DNA from: Phalacrocorax aristotelis
Taxonomy: Eukaryota > Chordata > Aves > Suliformes > Phalacrocoracidae
Direction: 5' to 3'
DNA: 64,000 nucleotides
Assembly (NCBI RefSeq): GCF_949628215.1
Contig: NC_134278.1
Span: forward strand, 45,882,191 to 45,946,190
Each line of letters opens with the position of its first letter. The first letter of the stretch is position 1. Shown piece after piece: positions 1 to 64,000 of this stretch. The notes under the pieces are model-generated. The model was not told the DNA's origin, did not search any database, and worked only from the letters and a program-made list of their open reading frames with translations. The position numbers and the translations under genes are program-made.

Positions 1-2263
1 GATATACATATTTTACACTGTATTCGATCAGTTTTTATTTATGCTAAATTTCTCCAATTAATATTACAGATATTGGAGATAAATGTTCTGGACATATGAT
101 TTCCATTCTAAGAGTGTTTCTAATGGGAAAAGCCAGTGTTTGGAGCAGGTTTTCTTGGTTGGAAGAGTTAATCCTCTTAGGTTATCGGGTAAGACTTACA
201 CTTGCTTCACAGATCCTTTAAAAGGACCTTTTAGCATCATGAATTGTCAACCCACACCATATCCACATCCAAACTTCTCTCCTACAGTCTAACAAACTGC
301 AATATTTCACATCTGAAATTCATATTAAAACATGCAGTATTACCAGAAGCAAACAAAACACAGCTTCATACCTAAAATGCAAAGAGCCTGAAACCAGTGA
401 GACAATCTCTTCACAGTTCTTTTGACTGAGACAATATATTTGAATCCAGATTCCAAAAACTATCAGGTTTGCAAAGGCAGGCAATAAATCGGCTACACAT
501 TATCCGATTTTTTCCCCCCAAAGCTGCCTATGGGAATTGTATACCCAATTGGTTTTCTTAGAGCAAAAAAAACTTGAGATGACAGAGGTTGAAATTTCAC
601 AAGTCTTCTGCACTAATTCAAAGGAACCTTCCTGATTCACCCATCATAACAGCCAAGTATATCAAGTATTTTGCTCCCACTGCATGTTGAATACAAAAAC
701 ATTAAAAATTCTAGCTTGCTTGCAATTTCTGAGTGCACCAAAACAAGTTATCTGGACAATGCATGGAAGAACATAAAGTATCCACACTGTTACTGTGATA
801 TTGCTGTGTTTCCTATCACCATTAGTTTACTTTAGTAATGTGGATAGCAAGCATTAAAAAGAAAATCCTGATACAATGCTCTTTTCTCATGCTATCCAAG
901 TTTAGAAGGCAGGATAGCGTGGTCCATCTCATCAGAACTTTATAACCAAGTCTCATTTCCATGCCATGTCCGTAAGCATGGGTGGCAGACAGGCCAGCCG
1001 CAGGCCCAGCAGAATGGGTTCCTGCATGGCAGCCCCCCGCGGGGATTTCCCTGGCCATCCCCAAAACGGCGGTGAGCAGCATCTCAGGCTGAGCCCGTGA
1101 AGTGGTCTGCAGGAGAAAGCCACGAGGCCGCAGCACTCCAGCTGTGGTTTTGTTTATGAGGTGAGTGGTAAGTGCTGCCTGTAGAACAGTGCGCCTCGGC
1201 CCTTCTTTTTACAATAAAACTGAATGAAGGAGGGGTTTTTTGTTTTGTTTTTTGAGATCCTCACAGCCAAAAACCATTATGGTGGCAACAGAAAAATATA
1301 CTGCTTCTGCATAAATAACATCATCACTACCTTTTGGATGTGTGATACTGAATGATTGTTAAATTCCCAGATTACAAGCCCACCTTCTAGAATAATATAC
1401 ATTGGCTACTCTGGTTAAACAGAGATCTAAATCACCAAAGACTGCAACAGCTTCTTAAAAAAAAAACAAAAACAAGTGCGTACTTCCAAGCTTTTCATCT
1501 CTAGAAACTAAAAATCTTGAAGTAAAGGGTCTACATGCCTTGGAAAACACACATCTGGTGTCGCCCTTGTCCTGCCAGACTACATCGTCCCTTGAGCTGT
1601 CCTCCTCCGTGGTGTCTGGCCACAGCACCAGCAGAGACGAGCCAGCTTGAAAGTCAGCCCAAGGACACAGAAGGGACACTGGCACTGGCTGAGTTTGTAC
1701 CATTAACTCTTTACTACGCAGGACAAACACCGAAGGCTCCACAGGAAAGGCAATTCTCATAAAAAGACCACCAGCAGCATCTGCATGAGCCTCATAAACC
1801 AGAAGAGGGAAAACCTGTTTCAGGCTACGCTACATTCACACCAGTGATGTTTTAAGCCAACTGCACAGGGGTAACATTGCATCTCTTCATAAGCCAAGCA
1901 TTCAGTAGTCTCAATCACTGCTATTCAAAAGCTTTTGTTCTACTCACAGCATCTCAACATACTCTAAATATCATATTTTGCAAGCACAGCTTACACAGAA
2001 ATTACAAAATACACTTGTGAATATGTGGACAGATCAGATCCTTAGGGTGTTATCCTTACTCAGATAACCATAGCTAGAAGGTTTCTCATAAATAATTTGG
2101 ATCTCCAGCTTCTTGCAACACCAAATGAGACTCAGTAAATATTCACTATTAACATACTTCTATTCACATTAACTCTAACTGGCCAAACCGTGCCTCTTTC
2201 CAGACAAGTCACCCTTTAGATCTTTAATTAAAAAGTCTTGGACCAATTAATCTAAAATGGGAT

Positions 2264-2277
2264 GGGGGGGGGGGGGG
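2264..2277. repeat. (G)14 homopolymer
   Basis: An uninterrupted run of 14 G in the USP45 intron; likely length-variable and prone to sequencing error. Confidence 0.9.
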
Positions 2278-5200
2278 TGTTGCGTTGCCAGTAATGCCAC
2301 CAAACGGCAGCTGTGGCTCTCGCTGCACAATGGGAAGAGCACAAGCAGATGTAGCCATGTGCACCCTTCCAAAATCTAGCACAGGAGACAACTTGGCTGA
2401 GCAGGGCTCAAAGAGGAATTTTATCAAACTGGCAGAGCAGCCAGAAGAACCAACCACTTATTCGGTTACCCAATTTTATTAAGCACATGTTGAGCCAGTT
2501 TTCATTTTCAACCTCAGATTGCGTGCTCTGGCTAACCAGTGCATCGAGCTGTAAACACGTATCGGTATTTTCTCGGTGTTCACATTTACAAATATGATAC
2601 TTTCTCATTCATGCTTCCTATATACTTTTTGAGACAAAGTTGACAATATCCCTAGTTAAAAATTATTTCATGATGCTGCTCAATTATGAGGCTTACTACA
2701 AAATCTGGAATCAGCAGAGTCGGTGATTTTTTTTTTAGCATTCTTTCTAAAGCCAAGGGGTTTTGTTTTGGTTTTTTGGCATGTGCAGTTCAACCTAAAA
2801 ATTAATTTCAAATTAAAAAAAAATCAATAAATTCAAACTTGAATTATTGCTCTTAAAAAAAAAAAATTTTTGTTTAGTATTACAAAAATTCAGGGGTTTT
2901 CTTCTATTAATATTAAATGTTTTATTTCCGATCAATTTGATTATAAAAACCAAATGCATTTTGAAAAACACTAGGTCCTTATTTTGGATCCAAAAAAGCA
3001 CTCACTATACATTAAAAAAAATAAATAACATATGTACCTGCATGCATGTGTTTACAGGAATGTGAACACACACTTTCACTTTTCAATTTTCTAAAACAGT
3101 TTCTCATTGTTTCTTTCACTGAATGACCAGGCGTCTCAATGAATCTTTTTTTTTTTTTTTACCCCAGATGCTGAAATCAGTTCAATTCTGAGAAATCTAG
3201 TTAGCTAGCCACAGTATTATCATTAATTTTATTTATGAGAAATTTCTTGTTTTCCTGAGACAGTGAGAATCGGTAAGGATATTCAGCCTATCTCCTTCAA
3301 TATATGCACATTAATGGCTCCAGTGTATAGCGAGAAAAAAAAATCTTGCATTTACACAACCTGGATCCTGGTTCTAATAGGATTTTTATAATATTTATTA
3401 TATATAATATAATAAAGCAAGAGGCATTACAGTAAAAAGAAATAAAAACAAGTAATTACTTGACAAAGTAGCAAGCAAAAACTCCATCACTGTTACAGGA
3501 GGCTTTTTTTATCGTAGGCACACCTCACAGAGCTGGATCTCCAACGCAAATCAGAAAAAAGCCCCGCGTGTACCTTTTAGTACTGTTTATGGTTTGCAAT
3601 GTAACCTCCCACTGATGAACAGACAATAATCATTTCAGATGAAAATTAATATACTAAATGGTATCTCAAGGGAAAATAGTTTACCCGCATGTTCCACACC
3701 GTTTTATTAGCTTAAGTGAAAGGAGGAAAAAATAAACTCAGCCACGGCAGTTTTTGATTTCTCTTAGTCTTTCATTTTACTAGCACACCGTGCATCTATG
3801 AAGACAAGATTATTCGGGCTTCTCTGTGCTTGCACTAAATCCTCTTCTAACCTCACACAGATCTCCATGCTTGAATTTTAATGGAAACAAGGATGATGGG
3901 AATGTAACAGCTACCCCTTTAAAAGTGAAGTGTCAGGGAAAGTGACTCGTAAAGATGCTATGTAAGTTTGAGTCATTTACCTGGACTGACAAAGGATGTC
4001 ATTGGTAACACTGCTTAACACCTAGTCCATCTGTCATTCATGTACCTAGCATGCTATGCAATGCTGTATATAATTCTAAATATCTGGTATTCTGTGGAAA
4101 AACATTTCAGATTAGCGCATTTGTTTTTGGAGGGAGGCCACAAAATAAAGCCAAAAAGCAACAATAAAAAAAGAGGAGGGAGGGAATTTCACATCACACA
4201 ATGCATTTACTGGAAACTTCCTACACTTATAAACCAGTATTATGGGGAAGAAAAAAAAAAAGAGAGAAGAATTAATCCATGCTGATACACCGAAATCTGA
4301 CAACTAAAAGATGTGCACTCTCGTCTCCTTGAAAATATGCTTCAAGCGAGATCCTTGGCAAAAGTGGGGGACTAGAAGATGGTTGGTTGAGTTGACCGCT
4401 CACAGATGTGCTGACATATGGAAGCCAGTGCCAATGCGATACAACCTGTTGTACAGTGTCAGCAGGATAATGACAGAACAGGTTGAACTCCTGCTAATGG
4501 CCATAAGTGGTGAAGGACAACTGTGACATCTACGTGCATACTACTTATCTAGCTTCTTGCTACTCTTCTGCAGACCAGCTATAATTGCTTGACTGTCAGT
4601 TAAAGAAATATTTTTTCATAAAGATCTACTAGAATGTTTTAATAACCAAAACTATATAATAACATAAAATTTTAAAGGGAATAAAACCCCAGTCCTCTAA
4701 GCATTAATACTTTTAATTGCTATCTTATATTCATTTGAGGAAAATTAAGCTAACCTTCAAAAGCAATGTCAGGGTACAATTACAAAGCCAAGGTCATTCA
4801 ACCATACTGCACAGAACTGCCATACCTTTACTGTCTCTAATAAAAATCCTCTCCAAAATCATCCTTTCAATAATTACTATTTTTAAGCAGCAGATATCCT
4901 AATACCTTGGAAAATTTCAGAAACAATATTAAGTGCTTGGAAATAGAAAACAGAACATACTATTTGATTTTTTTCCAGTAATGCAAAATGCAGAGGAACC
5001 CCTTTAATACTGCAGTACCTATAGAGAAGCAAAGTAAAATGTTTACTTAATGTTAGCCTGAGAGAAAAAAATCTGCAATGACATCAGTCTCTCAAGACTG
5101 ATCAGTTACCAGTGAAAGTTACAAAAAAGCATATAAAGAGCCATTTTATAAAAGTTTCCACAATTCCACAATTCTTTCCACAAAGACTTAACTTTCTCAG

Positions 5201-5739
5201 TGATACAATAAAATACCTATTCACTGGGATTATAGAAGAGCTAGAAGGAAAAGTTTTGTCTTCCTAAAGCAATCATTCTCGTTAGTGATCCCAAGTTACA
5301 TGCAGCACTATGGTAGAAAAAAAAAAAGCAAAATCCTACAGTGTGAATAATCCCCATGATTCATCTTATCTCAAACCTGCCCCACAGACAGAAGAGTTCT
5401 GCTACCATGAGGTGCTTGGTAGGAAAAAACCCAACCAAATACAGGCTTGTCCCCACATGTAACTCTAGTAAATAACAACAGACATGCCTGTCCTGTCTCG
5501 ATGACATGGATAGACAGGACTTAGCTCTCCTTTGGACATGCTGGCTGATTTCTTTAATCTTTATCTGCCTCACCTTCCCCAAAGAGAGGAAATGAGGCAC
5601 CATCACTTTCTTGCAGTGCACCAGATCTCTGGTACATGAGCAAAAAGCACTTGTTAGAAGTAGCTCTGAATGGATGTAATAGCTGACGTGCTACAACAGA
5701 GCCATTTCCCACTTGACCACCAGGGAGAAAATACAGCTC

Positions 5740-6260
5740 TTTCTTACCAAGTAACAGATATACCTGTCGGGGGAAATTTCTTCCTGACTACCAGCTGGTA
5801 GCCAAGTGAAAGCCTTTATGCAAGAGGTCGTGTCCCTGTTAAAAAAAGTTGTCTCTTTATATGGATGACTAATTCTTCTTTCTTTCTTTAAGTCCTCCTA
5901 ATGTTTTCAACGATGCTTTGTGACAGCAAGTTTCACAGGTTAGCTCTATAGAATGTTAAAAAAAAGACAACTTTTTTTCCCCTGGCTCTAAATCTGTTGC
6001 CTTTCAGTTCCACAGACAGCTCCTTGAACTCTTATGAGGGCAGTTAAATAAGCACAGCTAATTTATCTTCTATCATTTATTGTCTTGTCTTGCTGTCATG
6101 CCTACTTTTCATGTCCTCTCCTGTCTAAACTCCCAATATTCAAGTCCCTCCTGACATGAAGGCTTCCTATTTTTGTTACCTCTCCCTAAAGCTCCAAGCT
6201 GACTTTATCTTACAATGCTCTATTCTGGTCAACTGGAACACTGCTACTGAGGGTACACCT
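5740..6260 (-). mobile_element. Very old CR1/L3-like LINE remnant
   Basis: The plus strand keeps the order of antisense CR1/L3 phrases (GACAGCAAGTTTCACAGGTT, then AAATCTGTTGCCTTTCAGTT, then CATGTCCTCTCCTGTCTAAA, then CTCTATTCTGGTCAACTGGA), all decayed. No open frame survives. The call rests on remembered consensus wording. Confidence 0.5.
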
Positions 6261-8600
6261 ACGCTGTACCTAAAGAAATTGTTTTCCTCCTTCATTATAC
6301 CTACAAACATTGCTTACATAGTTCACCAATACCACACACATTGCAAATGCTTGTGTTGTCCAAAATGCTGCAAAGAACTTCCTTCTGAGTGGAAGAAGTG
6401 AACACAAAACTGAGGAACAAGTGCAAGTGATTCCTGCCAAGGCATGCTACTTATATAGGCATTTAATCTATTTTGCACCTATAAACCTCATTCATTCAGC
6501 TTTGTTAACTTTTTCCTAAAATTAAGGAAACTCTGACAAAGTTAACTGAAATAAGGATGTGCAATCTCTCAACTGCTGCAGTCAGAGAGCTCTTGAACAT
6601 GACGCAGCACCATCAGCAAGGCATGTGGAGGCACGACAGGGACCCAAAATAATCCTTCACAACCGGTTAAGGAAACATCAACCATGTGTTCTACTGCTAT
6701 TATGTATAAATGGTGAAAGTCAAATGGGAAAAATAAAAGAGATCTCTAAGAGATTTTTCACTGCAGCAATATTATTTTAGAAGAAAAGGCTCAAAAAGAC
6801 TCCTAATCAATGAGAAAAATCCTGTTTCCTTGACCCCTTAAATCTTACACAACGTTACCTCAGTTTCCCTTAGCATTTGCTCTCGGAAGTGATAAATGTG
6901 GAATGCTCCACGCATTGTTTAGGTTTCCCTCCAAAACTAACTGCCTACGATCTCTGTTCTGTCTGCTCCACATACGCCTCTGTCTTAAGTTCCACTTTCT
7001 GCCCCTGAGAAGGAAGGATGAATACTCCCTGGGGAGGGAAGACCTATGTGCATTTTGTGACCACCAATAAAATCTTTGTTAGGCAAATATTTTTTTTCCC
7101 TGCATGTTAATGTAGCAATATAATATCCCTATAAATAAATATTTGGTGGAGGTTTGAAGCAGCTAAATTCTGTAACTACTTTCAGGACTCATCACTTATA
7201 TAGTGCAACATTTACTTGCTACACAAAGCTAAGCTTTCTTCCACCATTAAAATTATTCAAACACAACAAATAAAGGAAATAAATTTTATGTCCTCTTAAT
7301 ACATCAGTGTTGCATTAGTCACTAAGTCTCCAGATAAGTCAGAAGTCTGCAGTCCTGATATTCAGCATAGTGGAAAACCAACAGAAGGGCCCCGTAGCTA
7401 TGCTTACAATCTGTCCTCGCAAAACATCTGACAGCTGCAACACTAACAAAATTAACAGTGGATGAATTAGTACCAGACGCTAAACAGTTGCTATAGAAAG
7501 ACTCATCCGTTTCTTTTCTTCCTCTCCCCTTCTTCAACCTGGCTACCCCACCACTTGATAAAATTAACACTCAGTATCATTTTTTTCTTTTGTTATTTAA
7601 TAAAAAAGCATCACAAATACCCTTTCACACACAAGATGATAAACTTCACGCCATCATCTCCCTAGACTCTTAAAGACACAGTCTGCAGTTGAAAGGACTG
7701 TGTCCCAGTTCTCTTATTGCTTTTGAGCAGCAAACATGCATCCACTTGCAGAGTTTCTCACTTGCAGGTTTTGGGATCCCACGCAGAGCCATGACAGAGC
7801 TGCAGCTGAACAAGGCAGCGCCTGCCCCCTTTCTTTACAGGCTCTCTGCCCATACCTAGCTGTATTTCTACTCGCCTGCGCCTGCTCCTTTTTTGCTCTT
7901 CCTTCCTTCCCTGCCTTTTTGGGTCTTCTTCCACTGAGCACTTTTCAATTTTTCAGTAAGGATGCCCAGTTCAAATGTGAGCATTCAAACTCACACTGCA
8001 ACATCTGAAGCAGGTCCTGTAGTCCTACAAGAACATCAAAAAAAGCAACTCTGGACATCAAATTCAGAAGTGTTACTCCAGCACTGAACTGGATATGAGA
8101 GCAAGTGTCAGGTGTTAAATTATACAGCTACTTCATTATATTTTGTATCAACTGATCTAACATGAAAATACGTCACCATTCAGCTAGGAGATTAAGAACA
8201 AAAAAAAAACCCCACCCAAACTCATCAATACCAAGTTAATAAAAATTTTTCTATATATATTTTAATATATAATCCAATTGTGTCATCAGGGAAAAGTAAC
8301 CATTTTTAAAGAATCAGCCTTTTGCTAGAAATGAGAAAAATGTTATCAGGAGACTGCTGTGTTACTTTTTGGCTAGATAGCATACTATAACAGTCCTGAC
8401 AAGTAGATAGATCTAAGTACATAAAGAACTGCAGCATGCCATCACCTACGGACAGCTTCAGCATTTCAACCATTCATGTTTGTAAGAAGCCCAGAAGGAT
8501 TTGGAAGTGACTATACTAAGTATTAAGTAAAACATCTATATTCTGCATGGCCACTCAGTGTGCATGCCCGTTTTGCAAGCTACAACCAACTACTCAAAAT

Positions 8601-8730
8601 AATGCCATGGTAAAGACTGGGGCTGGGAAGACAATTCCTGGGACACTGAGTCCACCTCTTGGTACCACAGGCAAGTACATCCTATACTATCTGTACAATC
8701 TGCTTCATAAATTCTTTACCTAAGAAAGGT
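8601..8730 (-). mobile_element. Possible old CR1-like 3' end
   Basis: The stretch with GACTGGGGCTGGGAAGACAA through CTATCTGTACAATCTGCTTC resembles decayed antisense CR1 3' sequence. Weak; no clear end. Confidence 0.25.
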
Positions 8731-11184
8731 ATGGTCATATACTGTAGACTGGGACTGAGACAGCAAGATCTGTGATGGGGAAAGAATAAATAAAACAAAA
8801 ACAAAAAACCAACCCAAAAAAAGCCAGTGAGGTTGCAGTTGGAGTTAGCAAACTTTTAGGTAAAATATATAAAACCAAAACATTATTATTAAAAGTCCTG
8901 CCCCATGCCCTTCTCCCCAGTAGTTAACTGACCTGTCTTTCTCTGACACATCTCCCTGATATATGAACATATTTTTTAGTTCTTCCTTTTACACATTCAT
9001 CCTGCCACCTCTTTAGGAAAGATGCTGTTTGACATTTATTTGTTAAGTAAAAAGACTTTGTGCTAATGCACAAGTAGTGGATGCCTTTAAGATTACTTCA
9101 TTAACACAACTTCCTGGTAGGATTCAAAAAGCAGTTCACAGAGAAAGCTACAGCAACGCAGGCTTCTTCCTAGCTGGGACTCCTGCAATCTTGCCGTGCC
9201 CACTTTTTCATTTCAGCTTTGCTAAAGAGTAGAAAGCCAACTTTAAAAGATTAAAAAAGGCTTTTTTAAAACGACATGACAGGAAACTGCATTCATACTG
9301 TTTAAGTTAATATATAGTAAATGTATTCCATTTGCAAAGACAAAGATTTCCCATTCTCCTACTTCCACCACTCCAGACTGCTGAATTTGCTGAAATTTTC
9401 CCTTTCTTCTTTCTTGCTTACATAACCATCAATAACAAAATAATCAAAAGACTAAAACCTTCTGTGATACCTGTGCAGCCACTTACTGCCCCTGAACACT
9501 CATTTCTTGTTAACAGGATGTGGCTGACACTTTTATTATTGATACTAGAGCTAGTAAAGGATTTATATCTAAGTTGTGCTCTGCAAGACTAACAAAAGTA
9601 AGAAGTAGGGATGAAGGCAAGAGATGGCAGAAGCTGTCATGTCTAAACAGCAAAAGTCCGCTGCCCACATTAAACTATGCTTCAGTTTTAGCTGGTAGTT
9701 AAAGTATATGCCCATCTTTAACACCAAAAAACAACAAAAAGAACAAGATATCTGATATTTAATACCGATATATTGTGTAGACATCACTTGATGACTATAC
9801 AAACACACACACACAGAGCAGATACAAAATAGGAATCACTTCAGAAATACAATGCCATCTGAAGTGTACTGCATCATGATTGTTTTACAAAGAGTTTGTT
9901 AAGGTGGGCTTCAAAGCATGTTTGCATCATCTTTTCCCTTCTATCTTTAATACTTACAGAGAAAAACCTACTATTCCTATTTAATTGTTGCCCTTTCATT
10001 TCTCAACCAAATTTTGTTCTTATAATCACATTTGAGTCCGACTTGAAACAGGAGGAGGAGTGAGGAAACAGCATATTTTTCTTCCCTATATGTTTTTCTT
10101 CCAGGTAGATAAACAGAGAACACTGCTATTTCACTCAAAATCACTATGAGGACCCTGTATACATATTTCCTTTTACAGCTCAAAAGAATCAAAAGGAAGT
10201 CAAGTACATTAGAAAAAATACATTAAGTTTCTGAAGTTGAATTTTGAGGATAAAGAAAAAGTAATAACTGATTTCTTTATCAGAATTAAATTGTCCCTGC
10301 TCTAGTCTAAAAGCTTTTGTTTCTTTATACAATATTTTAAACCCATGCTTGCACAGTGAGGTTGCCCTGGAACACCATGGAAGGAGGCCGCAACTTTCCT
10401 CCTAACTCTCTTGCTGCAGGACACTTAAAATTCCGTACAATAATATTGTAGCAAATAAATTAACATGCATTATTAATAATTTTAAACGTGAGATTCAGCT
10501 ACACCATCATCCAGTTACTCTGCTTCTACACCTTTTACTTGTAAAGTCAACATTTAAATATTTGTGTCAACTTTTAAATAGGTCTTCTACAGGTGTTTTA
10601 AAAAGCAAGATTGTTTGCATCATAATTGAAGGCACCTACAAAGCACCACTGTAAACATTTTCCACATCAAGACACAGGAGTTTCTTTAGGGCTTGTAAGC
10701 TCTTTGCAATCTGGAGCCATATGCCATTTCAGTACTGCTTCAACTCCTCACTTGTTAGACCCTTTTTAAATTTGAATTGATGCCAAGATCAGACATCATA
10801 GCAGAGGTCTCCCATTTAAAAGCTTAACCTTTTTTTTTCAGAATCCTTACATACACTTTGCAGTATTAGCACAGCTTTATGCTAACATAACAAAACCTGA
10901 TAGGTAGTTCTATTTTCCCCAGTTTTACCATGCCTTCTTCTGCCTCCTCACATTCAGCTCAAAGCCCATTGAAAGACAGCGGTTATACATTTCATGAAGA
11001 GCAGGTACAACCCTGGAGTGCAACAAGGAGCCCTGCAACTTTAAAGCATGTAGACGACATTTTCTGGGCTGCCCGGTAAAAACCGAACAGCACCTTAGAA
11101 AGGACAACAGACATGGCACACTTAGAAACATATAACTGGAAATTAAAAATAAATAAACAAGTAAAAGATACTGGCAATACATAC

Positions 11185-11315
11185 TTTTGACAAAGCTGGC
11201 TGAACAACACTTTGGGAGAAAGAGGACCTTTTCCAGCCTCCCTCATGCTGTGAAGGAACAGGAACATGGCTGAAGTCAAGGGTCCCGGGCTGGAGAGGTT
11301 TACCACCAAAGGATC
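11185..11315 (-). CDS. USP45: USP45 exon 8, last coding exon in the window
   Basis: 131 nt, 43 codons plus AA. It begins DPLVVNLSSPGPLTSAMFLF and contains GPLSPKVLFSQLCQ. The acceptor is GCTTTGAAG before 11315 and the donor CAAAA|GTATGT. The following exon (family wording FKDFQQQDSQE) was looked for on the minus strand of 1-11184 and not seen. Confidence 0.95.
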
Positions 11316-14300
11316 CTTCAAAGCAAAGGTAAATTGCACATCAGATTTCAAAGTTAATGACACACACGAGTTCTTTCAAGTTAGTACATTTATGGCAAAG
11401 AACAATGTAACTTTCAGTCTTAGTGTTTTGCTTTGTATTGTTTTTTAAATGTTGATGTCACTACGTGATTGCAATAGTTGAAGAGAAAGCTTATTATTTA
11501 AGAGTAATAGCTGCAAAGCCAAACATTTCTGTGGAGCAAATTGGTCGGTATCCAAAAGTTTTGGAAACAGGCATGTCAACAAGCCAGTCTCAGTCTCACA
11601 AAAACAGACTGCCTCTTGTATTACCCGCTTTACTCTTACTCCCACATGCACCAAAATTCAGGTGGAGAGACAATGCGGGCGACCTCCTCCATGGGTGAGC
11701 ACGAGACAAGAGCTCCGTGCCACTCTGTCTACTCAACCTTAGGGAAGGGGTGGCCAGCTTCTCTGACCTGTGAGTCGCATGCCAAAATTTCCACACATCT
11801 GACAGCCACAGAAACACACCCTGTCCCTCCAGGAACCAAGTACCCAGAAAGTATGAGCAGTGGTTCACAGCAGGGGCTGACAGCAGACCCCACAGGTCTG
11901 CTGTGTTGGTGGGGGACAGGTACGGGGTACATCCCACAGGGCCCATCCTGGTGTGAGATTCACCCCAGCCAGCAGGTCCTGGGGCTGGAAGGAGCTGGCC
12001 AGCAGCCACCCCAGGCAGTCTGAGAGCAGGAGACACTCCTGCACGGCTTACATGCCATGTGTGGCTCAAGAGCCACAGATCGCCAGCTCTCCCTAACGTA
12101 CTCCCAGGTTCATACATGACCACAATCTTTCCTATTGGCTGGCCTGACTCTCACAAAAACAGATTACAACTGCCAGACAAACGATTAGAGAGGCTGCCTC
12201 ATCCAGAAAGCAGATCCACACAAAACATAAGCATTATGGATACACACAAACATGAAGTATTTGCGTTATATACACTGTTAAAAGCTGGGAAAATGCCCTT
12301 TACCAAGCAGGAAGCCGGGAGCTTCTACATTACTACTATTAGACTACTGCAGACCTCTAATCCTGACATACAAAGACAAGGACCAGAAAACATAGTCTTT
12401 GCTCTGAAGATCTTATTTACATTGTAAGCATTGTCATTAAACAAAAATCAAATCTTTCAGCCTTATGGCTGTGCAAGTTTCGCATTGAGCATAAGCCAAA
12501 GTACCACTGGCTTTCTAAGCCTCTGAACACAAACAAGCTCCAGACCTCCATTGTGGCTCAGGATAACTTAATGAAACATGTTGCTGCTGAGAACTGCCAC
12601 TGGAGGAAATATAGTCAGCAATACAGTGAATTTCACACTGTTCTTGCCCGGAGAAGCTATGAACATAGAGAAATCTTCATCATTTCAGAGGTATCTGAAA
12701 CAGAATCCCAGACCTCAGCCCTCACTACCACCAGAAAGCTTCCAATGAACAGCAGGGGAAAAAAAAAAAAGAATAAAAAATCCTCTGTAAACTGCTTTCT
12801 CTAGCTAGCAGAGGGAAAGGGGTATTATCTTGATTGCCAACAATGTATTATGAAAACCCAAGTCTCTAAGACATGACTGGGAACAGCAGCATATTCTTTT
12901 GATGATAACCACAAGAGTGTCTTTCCCACGTGCCTGCTATGGGCTTGAGGACAAGAAATTTGGTCCTCACTGAAATTTTACTTCTCTCAGTTTAATCCTC
13001 TCGCACATGAAGCATATAACAAATTTTACACACCCTACCAATAAAGCACTGGGACAGACTGAAATAAAACATTTCATGAACACTTCTAGAGCCAAATATA
13101 CTATTTCCTGTATTATAAATGCATACTGAAGAAATGAAATAAGAAGCAACAATAAGTCAGCCACTCTTTCTTCAAGTCAGGTGTTATTTGCTACTTCGGC
13201 ATCACAAAGTGTGAAAGGAAGTGGTTATTCCTCCTCCTCCAGGGCTGAATAATTAGTTTTGTAAAAAAAGGGTGTTCACAGATATCATAAACTGGCTAAA
13301 CACTTAAAAGGCAAAAGAAACGTGAGAGTAAGAGTGTGTCTTTAATGGAGATGCACTTTCCCATCCTCCAGATTCTTCCCACATTTCCCCAAATTTGTAT
13401 TTCTCACTGCATACTTACCAATTGGGAATCTGAAGTGTGACAGATTTTTAACTTTGTTCCTTTCTCCTTCATCTCATACATCAGTTCATTTAGTATGTGA
13501 GTCTGTGCCAAGTTCTTAAAGAAAAAAAATAAACCCAAGAAATACATGCTGATCTTTCCATTATACATTTTTCTTTAGTTATAAATTCTTGCTTCAGGGA
13601 TAGACAAAAATCAGATATATTTCATTATGTACAACTGAGATTTAAAAAGCAGAAGCACTAGAAAAAGCAGGTATTACCCTTGTAACAGCCAAGATCATTG
13701 ATCTCAGGCTGTTTCTAAAATTGTGTCTACCGCTGTTTCTGTAATTCCACAATAGTTTCCTAGTAATAACATTGTTGCTTTTGTTGAACAACAGGATTAG
13801 TAGTTGGGTTTTTTTTATGGCGAGGACATTAGTATCAGAAATTATTTGTTTTCTTTTAAACTCTGCGGTCCCCCTCACCGTGCCCCAAGAAGCCCCAAGG
13901 GCTCTGGCACACTGAAAAGTGAAAAGCATTCACTTTTCAGAGAGAAACCAACTCAACATACCTCAGCTTTTTTTTTTTATTTTTGGTTAACTATGACTGC
14001 AGATCACTAAGGTTTCTACAGTGCCCTAAGTACAGAGCACAATTACTAGTAGTTCTACTCCTTACAAATTTACTTTTTGTATGCAGAGTTTTGTAATCAC
14101 CACCACAAACATCAGGTAAAGAGTGCCAGTTCAGAACAGCTTCATAGCAGTTTTCTCTCATTTGCTCCCTCCTGTCTGCAGACATACAGATGTGTCTGCT
14201 CGACTGACAAGCAATAGGATGTTCCAATATAAAACCCACTAAGGCTGCTGCTTTTCTGAGGATGTTGGATTAGTTGTACGCTCAACATCAGTAAAAGTGA

Positions 14301-17300
14301 ATTAATATAGCTCATTCCTCTTATTCTGGTCAGAAAAAAACCACAATCAATAAAAGTACTTCTATAACTGTATCCATTGCAGGGGCTTAAAATCATCACA
14401 ATGCACTGTGCGGACATTTATGTTATGCATAGAGTACCACTTTTCACACCCACCAGTATGGTAAACACTGTGCATTACTCATGACTGCCTAATGCTGAAC
14501 TGCAAATAAAACCATATGCTAGAGTACAACCCACACACATACGCAGTGTGTAAAACACTTGACATTTTCATTTGTCTCATTACTGTGAAAAACGCTACTG
14601 ATCCAAGAATGCTTTTTTGTTACAACAGGAAATACTGCTTGGATAGCAAGGATCAAAAAGAATTGTAGAAAGACCTTCAGAAAGCAGAATTAACTTGTAA
14701 CAGAACCTTTTCTGAAGCCCACAGTTTATACACATTCAGTATTTCTGAAACCTACAAAGAGAAAGCTGTATATCTTTCTACCTTACCTGCATGACAGCAT
14801 TAAAAAAGCACGTATTTCCTAGATTATTTATTCCTTTGACTGGAACAGATGCACCATTACCAGAACCTTTTCCTTTCAGTATTTCACTTGCTTCACCGTG
14901 CTCTTCACGGAGTCGTATGATTTTTGATGAACCTATAATTAAACTACAGATTAACATTACTATATAATTGCAAAGTTTAATCAATTCAGTCCTTCCATGG
15001 ATTATGTTTATAATTTTTAACACACAGGAAAAGATACCTCAATGGTTAAAGCAGTTAAAAACTGTTTTATATAGTCTTTAAAAAAAAAAAAAAAAGATAT
15101 ATCAGCAGTTAGACCCCTGGAAAAAAAATCCCCCCAACAACTACAGATATCCAGCAAAATCTTCCACAACAAGTACATTGTCCCGTAAGACTGTAATTTC
15201 TTCAATTACCCAAGCAATAAATAAAGTAAAACTGGCTCTGTTAGTTCATTAGCAATAGGCACTTTAGATGTACGTTCATTAGACACACTAGCAACACCAC
15301 ACAAAGGCTGCTTTTTGGTGCACTTGAAAAGAAGTAACCAAAAGTTACCACCTGAACGCTGCAAGTCTTTATCAATTATCGCACTTCGTTTGAATTGCCT
15401 TGTACAAATCGGTCAACAGCCGAATCAGAACTGTTATCAGTTTCCCCAAACGCTACATTTGCTCCTTCACCCACCTCCCTGAGGAACTGTTAACACAACC
15501 CAAACGCATACAATGCTGCTGTTTGAATTTTATACAACAAAAACATTGATACAACTGCAATGGAATACGCTACCAGTATAATGTCCATGTATTTCCTTAT
15601 TTCACTCATTATTTAAATAGATGAGGGGCAGGAAAGTTAGACAGTCATTAACTTGTAGCCTAGAGGTAATGGCAAGACTTGAGATAATATTTAGCCTTGA
15701 ATTCTACTAGCAACTTTCATATTGTCATGGTTGCAGGACTAAATATGAACATTACTGACATCTGCAGTGTCTTAAATATTGATTAACAATGCATGTCAAT
15801 GTAAACGAGTTATGGACTTAATAGATGCCAAGAACTGTGATGCTGCAATCTCTGTCTTGACATATGAATTCACGTATCTGTTCTAATGAGTTTCACATTG
15901 AAGTCTCATTAAAGTGTTCTTGAGAAATAACTAGCAGACCTATTTACATTAATGAAATGCTCTTTTATGTACACTCCTAGGTAGTTTCTTGCTTAGATGA
16001 TGGAAAAATATAATTAAACAAAAAAGGAGTCATTAAAGTATCTACTGTCTCTGGCAATGAGCTTCTGACATAGTCTGCTTGTACCCTACAGTACTGTCAA
16101 GGCATAATTATTTTTCCAGATTGTATCAGAGTTAGTCAAAATGCAGTTAGAGGTGCTTTGCTGTTTAAAAACATTTTTACATGTTCTTGGTAATATTGCT
16201 TACACAGCTTTAAAATATTCTCCTTCCCCCGATGTGGAAAATCAAGACAGTACAAGGACAAACTAAGAGATCAAGACCTCCTTGAAAAAGCAGGCAACGC
16301 AACAAATGACAAATAGCTTGGGAGCTGCTCACACCCCGAAACAGTCACAGTTTTACGGGCTACAGGCAGCAACGCCTTTTCTTTGACATGCTTACAAGGG
16401 GCACACTACAGCGTCTGAGACTTGTCCACCCACACAGAGCTTCAAAAGAATCATAGCAGAAGAACTGAAGTTCTAAGGGCCTGCAACTTAAAGGCACTGC
16501 TCACTCTCAGAAATTCAGTAAGTGGAGATTTCCTCCCCTCAGAAAAGTGTGCCATACAGAGAAGTGCCGGGAGAAGAGATGGTTAAAAAGGAAGGAAAAA
16601 AAAAAAGCCAAAATTGTGTAAATAATTTGTGTATTAGTGTACCACAGTTGTTGCATTTATCCATCGGCATTCAAAAACATCTGGGACAGCACCTTAAAGT
16701 AAACAATGTTCACAAGGCCATCTGGACAAAACTGCAGGCAAAAATTAAAGCATAAGCATATGGAAAAGCAGATTTTTCTCTTCCCTTTAGCAGTACAGGA
16801 TGACAAATGTCAAACCTAGATCTGTCCACGCTTCACTGTGCTATGCTTTGCAGCACCACCTGGCTCTCCTTGCACAGCCACCAAATATGGACAGCACTGC
16901 CACAGCGGACCGTATCTGCAGGGCAAACTCGATAAAAGCATTTCACTTCATGGTTAAATGGCAGCTTCACACAAGTAGCAAGGTTCCATTTGCTAAACCT
17001 TACATATAAATTATTTAAGGGAGGGAAACCAAAGCCAAAGCATCCAGCTTTGCGATAAGAGCTGGATGAATAAGCAATTATAAAACACAATAAATGAGAA
17101 CCAGACATCCAATTGCCACAAAGCTGGATAATTAGTATAGGGATAAGGAGAAGTAGTAGTAAATAAAGAAAAGCCCTGTATGTTGTTACTGAAGTCTAGG
17201 AAATTCCTTTCATCCAGAGGGTTTTAATTACTGCCTCTTGACTTTTTAATAAATTTTACAAACACTATCCACGTGACATTTTACTAGGAGTTTTGTATCT

Positions 17301-20300
17301 GTGAAAAAGTCTTGACAGAAGAGTGCTGCTTTGCCATTACAAACATTATCTGCTGCCTCGCTTGTTCCACGCAGATATTTTTAAGGGCATATACAGAGCC
17401 AGAGGAGGGACAGCAGTTTTTAATTTAACTCTACTCAGTGTCCCCAGTTCAGTGATACATGACAGACAGGCCTGAAGCTGAATGTTTAGTTGACATGCGA
17501 AGGGTTGGTCAGTCTTAATAGAAGATGCTGGTAATGACTGTGATAGCTAATACTTCTACAGATTGGGGCTGGAGGGTCCTTCTGCAAGATTAACCCAAGG
17601 CTACAAGCATGTTATTAATCAAAAGGGTAATATGTAATTTTTTAAAGTGAATTTGCACTGGAATGTTTCATGGACTCTTGCCAACACAATCTTGCAATCC
17701 TGTAATGTTTTAACAGGGGTGCTTTTGGATATGAAAAATCACTTTTATGCCAGTATAGACACAACAAGGACCCCAGCAGAAGGATTCCATCGACATGGCT
17801 GTCATCTGCTGCTGCCCATGAGGGCCTTCTGCTCCTGGCCAAACACTATTTTGAGAAAATAAGTACTCCAAGCCATCCGGCTGCGTGCAGTAATACCTGT
17901 TACAAAGGACCTCGTTAATGTTAACAAGAGCAGGGCAAGTGAAAAGCACAAAAGGAATTAAATTTGTAGATTTATTTCATTCTGTAGTTCTCCATTACGT
18001 TTTTACAGAGTTGACATGGTGCCCCTCAACCTCTCTGCCCTTCTCAGGCACTGTGGACATCAGCCCCAGGCAAATACTTCAGCGTCTCTGACGGAGACTG
18101 TTCTGGGGCTCACACATTCAGACTACACCTCTCTGTCAGACTCCTGCTACAGTTTTGCTGTAGAGGTGGCCTTTCTATTCCAGTCACACAGGGAAAACTC
18201 TCACCCAAGTTGTGCCTTGGTCACCACAACCTTCTTTTCCCTCAACAAAGCATATCTGGTTGCAGAGACACCCTACCAGAGCGCTCTGCCAAGACCTGTT
18301 GCCCAGCTCTCCACCTGACTCATTACACCCTACTGACCCCCTCTTCCCTGGCACCAGCTTGGTGCCTGCCGCTGGTCCCACCATGACGTCCACCTCCAGC
18401 GCTCACTCCTTTGGCTCTCATACAGCTGCATTTGTGCTTAGGCGCAGCCTTCATGTTCAGCAAAGCTTCCCGACGTCACCCGGTGCTCCCCCATGCTAGC
18501 AATCCTCCTTCCCACCAGACCCAGAGGAAAGAGGACAGCAGTCAGAGTTGGCTCCTCTGCTACAGCTCTTGCTTGCAATTCACTCTTGTCTTGTCACTCT
18601 TTTCTTCAGCTTTTCTTTACCTACTTGCGCTCACCTGCAGTCTTGGCTCGCAAGCTCTCTGGAGGCCGTGAACATCGTTTTGTCCCACAGCTACACAGCA
18701 CTGGCCTCGTGGGTATGTGACTTAACATTCCTAAGCCCAACATTAACATGGACAATGATTCGGACCATGAATCAGAGGAAGTCACAGGTGCTGACACGTC
18801 CTCTTGCAAAAGACGTTCAGAAAACTTATCACAGGCTTCCTATCACTTTGTTTTGTATTTCAAATATTTGCAAGTGCACATAGACTTCTGTACCAACCTT
18901 GCTGAAACTGAGCTGTGCCTGGGGGTGCAGATGGTATGCAAGCAAGAAGATAAATGACATCCAATTTTTCTTTCAGCTGGAGGAATAAGCATTTTTGCTC
19001 ATCTTTTCAATGCAACTTTTTTTTTTTAATTAAAAATGAGCGTTCCAGGAATATGCACTTTTATTCCAAGGTCAAGCCTTTTCTATTGAATACAACACTG
19101 GTACTTCAGTCGAAGGTCTTCACAGTAAAAGCAAGGTTAATAGATTGCCTTTCTTTTACCAAGTTCTCATCATGCTGTATTATGAAATGCCACTAAATTG
19201 TCTGGCACACCTTTTTATTCAAAAAATTTAATTTTTTTTCTCAACACTGTACAACAATGGGAATCTAACCCTTAGAAAAACAGCATGGTTCTCTTCTGAA
19301 ATGGTCACTAGCTCTACGTTTTAAAAGCCCGATTTCCCTCACAGCGTTACAATCCTATCACATTAAATACTACAAACTGCAATTTTATTTTTCTCATTCT
19401 GCCAGAATGTTACAAACTAAAAAGCACATCTGCAGAGTGTGAAAAAGCAAGCTTTTGACTTGCAAGTACGTACATGGACATGAAAGGGAAGAACCCATGG
19501 ATAAAAATGACATAATGTCTAAAAAATTTTTGCCAATGATTCAGTTTTCATTTCCTTGCAACATGTGTAATTAACAGCAGCCCCTAACAAGTAAGTAAAC
19601 TTGAAAGAAAATTTATGACCGATAACGGAAATGTCTTTTTGCTGAAGCGTGTCTCAGATTTGGAGAATCAACATGTTCTGCTTTATTTTGCTAGTTAATT
19701 TTCTTTTTAAGCAGCTAGAATGGACTTGTATGACTTCAAGCTCCAAATTACATATAGTGAAAATCAGTTATGGAAGAATAAAATTATTTTTGTCAGTGCA
19801 ATCCTTTGTCAACTCCTAATATCCACAGACAAATACAAACCCAAAAAGTTATTCACCAGACTATTTGTTTTCCATACAAGTTAACACCTATTACTTGTAC
19901 TGTAAAATGATATGTTTTTAATCTTTGTTTTACATCAGTTATATCCACTAAAATAGAAATCAAGTTTCTAACTTTCACCTACTGGCAAATCTGGGCACAT
20001 GAACTTACTAGCAAAATCTCATTCCTCTGCTTGACCTTCCCAACAATAAATTTAACTACAAGATTTGAAAATAAATATTATTCCTTCCCATTCTGTTGCC
20101 ACACAAACCAATTTAATTAACTGCTCTATTAAAAAAAATTGAGTGTGCAACCTTATGTCTCCACCGACATCTAATTTGGCTTTTGTAAAGGAAAATACAC
20201 ATAATATTCACTTTCAAGACTGCAAAACAATTTATTTTCTCCAGCAAATGAGCAGACACGCAGATTGCAATGTCTCAGCATGGTTTCTGTGTACTACATG

Positions 20301-23300
20301 TGCATTATGTCCATGTGAAGCTCACAAGTGTGCCACACGGACAATACTGCACCTGCCTTTCTGTGAAAATCATCATGGCCTGCTAACCTTTTCCACAAAA
20401 CAAATTTCTGGGTGGTACACCCTAGAAAGCAATCTTGCTTTATACTTCCATCTTGTGCCCAACATGACCTCTTAACCAAGCAGACTCCTTTAAAAAAAAA
20501 AAAAAGAGGAGAAAAAAAAAGGCAGACATTGCTGGGTACAAGAAACCATAGGATCAGATGCGAAAATCACACAGCTGCAAGCATTCTTTTGGGAACCCAG
20601 CACTGGGATTTATCTCAATCGCTTAATGTAATTACAAAACTCAGTCATGTAGTAGTAATGTAATTTGCACATTTTTACAGCTGAAGTGAAGTTGAATCTT
20701 TATGAGAGGCTGAGTGAAAAGCAGGGATCCTGCTGCCACACTATTCCACCACATTAGTACCAAATGACAAGCATTTTGCTTTTGTTTATTTTCCAAGATG
20801 CATTAATTAGGAAATCTATATAACCCTCCCTTACATGTTTAAGCTGATTACTTTATCTTTAAATGACTCCTGCACTTTTGTAACCAAAAAAAAAAAACCT
20901 AGCAGCCCTCATCTGTTACTTATATCCATGTTCCTACTGCATTTCTGCAGAAATTTCTACACAATGCCCTTTGAATTTTAATAATGCACCATGCCAACCA
21001 GTTGTTACAACAGAAAGAAATTCAGACGTAAGATGAATTGTTGTTACAGTGCCACATTCTGATATGAAAATTAAGTATCTTCACTTTGGCTGCTTTTTAA
21101 GGAAGAAACAGAAACGAAATGAGGAAAAAAGAACAAGACTGATTTTTAAGTGGGAAATATGAATTATTAATTTCCAGTTCTACTCTAGTTGTTTCTGAGA
21201 AGTTATTCTTCACTTAATTAAAATTAGTTTATTTTTATTATGGGTGAATATGCAAAATAAATTTTAAAAAAGTAAGCAACTCAGAATTTAAAGGATGACA
21301 GTTACACTGAAAATATCACTGTTAAATGAAATAAAATGCTACACTTAAAAAATAAAAGATAACTTGTCAACAGTAGAATTAATTTTCACTGTTATACTTT
21401 ATGACCTTTGTTTTGTAGGCAAGAACATGAATTACACTTTGATTTCAGATTTTTTTTTTAATCCTTAAATCCTTAAAGGCAGTCTAACTTTGAAAAAAAA
21501 ATCTTAAGTTACATTTCTTTAGGGGAAGTACCAAGTGTGTCAGCCCAAGTATTTGACATAAAACAGAAAAGGCATTGCTGTTACATTGATCAAAGTGAAA
21601 CAAGAATGCCAGTCCTGCTTGGGAATTCCCTCTCACACATACCACTTACTTATCAATACACGGCTGTTTCCCAGCCTCTTCCAGCAAGCAGCCTGGCCCA
21701 AAGCAACAGGCCATGCCAGGCAAACAGCTTTTTCCTCTTTTCCTTGCCACTTAAGAAAACCCAACAAATCATCTTTGGGCCAACGTACCCAGAGCTCTCA
21801 AGAACAGGATCCAAACTGCCCAGCACAGCCATGCTCTCTGCCACGTGGAGAGGGTCACTGACTTCTGCTTTTAAAACGTTACTGGAAGTACACACACATG
21901 CTTGCTTTTTGCATGAAACAGGCTTGCACGTGAGCCTTAGCCCCTTCCCAGCATGGAGCAGGAGACATGACAGCCCTGCAGGAGCAACCTCCGCGCGCTG
22001 AGACCTCCTGCTGCCGAGGCAGCCATGCTGCAAGGCTTGCGCATGACTTCCTTAGCTTTGAAGGATGCCAGCGCGTCTATTCGCTCGCTCACAATCAGGC
22101 ACATTCGTGAACTGGAAGGATGAAGCGTAACTGTGCAGACCAGTAACACAGTCCAAGACACTGGGAAATCAGTCCATCACCAATTTAAAACTGCCCTGTA
22201 CCTCCCACCGCCTTGCAGGAGGACCCTTGTGCTGCCCACAACACGCCACTCGCCTGACGTCACCATTGCTGCCCAACTCCACCTTTTACGTCACTGTCGT
22301 GAACCTCCTTTTGCAAGGCACCAAAGCAAGCAGGGCCAACTCAGTGCACTGCTACCACAAAATGCACGACCGCAAACTGAAGCTGGATGAGAGCTAGTCT
22401 TTCATTTCAATGCCTGCTTTCAGAAACTGAAGGGAAAACTAGTTTAACTAAAATAAGGGGAAAAAAGAAAAAAAAAAAAAAGGAAAAAAAAAAGGTTTAT
22501 GCCCTAAACAGAAACAATAGAATTTTGTTTCCAGTTATAGAAAAGAGTTTCGAGTTTTATCAGGCAAATACTTAAATGAAATTATGCGTTTTCAAAACAG
22601 AGTATCAATATGAAACACAAATACATATGCAGCAGAAATATATTCTGCCCTGCTCCACTATACATATCTAATTTTTAAAAAATCCCGGGCCTAGTTTAAG
22701 CTTACTTTTCCTGAGTTAGTTTGGAATTTTGATTGCTTAATTCAAGAGATTTCACAAAAAACTTCTAAGCACCACACTGAAAACTTTAGATAATTTGAAG
22801 ATTTATAAATTAAGAATCTAAACATGAAGCACAGAGTCATATCATTCTGAAATTCTTAACCAGCAGTACAAAACCAGAATGAAACTGTTTCCATTAAATT
22901 AACTGAAACAAACATTACAGCATTTTCATCTGCAAGCAAGCTATAACATCCATTTATTATACGTAAACTTGAAACTGAGGCTGTGAACAGAAGTGAAATC
23001 ACATACTGTATTTTCACTGCTCCAAGCAAAAAAATGCAAAAAGTAGCAATCAATTTATTACAAATGAGTAATTTAACATACCACTTGTGACTAGATCAAA
23101 ATATAAAATATGTGCTTCTGAGTGGCCCTTCATTTTTCTTCTCAAAAAATATGTAACACCTATTAAAACCAGTAGGATTTATGTGCATGCAGCTAGAGGA
23201 ATACCTAGTGTAATTCAGTAAAGCAATTCTTTTCCATTCTTACTTCTAACCAGTTGATTACCTCTGCTAATAACTGCAACCAATTGTTTCAAAAGTTTAA

Positions 23301-26300
23301 GCAAGCTGGTTTTTTGTGAAGAAAATCTGGAATCCAATGTATTCTTTAAGTCACAAGCCAGAAATGCTGCTGAGTGTGTTACAGTAGGGATGAATAACAT
23401 CAATATTATCAAGAACAGACCGTTGAGGGCCACATGTACAAAGTTTTATCTACTGTTACATATATTGAGAAGATCTACTAGGCTCCTAACATAAGGAAAT
23501 AATTTAATGCTATTTTCTATTAATAGCAGTGAGCATTCTATCAATTAAAGCCCAATAACATAAATGAACAGAAAGCATTACATCCAACAACAGAGTACTA
23601 GAAGATCCACTTAAACAATTTTAATTAACTGTAAAAAACAAATTTAAATCAGAAACAAATCTAAGATGTGACACATCCGTACTAGGAAAACTCAATTCTT
23701 TTATGCTTCTATATAGTTTTTATGCATTAATTTATACGGCATCTTATTTAAGGTAACATCTTCTCTGCAATAAACTTTCTTCATTAAAGACAAGATTTGG
23801 AAAAACTGTCCTATAATGCCAAAAATGTTTTTAAAATGTAATCATACTGTACAAAAAAAAAGAAATTATGTTTTTGCAGGCATCACTTGCTCTAGTAATT
23901 GTGCAATTACAAACTGTATCATACTCATGTCGTACATAGTTTTTTAACTGTACATTTAACATGACTCAAAATCTGAAATGCTCATTTTTAGACACAGTAC
24001 ATTACAGACATCTCCAGATAAAACTATTTGTGTAAACTTACTTGGTTCAGCCCTGGAACCATGTTTCTGAAGGAAGTCAACTATCTGAGCCAAAACCTTT
24101 TTGTTGCAATGTGTTGACAGCTCTTCATCACACTCGTAACACCTAAACAAAAGAAGAAATGAACTGGAATTCAGGACATCTGGATGCACCTCCCATCTCT
24201 AACAAACCTCTTTAACAACCTTATGTAAATTACTTAAGCTCTAGGTTACAATTTTTCATACTAAAAAAAGGAATAAAATTTAATTCCCTCATCCCATATA
24301 CGCTCTTCTATAGATCAGCCCCATTTCACTGAGATAGTTACAGATTTAAATAATCAGTTTACAGTCCTGCGAATAATCACACACAAACAAGCAGGAAGGA
24401 CAAACTCCTATAACCAGCCAACTCTCTACAGAGCAAAATGGACTCAAACTCCTACCTTGGTATTGATTTGTGACCCCTCTGAGAATCCTAAGAACCAAGC
24501 CATTTTCCCTCCAGAAAGCCTGCCTTCCCTCTACATAAAGTATTCATTTTATCTGTCAGAATCATTCCTTTACCATGAGAAGACGCAGCTTTAAGTTACG
24601 AGTAGTTCTTATACGCAAGCATACGCGAACACCTGCATACTCACTCTTACCATATGATCCATGTGCTGAGGTTGATAACAATGCAATGAGGTTCTGTGCG
24701 TGCTGTTTGGAAGTGTTTCAGAGAATGCTGGCCTTCCGAGTTCTTACTACATCCCTAGAAATAGAAACATCAACACAGTAAAGGAAAGAAAGGGAAGTAG
24801 GAAGACACTATATTATTAGTAAATAAACTGCAAAAACTTTACTTTTCAAAATTAGACAGATAGCTATAGTGCCCTAAATACTCATTTAGCTTTCTCAAGG
24901 ATTGAGAGCGTTTAATATTCTTTATAATCCAGTATTATAAAGGTATCAATAAACTTTTTTTATTTAAATAAACACATTTTCTTTTTACTAATAAAGGAAA
25001 ACCAATGACAACACAAAACTAAAATCTCATCTTTTCTGTTTGGAAAAATCAGTTAAAAGTATAGAAAATCATTAAGTTTGTCTTAACTTAATAAATAATT
25101 CCCAGCTTTTGAATAAGTATTGAACAAGTATCAATAGACATTCAATTATGCCATTCACAAAAGTAAGAATTCTCAAAAAAAAAATGTTAATTAAATGACT
25201 ATGTAGCATTTTAGACCACAGAGGATCAAGGAAAGGACAGCATAGGTAACCCTCACTGTTGAAGAATGCCAAGTGCATTCCAGACAGCAAATACAGAAGG
25301 CACATAAATTGGTTTTGTACTAAAAAGCAACTCAGAACACACCATTTATGTACAGCAACTTCAAGAGAAAGCATTTGCAATTTTTCAAGTATCTATAGAG
25401 TGGGACTTAGAAGATTCAGGACCGGTCTCTGAACCAGTTTTGGAGGCTATTAACAGCATAAACATGAAAAAGCACGCAGATTTACCTCCTTTTAAAAGCC
25501 CACCTTAACCACAATTTTTCAGAGAGAAGCTATGTGAGTCCTCCTCAGATCCATTTATCTACCTTCTGAAGCGCGATAACAGCACAGTTCTTTGTAAAAT
25601 TAAACCTGTTCAGATAACACTGGTAGGAGCTGGCTTCTGTCCTTACTATAGCGAGACCTACTGAAAGTCTAAGAAAACTGTGAAATGCTTTGTTGAGGCA
25701 ACTATTAGCTGAACCAAGTGTGACACGACCTGTAAACTGAATTGTTCTGTATCAGGCTTTACTCCACCCACAGGACAGAAACCTACACAAACCCTTGGGG
25801 TCAGAACCTGCCATTTTAAACTCTGAGGCTATGGTTTGACGTTATAACTGATCCAATCTACTGGCTAGCTGGCTCAAAAAACAGTATTCTCACTCCTGCA
25901 CAGTCCTTTCTCCCTGGTTTCAATCAAATCTAGCAATTGAACGTCAATACTTCAAGTTGATTCAGCAATATACATATCCATTTTTTCATTCACTTGTATT
26001 TGCAGGATCTTCTCCCAGATGAGCTAGCTGAACGGATGCATTTTGCAACCACACAGTTCCTGGAGCCAATTCTCCGTAAGTGGCAACAGCATGCAGACAA
26101 AGAACAGAGAAAAGGCAGGAGCATCACTTACTACTTGTGATGCTGAACCGTACCATAACACATCAAGCTAACCCAAAACACTGCTGAAAACCAGACAAGA
26201 AGAATGTAAGGCCACATCCCACTCCACTGAAGCAGCTGAAGCATGGACTCTCACAACTAAGCAGTTACATCACACTCTTTCACTGAAGGTTCCATACTGG

Positions 26301-28173
26301 TCATAGCCTTTAGAAAAATCAGGGCCTATCCACCTCTATGAATTTCCAACGTATGCTTACCTGAGAGCCACATTTGAGACACAGACATATGTCCGAAGGT
26401 GCCACAGGCTCACCATCACTTATCCGCCTCTCCTTCAGACATTCTGCACATATTGACCAAACGCTTTGAGCCACTGCTCTCTTCACCTGATGCACATCCA
26501 CTGCTTGGCTCACATGCTGGCAGGTTAAGCCTAGAGAACATGACACATACTCACTTTCATCCATTAAAAATAAAACCTATGAAAGAGAGCACGTGTACAC
26601 TAAAGGGGCAGTCTTCAATGAATTCAGCATTAGGAAAAAAAAGGGCAAAGAACTAAAATAGGAAAAATCAGTCAGCTGCTCCCCATATACTGAATTTTAT
26701 GAAGCACCCATTTCAGTCTTTCTATAATGAAAATCTTTTCAAGTCAATAAACAGGACCTCTTAAAAACAGATAAACTATTTTGTACAAAAGTACAAGGAC
26801 TATTTCCGTACTAAATTCATTCCCCTGGGGTTTTTTGGTGGGAGGGTATCAACAGAAAATACTAAACAAATCTATTTTTGCATATAACAACACAGGCAGT
26901 TGACCTCCTTTCCCATCCATAAAGACAGATTTCCAAATATCCATGCATCCTTAATACAACTGCCCATTCTGAACATGAATATCCACCACCATCTTTTTAG
27001 TAACAGGGAGCCCACAACAGGACACAGTACTCCAGATGCTGAAAAGATGGGAAGAATCACGTACCTTGGCCTGCACTCTAGGTACTACAGTCCAGCACAC
27101 AGGTACAAGCCACACCACTTGCTTTTATTCAGCGTGTGCACTATGACCCCCAGGACCTCTTCTGCAAAGCTGCTTTCAAGCCACTGATTCCCACCCTGTG
27201 ATTGCAAGTGGTTATTTTGGCCCAGGTGCCAAACTTGCCACTTGCCTTTGTTGAACTCCGTGAAGGTTCTGCCAGCCCTATTTTCCAGCCAGTCTAGTCA
27301 CTTCCAATGGCAGACCAGCTGCTCTCCTCAATTTGTCGTCATGAAGATGACAGACCATAGCCTCACAATGACATCAGCCAGCTCTCTCAGCACCTTCGGA
27401 TGCATCCCATCTGATCCTACAGACTTCTGCATGCCTAGTTTGCTTAACAACTCAGGGCTTAAGGCTCAGGAGCCAAGGAGGACCGAGCACAGAGCTTACA
27501 TGTGAAGACAGAGGCAAAGGAAAGATTGAGCTCCTCAGCCTTTTTCCATGTCCCTAGGTCCCCTGCCCCCTCAAGCAGCAGGTCTGCACTCACCTTCACC
27601 TTCATTTTACTGTCACAGTATCCATACAAGCCCATCTTACTCTTCACACTCCTCATCAGATTCCACTCTGAGCCTGGTTTACCTAATCCCACTCCTGCAC
27701 ACTCAGGGCTCCCACAAGGGCAGCCCAAACCTGCTTCCACCCTCTCTGCCCCTCCTTTTGCCTCTGAGCTCTGTCAGAAACTTCCCATTCAGCCAGGCAG
27801 CCTCCTGCCATGCATGTTTGACCTTCCACACACTGGAAAGGACCATTCTCCTGCTCTGAAGAGGCTGTCGCTGGAGATCAACCAACTTTCCAGCCCTTCA
27901 GGGCAGTCATGTGGTGTAACAACCGATCATGTCATAAACACCTAACTGGGGATATTTCCGCTAGAAATCCAAAAAAGAAAAGTATTTCATGGTACTGCTG
28001 ATTTGTGGTTTTCATCAGTCAGTACAGAAGTTATTAGCCCTCATCCTCAGAGCTAAACACCTAACATATTTACCTGAAATATCATCTGAAGAGTCTTCAT
28101 CCTGCGGCCTGTTAGGCCTTTTGCTTCTCTTTGGTTTCTCAGGGTTGGCTCTTGATGGATCTTTCACCCGCAT
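11185..28173 (-). CDS. USP45: USP45, ubiquitin-specific peptidase 45 (5' half, seven coding exons, partial)
   Basis: Cysteine deubiquitinase of the USP family; known family members remove ubiquitin from substrates, and USP45 has been linked to ERCC1 deubiquitination in DNA repair. Seven exons (28074-28173, 26361-26530, 24651-24754, 24042-24142, 14787-14932, 13419-13514, 11185-11315) join in frame to give 848 coding nt, 282 codons plus 2 nt. Order: basic/acidic N-terminus starting MRVKDP, zinc-finger UBP domain (residues about 35-125, with CQH, CAEC, CLKCG, HSLKHF and CYECDEELSTH ligand motifs), linker, then the USP Cys box GINNLGNTCFFNAV and the following helical region. Distinguished from the paralogue USP16 by the MRVKDP start and the zinc-finger wording. 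The His box and the rest of the catalytic domain lie off the left edge. The start is the first ATG after the acceptor near 28184. Confidence 0.95.
11316..13418 (-). other. USP45 intron 7
   Basis: Holds the GC-rich insertion with 15-bp flanking repeats at 11594-12163; nothing else recognised. Confidence 0.85.
11594..12163. mobile_element. GC-rich insertion bounded by 15-bp direct repeats, possibly hAT-related
   Basis: TCTCACAAAAACAGA occurs exactly at 11594-11608 and at 12149-12163, bounding about 540 bp that is clearly richer in G+C than the intron around it. Inside, inverted ends TTAGGGA (about 11740) and TCCCTAA (about 12092) frame GGGGTGGCCAGC and a GTGGCTCAAGAGCCAC palindrome, wording typical of hAT-type transposon ends. 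The 15-bp repeats look more like a retroposition or repair duplication than the 8-bp duplication of hAT. Open frames inside it have no family resemblance. Confidence 0.4.
13419..13514 (-). CDS. USP45: USP45 exon 7
   Basis: 96 nt, 32 codons, phase 0 on both sides. It translates as NLAQTHILNELMYEMKE and then a stretch ending TSDSQL. This continues the Cys-box helix directly (VMQ-NLAQT), as in other USPs. The acceptor is CTTTAAG and the donor TTG|GTAAGT. Confidence 0.93.
13515..14786 (-). other. USP45 intron 6
   Basis: AT-rich; nothing recognised besides short homopolymers. Confidence 0.85.
14787..14932 (-). CDS. USP45: USP45 exon 6 with the catalytic Cys box
   Basis: 146 nt: 2 nt finish a Ser codon, then 48 codons. 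It begins SSKIIRLREEHGEA and ends GINNLGNTCFFNAVMQ. The Cys in GNTCFFNA is the USP nucleophile. The acceptor is ATTATAG and the donor GTAAGG. The upstream intron is about 9.1 kb. The linker before the Cys box (GKGSGNGASV) differs from the mammalian version, as expected for a fast-evolving spacer. Confidence 0.95.
14933..24041 (-). other. USP45 intron 5
   Basis: The 9.1-kb intron between the zinc-finger and Cys-box exons. The part at 17.6-18.8 kb and 21.6-22.3 kb is richer in G+C, with several overlapping short open frames, but none has a recognisable domain or splice-flanked structure. No clear mobile element identified. Confidence 0.8.
24042..24142 (-). CDS. USP45: USP45 exon 5, end of the zinc-finger UBP domain
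   Basis: 101 nt. One nt completes the Trp codon, then 33 codons starting CYECDEELSTHCNKK and ending HGSRAEP, plus one nt. CYEC and STH supply the last zinc ligands. The acceptor follows TTTTGTTTAG and the donor is AACCAA|GTAAGT. The open frame runs on into the intron (SKFTQIV and so on), but joining to exon 6 restores the Ser codon AGT and the family wording, so the donor given is preferred. Confidence 0.93.
24143..24650 (-). other. USP45 intron 4
   Basis: A 508-bp intron; nothing recognised. Confidence 0.9.
24651..24754 (-). CDS. USP45: USP45 exon 4, middle of the zinc-finger UBP domain
   Basis: 104 nt, 34 codons plus TG. Read on the minus strand it gives GCSKNSEGQHSLKHF and then RTEPHCIVINLSTWII, the GC.KN..QH and W-rich parts of the ubiquitin-tail binding zinc finger. 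The acceptor is ATTTCTAG and the donor GTAAGAG. The split Trp codon (TG|G) is completed by exon 5. The exon is too short to stand out as an open frame and was found by its protein wording. Confidence 0.93.
24755..26360 (-). other. USP45 intron 3
   Basis: Contains the plus-strand exon-like segment at 26006-26075; otherwise nothing recognised. Confidence 0.85.
26006..26075 (+). other. Exon-like segment on the plus strand inside a USP45 intron
   Basis: ACTTGTATTTGCAG precedes and GTAAGTGG follows a 70-nt stretch that translates as DLLPDELAERMHFATTQFLE and PIL. The frame stays open through the donor to a TGA at 26138-26140 (44 codons). I do not recognise the sequence. It may be a chance match or a fossil or lineage-specific exon antisense to USP45. 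Confidence 0.3.
26361..26530 (-). CDS. USP45: USP45 exon 3, first part of the zinc-finger UBP domain
   Basis: 170 nt, phase 1 in and phase 0 out. The translation begins LTCQHVSQAV and includes the zinc-ligand motifs CQH, CAEC and CLKCG. The acceptor is TTCTCTAG before 26530 and the donor GTAAGC after 26361. Joined to exon 2 it gives DDIS-G-LTCQHV. Human USP45 has a slightly longer junction (about two residues), so a small species difference or alternative splice use is possible. Confidence 0.95.
26531..28073 (-). other. USP45 intron 2
   Basis: Most of it (about 26985-27900) is the degenerate minus-strand CR1 element. Confidence 0.85.
26985..27900 (-). mobile_element. Degenerate CR1 LINE, minus orientation
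   Basis: Read on the minus strand, 27459-27740 has the wording of the CR1 ORF2 region before the reverse transcriptase (KVSADLLLEGAGDL, LSFASVFT). On the plus strand, GACACAGTACTCCAGATG and the block around TTGTTGAACTCCGTGAAGG are the antisense of the CR1 3' half. It has many stops and indels, so it is much older than copies A and B. Boundaries are approximate. It sits in the intron between USP45 exons 2 and 3. Confidence 0.75.
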
Positions 28174-28183
28174 CTGTTACTTA
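28074..28183 (-). CDS. USP45: USP45 exon 2, first coding exon
   Basis: The ATG is at 28173-28171 and the frame reads MRVKDPSRANPEK, a run of Lys/Arg/Pro, then the acidic EDSSDDIS. The donor is GTAAAT after CAG (exon edge 28074), ending in phase 1. Two acceptors are possible: a strong pyrimidine tract ending TTTCCCAG puts the exon edge at 28183, with 10 nt of 5' UTR; a second AG directly abuts the ATG. The coding part, 28074-28173, is the same either way. Confidence 0.9.
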
Positions 28184-31100
28184 CTGGGAAAGAGAAACAG
28201 GGGTTGCTTTATTGTCTAAGCGCTTTATCAAATGTAGTGAGTTTGAACTCTAAAAGCATGAGATCAAATCACACGTTCAAACCTCACAAACACAGTTTTA
28301 GGCTTTGTCTAATGTCAGCTATTGTGTAACAAGGAGTATGAACGTGTCAGGAATTAACTCTTACGAATGCAGCAAGATCAGTTAGTTATATTACATGACG
28401 TTATAAATTGTATCTGTAGCTACAGGGGACACACACTTCCAGGCAGTAGTGTTAAATATTTGAGATACCGAGATTTTCTTTACTTTTGTTGTTGTAAATT
28501 ACTACAGAGCTCCAGCCATACCTTACCAGAAAAACATTATTAAAATAAAAGCTTCTCTTCCTTAACATATCTCCCTTAGGAAAGGTTTCCGTCGTCACTT
28601 ACCCTTGCACATTCCCTAAAAGCTTTTGTGCCATTTCAAACACTTTAATAAAATACAAAGTATTCAAAATCTCATGAAAGCATCCTGTCCTACAAGTGAG
28701 GCTAGAACTGGAGTGCGAGCTGACCCCTCTATTAAATATCAGAGAACCCATACAGATGAAATCTCTCATAGGAAATTTGGGTCATTAATCAAGGAGTCCT
28801 ATAAGAAACAGAATTAAAGAATAAGTATTTGCCACTAAACTTTAAAAAAAAAAAATCCTCAGAGATTTCAGCACACCAGTCATTTAAGCAAAATCCACAT
28901 GTGAATTCACGGAAGGAGTGTAGCTGTGCATCGCACAAACAGCTTCTGAGGCTTAGTTTACAGGTTGTGTTTTAATGATGTGCTTCATAAAAACAAATTT
29001 ATGTTTTTGTATACAGAGCATACGAATAAGAGTCGAATATTCATACATTGCAAACCTGTGAGCCATTCTGTTTTGAAAAAAAATGGCATCTTGTTGTGTA
29101 CCACATACAAGTTAATAACAACACCTGAGCTACCAGTACCAAACATTTTCAACGGCGCTACCTGATTTATGGATAGGAAACCTCTAAAATGCCTTACATT
29201 TGGGAATAGCAAAAGATATATATTTGCTACAGATCAAGTATATAAGTTTGCCAAAGTTTAAAAAGTTTGTCTATCTAAGTTTTTATATCTTCTCTGTATA
29301 TGCATTTAGACCTTTGTACTACTGAAGCTCTGTGAGACACGGGAATTGACCTGTATATTGAACTCAGTATTCCCTCTCCTTTCTTATTAAGCCAAACAAC
29401 AGAACAGTCATCAATACTGATATTAGAACACCACCTCACTGGTATCTGAACAGCCCTCACCGAAGCGAAGCAGGCAATCAGTACCTCAGAGCTTCTGTTC
29501 CAGGCTCCTACAGAGCTGGACAGACGTCCCTGCACATGCCACACATACTGTTAGTGCTGGAAGTTTTCTGCATGAACATATCAATTAGAGGTTTACTTTG
29601 GACAAGTCAAATTTCTGTAGAGTATAAAGAAACCTCTACTCTCTGCTTCCTTGCATCAATGGCTTCGTGTCTCCTCAACCTTTCAAAATGCACTTCATTT
29701 TTTCCAGATTGCTACATTTACATAGCAATCAGTTTATGCCACATTAAATACCATGATGTTCTTAAATTATAGATTTCAAAACTTCCTGTACTTAAGGGTA
29801 TAAAGCTTCAAATGTTTTGACATGCAAGTGAACACCACCACTGAATTAATCTTTGCTGATTTTCTAGGTTCGTAATTCATGTTCATACAGTAAGAAAGAT
29901 TCAAATATTCAACAAATTTTAGCTTGCCTAACATACATCAACAGCCACACATCACAGCATCTTTAGAACAGGCAAAGGTGCTTCAGACCCAAACTTCAAC
30001 TGCGTATTTCTGCCTTGGCATCTTATCGTATTTATCCAAGGCTGATGTGAAACTACTTATCGCCACTTGTCATGCTGCGACTTAACTGAGCACGAGATTC
30101 ACTGAGACATTCATGAAGCAGTAAGGCCAATACAGCTCCTGTTAGAAAACCCATGATTTTACACAAAATTATGTAAAAAGTCAATAGCAAAGACAGCAAA
30201 AATGTCCTCCCTAAAGGAACACAGTTGTGTTTAGCTTATTCAACATTGACACAAACGATCTACGAGTTCACTTCAGCATAACAATTTTTATGTCTTTGGA
30301 CAGATTATGTAAGACTGTCCAAAGCACAGATTTCACCCAAATGAAAGTCATGTTCATATCAGTAGATTTTGAGAGCTTGGATAACTTCATGAAGTGACAA
30401 TCATGGGCCCAACCAGATGAAACTCAAGCAAGTCATTACCACCTGTGAAATTCTGTGTCCCATAGGCCAGGTGATATGATCCGGATCGGGGCATGCACAG
30501 CCCACCACTCAACCTACTGCCTAGCATCCTTCAGGGCAGGTAGACAGCTGGTACCAACAATGACTGAAAACGTGCATTTCTAGCCCAGCACAATCAACCT
30601 GGCATTAGAAATTAATGCTGGCGTAAGAAGCTGGCATTCACACTGCAGTTTGGGAACCCAGTGAGCAACCCGGAGACTTTTCAGTTTTCTTTCAGTAAGA
30701 GCAGGCAGAACAAAAGGTAACACGGACCATTAGATTAATCAGTTTTCATGAACACACATATAGACAGGCATCCATCAGACAATGTTTACTGACCTGTGAG
30801 CTCTTGGAAAAGCCACAGCATATCAAGGACCTAGACAGCCGGGGTTTGTGCCTCATTTTGAAAAGCATATAAGTGGGATAAAAGAGTAAGAGCAACAAAC
30901 TACTCAGCAAGCATCTACAATGCAAGTAGCGCAGTATATATGCAGTACTCTTTGCCCTTTTCCAATATATTTGGGGACAGAAAACATTACAAGTAAAAGA
31001 TTTCATTTAACAATTAAAAACATGATCAGAATTTCAAAATCAAAATATTTATAACAGGAATTTGATTATTATATTTAATAGAGATAAACAAGGAAGAAAC

Positions 31101-34100
31101 CTAAGGTGCTTCAGAAATTACTCAGGAATATTTCAATTTACGGGAAATAAAAGATTGTGATTTTATTGGAATGAAAACCCTGAACAAACATAGACCCAAG
31201 AAAGGATAAAATAGAGCTAAGACTGTAAGATAAGCAAGAGAGAAATTCTCTAGGTTTCTGTTGACCATAGGCACAAGCCATTTAGGACAAGCAGGCAGAG
31301 GAGAAATTAACAATTCACACATAATGAACATGATACACCGTAGATTAAAAACTGTGGCAATGTTCCCATGATTTCCCTCTTTCCAACCCATTCTCCTATT
31401 TTTTAGTATGTTCAATTAATAATTTGTGGCGACAGCCACCAACTGTGGAGTGTCCTAAAGGAGACAGGTCTCTCTCTTCCCCTGTGTAGAATGAATCCTT
31501 GCTTGGAAGTTTCTTTTTGTGATGGAAAAACAAATACGTTAAGTTTTTCATTTTGTATGCCCAAAACCAACTCACAGTGTAAATGATACTTGACTAATGA
31601 ATCTGACAAAAATCAAAAAACCCTTATTTTTTGTAGCAGGAAAAGCTCAGCTCAGAGGTTATGTTAGCTCTACCCTGATCTCTACTTGGCACTCAGCAAA
31701 AATCTTAAGTAGAAATTACGCAGTTTCACAGAGAAAAAAAAAAACTAAAAATAGAAAGAGCTAAATCTCTTCCTTTCGAGCAATTATTTCACACAAAACT
31801 AAGAACTAATCCTTGCCAAACGTGTTCAGATTCTTTGAGCTCAGCATACAAGGGTTTGCAATGTAATCATTATCACTTGCCATTCTCAGTTTACTTTTTA
31901 CTTCTTAAAAGACTCCTAATGCCAGTTTGCCTACAAAAAGCTGGTGAAGATCAAAAGCTCCTCATTACAACTGCTCGTTTCCACCTTTCTAGAAAGAACA
32001 CGCCACTTCAAAGACAGCAGAATGATCTGCCTACCTAATTTTAAAAGTTTCACATTTGATAAAGTGCCAAAAATCAATGTGCTAAATTTGTTAAGTTAAA
32101 TCTAAGGTATGCCTAGCCTATTTTACGTGTGAGGCATGCCTGAAATAGTTTGTATATAAACAGCATTAATATTTCTAATACTATGTACCCTCTTCATAAA
32201 GTATATATTTAGAAACTAAAAAGAGCTGGATGTAAAGTCTAAAATAAATAATTGTTATTTTTTAAATTTTATATTTTGCTGGAACTCAGTAGAGCTAGGA
32301 CCAATAAAAAATACAAGGCTAGTGTGAACTAGAATTCACTTCTCTTTTGGGGAAGGAAAGAAAAACAACAACAAACAAAACTCAAACCAAAACCGAACAG
32401 GTCACTCCTCTTCACAGCATCTTTTTGCAAGAGAGGTGGAGGAGCAAACCATGTCTTCACTGTCTAGACTCACCAAAACCCTACTCCCGTCTTATCACCT
32501 TGCACTCCTTAGAGGTTGAGTCCATCTTCCTACCATGTCTACAGCTCACTTGCTAAATTTTGAAATGTGCCACCTCAGTGACTTTTCCCATGCTGTAGCT
32601 TCACTGTCATGCTTATAAGAAACCCGAACCAGATCACGCATGTTTTAGAGAAATAACCTGCTGTGCCAACTACTACCATATCACTGCTTCCTTCTGCCAA
32701 GATCCACTTTTTTCCCTCCTTTTATAATTAGGGTGCCAGCTCTTTCAGGCAAGTGCTACATTTTCATTCTTAACTGTGTAATACCAATCGCAGCATCTTT
32801 TCTGATTCTTGATTAACCAGGACGATTACACTTGCATTACTAGAATGCAAACAAGATAAAAATGGTGTAATAACCACCAGCCCATCTAAGCATACTTACC
32901 CTATGAAATACAGACAAGTGAGTCTACAGATAGTCTCTAGGTACTCTTTTGGATACGGGCAAAACTGTCCCAGTTGTATCAGTTACAGACAAGTAACTGT
33001 GAAACAGTATTGTTAATTATTTCATCAGTGAGCATCTGAATTCAAGGAAGCTGGGGCAAATACATTTACCTTGATCTCTCAATCTGAAGTATACTAAATT
33101 CCAGCTGTCTCACCACTTGCAGCCAAACTTTCAACACAAATTTATACCATTTTAAGTTGCTAATGCAAAAAAAAACCCTGCATCACACTGAAAAGGCATA
33201 GCATGCACTGCATACAGTGAAAAATTCGCACTTTCATGTAACTTAACAGAACTGTCCTGCTATCAACAGTGGCCTAGCACCAAAGCAAGGGGCCGAGGAA
33301 CAGCGCAGATAGGCAGATTAAGTCCAAAGGCCAAGATGCTCCGTAGCACATCTGTGAAGGGTCTTTATGAGCTTCCAGGTAACTGTCAGAGTACAGAAAG
33401 AAGAGCCTTGTATGGGTCAGTAATGCCAGATCCTCTGCAGAACTGCTACATGTTTTGATAGAAGCTGCAAGTTGATATATTTTGGACGTCTGTTCTGAGC
33501 ATTACCTGTGGCATTTTGGCTTGCTTGCCGCTAGATCAGATGTCACCCAATCAGAGCAAAAAGTGCATCCATCACAGTTAGCAACCAGGCAGTGTCACCC
33601 ATCAGCGGGCCAGGAGGCTCAGCGCTCTGACAGCCACCGAAACCTTTGCGGCAAACAAGCCCCCACTGCCTGCTAGAGCAGTAAAAGGACCAGAACTGCT
33701 GACTGGTAGTGGCAGCAACACTTCTTCCCCTGGAAAATGTCATCTGAAATTCTGGAAGTGTCATCTCCAAGATTTCCTAGCCCAAAGGCACATCACACAT
33801 CCTACACCATCACTGGAGCTCAAACGCCAATCCTGACATTATATTGCAGTCCTAAAAGGGTGAGACACTGATGTACTTTTTGCGCAAGGAGTGACACAGA
33901 GCCTTCGGACCACTGGATGCAACTTTCCAAGTGACAGTAAAAATCCCACAGGATTTCCCACTTTTATTAATCCTTTTTATCCAGCCGCCCATGCTAAACA
34001 TGGTCGGTCAACGTTCGCGTTTGCATCCTGCACAATCCCTCTCAGATTTCCTACTGAAACCCACTTGCCACAGGAAAATTACTTCTTAGAGTGAACAGAA

Positions 34101-36290
34101 ACCAGATGTGTCCAGAAAGAAGAGTGAAAAGACCATGTAACCGGGTTTATGACTAAAGTAAATCAAAGGATTAGGTGGGTAAAAGGAGTAGTATTTTGAT
34201 GACACATTTTTGCTAGTATCTTACAGCAAAGGTCCTAGGGAAAATTTCAGGGATACCTGTCAATATCCAACCTCACAAAGCAAACTGCAGCTTTTGCTTA
34301 TGTACTCTATCCCACTTTAAATGTATTTTTAAAAAAAATATGTACACACCAAGATGAAAAAACATCTGGGTAGATGCATTCATGCTCTAACACAGATTTT
34401 CCTACAAATTCACTCTTTAAAAAGCAAAACACTTAAGCACCATAAAAAGAGACATGGCTTATAACTAATGATGTTGGCCCACAAGTGAAAACTTTGTATG
34501 TGAAAAAGCAGTCAGAGGACACATCTGACATTATGTACTCACGTGATATGAACACCAGTGTAACAGCGCCATCACCACAGAAAATCTGAGGGTGGAACAA
34601 GTGAAACAGCTGGAGAACAACCAGTGAACTCACAGTATCTTGGGAGGATAACCACATGAACAAGAACTGGGAAAGAAGTGGTCCAAGACATTGTAAGAGA
34701 ACATGAAGGACAATATGAGCAAAGGCTGAACTTCAGAGAAATGCTAATTCTGTGAACTCCAAAAAAAAAAAAAAAAGAATAACTGCGGTTGCAGCACCGT
34801 GTGTGAGATGGCAGGCTGAAGCCCACACAAGCTAATACGTTAAGCTGAGACTCGTGTTGTTCCCCTGCCTGAAGGGCTGCATCGGAGCAGATGAACGAAG
34901 ACAACGGCTGCGCATAACTTCCCATCTGCTCTGGAAGGGTGTTGTGGGAGTCAGCTAAAACCGTAAATGACTATGGAAAACTAGTCTGAGCTCTCTGAAA
35001 GTCAAAGTCTTGCCGCCAAGAGCAAAAAATTTCATTCCATTTTCTTCCTCCACAAAACTGCCCCACTTTGTTTTGATGTCACATGTAAAGTAGAACAACT
35101 TGTCCTTGATCTACGACTGATGCTCACAGCAGGACCCGCGAGACGCTAGTTGCACTTCTGTGAATCTCACAGAAACAAAACTACAGAGCGCCAGTTCTTC
35201 AATATTTCATGAAGAAACCTGACAAAATATTTACAATCGTAGTACACGGCAGAGCACTTTCACAAAGGCATGTTCCGCTATCAATCTGGCACATATTCAT
35301 GCTGCTATTATGTTTCCATTTAAAAATCTGGAAGATGAGAGCGGAAAGAATTCTTTAAACATGACTCTGCTTTATATGTCTGCATGAGAGGGTTATTTAA
35401 TCGAATTGGGAAATACTTGTAGCTAAAGACAACACACAACAAGAATACAGTGCTACTCCTGGAGTTACTGCCATCTGCTTCTATGTTCTTGACATCTTAT
35501 TTTATTCTTCTGCATCTGTGTTTAATATACCATTGTGCGCATCCAGTTTAACCATGTGAGCAGCAACATATCTATACCAAGGGCAGGATGAAGTCCTAAA
35601 GCAAAGGATATCAACAGCGAAAGACCAAACAAAGTTCTGAAAAAAAAAACAGGAATCGGAGAACCAGAATATTAACTCCAACACAAGGCGCAGAGTTGCA
35701 GTTATGGATCTAAAATACCATGTCTCCGATTAACAGAGAGGATCGTCACCAGGCTGTCGTCTAATCACCAGGCACGTACCGGCCTGCATTCGCTGCAAAC
35801 TAAACTTCAGGTAGCGGAGCGCCAGGGCCGCGGCCACACGCACCACCTGCTAAAACACTTGGTGTGGGGAGCCGGCAGCCTGCGCTCCAGCGGCCGCGCA
35901 GCAGTGGCAGCAGGCCGGCGGTGGCATTACCAGGCCGGCATATGCCACGCTGTCGGAGCGGGGCAGAAATAATCACGCCAGCCTCGTGACACGGAGCCAT
36001 GAGACCATTCTGTAACTGCAGTCGCCTGCTAACTTGCCTAATGCAAAGCGAACGGAGCTTATGTTCAAACCCGACCAAAGGCGATGCTACCGACTCTCTC
36101 TAATTTAGCAGACCGAGAAACTTACTGCAGGTCACGGAGACGGGCCAGTGCTGCTATTTTCATGTCACGGTGGGGTTAACCTGTTTCAGGCCGACAGCGG
36201 ACGGTCGGCACCAGCAGCCGATCCCCGGCTACCCGAAACGCGCCCACGCCAGCCGTGCTGGGCCACCGGCTCAGGGGAGCGGGGTAGCCG

Positions 36291-36335
36291 CGCCGGACAG
36301 GGCAGCGCCGGACAGGGCAGCGCCGGGCAGGGCAG
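36291..36335. repeat. Three 15-bp tandem repeats in the CpG island
   Basis: The unit CGCCGGACAGGGCAG occurs three times head to tail; the third copy carries one change (GGGCAG for GGACAG). A related degenerate copy follows with GCAGGACAGGG. Such GC-rich minisatellites are often variable in length between individuals. Confidence 0.85.
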
Positions 36336-36422
36336 GGTAGAGCAGGACAGGGCTGCTCCGGCCGCCCCCGGGATGCGACTCGGCAGGCCGCGGGCTCGGC
36401 CGCCGCCGTAGCGGGGCGGATA

Positions 36423-36486
36423 GCCCCGGCCCGGCCAGCCCCGGCCCGGCCAGGCTCGGCTCGGCTAGGCTCGGCTAGGCTCGGCC
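36423..36486. repeat. GC-rich tandem repeats near the USP45 start
   Basis: Two copies of a 15-bp CCCCGGCCCGGCCAG-type unit are followed by about four copies of a shorter GCTCGGCTAG-type unit. It lies about 120 bp downstream of the exon 1 donor, in intron 1. Confidence 0.75.
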
Positions 36487-36608
36487 CTCCGCTGCTCCCC
36501 CGGCTCGGGTCCGCCCGCCGCGTCCCCCGTGCCCCCCGAGCTAGGCCGGCGGCCTCCCTCCCTCCCTCTCCCTCCCTCCCCTCCCGGCCCCGAGCGCCCC
36601 GCACTCAC

Positions 36609-36720
36609 GGCGCGGCGGGCAGCAGGCAGACAGGCAGGCGGGCGCGGCGTCAGGAAGCGGCGGAGGAAGCTGGGCCGCAGCCAGGGCCGCTCCGCTCCGC
36701 CCGGCGCGGCCCGCCCCCGC
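36609..36720 (-). other. USP45: Probable non-coding exon 1 of USP45
   Basis: On the minus strand a consensus donor GTGAGTGC follows CCGCGCC at 36609, inside a CpG-dense block upstream of the first coding exon. This is the expected place and orientation for the 5' UTR exon. The transcription start is not visible; the upper limit given is a guess. Further 5' UTR exons between 28.2 and 36.6 kb cannot be excluded. Confidence 0.5.
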
Positions 36721-37424
36721 CCCCGGCCGCACCGCGCCGCTCCCCGCTAGAGCCTCAGCCCGGATGGCTCCCCGCGCGCCCCGGGGCGGCGGGCGGGCTG
36801 TCCCCGGCGCCCTGCGGGCCGGGGCGGGCAGCGTGGAGGGCGGGTGGCGCCGGTGCGAGGGCACAGTGCGGCTCCCGGGCGGGCGGGTCGGTGGGGAAGC
36901 GCTGCCCCGAGCTGCCCGGCCGGGCCCGCTGAGCAGCGGCAGGCCTGGCCGCAGGGCACCGGGGGAATCCAGGCGAAGAAGGGAAGGGTGTGCGAAGGAA
37001 GGGAGACGCGATGGGCTTACCTGGATTTGGCGGGGTCTTGCTGAAAGACCCGACGATACTGCACTGCATGCGGGGGCAAGCTAATGGGTTGCCTGCACAC
37101 AGGGCTGCGGGTAGTCATACCCGGAGGTTACACAGAAGGGTCCGGGCCCTGCGTGGATTTTCAAGGTAGCCACCGTGAGAGGGACGGGACGGAGATCAGA
37201 ATGAAAGGTGTACATCCCATCTGAGGGATGGGCAGAGTAAAGAGTGTCCAGCACGTGAGGGAGGAGCTAGGAGAAACTGGGATTGAGATTAAACCTGGCA
37301 TGAGACTGGACAGTAAGGGGGGCTTTAATTGGACATAAGGCAGATCTGAATTAAGGACTGAGAGATAGCGGTTTTATTGGAATAAGATTATCCAGCGATA
37401 AGGCATAGAGAAAATGGGCCAGAA

Positions 37425-38241
37425 GGCTGTGCTGCCATTCAGTGAGACCTGGACAGGCTAGAGAGCTGGGCTGAGGAGAAACTCATGAAATTCAACAAAA
37501 GCAAGTGCAAGGTCCTGCACCTGGGAGGAACAACCCCATGAACCAGTACAGGTTGGGGACTGACCTGCTGGAAAGCGGCTCTGTTGAGAAGGACCTTGGA
37601 GTGCTGGCGGACAGCAAGCTGACCATGAGCCAGCAATGTGCCCTTGTGGCTAAGAAGGCCAACGGTATCCTGGGATGCATTAAGAGGAGTGTGGCCAGCA
37701 GGTCAAGGGAGGTTATCCTCCCCCTATGTTCTGCCCTACCGTGTGCAGTTTTGGGCCCCCAGGTCAAGAGGGACAGGGAACTATGGGAAAGAGTCCAGCA
37801 GAGAGCTACCAAGATGATTAGGGGACTGGAGCATCTCCCTTTTGAGGAAAGGCCGAGAGACCTGAGTTTGTTCAGCCTGGAGAAGAGAAGACTGAGGGGG
37901 GATCTCATCAATGCTTATAAATAGCTAAAGGGTAGGTGTCAAGAGGATGGGACTGGACTCTCTTCAGTGATGCCCAATGCCAGGACAAGGGGCAATGGGC
38001 ACGAGTTGGAACACAGGAAGTTCCACCTGAATATGAGGAAAAACTTCTTTCCTGTGAGGGTGCCAGAGCACTGGAACAGGCTGCCCAGAGAAGTTGTGGA
38101 GTCTCCCTCCCTGGTGATGTTCAAAACCCGCCTGGATGTGTTCCTGTGCCCCCTGCTCTAGGTGTCTCTGGTGAAGCGGGGGGTTGGACACGGTGATCTC
38201 CTGAGGTCCCTTCCAACCCCTACCATTCTGTGATTCTGTGA
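37425..38241 (+). mobile_element. CR1 LINE, 5'-truncated, plus orientation (copy A)
   Basis: The 3' end of a CR1 retrotransposon: the end of the reverse-transcriptase ORF2 and the short 3' UTR. Recognisable wording includes [57 protein letters not shown] and [13 protein letters not shown]. It ends in two ATTCTGTG octamers, the CR1 3' signature. There is one frameshift near 37528, a deletion of about 20 bp compared with copy B near 37735, and an in-frame TAG at 37922-37924. Confidence 0.93.
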
Positions 38242-39939
38242 AAGGGTGAAGTTGCTGTGGCACCTTTCAAAAATCAAGGGGGAGGCAAACAAAAGAGGTG
38301 GAAAAGATGAAGCGAGAACATATTCCCCAAAGAAAATGGTTTGAATTCTGTGCAGAGAGTGAGGACAGCAGCCTTTATGCATAGGTTCCCGTTGTGTCAG
38401 AAAAAATGGGATATAAATTTGAGTTGCATGTTAGGAAAACAGATGTGTCGCAGAAATCAGCCAGGTCCCCAGCTTTCCTCCAGAAGCACTCAACAATGCA
38501 AAAGCTGATCTGAAGAAAGCCAATGTTGAGATTGAATTGTGTCTGGGGTTTGGTAATGACAGAAAATGAAGGGTCAAGGGCAAAGAAGAAAGAAACACGA
38601 AGAGCATCAGCAGTCAGAGGCATGAAAGAAAGAGAAATCAGACAGGGAAGGCCAAAAGCAAATAGTATAGCACAGTGAAGAACACTATCGGAAGGCTGAA
38701 AAGTTTGTGGGGGAAAAAAACCCAGATGATAGTCAGAAAAAGAAGATGCAGTAACAAAAAAATCAGAAAGGCAGTAAGACTTGATGAAAGCCTAGATCCA
38801 TGAACCGTTTCTTCAATCAACAAAGGCTTCAGTCAAATGAGAAGATGAGGTAAATTATACTTCAAAAGAGAATTTCTAGAAGTGGTGTATTCTACCTGTA
38901 CCTTGTTGAAAATGGAAAACGCATAAAACTTCAACTCATATATAGATATACTGCTTCAAAGAGACAATTTGCAAATGCCTGTTGAGGAGGCCATATGGAG
39001 AGGCTGCCAGAAGGGCAGCTAGTGAACCAGTTATATGTGCCAGGTTCAATTTGTCACACTTTATAGTACCAAGAAATATTTTGTTCTCATTTTGAGAAGG
39101 AAAACTCTCTTTAGTAAAGATTCGACAACATACTCCTCACAATGCATCTTCTACAAAGTGGAAAGATTCAGCATGCCTGCCTTTAAAGACTGGAACTGCT
39201 GGTATGTAATATAGCTACAAAGGTATGTAATAACTACGGAGTACTGATTTAAAACATGTTGAACAGAGCGACCCTCCTTTCTCCACTTAAAACACATCTT
39301 GGCCATCAGTACTTGGGGCTGTAAGACTGACAGCTTTTGAAACCAAAGCGTATCGAAACTAGAGATGCGGTTATTACCCTTGGATCACAGCTCCTGGGGC
39401 TGTAAGGGGACAGTGGCAAGGGTGAGAGCAGTGCAGGCCAGTGCTAAAATCACCTTTTCACAAGTGTAACGCTGAGGGGGGTTTTTCTGGAATTACTTTG
39501 GATTCGGCACAAAATTCCTCATCCCTGTTCAGACTCCCAGCCATTGGTACTTTAAGGCTTCTCAACAGCTTGGCTCAGTTGTGGAGATTACCTGGCCCAG
39601 GGAAAGCAGCAGTTGCTGGATGTACCAAAAGGGAGGGCAGCAGCCGCCTAACCCAACCGGCCCCCTGGTGCTGGCAGGTGCCATGAGGGCAGCGGGCAGC
39701 TTGCCTACGGCTTACCCACCCCAACCCCTCAGTGTTTTATAACTCTGACAAAATCCAGGCCTTCCCTGAAGCAGGGGGATGCCCTCGCTGGCCACACGCA
39801 ATGCCAAGATGTAAGCTCATCGGATGCGAACATGCAAATATTTTAATGGCATCGAGTTATAAATGGTTGGAAATCAGAGGGATTCACAAGGGGAAGGAAA
39901 AAAAAAAACCAAACCCCAAACTGATTGTTTTTAACCCAG
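38242..39939. other. Intergenic sequence between CR1 copy A and the TSTD3 promoter
   Basis: No gene, RNA or repeat recognised. Base composition rises towards the TSTD3 CpG island. Confidence 0.7.
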
Positions 39940-40086
39940 CCTGACAACCCTGGCGGTGCTCCCCGAGCAGGCCAGCGCCGCATCGCGGCCTCCGGGCCCC
40001 TGCTTTAAGGAGAAGGCGGCACCTCCCGGGGAGGTGGCAGGGGCGGGAGGCGGGCGGAGAGGGCCCGGCTCGGGTCGGCCCAGCGA

Positions 40087-40097
40087 CCGCCATTTTG
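40087..40097 (+). promoter_or_regulatory. YY1-like site upstream of the TSTD3 ATG
   Basis: CCGCCATTTTG matches the YY1 core (GCCATNTT) in the sense orientation. YY1 sites in this orientation near the transcription start are common in CpG-island housekeeping genes. Binding is inferred from the motif only. Confidence 0.5.
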
Positions 40098-40109
40098 GGA
40101 GGCGGGCTG

Positions 40110-40194
40110 ATGGGGTCCGGCAGCTGGGGCTGGTGGCGGGCGGCGCGGGTCCTGCGGGCGGCCGGCGGCGGCTGGTGGCGGCCGGCGGCGCCAG
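40110..40194 (+). CDS. TSTD3: TSTD3 exon 1, coding part
   Basis: The ATG at 40110 opens MGSGSWGWWRAARVLRAA and reads to CCAG|GTGAGG. It lies about 13 bp after a CCGCCATTTTG element. It is 28 codons plus one nt, nearly all G and C. No other in-frame ATG precedes the rhodanese domain. Confidence 0.85.
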
Positions 40195-42267
40195 GTGAGG
40201 CGGGGAGGCGGGCGGAGTAAGGGTTGCCGGCGTGGCTGTTAGGCGTTATTAGGGGCGATGGCCTCCCCCGAGAGGTTGGGGGCTTATGCTGGGCTGACGG
40301 GCTGCACCGCTCTCTGCCTCCTACCTGCCAGGTCCTGGGGCGGTGGGTGCTACCGGCCGCCACCTCTGCGCTGGTGGGCTGCCAAGCCTTTCCTACCAAG
40401 AGCTCAAAGACTTGAAGAAGACCAATGTCCTCCACATAGACGTGCGGGAGAGATGGGAGATTGACAGGTTTGGAAAAATCCCAGCATCCATCAACATACC
40501 CTGTAAGTTATTAATGCTGCTCTGTGGAGACATTGGGTGTTCCCCTTTGCTTGATGGTCAAGTCTGCGGACAAGTGGTGGCGACTTGAGCAAAGAGGAGC
40601 TGTGCTAGACAGCTGCTAGTATGGTGTGAGGCTAAACTCTTCCTCCAGAGAAATTAGCAGGCCTCCAGTGTGAGCCTGTTTGTAGATGAAGAATAAACAA
40701 GATGTTTTTCTTCTGTATTTCCCAGTGGGTGAATTAGTGGAAGCTCTACAAATGGACCCAACGGAGTTCAAGAAGCAGTACAATGAAAAGATGCCATCCA
40801 AGTCAGACCCTGTGGTTTTCTCCTGTTTGGCAGGAACAAGAAGTAAACAAGCACTCGGTTTTGCCACTTCCTTGGGTTTCAGCAGGTATGATCTGTGCGT
40901 GTAAGGACAGGATTACTGTGGCCTCCCCCATGAAGCAGAACTTGTACTTAGCTTCTTGTGGGCAAGGGTAGAAATTCAAATGTGGAATATAAACAAAACT
41001 ACTGATATTAGACACCTCCTCTTGTCTCCAAAGAGCCTTGAAAGGCACCATTGGGTGTTCCAGCAAAGTGAGGTGTGAAACAATTCCTCAGCGGCTCTGC
41101 ACATGTGCTGCAGGTGACACCATCTGCTACAAGACCATGCTGGTACTGGAGGGCCCTTCTGCCCCTTAGGGCTCCCTCACCGAGACGTTGCTTCCTGATA
41201 CAGCTTCATAAGCACTAGCCCTGAGACACAGGATGATTGGAAGGGTGGAGAACTGCTCACTTTGGTAGAAGTACAATCTTATATTAGTTTTATGAAGCCA
41301 CACCCTTTGTTAAATTGCAGTTCTACCTGTACAGTTCACTGTTGACAAAGTATGCCTTCACTTTCAGTAAAGCAGTGGATTATTTGCCAAGAATAAAGCA
41401 GTGAAGGTAATAGCTAAAAAGACAATGAGATTAAAAGCAAAAGCAGCATTTGGTTGGCAGAATTGTTACACCCTTACCAGAAGGTGCCTCGTTCACTTGA
41501 AGACTGCAGATAGAATTTTAAAAATGGGGTGTTTGCTCATGTTTTCACTGAACTGCAGTTTACAAACTGGAATATGCCTGCTAATTATAGTCAGAAGTAT
41601 GGAATCACGTTCTTGTTTTATAAATACATTGTTTTAATAAGCACAAAATATCCTCCATTACCATTTCGTGCTGCCTAATTGAAGGAGCCGGTATTGTTTT
41701 GCACAGTGGGTTTTTGTTTTCCAGAGTTTAGTTTTGTGCAGGCTTATGTCAGAGCTCTAGAGAGCACGTAGGTTTGCAAGGAAGTAAAGACCAGTGTGCT
41801 GCGTTTATCTGATGACCTCTGAAGTAACAGACATAGTAACATGTATATCTCCCACTGCAGTGAGTCTGTTCTCTCTTTTTTTAAAAAAAAAGTGGCAAAC
41901 TGTCATTGATCTGGCTGCTGCTACTTGGTTTATGTTTGATCTCCAGCATTGTGTCATTTAGAAGAAAAGACTTACAGAACACACTGCATGGAAGCAGGCA
42001 GTATTAGAGTACAAAGAATGTTGATCTGGCTCATTGAAGCTAGGTACAAGTGTGTTCAATTGCAGAGAATTTCTGCATCAGATTTTTTTCTCTGCTTTTC
42101 TTGGTTTGGGTTGGGTTTGGGGTTTTTTTTTTTGCTGTGTCCTCTTAGATACCTTTTTGAAGAAGAGACCTTTTTTAACATCGTATCTTCTTCATATTTT
42201 CAGAGTTCAGCAATATTCTGGTGGCTTTGAGGATTGGGTAAAACATGAACCTCCAGAGAAAAAATGA
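40110..42267 (+). CDS. TSTD3: TSTD3, thiosulfate sulfurtransferase-like (rhodanese) domain protein 3, complete
   Basis: Four coding exons (40110-40194, 40332-40502, 40726-40885, 42204-42267) total 480 nt, giving 159 residues. The N-terminus (about residues 1-45) is rich in Arg, Ala, Gly and Trp with no acidic residue, which resembles a mitochondrial presequence. One rhodanese domain follows: LSYQELKDL, the HIDVRERWEI strand-loop, IPASINIPLGELVEAL, and the active loop VVFSCLAGTRSKQAL with the Cys expected to carry persulfide, ending in a short basic tail PPEKK. Rhodaneses transfer sulfane sulfur; the natural substrate of TSTD3 is not established. Its promoter diverges from that of USP45. Identification rests on the fold and on synteny between USP45 and CCNC. 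Confidence 0.92.
40332..40502 (+). CDS. TSTD3: TSTD3 exon 2, first half of the rhodanese domain
   Basis: 171 nt, phase 1 in and out. The acceptor is CTACCTGCCAG and the donor CCCT|GTAAGT. It encodes LSYQELKDLKKTNVLHIDVR and RFGKIPASINIP, the usual first half of a rhodanese, with the conserved D-V-R-E sequence. Confidence 0.93.
40726..40885 (+). CDS. TSTD3: TSTD3 exon 3 with the rhodanese active-site loop
   Basis: 160 nt. The acceptor is GTATTTCCCAG and the donor AGCAG|GTATGA. It encodes GELVEALQMDPTEFKKQYN and the loop VVFSCLAGTRSKQALGF. The loop begins with Cys and carries the Gly-x-Arg expected of sulfur-transferring rhodaneses, so the domain looks active rather than a Cys-less regulatory one. 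Confidence 0.93.
40886..42203 (+). other. TSTD3 intron 3
   Basis: 1318-bp intron, AT-rich, without a recognised element. It ends in a T-rich stretch and TTCATATTTTCAG. Confidence 0.85.
42204..42267 (+). CDS. TSTD3: TSTD3 exon 4, terminal coding exon
   Basis: 64 nt after acceptor TATTTTCAG. With the two nt carried over it encodes RVQQYSGGFEDWVKHEPPE, two lysines and the stop TGA at 42265-42267. Y-x-GG-x-x-x-W is the usual closing motif of single-domain rhodaneses. Confidence 0.93.
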
Positions 42268-42640
42268 AGATGACTACCCCAACCCTTGCCCCATCAAGGC
42301 TCCAGGAGGGTTGGTGGGTTTTAGCATTCAAACTACGTGCATTCCACTCCCAGAATACAGCCCACTCCTGTTTTCTTGTGTAAATGGACATTCACCTTCA
42401 AATAGCTGTGCAAATCAATTGCTTGGTTTAAATCATATCTGAAGATTATGACATGAACAAAGGATGTTAAATTTATTCAACCTTTACTGGGCTATGTTTT
42501 TTGGTGAAATTATGTGAAGAGGACCTAAGTGCTTATTGCATTTACTAAGATTTTTGTGTGATGTAGTTTATGACTGTTTAATGATGATATGACAAATAAA
42601 ATTATCGTTTCCCAAATAACTATGCTGGGTAGTTTGTTTA
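42268..42640 (+). terminator. TSTD3: TSTD3 3' UTR and polyadenylation signal
   Basis: An AT-rich untranslated stretch follows the stop. A canonical AATAAA lies at 42595-42600; cleavage is expected 10-30 nt later. The end given is approximate. Confidence 0.75.
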
Positions 42641-43096
42641 GAATAGGTAAACTGCAGATATACTAATGGAATTGGGGTAACTGCCCTAAGCACAGACTTA
42701 CACTTGTTGTGTAGCTGGAGATTTAAAACAGTTGCTGTCTGATTGGAGAGTACAATTTTTTAGGTTTGTACTATGTGATTGTAAGGCCAAAACTTAACTA
42801 CTTGTCAGAAAATACAAAGGGAAACTGACCTGATGCTAGAATACTCACTGTTCAAAATGTCATGTGATTCCTTAATTTAAAAGTATATCCATTTTTATAT
42901 GCAGATCTGCTCCTGAGCACAAAATGCTATAGTGCTCAGTCAACAAATTCTCTCCCCATAGCAGCTCAGTATCAAGTGAGAACTTGCCTATATTTCAAGG
43001 TGTTATTACAGAGATGTCATCATTTTAGGCTGGAAAATTTGAGGTGTCCAAGGAACTCCCTTAACGTTTATGTACGTTAATTTGCATGTCTTAGAC

Positions 43097-43171
43097 TTTA
43101 TAGGTGGGGAGGGGATGGGTCAGTTTGTTTTTTAAAGTCTAAGACTGACCCATCCCCTCCCCACCTATAAA
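43097..43171. repeat. Perfect 28-bp inverted repeat with a 19-nt loop
   Basis: The arm 43097-43124 (TTTATAGG, then a G-rich run, then TCAGT) is the exact reverse complement of 43144-43171. The loop contains AAAGTCTAAG, itself the reverse complement of CTTAGACTTT just left of the first arm. It belongs to no repeat family I recognise and lies between TSTD3 and CR1 copy B. Confidence 0.95.
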
Positions 43172-43526
43172 TTTGCAGAGACATAATTTTAAGGATTTTT
43201 TTGTTTGTACTTTAATACTGTTAGCAGTTCAGGGGAGCTAGCAAAAGTTAATTGCTTTGGCCTCTAGAAATGTTAAGTCCTAGCACAGAAGTTCAGGACC
43301 CTGCGGGATGTCTGGAAAAAGGAATTAAAATTTCTGGTTCTGCTCTATTGGTATTGCAGGCAATATGCACTCACCCTACAGCTCTTCCATTCTGACAGCA
43401 CAGTCTGCGTGGGAAGAGGACCTAAAAATGTACCCTCTCAAGTTTAGAGAACAGAAAAGAAAAAGTAACTAATCTTACTAGGTTTTAATTTCTAAGAAGT
43501 CCTGCAGTCTCTCTGGAGCCAGAGAT

Positions 43527-43579
43527 GGTGGACAGCAGAGATGCTGTCCACCAACACCTGGGAGTGCTGGTGGACAGCA
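43527..43579 (+). repeat. Snap-back inverted repeat at the 5' end of CR1 copy B
   Basis: GGTGGACAGCA (43527-43537), GAGA, then its exact reverse complement TGCTGTCCACC (43542-43552). The same GGTGGACAGCA occurs once more in the sense CR1 sequence at 43569-43579, so the leading copy looks like a local inverted copy of CR1 sequence made at insertion. Confidence 0.8.
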
Positions 43580-44226
43580 AGTTGACCCTGAGCCAGCAAC
43601 GTCCCCTTGTGACCAAGAAGGCCAACGGTATCCTGGGGTGCATTAAGAGGAGTGTGGCCAGCAGGTTGAGAGAGGTTATCCTCCCCCTCTATTCCACCCT
43701 AGTGAGACCACATTTGGAGTGCTGTGTGCAGTTTTGGGCTCCCCAGGTCAAGAGGGACAAGGAACTATGGGAAAGAGTCCAGCAGAGAGCTACAAAGGTG
43801 ATCAGGGCACTGGAGCATCTCTCTTATGAGGAAAGGCTGAGAGACCTGGGTTTGTTCAGCCTGGAGAAGAGAAGACTGAGGGGGGATCTCATCAATGCTT
43901 ATAAATAGCTAAAGGGTAGGTGTCAAGAGGATGGGACTGGACTCTTCTCAGTGGTGCCCAATGCCAGGACAAGGGGCAATGGGCACGAGTTGGAACACAG
44001 GAAGTTCCACCTGAATATGAGGAAAACCTTCTTTCCTGTGAGGGTGCCAGAGCACTGGAACAGGCTGCCCAGAGAGGTTGTGGAGTCTCCTTCCCTGGCG
44101 ATGTTCAAAACCCACCTGGATGTGTTCCTGTGCCCCCTGCTCTAGGTGTCTCTGCTCAAGCAGGGGCGTTGGACAAGAGGATCTCTAGAGCTCCCTTCCA
44201 ACCCCAACCATTCTGTGATTCTGTGA
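43527..44226 (+). mobile_element. CR1 LINE, 5'-truncated, plus orientation (copy B)
   Basis: Closely similar to copy A over its whole length, but it keeps the [18 protein letters not shown] segment that copy A lacks. It carries the same in-frame TAG (43906-43908) after LINAYK and ends in the same ATTCTGTG pair. Its 5' end is an 11-bp inverted repeat, listed separately. Confidence 0.93.
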
Positions 44227-45178
44227 TTTGTTTCTAGAGAACTCCCATAGCTGGCACAGCCAGCTGTGTTCACTGTGCTTCCCTGACTGTGTATCTTGGG
44301 GGTTTCTATTCTCTTGTCTTTGCTAATAATTAGAGACCCTGTAGTGTATCTGTCATAATCGTAATTAGTGCATTTTTATTCGAAGTATCATTGACTTTTT
44401 AGCTGTCTTAATGCTATACTTTATTTCCAAAATACTGGTTTGTTTAACTGATGAATTAATGGGAATAAGATGAAATTAAAATGCCACGATGAGTATGGGT
44501 GTTACCCTATTGTGGTCAATTGCTCTGCAATTCTCACTATCTTACTCTTGTAAAGGTCTTTTTCAGACCGCATCAGGAGTAACAGATGCCAAGAGTTGTG
44601 TTGGATTTAGCCAAATTCTATGATCTATTAATTTTGCCTGTTTAACATGACCTAGACTACCAGTTTCACAATGCTGTGGGCACACAGTCAAAGGGGCAAC
44701 TGAAGCCCACTATTGGCTGTGTTGTGCCAGGCTTCACGAGGACTAACAATGCCTTTTGATCTAGATCATTAAGGTCAGAGTGTATATAAAATTTGAGACA
44801 CACTGAAAATATTTAGCTAGATATGTAATTAATCATGTCTAGCTGTACTGACCAAGCCACCAAATTTCAGCTACAGATGAACAAAGCAAGGAGATCTAAT
44901 CAACTAACCTTAGTCACAATTTAGTCCTACGTGGCCAATGCTTTCTTTTGTGGCTATGTTAAAGTTTGTTGGGAATACCTACAACTACATAGCCACAAAA
45001 AATGAACAACAGTTACATTGAGTCACACCAAGATCTGTCTAGCCCATTATTTTCTGTTTGGCAGCAAGTGGTAATAAACAGCTGAGGAAGCATATAAAAC
45101 GGACAAGTATATAGTGATACAATCCCCAGACTACTCTCATTTACAACTCAGAGTGCTCTGATACTTCCTTTATGCTTT
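44227..45178. other. Intergenic sequence left of the provirus
   Basis: AT-rich; nothing recognised. It ends at the proviral target duplication. Confidence 0.7.
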
Positions 45179-45183
45179 GCATG

Positions 45184-45685
45184 TGTGCTGGTTTTGGCTG
45201 AGAAGGGGTTAATTCTCCTCACTGTGGGGGTCAGCTACCTTTCCAGCTTCCCGCGCTCTGCCGCGTGGCGTGGCAGGGGGGGCTGGGAGGGGCAGGGCCA
45301 TGGTGGGGGCGGCTGACCCCGACTGGCCAATGGCAGGTTCATTCCATACCATGTGACACCATGACCAGTATATTGAGGGGGGGCAGTGGCAGCGCGGGGG
45401 CGGCGCGGCGTCGGGTCGGCGGGCGGCGAGCGGCTGCGGCGCGTGCGGTTTGTTCCGGCGGTTCGTTCCCCCTCTCCCCTCCCTTCCTTTCCCCCTCCCC
45501 CGGGGCTTTGCGCCTCTCGTTGTTCTCCTTTACATTGCATTTCTACTGTTGTTTCTTTTAATTTTCATTATTAAACTGTTCTTATCCCAACCCACGAGCG
45601 TTACCCTTCTGATTCTCTCCCCCATCTACCGGTGGGGGAGTGAGCGAGCGACTGTGTGGGGCTGAGCTGCCGCTAAACCACGACA
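45184..45685 (+). repeat. 5' LTR of the ERVL-like provirus
   Basis: 502 bp, starting TGTGCTGGTTTTGGCTGAGA and ending ACCACGACA. It has a GC-rich middle, a TATA-like AGTATATTGA around 45367-45377 and an ATTAAA polyadenylation-like signal at 45570-45575 followed by a U5-like region. It differs from the 3' LTR at 45374 (T, not G) and 45376 (A, not G) only. Confidence 0.95.
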
Positions 45686-45692
45686 GTCTTTT

Positions 45693-45710
45693 TGGCGCCC
45701 AACGTGGGGC
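45693..45710 (+). other. Primer binding site, Lys-tRNA type
   Basis: TGGCGCCCAACGTGGGGC starts 8 nt after the 5' LTR. It matches the 18-nt complement of tRNA-Lys(1,2) used by betaretroviruses. Classical ERVL elements are named for a Leu tRNA primer, so this is a departure from the type. Confidence 0.85.
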
Positions 45711-45750
45711 ACGAGGGTTGGAGATAACAACAGCTGCTGGTCCCAGCACC

Positions 45751-47619
45751 ATGTTGTCCTTTTTGCAGTTGGTGTTAAAAATCGGTGTTGGTTGTTTGAG
45801 TCTGCTGTGTTCTGCTGTGATTAGTAATGTTTTGCCTACGAGATTTGTTATACAAACACTCGTTTTCAGCTTTATCTGGTATTTGGGGTTTTTGCTGAAA
45901 CCGTTACTGTACTTCGGATACCACCTTGTTGAGGCAATTAGCAATTATACCTCCTCCTCTGAGAGATTTTATATGGAGGAAATACAGAATAATACCTTTG
46001 CAACTTTGTTCTATGATGTCTGTGCCTTTGTTACAACAACGTTTTTGTATCTTGAACATCCTTGGGTGGTTAAGGTGCAGTCATTGTTAGTTTTTGGGCA
46101 TGTTGTTTTGGTTTTGACTAAGCAACTTAAGAATATCACCCAGAAATCTGCCCCGAGGCTTGATAGTTACGAGTGGCAGGGCATGTGGGATAGCATGGGC
46201 AAATACCTAGGGCAGTGGGCACCCCCAGTGTTTTGGAGTTTCACCCCCGAGCAAGTGCAGAATCCTAAAAAACTAGTAGAATATTTGGAGAAAGTATGTT
46301 GTTACGCTGGGAACTCCAGAGAGACACAGATAACTGCAACATGCTGGGGTCTGGCCCATGCATACCGAGCCCTGCTCAACAGTATTCAGTGCCCCCAGGG
46401 GGAAGAGAATGTCTCTGGATTGAAATGCAAAGTGACTGGCACTGTAGACAATCCAGCCCTGACAACAGGCACTGCAGCCACTCAAACCCCCACAACAAGT
46501 ACCGGAGCTGGCTCAGAAAATAAACCCGTACCAGTATCAGTTGCCCCCATACATAAGACGAAATATTGGAAGCGGACATCAACTCGTTTAGAACGGGATG
46601 ATGAAGAACCAGGGCCATCGCGGGGAGAGGAGGGAGAAGTAATAAATGAAATAGAGACCACCCGATCCCTGTCCTTAAGCGAGTTGCGAGATATGCGAAA
46701 AGATTATAGCCGTCGTTCAGGTGAGCACATTGCCACCTGGCTGCTCCGATGCTGGGATAATGGGGCCAGTAGCCTGGAACTAGAGGGAAAAGAAGCCAAA
46801 CAATTGGGATCCCTTTCTGGGGAAGGGGGCGTTGACAAAGCAATTGGAAAAAAACCACAAGCCCTCAGCCTCTGGAGGCGACTCCTGTCTGGAGTGAAGG
46901 AAAGGTATCCCTTTAAAGAAGATGTTACATATCGCCCAGGAAAATGGACAACTATGGAGAAAGGCATCCAGTATCTCAGGGAATTAGCTGTGTTTGAGGT
47001 GATTTATGGTGACCTGGATGATCAACGGTCATCCAAAGATCCAGATGAAGCCGAGTGCACACGACCCATGTGGCGGAAGTTTGTACGGAGCGCACCATCT
47101 TCGCATGCAAACTCATTGGCAGTGATGTCCTGGAAAGATGACGAGACACCAACGGTGGCAGAGGTGATAGATAGACTCCGGGATTATGACACAAATATCT
47201 CTTCCTCGCTTGTCTCTGCTGTGGAGAAACTATCCCAAGAGGTCCAGCAACTCAAAGAAGATCTGTCCTACTCCCCACCTCGACAGAGCAGTGTCTCAGC
47301 TGTTAGGAATAAGCGTCCTTTGGCTCAAAGAAGGGGATACACACCACGGGCCACCCTATGGTTCTACCTGCGTGACCACGGAGAGGACATGATGAGGTGG
47401 GATGGCAAGCCTACTTCGACCCTACAGGCACGAGTACATGAACTGCAAGGGAGAACAGTCACTCAGGGAGGCTCTTCCAGGAAAGCTGCTGCTCCAGTTT
47501 CCAGCGAGCAAGTCCCCAGACAGAGGAGTAGAAGCGCAGATTTTATTTCTAAGTGTAATAGAGGGACTCCTGATTCACATTTACAGGAAGTGAGTTGTGA
47601 CTGCCATGATCAGGACTAG
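45751..47619 (+). CDS. gag: ERVL-like Gag polyprotein with hydrophobic N-terminus, intact frame
   Basis: 622 codons from the ATG at 45751 (context AGCACCATGT) to TAG at 47617-47619. The open frame extends upstream into the LTR, but this is the first good ATG after the primer site. Residues 4-27, 33-56, about 83-101 and 107-123 are hydrophobic, with possible glycosylation sequons NYT, NNT and NIT. A Thr/Ser-rich, then acidic linker follows (about 250-310). The capsid-like part comes next (about 320-450), with ATWLLRCWDNGA, LSLWRRLLSGVKERYPF and GIQYLRELAVFEVIYGD, wording I associate with ERVL/Fv1 capsids. A short coiled coil (LSQEVQQLKEDL) and a basic tail end it. No CCHC zinc knuckle is seen. 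No frameshift or internal stop. Confidence 0.85.
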   Translation: MLSFLQLVLKIGVGCLSLLCSAVISNVLPTRFVIQTLVFSFIWYLGFLLKPLLYFGYHLVEAISNYTSSSERFYMEEIQNNTFATLFYDVCAFVTTTFLYLEHPWVVKVQSLLVFGHVVLVLTKQLKNITQKSAPRLDSYEWQGMWDSMGKYLGQWAPPVFWSFTPEQVQNPKKLVEYLEKVCCYAGNSRETQITATCWGLAHAYRALLNSIQCPQGEENVSGLKCKVTGTVDNPALTTGTAATQTPTTSTGAGSENKPVPVSVAPIHKTKYWKRTSTRLERDDEEPGPSRGEEGEVINEIETTRSLSLSELRDMRKDYSRRSGEHIATWLLRCWDNGASSLELEGKEAKQLGSLSGEGGVDKAIGKKPQALSLWRRLLSGVKERYPFKEDVTYRPGKWTTMEKGIQYLRELAVFEVIYGDLDDQRSSKDPDEAECTRPMWRKFVRSAPSSHANSLAVMSWKDDETPTVAEVIDRLRDYDTNISSSLVSAVEKLSQEVQQLKEDLSYSPPRQSSVSAVRNKRPLAQRRGYTPRATLWFYLRDHGEDMMRWDGKPTSTLQARVHELQGRTVTQGGSSRKAAAPVSSEQVPRQRSRSADFISKCNRGTPDSHLQEVSCDCHDQD

Positions 47620-47661
47620 AGGGGCCCTGCCTCCAGCCGGGTGGAGGAAAGGGATAACCGG
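47617..47661 (+). other. Amber codon between gag and pol with downstream hairpin (readthrough signal candidate)
   Basis: Gag ends in TAG and the pol frame continues in the same phase with no other stop. Ten nt after the TAG comes CCTCCA-GCCGGG-TGGAGG (47630-47647), a perfect 6-bp stem with a 6-nt loop. The loop's CCGG could pair with CCGG at 47658-47661 to make a pseudoknot. This layout resembles the gammaretroviral type of stop-codon readthrough. Function is inferred. Confidence 0.6.
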
Positions 47662-50600
47662 GCTTACTGGACTGTGTGGATCCGATGGCCTGGCACGTCC
47701 GACCCACAGGAGTATAAAGCTTTAGTGGACACCGGCGCACAGTGCACCTTAATGCCATCAAACTATATAGGGGCAGAACCCATCAGCATTGCTGGAGTGA
47801 CAGGGGGATCTCAAGAGCTAACTGTATTGGAGGCCGAAGTGAGCCTAACTGGCAATGAGTGGCAGAAGCACCCCATTGTGACTGGCCCAGAGGCTCCGTG
47901 CATCCTTGGTATAGACTACCTCAGGAGAGGGTATTTCAAGGACCCAAAAGGTTACAAGTGGGCTTTTGGTGTAGCTGCCTTGGAGACGGAGGAAACTGAA
48001 CAGCTGTCTACCTTGCCCGGTCTCTCAAAGGACCCTTCTGTGGTGGGGTTGCTGAAGGTCAAAGAACAACAGGTGCCAATCGCCACCACAACAGTGCACC
48101 GGCGGCAATATCGCACCAACAGAGACTCTCTGATCCCCATCCATAAACTCATTCACCAACTGAGGAGCCAAGGAGTCATCAGTAAGACCCACTCACCCTT
48201 TAACAGTCCCATATGGCCAGTCCGGAAGTCTAATGGAGAGTGGAGACTAACAGTAGACTATCGTGGCCTGAATGAAGTCACTCCACCGTTGAGTGCTGCT
48301 GTGCCAGACATGCTAGAACTTCAATACGAACTGGAGTCAAAGGCGGCCAAGTGGTATGCCACAATTGATATTGCTAATGCATTCTTCTCAATCCCTCTGG
48401 CAGCAGAGTGCAGGCCACAGTTTGCTTTCACATGGAGGGGCGTCCAGTACACCTGGAATCGACTGCCCCAGGGGTGGAAACACAGTCCTACCATTTGCCA
48501 TGGACTGATTCAGACTGTACTGGAACAGGGAGAAGCTCCAGAACACCTTCAATACATTGATGACATCATTGTGTGGGGCAGCACAGCAGAAGAAGTTTTT
48601 GAGAAAGGTGAGAAAATAGTCCAAATCCTTCTGAAAGCTGGTTTTGCCATAAAACAAAGTAAGGTGAAGGGACCTGCACGAGAAATCCAGTTCTTAGGAA
48701 TTAAATGGCAAGACGGTCGTCGTCAGATTCCAATGGATGTGATCAACAAAATAGCAGCCATGTCTCCACCAACTAGCAAAAAGGAAACACAAGCTTTCTT
48801 GGGCGTTGTGGGTTTTTGGAGAATGCATATTCCAAATTACAGTCTGATCGTGAGCCCTCTCTATCAAGTGACCCGGAAAAAGAATGATTTCAAATGGGGC
48901 CCTGAGCAACGACAAGCCTTTGAACAGATTAAACGAGAAATAGTCCATGCAGTAGCTCTTGGGCCAGTCCGGGCAGGACAAGATGTAAAAAATGTGCTCT
49001 ACACTGCAGCCGGGGAGAATGGCCCTACCTGGAGTCTCTGGCAGAAAGCACCTGGGGAGACCCGGGGTCGACCCCTAGGGTTTTGGAGTCGGGGATACAG
49101 AGGGTCTGAAGCCCGCTATACTCCAACTGAAAAAGAGATATTGGCAGCATATGAAGGGGTTCGAGCTGCTTCAGAAGTGGTTGGTACTGAAGCACAGTTG
49201 CTCCTGGCACCCCGACTGCCAGTGCTGGGCTGGATGTTCAAAGGAAACATCCCCTCTACACACCATGCAACTGATGCTACGTGGAGTAAATGGGTTGCAC
49301 TGATCACCCAGCGGGCTCGAGTAGGAAACCCCAGTCGCCCAGGAATCTTGGAAGTGATTATGGACTGGCCAGAAGGCAAAGATTTTGGATTATCACCAGA
49401 GGAGGAGGTGACACGTGCTGAAGAAGCCCCACTGTATAACAAACTGCCAGAAGATGAGAAGCAATATGCCCTGTTCACTGATGGGTCCTGTCGCCTTGTG
49501 GGAAAGCACCGGAGATGGAAGGCTGCTGTATGGAGTCCTACACGACAAGTAGCAGAAACTGCTGAAGGAGAAGGTGAATCGAGCCAGTTTGCAGAGGTAA
49601 AGGCCATCCAGCTGGCCTTAGACATCGCTGAACGGGAAAAGTGGCCAGTGCTCTATCTCTATACTGACTCCTGGATGGTGGCAAATGCCTTGTGGGGCTG
49701 GCTGCAGCAATGGAAGCAAAGCAACTGGCAGCGCAGAGGCAAACCCATCTGGGCTGCCACATTGTGGCAAGATATTGCTGCCCGGGTAGAGAAACTGGTT
49801 GTAAAGGTACGGCATGTGGATGCTCACGTCCCCAAGAGTCGGGCCACTGAAGAACATCGAAACAACCAGCAGGTAGATCGGGCTGCCAAGATTGAAGTGG
49901 CTGAGGTGGATCTGGACTGGCAGCATAAGGGTGAACTATTTCTAGCTCGGTGGGCCCATGACACCTCAGGCCATCAAGGGAGAGATGCAACATACAGGTG
50001 GGCTCGTGATCGAGGGGTGGACTTGACCATGGATATTATTGCACAGGTTATCCACGAATGTGACACATGCGCTGCAATCAAGCAAGCGAAGCGGGTAAAG
50101 CCTCTGTGGTATGGGGGACGATGGCTGAAATATAAATATGGGGAGGCCTGGCAAATTGACTATATCACACTCCCACAGACCCGCCAAGGCAAGCGCCATG
50201 TGCTTACAATGGTAGAAACAACGACTGGCTGGCTGGAAACATATCCTGTCCCCCACGCCACTGCCCGGAACACTATCCTGGGTCTTGAGAAACAAGTCCT
50301 GTGGCGACATGGCACCCCAGAGAGAATTGAGTCAGACAATGGGACTCATTTCCGAAATAGCCTCATAGACACCTGGGCCAAAGAGCACGGCATTGAGTGG
50401 GTGTATCACATCCCCTATCACGCACCAGCCTCTGGGAAAATTGAAAGGTACAATGGACTGTTAAAAACCACACTGAGAGCAATGGGGGGTGGGACATTCA
50501 AGCACTGGGATACACATTTAGCAAAAGCCACGTGGTTAGTCAACACGAGGGGATCTGCCAACCGAGCTGGCCCTGCCCAGTCAGAAATCCTACATACTGT

Positions 50601-50805
50601 GGAAGGGGATAGAGTCCCTGTAGTGCACACAAAAAGTATGCTGGGCAAAACAGTCTGGGTTCTTCCTGCCTCTGGCAAAGGCAAACCCATTCGTGGGATT
50701 GTTTTTGCTCGAGGACCTGGGTGCACTTGGTGGGTGATGCGGGAGGATGGAGAAATCCGATGTGTGCCTCAAGGGGATTTGATTTTGGGTGAAAACAGTC
50801 AATGA
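47620..50805 (+). CDS. pol: ERVL-like Pol: protease, reverse transcriptase, RNase H, integrase, intact frame
   Basis: 1061 codons after the amber codon; there is no nearby ATG, so it would be made as a Gag-Pol fusion. Numbering from 47620: the aspartic protease DTGA begins at residue 37; the reverse transcriptase contains LPQGWKHSP and YIDD at 312-315; RNase H has Asp621 (FTDGS), Glu659, Asp683 (YTDSW) and Asp734; the integrase zinc site is His780, His785, Cys814, Cys817, with catalytic Asp847, Asp906 and Glu942 (D-D-35-E). All expected catalytic residues are present and there is no stop or frameshift. No dUTPase domain is seen after the integrase, where mammalian ERVL elements carry one. Confidence 0.93.
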   Translation, partial: RGPASSRVEERDNRAYWTVWIRWPGTSDPQEYKALVDTGAQCTLMPSNYIGAEPISIAGVTGGSQELTVLEAEVSLTGNEWQKHPIVTGPEAPCILGIDYLRRGYFKDPKGYKWAFGVAALETEETEQLSTLPGLSKDPSVVGLLKVKEQQVPIATTTVHRRQYRTNRDSLIPIHKLIHQLRSQGVISKTHSPFNSPIWPVRKSNGEWRLTVDYRGLNEVTPPLSAAVPDMLELQYELESKAAKWYATIDIANAFFSIPLAAECRPQFAFTWRGVQYTWNRLPQGWKHSPTICHGLIQTVLEQGEAPEHLQYIDDIIVWGSTAEEVFEKGEKIVQILLKAGFAIKQSKVKGPAREIQFLGIKWQDGRRQIPMDVINKIAAMSPPTSKKETQAFLGVVGFWRMHIPNYSLIVSPLYQVTRKKNDFKWGPEQRQAFEQIKREIVHAVALGPVRAGQDVKNVLYTAAGENGPTWSLWQKAPGETRGRPLGFWSRGYRGSEARYTPTEKEILAAYEGVRAASEVVGTEAQLLLAPRLPVLGWMFKGNIPSTHHATDATWSKWVALITQRARVGNPSRPGILEVIMDWPEGKDFGLSPEEEVTRAEEAPLYNKLPEDEKQYALFTDGSCRLVGKHRRWKAAVWSPTRQVAETAEGEGESSQFAEVKAIQLALDIAEREKWPVLYLYTDSWMVANALWGWLQQWKQSNWQRRGKPIWAATLWQDIAARVEKLVVKVRHVDAHVPKSRATEEHRNNQQVDRAAKIEVAEVDLDWQHKGELFLARWAHDTSGHQGRDATYRWARDRGVDLTMDIIAQVIHECDTCAAIKQAKRVKPLWYGGRWLKYKYGEAWQIDYITLPQTRQGKRHVLTMVETTTGWLETYPVPHATARNTILGLEKQVLWRHGTPERIESDNGTHFRNSLIDTWAKEHGIEWVYHIPYHAPASGKIERYNGLLKTTLRAMGGGTFKHWDTHLAKATWLVNTRGSANRAGPAQSEILHTVEGDRVPVVHTKSMLGKTVWVLPASGKGKPIRGIVFARGPGCTWWVMREDGEIRCVPQGDLILGENSQ

Positions 50806-51209
50806 ACTGAATGGCACAATGTGAACTGCTATATAATATTGTGTGTCACCTCTGTGTTGTATCAATGATATCAGAGTACGAGCCTCCCAACCCATGGAAG
50901 ATCAACTATGAAACAAGCCGTGCAGCAGTGATGGAACGATGACTGACTCGGTATGCAGCAACCCAACGCCACACACCATCTCTCCCACCCGGAAAGACTG
51001 ATACAACAGATGGAGCCCAGAGTCATGGACTGGGTGAACTCAATGGACATTTTAATGGACATTTTACAGGGAAGATCCATGAACTAAGGGAATGATGTCT
51101 GTGTATTATGTTAAAGGATGGGAAGGGGAGGGGTGGTGGTTGGTACGGTTGTATTGCATCATATGGGACCTGGGCATGGTGTAAGTGGTATGGAATAAGG
51201 GGTGGAGAA
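50806..51209 (+). other. Non-coding 3' region of the provirus, no env, ending in a purine tract
   Basis: About 400 bp without a meaningful frame. It contains a perfect 12-bp tandem repeat AATGGACATTTT (51042-51065), a purine-rich block near 51113-51138 and, next to the 3' LTR, GGAATAAGGGGTGGAGAA (51192-51209), the likely plus-strand primer site although it is interrupted by two T residues. Confidence 0.75.
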
Positions 51210-51711
51210 TGTGCTGGTTTTGGCTGAGAAGGGGTTAATTCTCCTCACTGTGGGGGTCAGCTACCTTTCCAGCTTCCCGCGCTCTGCCGCGTGGCGTGGC
51301 AGGGGGGGCTGGGAGGGGCAGGGCCATGGTGGGGGCGGCTGACCCCGACTGGCCAATGGCAGGTTCATTCCATACCATGTGACACCATGACCAGTATATG
51401 GGGGGGGGGCAGTGGCAGCGCGGGGGCGGCGCGGCGTCGGGTCGGCGGGCGGCGAGCGGCTGCGGCGCGTGCGGTTTGTTCCGGCGGTTCGTTCCCCCTC
51501 TCCCCTCCCTTCCTTTCCCCCTCCCCCGGGGCTTTGCGCCTCTCGTTGTTCTCCTTTACATTGCATTTCTACTGTTGTTTCTTTTAATTTTCATTATTAA
51601 ACTGTTCTTATCCCAACCCACGAGCGTTACCCTTCTGATTCTCTCCCCCATCTACCGGTGGGGGAGTGAGCGAGCGACTGTGTGGGGCTGAGCTGCCGCT
51701 AAACCACGACA
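51210..51711 (+). repeat. 3' LTR of the ERVL-like provirus
   Basis: 502 bp, the same length as the 5' LTR with two substitutions (51400 and 51402), both just after the TATA-like AGTATAT. It is followed by GCATG, the target duplication. Confidence 0.95.
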
Positions 51712-51716
51712 GCATG

Positions 51717-52835
51717 TCTTGATAGATTTGGGTATTTGTAAATTTTCAACACAAACTCCCAGCAGTCACAGCAGGCTGCGTTGGGTTTAACAATGCATTG
51801 TGAGAGGAAGCCTTTCCCTTTGCTGCTTCTCAACTGGCCACGTATTGTTTTCATTGGATGCTCCTGCTGCTTCTGACAGTGATGAACAGTTGTCACCTCA
51901 TTGGTCTTCACACCACTCACGATTCTTTTAGACCTCTGCTATCTTTTCTGAGCTGAAGAGATGTGGTTTTCTTTTTTAATAGGCAAAGTACTGCATACCT
52001 CTTTTTTTATTTTCATTAGGTTTTATTAGTCTTGATAGATTTTTCGCAAGGTGTTTCTCAAACTATTTGTAGCTTGTCAAAGTTAGTGATACTTTCTCTG
52101 TGTTCCTCTGTATCTTCCTTACATGGATGTAACTTGCTTTTCAAATGATGCTTTTTGAGTTCACTAGCTTGTCTGATCCAGTTCAGTTTGCTTCCCTTTT
52201 AGATTCTTCCTTAGGCCTTTTTGGCATAGATGGCCTGCGTTCGCTTTGACACTCCGCTGTCACCTGTAACCACATCATCTGTAAGGACTTACAGCTACCT
52301 CCCTTTTAATGAGATGCCTCATTTTTATGCATTTTTCTCCTTCGAAATGAAGCACAGTAAAGGTGTTTTTTCCTGTCTGGTTGGTAGCAAAGCTGTTAAA
52401 TTCACATTATGTTCTGTTTCCTGTTGTTCCAATTTACATCTTTTTGTATCCGTCGTCACTGAATCCAGTTCCTTTGACTGCACTTTATTGCCTTTCACTG
52501 TTCACACTGGAATCAGAGCTGGTAAAACTATCCTCACCTCCTCAGTAGAGAAATGACTTAAGATACTTCTTGATGGTAAACAGAAGTGCCTGATACTTTA
52601 GCTCTGAGGTTTAGGTCACATAGGTAATTTAGGTGTCAAGTGAAGTCTGCAAAGGCTCTTGAGCATCAAGAAAACTTTTAATCACTCCAGCCAGAATTCT
52701 TCATTAATAGTGTGAAATCCCTAATTTCAAAACACTAAGCTTTCTTAGCAGATTTTGTGGTATATGTAAGAAGACTGATGTTTACCCTAAAGAACAGCTC
52801 CTTGTTAAAAACTCCACACAGTGGTCAAGTTGCAT
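51717..52835. other. Intergenic sequence right of the provirus
   Basis: AT-rich sequence between the provirus and the presumed end of CCNC. The short frame at 52230-52556 has no recognisable features. Confidence 0.65.
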
Positions 52836-54479
52836 TGATTTATTTCTATTCCCCAAGTCCACGTTACAAATAGCACATTTTAGACTTCAGGAAACAAAGG
52901 CAAATAGCCAAATCCCACTTCATCAATCAAGTGCCTATAAAAGGTATGGATCAAATGACAACAAAAGTAGCATAGACCAAAATGTATATATTTTCTATCT
53001 TGCCAAAGTGGTTTGGTCTTGTTTACCTAATGTTTTCCAAAAATAATGTGAACAGAAATAAATGCGAGTAGCCTAATAGGCTACATACAAACACACTTCA
53101 ATTATATTTCACTGAATGACCAGCCGATTACAAAGATGGGCACTTGTAAAAATGGGGGATGTTTTCATGGGCTGGTTTTTTTTTTGAACCAAGACGCATC
53201 ACAGTGCGAGGGTTTCCAAGAATTTCTCTCCAATATTTCTGACCAGTGTAATGTGTTGCTTCAGAAAAAAAAAGCACTTTATTTTATTATTCCATTTTTA
53301 TGCTCGGGCAAGTCAGCATTATCTTTCAAAATGAAGCTGTACAGAGTTATCTAAAAATCAATAAATTTGATTTAGGCCAATTCCTGACTTCAGTGGGATA
53401 TCTGCCTGAGTAAGGAACACAGGATATGGCCTTCTGTTTGAAGGAATCTCATTTTCTCCAGCACATAGTTAACCAAGGAATCCCTTTTCAGTTATTCTAA
53501 AGAGTTGCTCCTAACATCACAATTAAAATTAGCCAGTATGAAGCTCACTGAAAGCTTGATCCTCTTAAATAAACTCCTTAACGAACCACACAAATTCACA
53601 CCAACAGTGAAGGCAGAATAACAGTGTATCTTTTGTACAAAAAAAAAAAAACCACCATAAAAATAGTGATCATATCCAATTTTTACTTGATTGTGAAATA
53701 CTCCGATTGTACTAAACAGTAAGTTTACTTGAAAAAAGTTGCGCTTTTTTACTTCCTAACACTTGAAATGTTTAAGAAAACTGCAGAATCACTATACATA
53801 TTGCACTCCTCTGGTAAGCTGGGCTACTACGCTTCATGGCAAAAACATCCAAGTACATCTACTGAGTAAAACTGCTTTTTTCTAATCCAATAAAGGAACT
53901 TAATTTCTTTCCTGCAGCTTTCATTAAAAACTGTAACAATATTCTTTGCAGGCTCTTCTAGGCTTTGTTTCTGAAGGACTGCCATGTTACTTGTTACAAA
54001 ATCTGTATTTATTTTTTTAAAAATGAACAAAACTCAAGGTAATGAACAGATTTAACATACAGTGCACTATCTTCCTTCAGTCACAAAATGAAGACAACAC
54101 AAGCCATTAATACAGTTACGCTAAGGCTTCAGGTTACCGTCGCTTTAAAAATAGTTCACTTCAATGGCAAGTTACAATTTTCTCAAAGCAAACAAAACCA
54201 ACAACAATTTGTTTCAAGTGGATAGTGTTAATCTTTTGAGGCTTGGTTTAACCTTTGATTCCTTACAGTGAAAAATCTTAGTACATTTGCTCCAGCGTCA
54301 GAGAAAATGATGCAGTTTTAGAGAAAAAGCTTTCAAAATGCTTGACACAAACAAGCTATTTATTCTTAGAGTTCTTTGTCAAAGATGTTACTAAAACCTT
54401 CTGTCCACTTCATGAACACAGGAAAGATCCGAGGATGTCTTGAGTCAAAGTGGTCCATAAAGAAATTCTTTGGAATGTC
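52836..54479 (-). terminator. CCNC: CCNC 3' UTR (extent uncertain)
   Basis: AT-rich sequence without a gene follows the CCNC stop. Candidate AATAAA signals on the minus strand are seen as TTTATT near 54007, 53282 and 52839. Which is used cannot be decided from sequence; the outermost is taken as the limit. Confidence 0.4.
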
Positions 54480-54534
54480 TTAAGATTGGCTATAACTAGA
54501 GTTCTGGCTACCATTTGGACCCTGTTCTCCTTCA
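54480..54534 (-). CDS. CCNC: CCNC terminal exon with stop codon
   Basis: One nt completes Ser, then [17 protein letters not shown] and TAA (54482-54480). The acceptor is a tandem AAG-CAG site (54535-54540) behind a 23-nt T tract. Use of CAG gives the standard NSEGEQ; use of AAG would insert one extra Ser. Confidence 0.94.
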
Positions 54535-57500
54535 CTGCTTGGAAGAGAAAAAAAAAAAAAAAAAAAAAAATCACATGTCTTCAAAAAGAAGCATCATATT
54601 ACACTGTCTTTTTTAATTAAAAAAATAGAGTATTCTGAAAGCAGTAAAAACCTTTTGAAGGAAAACACTTCAACATATGCACAAACAGGTTAAGATATTC
54701 TGCTCATTTTCACAGAAAATGCAAAGGTTATTCTCGGCATGCATAAATAACGTCAGTGTATTTATTTGAATAATTATTTCAATATATCCCATGCAGCTGC
54801 CTGCTGAATCTACTTCTGAAGTCAACGTCTCGAAGTTCACATTACATAAGCACGGGCACAGGAATTTGCCTGTCCAGATTCCGAACAGTGATATTTATTC
54901 ACGGTAATCAAATACAACATCAAGCAGGCCCAGTTCCAACGAATGTGGCCCAGCCACAGAGCCTCCCACTGCGGTTCCTTACATTTACTAAGCTGTACTG
55001 ATCCTGTTCGAATCACATTAACGCTCTCCATAAAACAACGAATGTTCTGCTTCTCACTAGCTCCTTAACAGTCAGACTGGCTGTTTGTAATAGAAAGATC
55101 TGCACCGTAAAAACATCGGCTATACCTCAAATTAAACATTTACTCATTCTTAAGACAGTAGTCCAGTTTTTCCATATGAAAGGTGAATTAAGGAAGTACA
55201 GTACCTGTTTGGAGGTGGTTTTGGTTTAGGCATTTTACTAAGAATAGTAGCCATCTCTTTCCTCTCATCAAAGTTCTTCCACTGCTCATACAGCTTCAGA
55301 ATAACCCTGATTATTTCTAAAATCTGATTAGAAAGAAAAGAGATCCTAAGGTCAGACACAATAGTGATTTTATCTTTGTCACAGTCAGTTTGAGTGTGTA
55401 ATTAATTAAACATGCCCCAAACTGAAATTAAGCAGCACAGTTTTCATACTATAAACAGAGCTGTCTCACATTTAATCAGGTCTGGCCATCAACCATTTCT
55501 ATAATTAGGGTTTTTTATTTAATTGTGAATGGAAGCTTGAACAGAATACTTTCCCTCCCATTCAACTGTATATACCACTCCCCTGCAAGCTAAATAGCTT
55601 TTTATTAATTTATTTGCAACTACTGCCACAGCTTATAACTATGCTACTGGGAAAATACGGACACCCAGCAGCACGATTGCAGCTAGATGACCATGGATAA
55701 CCAATACAGCAACTGATCATTATCAATGTTCTATGCACTTCAGAGGCACAGTGTAGGATCAAAAAAAGCCCAAAACTACAAAACATTGGTCTGAATTCTT
55801 TCCTTCCAAAAAATAAAGAGCCAAGGAGTGACTAAATACTTCTTATTCTCACTATATTCTTGTATATTTTTATTGTATTCTTATATACATATAATAAGAA
55901 TTGTAGAACTTTCATGTTCCACATCTTGAAGCATAAGCATTCTCTACCAGTTTGGAAATTTTCTATCTGCTGTACCACAGCTACCTTAATTTCCTATTAA
56001 ATTTCTAGTGCAATATTCTATATAAAAGGTGGATAATGCTTGCTTCATAATTTGTTTCATCATCCTCTAAATTAATAAAGTAGATTTCTTTCTTCTTTTT
56101 AACACATGACCTTTGATTAAGTGCTAGAACGATACAGATCCTTGAAACAAAAGGCATAGTTGGCTAAGAGCTCCATGGTGTTAATGTAAAAAAATCAAGC
56201 TTAAATTTTATCACTGGCATGAGAACCAAGACACAAACATTCAAACATGCTCAGTAGCATTCAGTAACGTTATCTGTCAAATATAGGTTGGCTCTCCTCT
56301 GCTGCCAATTTACTACCACCCTGCTTTTACATTCATGATAGCACAATTCACAGAGCTCAATGCTGCACAGCATTCACACTGCGCTTAAACATGAATCCTG
56401 GAATACAAATACAATGTGGGAAAAAGGGCAATACCAAGGGCACAGCGAGCAATGTCTCATCTCATCCACAATATGCTATTTAATTCCAGACACTCAGTTT
56501 CTAAAAAGATAGACTGAAAAATATGTGCAGTGGAACAGTGTGATAAGGAGTGTAAGTACTGATTTGGCTTGCTTGCTGGAGCTAAACAAAGGTTAAAGAA
56601 GGTTAAAAAAGTAAAAGGAAGGTGAAGAAGGTGAAGGTGAAGAACATTATTGGTGTGATAACAACTGCAGCTTGGAACCTGATAAGCGTATGAAGAGGAT
56701 TATTTGACACAGAATTTGCAATAGCAGGGAACTCAACTGAATGATCTTGGCATCCCCATGTTTAACAGTGACTGGTCATGGTCCTGGTCATCCTGAAAGT
56801 GTCAAGAATGTTTTAGACTCTGCTTTACTACGTACATTCATAGGGAGAAAATGAGAACAGTATGTAGGCACGACGCTGAAAGGCAAATCAGAAAAATCCC
56901 ATGCACTGGAATTTAAAAGTCAAACTCATGCTGGCAATCTTGAATGATGGAAAACACTGGGAATTCTTTTTCTGGCAAAAAATACAACAGATACTGGTTT
57001 TATATTTCCATCTGAAAAATGGCAACACCAGCAACACTTTATGCAATGGTTCTGTCTTGACTTTCAGAGCAGAGTGATAATAAAATGACCTGAAATTGTT
57101 TCCCTTCCCAAGAGATCTACCTAATTTCAACAGCGCCTAACATATGATTACTGAATGAAGTACAAACCAGTACCACAGACACGTAAGAGAGTAGGTTTAT
57201 AACCATAACTACCATTTCTGGTCAGTCGGTAACAGACGGAGGAAATTAAAAACAGAGTACCTTTTCCATGTCAACAGATAGCTCAGCAAACCATTGCCTT
57301 GCATCCTTCTGCTGGACAACACAGGCCACGTGTAGGCAAGCTGCAAAGATCAGGTGACATGGATATTGAACAGAGATCCACCATTCATACAGATAGAAAC
57401 AATCTATTTTTTTATAACCACTATACAGTTCAATAGAGAAAACTCAGGATTAGTATCTGATTTTTCTTCAAGACTTTTTAAGTTGCAAGGCTTCACTGTC

Positions 57501-60500
57501 AGTACTGTACAAAATGCAAACTGAAGCACCTTATGAGGGCACTCTAAGGAGTGCCTTTTGATGGGACAGTGCACAGAATACATCCATTTAAACATGACAA
57601 GAGACATTACTTGTGTTGCTTACCTAGAGCTATCATGAAAGGAGGGTACAGCAGACAAAGATCAGTTCTATATGTGTCATTCACTATCCTCCTGTGCAAA
57701 AAAGAACTTGTAAGTATCGTTCTATTCACCTTTAGACTATATGACTTCAAAAACTGCTGTCAGTTTATACTTCGTCAGCTTCCCACATGGTAGAAGCAGT
57801 GAGGCTGCGGGGCAAAACAGCAAGGGAAAAGAACTCTTCCCTTGTAAACATCTCAAAGCCTTTCATTTTTTTCCTTCTAGTCACAGCATAAGTTTATGTG
57901 GAAGCACTATTATAATACCATAAATGTCTTTCTGCACAGGATGTTGACATATACCATAAAATAACTACCCCTGTTTCACAAGTAAGTAAGGGCACGCATA
58001 AAAGTAGTAATTTTACTGTCTTTCTGTATTTAAGAACCAGTTCAAGAATAAGAGTTCTGCTAACACAGCTAAAAACACCTATATACTGCTCCTACCTCCT
58101 GTGACAAAATACAACACAAGGCCAATGTTGACAGAAAAAGATTACCTCTACTCATAGTCACCATTCAGTAGCATAAAACACTGTGCTATTAGAGCTAGTC
58201 TAAAATAAAACTTAGACCACTGCAAAGTAAAATCATTACAGAGTTAATGACAGAACAAGCTAAGTCAGGGATGTTATACCCACACAGGTTAACTAGGACA
58301 CCCTTTGTATTCAAATGTGGCTAAGCCTGCTTTTGCTTAACCACCTTTGAAGCATAACTGTTAAACACTTGTTTTCTTGCTGAAAGGAGGCACTGTTGTT
58401 ACTCATTGTCTTCATTACCATGCGAGAGGTAGCAGCATGTCTTCTTGGCCCATATCTTGCACATATTGGAGCAAAGGTCTATAAGGATGATATACTATCA
58501 AACAGCAGTCCTAGGAAAAATGTCAACGGGATAAGAGTTAAGTAACAATGCAGAATGTGTTGCCAGTTCATATTAAAAACATTGGGTTTACAAGTCAATT
58601 ACTGATTTTTTTTAAAACTAGCATTCTGACACCTAACCCTGCTCTAATGAGGGCAGTGCTCTCTCTAGAATACCATTACATAGCATGGTTGCCAGTCTGT
58701 CAATGTCCTTCCCCCAAGAGACAGAGAAAGCCACATCTGCAGCACACTGAAACCTCATTTGCTTACAAACCCGTAATTCCCACTTGGAAATACAGAACAC
58801 TGCCAGAAAACATTCTGTCACTAAATACCATACATGGAAAACATGCCAAAATAATTCACACTGGTTTGGAAAAGAAAGAAAGAAAGAAAAGAAAAAAAAT
58901 CCACTGCTCTCAAATCCCCTCTTTTCAGGCTCAGGTTGGTGTAAACAAGGAACAACCCTCTTGCTGAAAGCAGCCAACTGTATGGGTACTATAGGGAAAA
59001 GCCGCATCAAGTTACTTGTGCGGAACACCGCAGTGAGACACAGTTATTACACATACTATATATTGCATAGCGTATTGGAAAAATAAGTTAATCCCCAAAA
59101 CGTAACTTCTTGTAAATGCAGTTACTTGCAATACAATTCCAGTATACAAAATTCAAGAGTTACTGCCATGTACAGCAGAGGCATCAAGGAATAAATCTAA
59201 ATAAGATATCTAAAATGGGGTTGAAACAACTGTAGGCACAAACAAAAACTTTGATCTGACCTCCTCCGTGTCCCGCTCCCAAAACATATCCTTTCTCAGT
59301 TGCTGCCTTAACTCCCTAGGCTCCTCCCTGGTTTCTCCTTTTCTCTGCACTTGAGCAGAACTACTCTAGTAGAACAAGCTCTGTGCCTAACCCATCCAAG
59401 ACCAACCAATATGCACAAATTAGGCACCACTTTACAGAAACCAGGCACCACTTTACCTAAGCCTCCTAAGAAGCCTGGGCTGCATCCTTTCAGCTGCCCT
59501 AGAAAACACAACAATGGGACAGCAACCCCCAGACAAAGCAGGTACAGCTCTTTTCTTTGAAAGTGCCTGGAAGAAACTGTCGCGTTGTGCTCCTTTCATC
59601 CAACAGCCTAATAGTTACAGCACCACCTCAGAAAATGGGAGGCCCTGAACTCAGTTCCTCCCTCACAGGATTAAAACCCACCTCACTTCCTAGAATATTA
59701 CTTTAATTATCAGGTTATAGACTAGGCTGAAGTGGGATACTACCCACACCTTCTCCTGAAGCATATATGTATAGCTCCAGATTCTTTCAGGCACGAAGAG
59801 GAGGGCATAGAAAGAATACAAATCTCCATGCTCTTGACCGGCCATTCATCTGGGGAAATAAGGACACTGACAGCCTAGTCTCTGCATCAGGACTTACATA
59901 CAGTTACCTTTCTTTTTAAAAAGAGAAGCAGTCTGGAAACAGAACTTATGCTTTATGCTTCCCAACAGTGCTTTAACCACTAGGTTGCACAGCCATGCGC
60001 ACTCTTCCTGTCCCCACTGCTCCTGCAATCTGCCCTCTTTCTGTTGAGAAGTCTAGCTTCAACGCAAGGAGGTGAGAGTGCCCTCAGCCTAGATGACAGC
60101 ATGGTAATTACAGCATTCTGCTGAAAATGTAAATGTTAGACCTGCATGGACATCATACTAAAATCGGTGGGGGGGGTGGGGGGTGGGAAAGACAGCATAA
60201 TGCATACTTCATAGCACAAAATATTCATCAGTAAAAAGTACACTGAGGCAACAGTAAAACAAACAAAAAAAGGCAAACCACCAAAAAACCCCACCTACCA
60301 TTAATTCTAAGAGATAGAATTCACATTCTAGTATCTGCAAAGAAGTAAAATCACAGTTAAAGGCACCATGTTTCAGACAGCAGAAAGAATTAACTGGCAT
60401 GCAGTTTAACATCATGAATGCACTGGAATTCTCAACACATGTTTCCAACAGTCCTAAATGCCTTTCATCTGAAACTACAAAACCAAACAAATCCAACTAT

Positions 60501-61665
60501 TATTAGCCATTGCCTTACCACCATTATAACTTAACTCCAGTCATAATAACAATGCATTTAAACATTTTGGATCAAGTTTACTACGAAAGACTACTTCATT
60601 GGCAGTACTTGTCTGATTTGTTTCAATACCTGGCAGCAGCAAATTTTTCCCAGTGTATAAACACTTAACAGCAACAGAGAAGTCCTTTTGTAGAATTAGA
60701 GCCTCTTCATCAGGCCACTAACATGCCAAATGGCCTTTTAAAGTATCTTCAAATTTAATTTCATATGAAATATTCTGTCCAACTGTAGCAATTACATCAG
60801 CTCTCATCATCAGCTATCATAGAGATAGGGATTTCAAGGATAAGACTGGACTGCTCTGGCTATAGCAAAGCAATACTCCAAAATATATTTCCATTTGCCT
60901 TTATCTGTAAAACAGAAGTCCAGTTTTATTGCAAGGTCTTCAGTATCTTATGTTCCGATATATCATTTGGCTTTCCAGACTGGGTGAAAATCAAACTAAC
61001 AAAAAGTAGTATTTGTCACAGTCAATCTAAAAATACTTGCAACAGTTTGACTTTCAAAATACTACGCTACAGGTCAAAATTGGTTTCAAGAAAAAGTACA
61101 AAATTTCTCAGCACTGTGACTGAGAATGACTCAAAAACCACTGGTAAATCTATATTTTAAATAATAAATGAAAATTCTTTTCCAAAAGCCATTACATTTT
61201 TACAGGCAAAAATAAAACTGCTTTCTGTAAGCCAACTGCTCCTATGCGCAAGCTTGGAAGCATCCCAGGTGCAAGGGCTATTTACCTTCCCTGGAGCAAC
61301 GTATTTGTAAACAAGAACATTCAAAAAAAGCTAAATCTCTTATCATCATGCTGTACAAAAATTACTAGTTCAGTCACCCAGTCACATCACTTCTCTTTAT
61401 AGCAATCCTGTCAACAATTTAAGGAAAGGAGGTAATATAAGATTTATTACTTTTAAAGGTAACTTTCCCAATAATCTAGCCAAAACTAATTACGAGCAAC
61501 CTGACATATGAGTATGAAAATAATTTCTTAGAAAAGACAGGATTTCCTGCTAATAATTATTCATCTTTTAACTTATTTGATCAAGTTGTATTTTGAATGG
61601 CATACTTACATGGTTCATCCTATAAGGAAACTCCTTTGGAAAGGCATACGAAAACCTAGTTTTCA
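54480..61665 (-). CDS. CCNC: CCNC, cyclin C (3' seven coding exons, partial)
   Basis: Cyclin C binds CDK8/CDK19 in the Mediator kinase module and regulates RNA polymerase II transcription; released to the cytoplasm it also acts in stress-induced mitochondrial fission. Seven exons (61610-61665, 60299-60334, 58419-58510, 57624-57691, 57261-57340, 55205-55323, 54480-54534) join in frame: 506 nt giving the last 167 residues plus stop. They cover the end of the first cyclin fold, the whole second cyclin fold and the Ser/Asn-rich tail ending SQNSSYSQS. The protein wording is essentially that of other vertebrates, in keeping with extreme conservation. The N-terminal exons lie beyond 64000. Confidence 0.96.
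54548..54570. repeat. (A)23 run, a poly-T tract for the last CCNC acceptor
   Basis: Twenty-three consecutive A on the plus strand. On the transcribed strand it is the pyrimidine tract 8-30 nt before the terminal CCNC exon. It is likely variable in length. Confidence 0.95.
55205..55323 (-). CDS. CCNC: CCNC exon encoding [20 protein letters not shown] and following residues
   Basis: 119 nt, 39 codons plus AG. The acceptor is TCTAATCAG and the donor AACAG|GTACTG. It ends [10 protein letters not shown], where the C-terminal tail begins. Confidence 0.96.
55324..57260 (-). other. CCNC intron before the KLYEQW exon
   Basis: AT-rich; holds the purine minisatellite near 56.6 kb, nothing else recognised. 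Confidence 0.85.
56588..56648. repeat. Purine-rich imperfect minisatellite (AAGGTGAAG/AAGGTTAAA units)
   Basis: Repeats of AAGGTTAA and AAGGTGAAG-type units over about 60 bp in a CCNC intron. No pyrimidine-rich counterpart nearby. Confidence 0.7.
57261..57340 (-). CDS. CCNC: CCNC exon encoding [20 protein letters not shown] and following residues
   Basis: 80 nt. The acceptor is ATCTTTGCAG and the donor AAAAG|GTACTC. It ends LSVDMEK, phase 0. Second cyclin fold. Confidence 0.95.
57624..57691 (-). CDS. CCNC: CCNC exon encoding [20 protein letters not shown] and two further residues
   Basis: 68 nt: one nt completes Trp, then 22 codons, then one nt of Ala. The acceptor is TTTTGCACAG and the donor CTAG|GTAAGC. 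Confidence 0.95.
58419..58510 (-). CDS. CCNC: CCNC exon encoding [20 protein letters not shown] and following residues
   Basis: 92 nt, 30 codons plus TG of a split Trp codon. The acceptor is TTTTTCCTAG and the donor GCATG|GTAATG. It ends [10 protein letters not shown](W). It is the first helix of the second cyclin fold. Confidence 0.95.
58511..60298 (-). other. CCNC intron downstream of the 36-nt exon
   Basis: Contains the G-run cluster at 60166-60187. The part at about 59.6-60.0 kb has phrases such as TTTAACCACTAGGTTGCACA that recall decayed tRNA-like SINEs, too weak to call. Confidence 0.7.
60166..60187 (+). repeat. G-run cluster with quadruplex potential
   Basis: GG-T-G8-T-G6-T-G3 on the plus strand, about 110 bp below the 36-nt CCNC exon, in the intron downstream of it on the transcribed (minus) strand, where it is C-rich in the RNA. 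Confidence 0.8.
60299..60334 (-). CDS. CCNC: CCNC 36-nt exon encoding [12 protein letters not shown]
   Basis: Twelve codons, phase 0 on both sides. The acceptor is TTCTTTGCAG and the donor ATG|GTAGGT. It encodes the helix linking the first and second cyclin folds. Skipping it would keep the frame and remove twelve residues. Confidence 0.95.
60335..61609 (-). other. CCNC intron upstream of the 36-nt exon
   Basis: AT-rich; nothing recognised. Confidence 0.85.
61610..61665 (-). CDS. CCNC: CCNC exon encoding [18 protein letters not shown]
   Basis: 56 nt, phase 1 in (TG completes a Leu codon) and phase 0 out. The acceptor is TTACTGTAG and the donor CAT|GTAAGT. It is the first CCNC exon seen from the right edge; the preceding exon (family wording SNTRLIAAATSV) was not found up to 64000. 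Confidence 0.95.
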
Positions 61666-64000
61666 CTACAGTAAAGAGAAATCAGTATGTTAGAAGTGAT
61701 GTAATTACTTCTTTCCCCTTCTATTAATTCATCTATATTCAGCCCTTCAAATCCATTTGGCAGCACAACCACTTGCAGTACAAAAGGTTTGTATTTGAAA
61801 GAAAAAGGTTCAGTTATAATATTTAAGATCCTGAAAGGGAAACAGAAAGACACTTGAAACCCAGATTTGCACAGGTACTCAGCCAGACACTTGTCTGCTG
61901 CTTTGGGCACTATTAGATCTTCTGGTTAACCACCAACTAGCTTATGGGCACCTAACTTTCCACAAGTTATCATTCATAGAGCTATCTACCCACCGATGTC
62001 ACTCCAAAGCTAGTGATCTCTTCAGGACCTCAGTTCCAACACTAAATCCAAATGGAATCTTCACATGGGATTTTTTACATAGGCTTGATCCTTCAACATG
62101 CAAGATTTTAAATCATCTAATGAAGTCTTAGAAAAGCAAGACCGAGGGCAGGGTGAGGGAGCTCAGCCAAGAGATCTTAAGTCCACAATGTAAAGATTTT
62201 GGATATGAAGAAACAGGCTCAAATTCAAAGCAAGAAGTCAATGCTCCACACTGCAGATCAATGTCCTAGCCACTGGATTATCAGACATTCCAAGGGTGCT
62301 TCCCTCCTTGAGAGAGACACCTGAACATCTGCTTAGGCATGTGATATGATTCAAGACACTTGCCTCCAAGACAATGTTCAAGTGTATCCTCAGTTTTCCA
62401 GCTTATGATGATCCCTGGCTTATGATGATCCCTAGTTATCCTCACACATTTTACAAGGAAAACAGGTACAAATAGTGCACTGTTAAGAATTACGTTAAGT
62501 TGCAAAAGCAGAGTGATCTCATATTAGAATGCTGAGCAAAGAAAAACTTAAGTACACTTGAGGATGTGGATTTGAGATTTGTACAAGTGAAACATTTAAA
62601 AAACCTATTTTCAGTGTCCCTGTCCTCCAAAGAAGACAAGTAACATTTAACATCCTGGAAGCGGACAATATTTCTTACATTAATGACAGACAGTATATTA
62701 TGAATTGATACTACTTCCAGAAAATCAGTATGCCATTCACTTTGATGAAAAGATAGTGTCAGTCCTCTGGACTAAAGACTTCAACATTTAGACCCATGGT
62801 GGACTTTGCTAGAAAATTTGCTGTAGGAAAGTAAGATGAAGCTATTGTTTGGAAGTTTTACCTATTTCAAGAAAGAAAAGAATTAATAAAACAGGTCTCT
62901 CAAGAAGCATGCAAACTGAAGAGACACATAGTAAAAAAAAAAAAAGTATGTTGAGGGGGAAGATAAGGAAACAAAACATTTTTCCCACAAAGCAAGCTAC
63001 AGACACAACCATATGGAGTAGTCCTTTTAGTGAGCTGTGGAAACAGAGAGAAAAGCGTTTGAAGAGGTTGCCGGAAACCAACCTGAAATTATCTTCTTTA
63101 CAAAGGAAGCATGTGTCACTAACTTCAGATTTCTACTTAACTAAAAGCAAACAAACCTTTTCAACTGACCACTATTACAGTAGTCACCCCTTTTGTTAGC
63201 TTTCTTTTACTTGCCTTCCCTCATCTTTTTTTGCCTTTTGTATGAAGACCTCCAAAAAAATTGCTGTGTGCTACTGAAGCAACTCTGGTAATAGAAGAGC
63301 AGGTAGAATAAAAGACATAAACCCTAGGAGAAAGCCTGGTGCTATTTGTCCCTACTTATTGCAGAGTACTTATCGGGGCAAGCAGGGCTTCTAGGTCTGA
63401 AGAAAGAACTGTGGGGGAAATCTTCTGCGGGATTCTGAGACTTGGGATTTTCAGAAACAGCACAGCTCAGGACTAGAAGTCCAAGTAAAATCAGCTACTG
63501 CATATTTACCAAAATCCATCTAACTTTCTCACTGATGCATCAAATCTGCCACATATCTGTGCTTTGAGAGGCTATTGATGTAAAAATAGCAACTCTTATT
63601 GCTAAACCCAGCCTGTCCTGTTCTGTTGATCTGTAAATACTGGTCTTGGTCACGTTGGCACTGAAGACGTGTTTCAGTTCCTGGTGGTGGAACTGTCATA
63701 CAGCCAGCCCCATGGACTGATACACTTACTGCATGTGGAGACTACAGATGCAGCCGGTCACCTGTCCCCGAAACAGCTAAGAGGCATTTTGAAAGCACTG
63801 ACCTACATTTTGAAGGGCACAGCCAGGAATTGCCTACTGAGAGCAGCTGGACCTTCTGGGTCAAATTATAGCATTCAGCTAAGGAAACCATCACTAAGAC
63901 CTTGAAGGATGGGATGCAAGTTACAAGAACTGGGAAATATAAGGCAAGTGGGAAAGACAGAGAATTAAGTAATTACAGTGTGATTTTATTACATTTTTTG
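61666..64000 (-). other. CCNC 5' intron (truncated by window edge)
   Basis: No upstream CCNC exon found up to the edge. It holds the 17-bp tandem duplication at 62401. A 78-codon open frame at 63669-63905 has no recognised family. Confidence 0.7.
62401..62434. repeat. 17-bp tandem duplication
   Basis: GCTTATGATGATCCCTG is followed at once by GCTTATGATGATCCCTA, one mismatch. CCNC 5' intron. Confidence 0.9.

Follow-up and report, generated by a model that had tools for sequence, protein, structure and literature searches.

A predicted multi-spanning membrane anchor at the start of Gag in a young env-less class III endogenous retrovirus of Phalacrocorax aristotelis

Introduction

Mouse IAP belongs to the class II elements and carries a short signal at the start of Gag, and IAP Gag reportedly reaches the endoplasmic reticulum (ER) through the signal recognition particle (SRP), as the title of a 2003 study by Fehrmann has it. 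Loss of env together with an altered Gag N-terminus is described for the env-less IAP, MusD, and ERV-L elements, and it is for these mouse families that the passage from env-less retrovirus to intracellular, prolific retrotransposon has been set out (PMC3197615). MuERV-L forms particles in the ER (PMC5930517, where neither "hydrophobic" nor "transmembrane" occurs), and in yeast the SRP leads Ty1 Gag to the ER, nucleating particle assembly (PMC3945221). Given these cases, the principle of an intracellular Gag is already known.

In birds, the songbird element TguERVL2, of ERVL type, 6.4 kb long, and judged likely active, resembles by its description the provirus analyzed here (PMC6523648, where neither "transmembrane" nor "hydrophobic" occurs). 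The Gag of our provirus opens with a hydrophobic block that may cross a membrane several times, and among the matches listed in the open-access literature we found no description of a multi-spanning anchor in an avian ERV Gag.

Results

Provirus structure and classification

The window, by which we mean the whole 64,000-nucleotide stretch of the Phalacrocorax aristotelis genome that was analyzed (GCF_949628215.1, contig NC_134278.1, positions 45,882,191 to 45,946,190), holds a provirus with the following parts, in window positions:

45179..45183, + strand: 5' target-site duplication GCATG (5 bp), which precedes the 5' LTR and recurs past the 3' LTR
45184..45685, + strand: 5' LTR, TGT...ACA, 502 bp, delimited by alignment to the 3' copy
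45693..45710, + strand: primer binding site TGGCGCCCAACGTGGGGC, identical in 29 of the 30 loci L001-L030, window copy included
45751..47619, + strand: gag, 622 amino acids, with stop codon TAG in all 30 of these loci, window copy included
47620..50805, + strand: pro-pol frame with PR, RT (YIDD), RNase H, and IN, from Pfam matches and translation; in the gag frame, with one TAG between
50806..51209, + strand: 404 bp after pol, with no ORF of at least 120 amino acids and no env found
51210..51711, + strand: 3' LTR, from the LTR alignment
51712..51716, + strand: 3' target-site duplication, repeating the 5' GCATG

The two LTRs, of 502 bp each, differ by 2 mismatches (501 of 503 aligned positions are identical, the last aligned base lying outside the LTR). 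At the junction of gag and pol (47617-47640) there is a single TAG (47617-47619), after which pol continues in frame. The ORF list of the window contains no ORF of at least 120 amino acids within 50806-51209, in agreement with a preliminary description that had taken the element to be without env.

LTR ends of the form TGT...ACA, a stop codon separating gag from pro-pol within a single frame, and the RT motif YIDD (here YIDDIIVW) mark the element as class III. The primer binding site TGGCGCCCAACGTGGGGC, which we take to be of the tRNA-Lys1,2 type, departs from the tRNA-Leu site of ERV-L proper. TGT...ACA ends and YIDD are among the published criteria for class III ERVs (ERV-L/ERV-S); ERV-L carries a dUTPase after the integrase, and ERV-S is also without one (PMC8278194). 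With a Pfam cutoff of E 0.1, the pol frame gave no dUTPase match. The earlier label ERVL is thus sound as to class III features and fails as to ERV-L proper, on the dUTPase and on the primer site. An env and a separate pol frame, both characteristic of Spumaretrovirinae, are absent, pol lying in the gag frame; loss of env is shared with IAP-like elements. We conclude that this is a spuma-like class III ERV, young and without env, whose gag and pol are open.

Copies in the genome

Near-identical gag occurs in 71 scored full-length copies, the best scorers of 4889 first-look candidates in a genome of 1.28 Gb and 352 contigs, and 68 of the 71 are without a stop. Thirty copies were treated as loci, one of them the window copy, and 20 of the other 41 were fetched. 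Across the 30 loci, gag differs from the window copy by 0 to 7 codons; flanking sequences are distinct apart from two duplicate sets. The window provirus is very young, part of a recent burst, and its open gag frame therefore needs no special reason; the significance that had been attached to the uninterrupted frame falls away.

An older gag subfamily is also present. Among its 65 best-scoring rows (of 13988 candidates), 42 lie on contig C35. Ten places were fetched, nine of them stop-free, and all 10 carry the hydrophobic block, having been chosen from best-scoring, mostly stop-free rows. Contig C35 measures 31 Mb, or 2.5% of the assembly, and its enrichment in the older subfamily is comparable to the described appearance of a W chromosome (PMC8310711), which it may be.

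The N-terminal block and the rest of Gag

The landmarks of Gag are as follows:

45760..45831, + strand: hydrophobic segment 1, residues 4-27 (Kyte-Doolittle mean, KD, 2.12 for residues 7-25)
45847..45918, + strand: hydrophobic segment 2, residues 33-56 (KD 1.71 for residues 37-55)
45943..45951, + strand: sequon N65-Y-T in a predicted lumenal loop; N-x-S/T in 19 of the 23 rows of alignment A1
45988..45996, + strand: second sequon, N80-N-T, from the translation; less conserved in A1 (by eye)
45997..46053, + strand: weak hydrophobic segment, residues 83-101 (KD 1.48, lowest of the four)
46063..46119, + strand: juxta-domain hydrophobic helix, residues 105-123 (KD 1.79), the block part most widely kept in the family
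46162..46389, + strand: conserved helical domain with FTPEQ motif, residues 138-213, from invariant columns in A1
46390..46650, + strand: Thr/Ala/Pro-rich linker of variable length, residues 214-300, from the alignment and model
46657..47217, + strand: capsid-like domain, residues 303-489

In all 622 residues, only four non-overlapping 19-residue windows reach a KD of at least 1.0, and all lie within residues 1-123, which bears out the four hydrophobic stretches first noticed in the initial 125 or so residues. Segment 83-101 probably does not span the membrane; were it counted as spanning, the sequon loop would fall on the cytosolic side. The three sequons noticed earlier are likewise there, the third being N128 (NIT, by eye in the translation). 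It sits inside the basic stretch after the last helix and is for that reason unlikely to carry a glycan.

No ATG intervenes between a TATA-like site (about 45370, by eye) and that at 45751. Its context, caccATG with A at -3, is identical in all 30 loci, window copy included. Judged from the sequence, 45751 is likely the correct start. Gag begins MLSF and so lacks the Gly at position 2 of a myristoylation signal. AF2 confidence is low over residues 1-130, with block means of 35-56 in a first, poor model built on 23 rows and of 42-74 in a later one.

The block had been described as standing in place of a matrix domain, with the capsid-like part only after residue 320 or so. We find a conserved helical domain (138-213) between block and linker, so that the wording "instead of a matrix domain" goes too far, and a capsid that starts near residue 303. 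Neither Gag nor the 23-row alignment had a meaningful match in Pfam or among PDB sequences, neither model matched anything in Foldseek at E 0.001, and IMG/VR scans found no relative. No MA-like fold was among the structure matches listed for the N-terminal half, which, for a low-confidence model, says nothing either way. A similarity of songbird ERVL gag to herpesvirus glycoprotein C has been reported (PMC6523648); the low-complexity Thr/Ala/Pro linker of the present Gag family could explain it.

Relatives in other birds

Protein relatives were taken as the best 120 of 291, of 476, and of 475 in three listings, and the species-labelled homologues in the first two of these are all from birds except for one bacterial record. 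That record, P0087, filed as Klebsiella pneumoniae on a 2,094-base contig, has 65% identity to the present avian Gag over 53% of it and is most likely host DNA contamination.

The conserved domain was located in 104 of 207 proteins, 54 of which have at least 40 residues upstream of it. Directly before the domain, 35 of the 54 have an 18-residue window with a KD of at least 1.6, and 6 more reach 1.05-1.58; the other 13 are unlike the block and, in our own sorting, resemble fused or spliced gene models. A hydrophobic helix in this place is common among the avian relatives, for which the preliminary description had proposed to look. Ahead of it there are one to three further helices in ibis, hawks, ducks, and geese and one or two in crane members; mousebird and manakin members have a related start (by eye), and the guineafowl protein P0165 and a further relative, P0168, have a single helix before the domain (by eye; KD 2.48 and 2.61).

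Alignment A1 comprises 23 rows selected because all or part of the N-terminus was present; it leaves out fusion models and a number of near-duplicate duck rows. Among the four rows without the N65-column sequon, one is without the region; members of the crane/mousebird/manakin lineage have no such sequon. The loop from helix 2 to the last helix (31 to 80 residues, weak segment 83-101 included) is weakly conserved apart from the sequon; it is net negative in 22 rows and neutral in one, and in all 23 rows positive charges predominate in the stretch that follows the last helix. By the positive-inside rule, this acidic loop would face the lumen with its sequon, and the remainder of Gag, from the basic stretch on, would be cytosolic. 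Overall, the avian relatives appear to keep a hydrophobic helix that directly precedes the conserved domain and is followed by a basic stretch, while the number of helices farther upstream varies.

Selection and base composition

Pairwise codon maximum likelihood (ML) over codons 1-126, with the window copy set against three older-lineage copies (L051, L053, L056), gave omega values of 0.42, 0.44, and 0.39 (likelihood ratio tests against omega = 1, p = 0.0024, 0.004, and 0.0012), the dN/dS check that had been suggested. ML omega was 0.22-0.27 for codons 127-215 and, about equal to the block, 0.34-0.48 for the capsid. By NG86, omega for codons 1-126 was 0.42-0.46 in four window pairs (L051, L053, L058, L056), with a bootstrap range of 0.26-0.68 over two of these (L051, L056). 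All these pairs share the window sequence and are thus not independent. Compared with each other, the older copies L056 and L051 gave an omega of 0.66 (bootstrap 0.30-1.64), which is not below 1.

Among the gag regions examined, dN peaks in the block (0.24-0.26 against 0.08-0.19, window pairs), and its NG86 dS is 0.55-0.58 against 0.29-0.35 in the capsid. The higher dS in the 5' half of gag hints at a mosaic gene. Third-position T, synonymous divergence, and kappa vary between parts of gag, which is possibly recombinant. Across 47 near-identical copies, window included, we counted 11 nonsynonymous and 6 synonymous changes in the block and 15 and 39 in the rest (Fisher p = 0.009); for this count the copies had been ranked by protein score, which biases it, the shared-flank copies L017, L018, and L028 were dropped, and duplicates may remain among L031-L050.

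Third codon positions are 40% T in the block (45751-46128), compared with 21-23% in codons 127-215 and 305-490. Neutral simulation with uniform composition kept two segments in 6.5-10.5% of replicates at 25-35% identity, whereas simulation with the region's own T-rich composition kept the hydrophobic pattern in 61-74%. Hydropathy simulations were accordingly rejected as proof of selection, as T-rich composition alone can keep hydropathy. In neutral runs with kappa 4-8, the NG86 value was reached in 8 to 53 of 200; the kappa fitted in the block region is low (1.6-1.7). There is a mild excess of hydrophobic-to-hydrophobic changes: 27 of 34 and 23 of 30, compared with 295 among the 434 possible random changes. 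The codon tests support purifying selection on the N-terminal block between lineages, weaker than on the next domain. We conclude that the block is constrained, though loosely at individual residues, as would be expected where hydrophobicity outweighs exact sequence.

Predicted fusions of host proteins with the capsid

Six predicted isoforms of AMFR (gp78; P0096, P0103, P0106, P0113, P0115, P0166) have their C-terminus replaced by the linker, capsid, and C-terminal part of Gag. The junction follows the same AMFR residues in Strix, Bubo, Athene, Pezoporus, and Lathamus; Aegotheles (owlet-nightjar) has a different junction and a shortened capsid part. In Gallus gallus, P0174 joins a synoviolin-like (HRD1-like) N-terminal part and RING to a diverged capsid of the present Gag family and is apparently separate from the AMFR fusions, Pfam finding the synoviolin-like domain and RING in both. 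Predicted USP4 isoforms (P0023, P0044, and P0048, from Buteo, Accipiter, and Tyto) pass into Gag immediately after the hydrophobic block. A tree unites the gag parts of the USP4 fusions with support of 0.974 and those of the AMFR fusions from owls and parrots with only 0.842, on long branches. In Aptenodytes patagonicus, P0151 is a predicted CTD phosphatase with part of a Gag of this type in its middle.

A search of the P. aristotelis genome with the whole AMFR fusion protein listed gag places only, and AMFR does not occur in the best 20 of 246 literature matches listed. AMFR and synoviolin are ER-membrane E3 ligases. The AMFR-, USP4-, and synoviolin-like fusions are known as gene models and could be artefacts of annotation; possible, too, is that the AMFR-Gag fusions are host restriction factors, in which case they would act at the ER as the presumed site of assembly of the element. 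That a bird class III ERV lineage with a multi-spanning ER anchor had its capsid repeatedly fused by its hosts to ER ubiquitin ligases, as TRIM-Cyp-like restriction factors, is a scenario we put forward with considerable doubt. Should the E3-Gag fusions prove to be real genes, they would represent an uncommon type of capsid-based restriction factor.

Discussion

We consider it likely that the Gag studied here is a membrane protein, with a multi-spanning ER signal-anchor at its start, and that it would assemble under the ER membrane and serve env-less copying within one cell. The first 125 or so residues would act as an uncleaved signal-anchor that inserts nascent Gag into the ER membrane. From charge and sequon, we predict three spanning helices (7-25, 37-55, and 105-123). 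The lumen would hold the N-terminus and the sequon loop, and the cytosol all that follows from residue 124 onward, namely helical domain, linker, capsid, and readthrough Pol. The capsid would multimerize under the ER membrane, particles would either remain tethered there or be released into the lumen by budding, and, by analogy with IAP and MuERV-L, the element would copy within one cell without env. The block, its likely start codon, its spread in birds, and the selection between lineages fit assembly on an internal membrane, and it is there rather than at the cell surface that the Gag of this lineage probably assembles.

How many of the helices matter is a separate question. A possible, if less probable, arrangement is that helix 105-123 alone anchors Gag, N-out and C-in, and that the upstream helices are lineage-specific ornaments or a cleaved signal peptide. 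The single helix of P0165 and P0168 suits it, as do the one to three further helices of other members and the fact that upstream parts vary most; against it, codons 1-60 alone give omega values of 0.40, 0.46, and 0.51 (p = 0.036, 0.07, and 0.12), which is suggestive, not firm. We think it rather improbable that a role in the RNA, as a splice acceptor or a packaging or export signal, is what preserves the T-rich 5' part, with the hydrophobic protein a by-product of U-rich codons. Such a role would agree with the third-position T content, with the own-composition simulations, and with the several gene models and USP4 fusions that appear joined at the block end (by eye), but synonymous changes are not suppressed in the block, where dS exceeds that of the capsid, and a crude scan for acceptor-like sites does not place the TTTTGACTAAG site among its 8 best.

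A block under no constraint, intact only through the youth of the copies, is very unlikely: it is looser than the rest of gag in the young family and one older pair is not below an omega of 1, but omega is below 1 in three pairs of the window copy with older lineages (the window sequence being common to all), hydrophobic-to-hydrophobic changes are in mild excess, and the block is spread across birds. We give the least credence to the idea, raised in the preliminary description, that the block replaces an envelope function by anchoring and exposing a glycosylated loop on particles for entry. The lack of env and the conserved sequon in the predicted lumenal loop speak for it; yet the loop is short and hardly conserved beyond the sequon, which is itself absent from one large lineage, Pfam with the whole protein gives no fusion or receptor domain, and strictly intracellular env-less families are on record (PMC3197615).

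The best reading of this avian lineage would be, on the present comparisons, as a form of "intracellularized" Gag. It looks like another solution to that end, one that forms part of the main Gag product itself. A recent burst beside an older subfamily in one genome, together with one- or several-helix relatives across birds, also provides a natural experiment, so that the question of which Gag membrane signal makes an ERV intracellular becomes testable outside rodents.

Among known systems, MLV glyco-Gag has a membrane-inserted N-terminal part, as is predicted here; it is a second product, from an upstream CUG and with an accessory role, whereas the predicted anchor here lies in the main frame from the first AUG. 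Foamy viruses have an env and are not known to have a membrane anchor in their Gag. The short signal at the start of IAP Gag contrasts with the several predicted spanning helices of the present Gag, and the tRNA-Leu site of MuERV-L and mammalian ERV-L contrasts with the primer site here. The latter elements share class III and the lack of env with ours, and MuERV-L forms particles in the ER (PMC5930517); they differ further in their dUTPase (PMC8278194). Foamy viruses differ also in having pol in another frame (PMC8278194). Ty1 Gag would be alike in its SRP-dependent route to the ER and differs in having no discernible signal or transmembrane segment and in occurring in both ER lumen and cytoplasm (PMC3945221). 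Mouse IAP is the env-less, intracellular counterpart (PMC3197615) whose way of life the avian element would share by means of a longer, predicted multi-spanning anchor.
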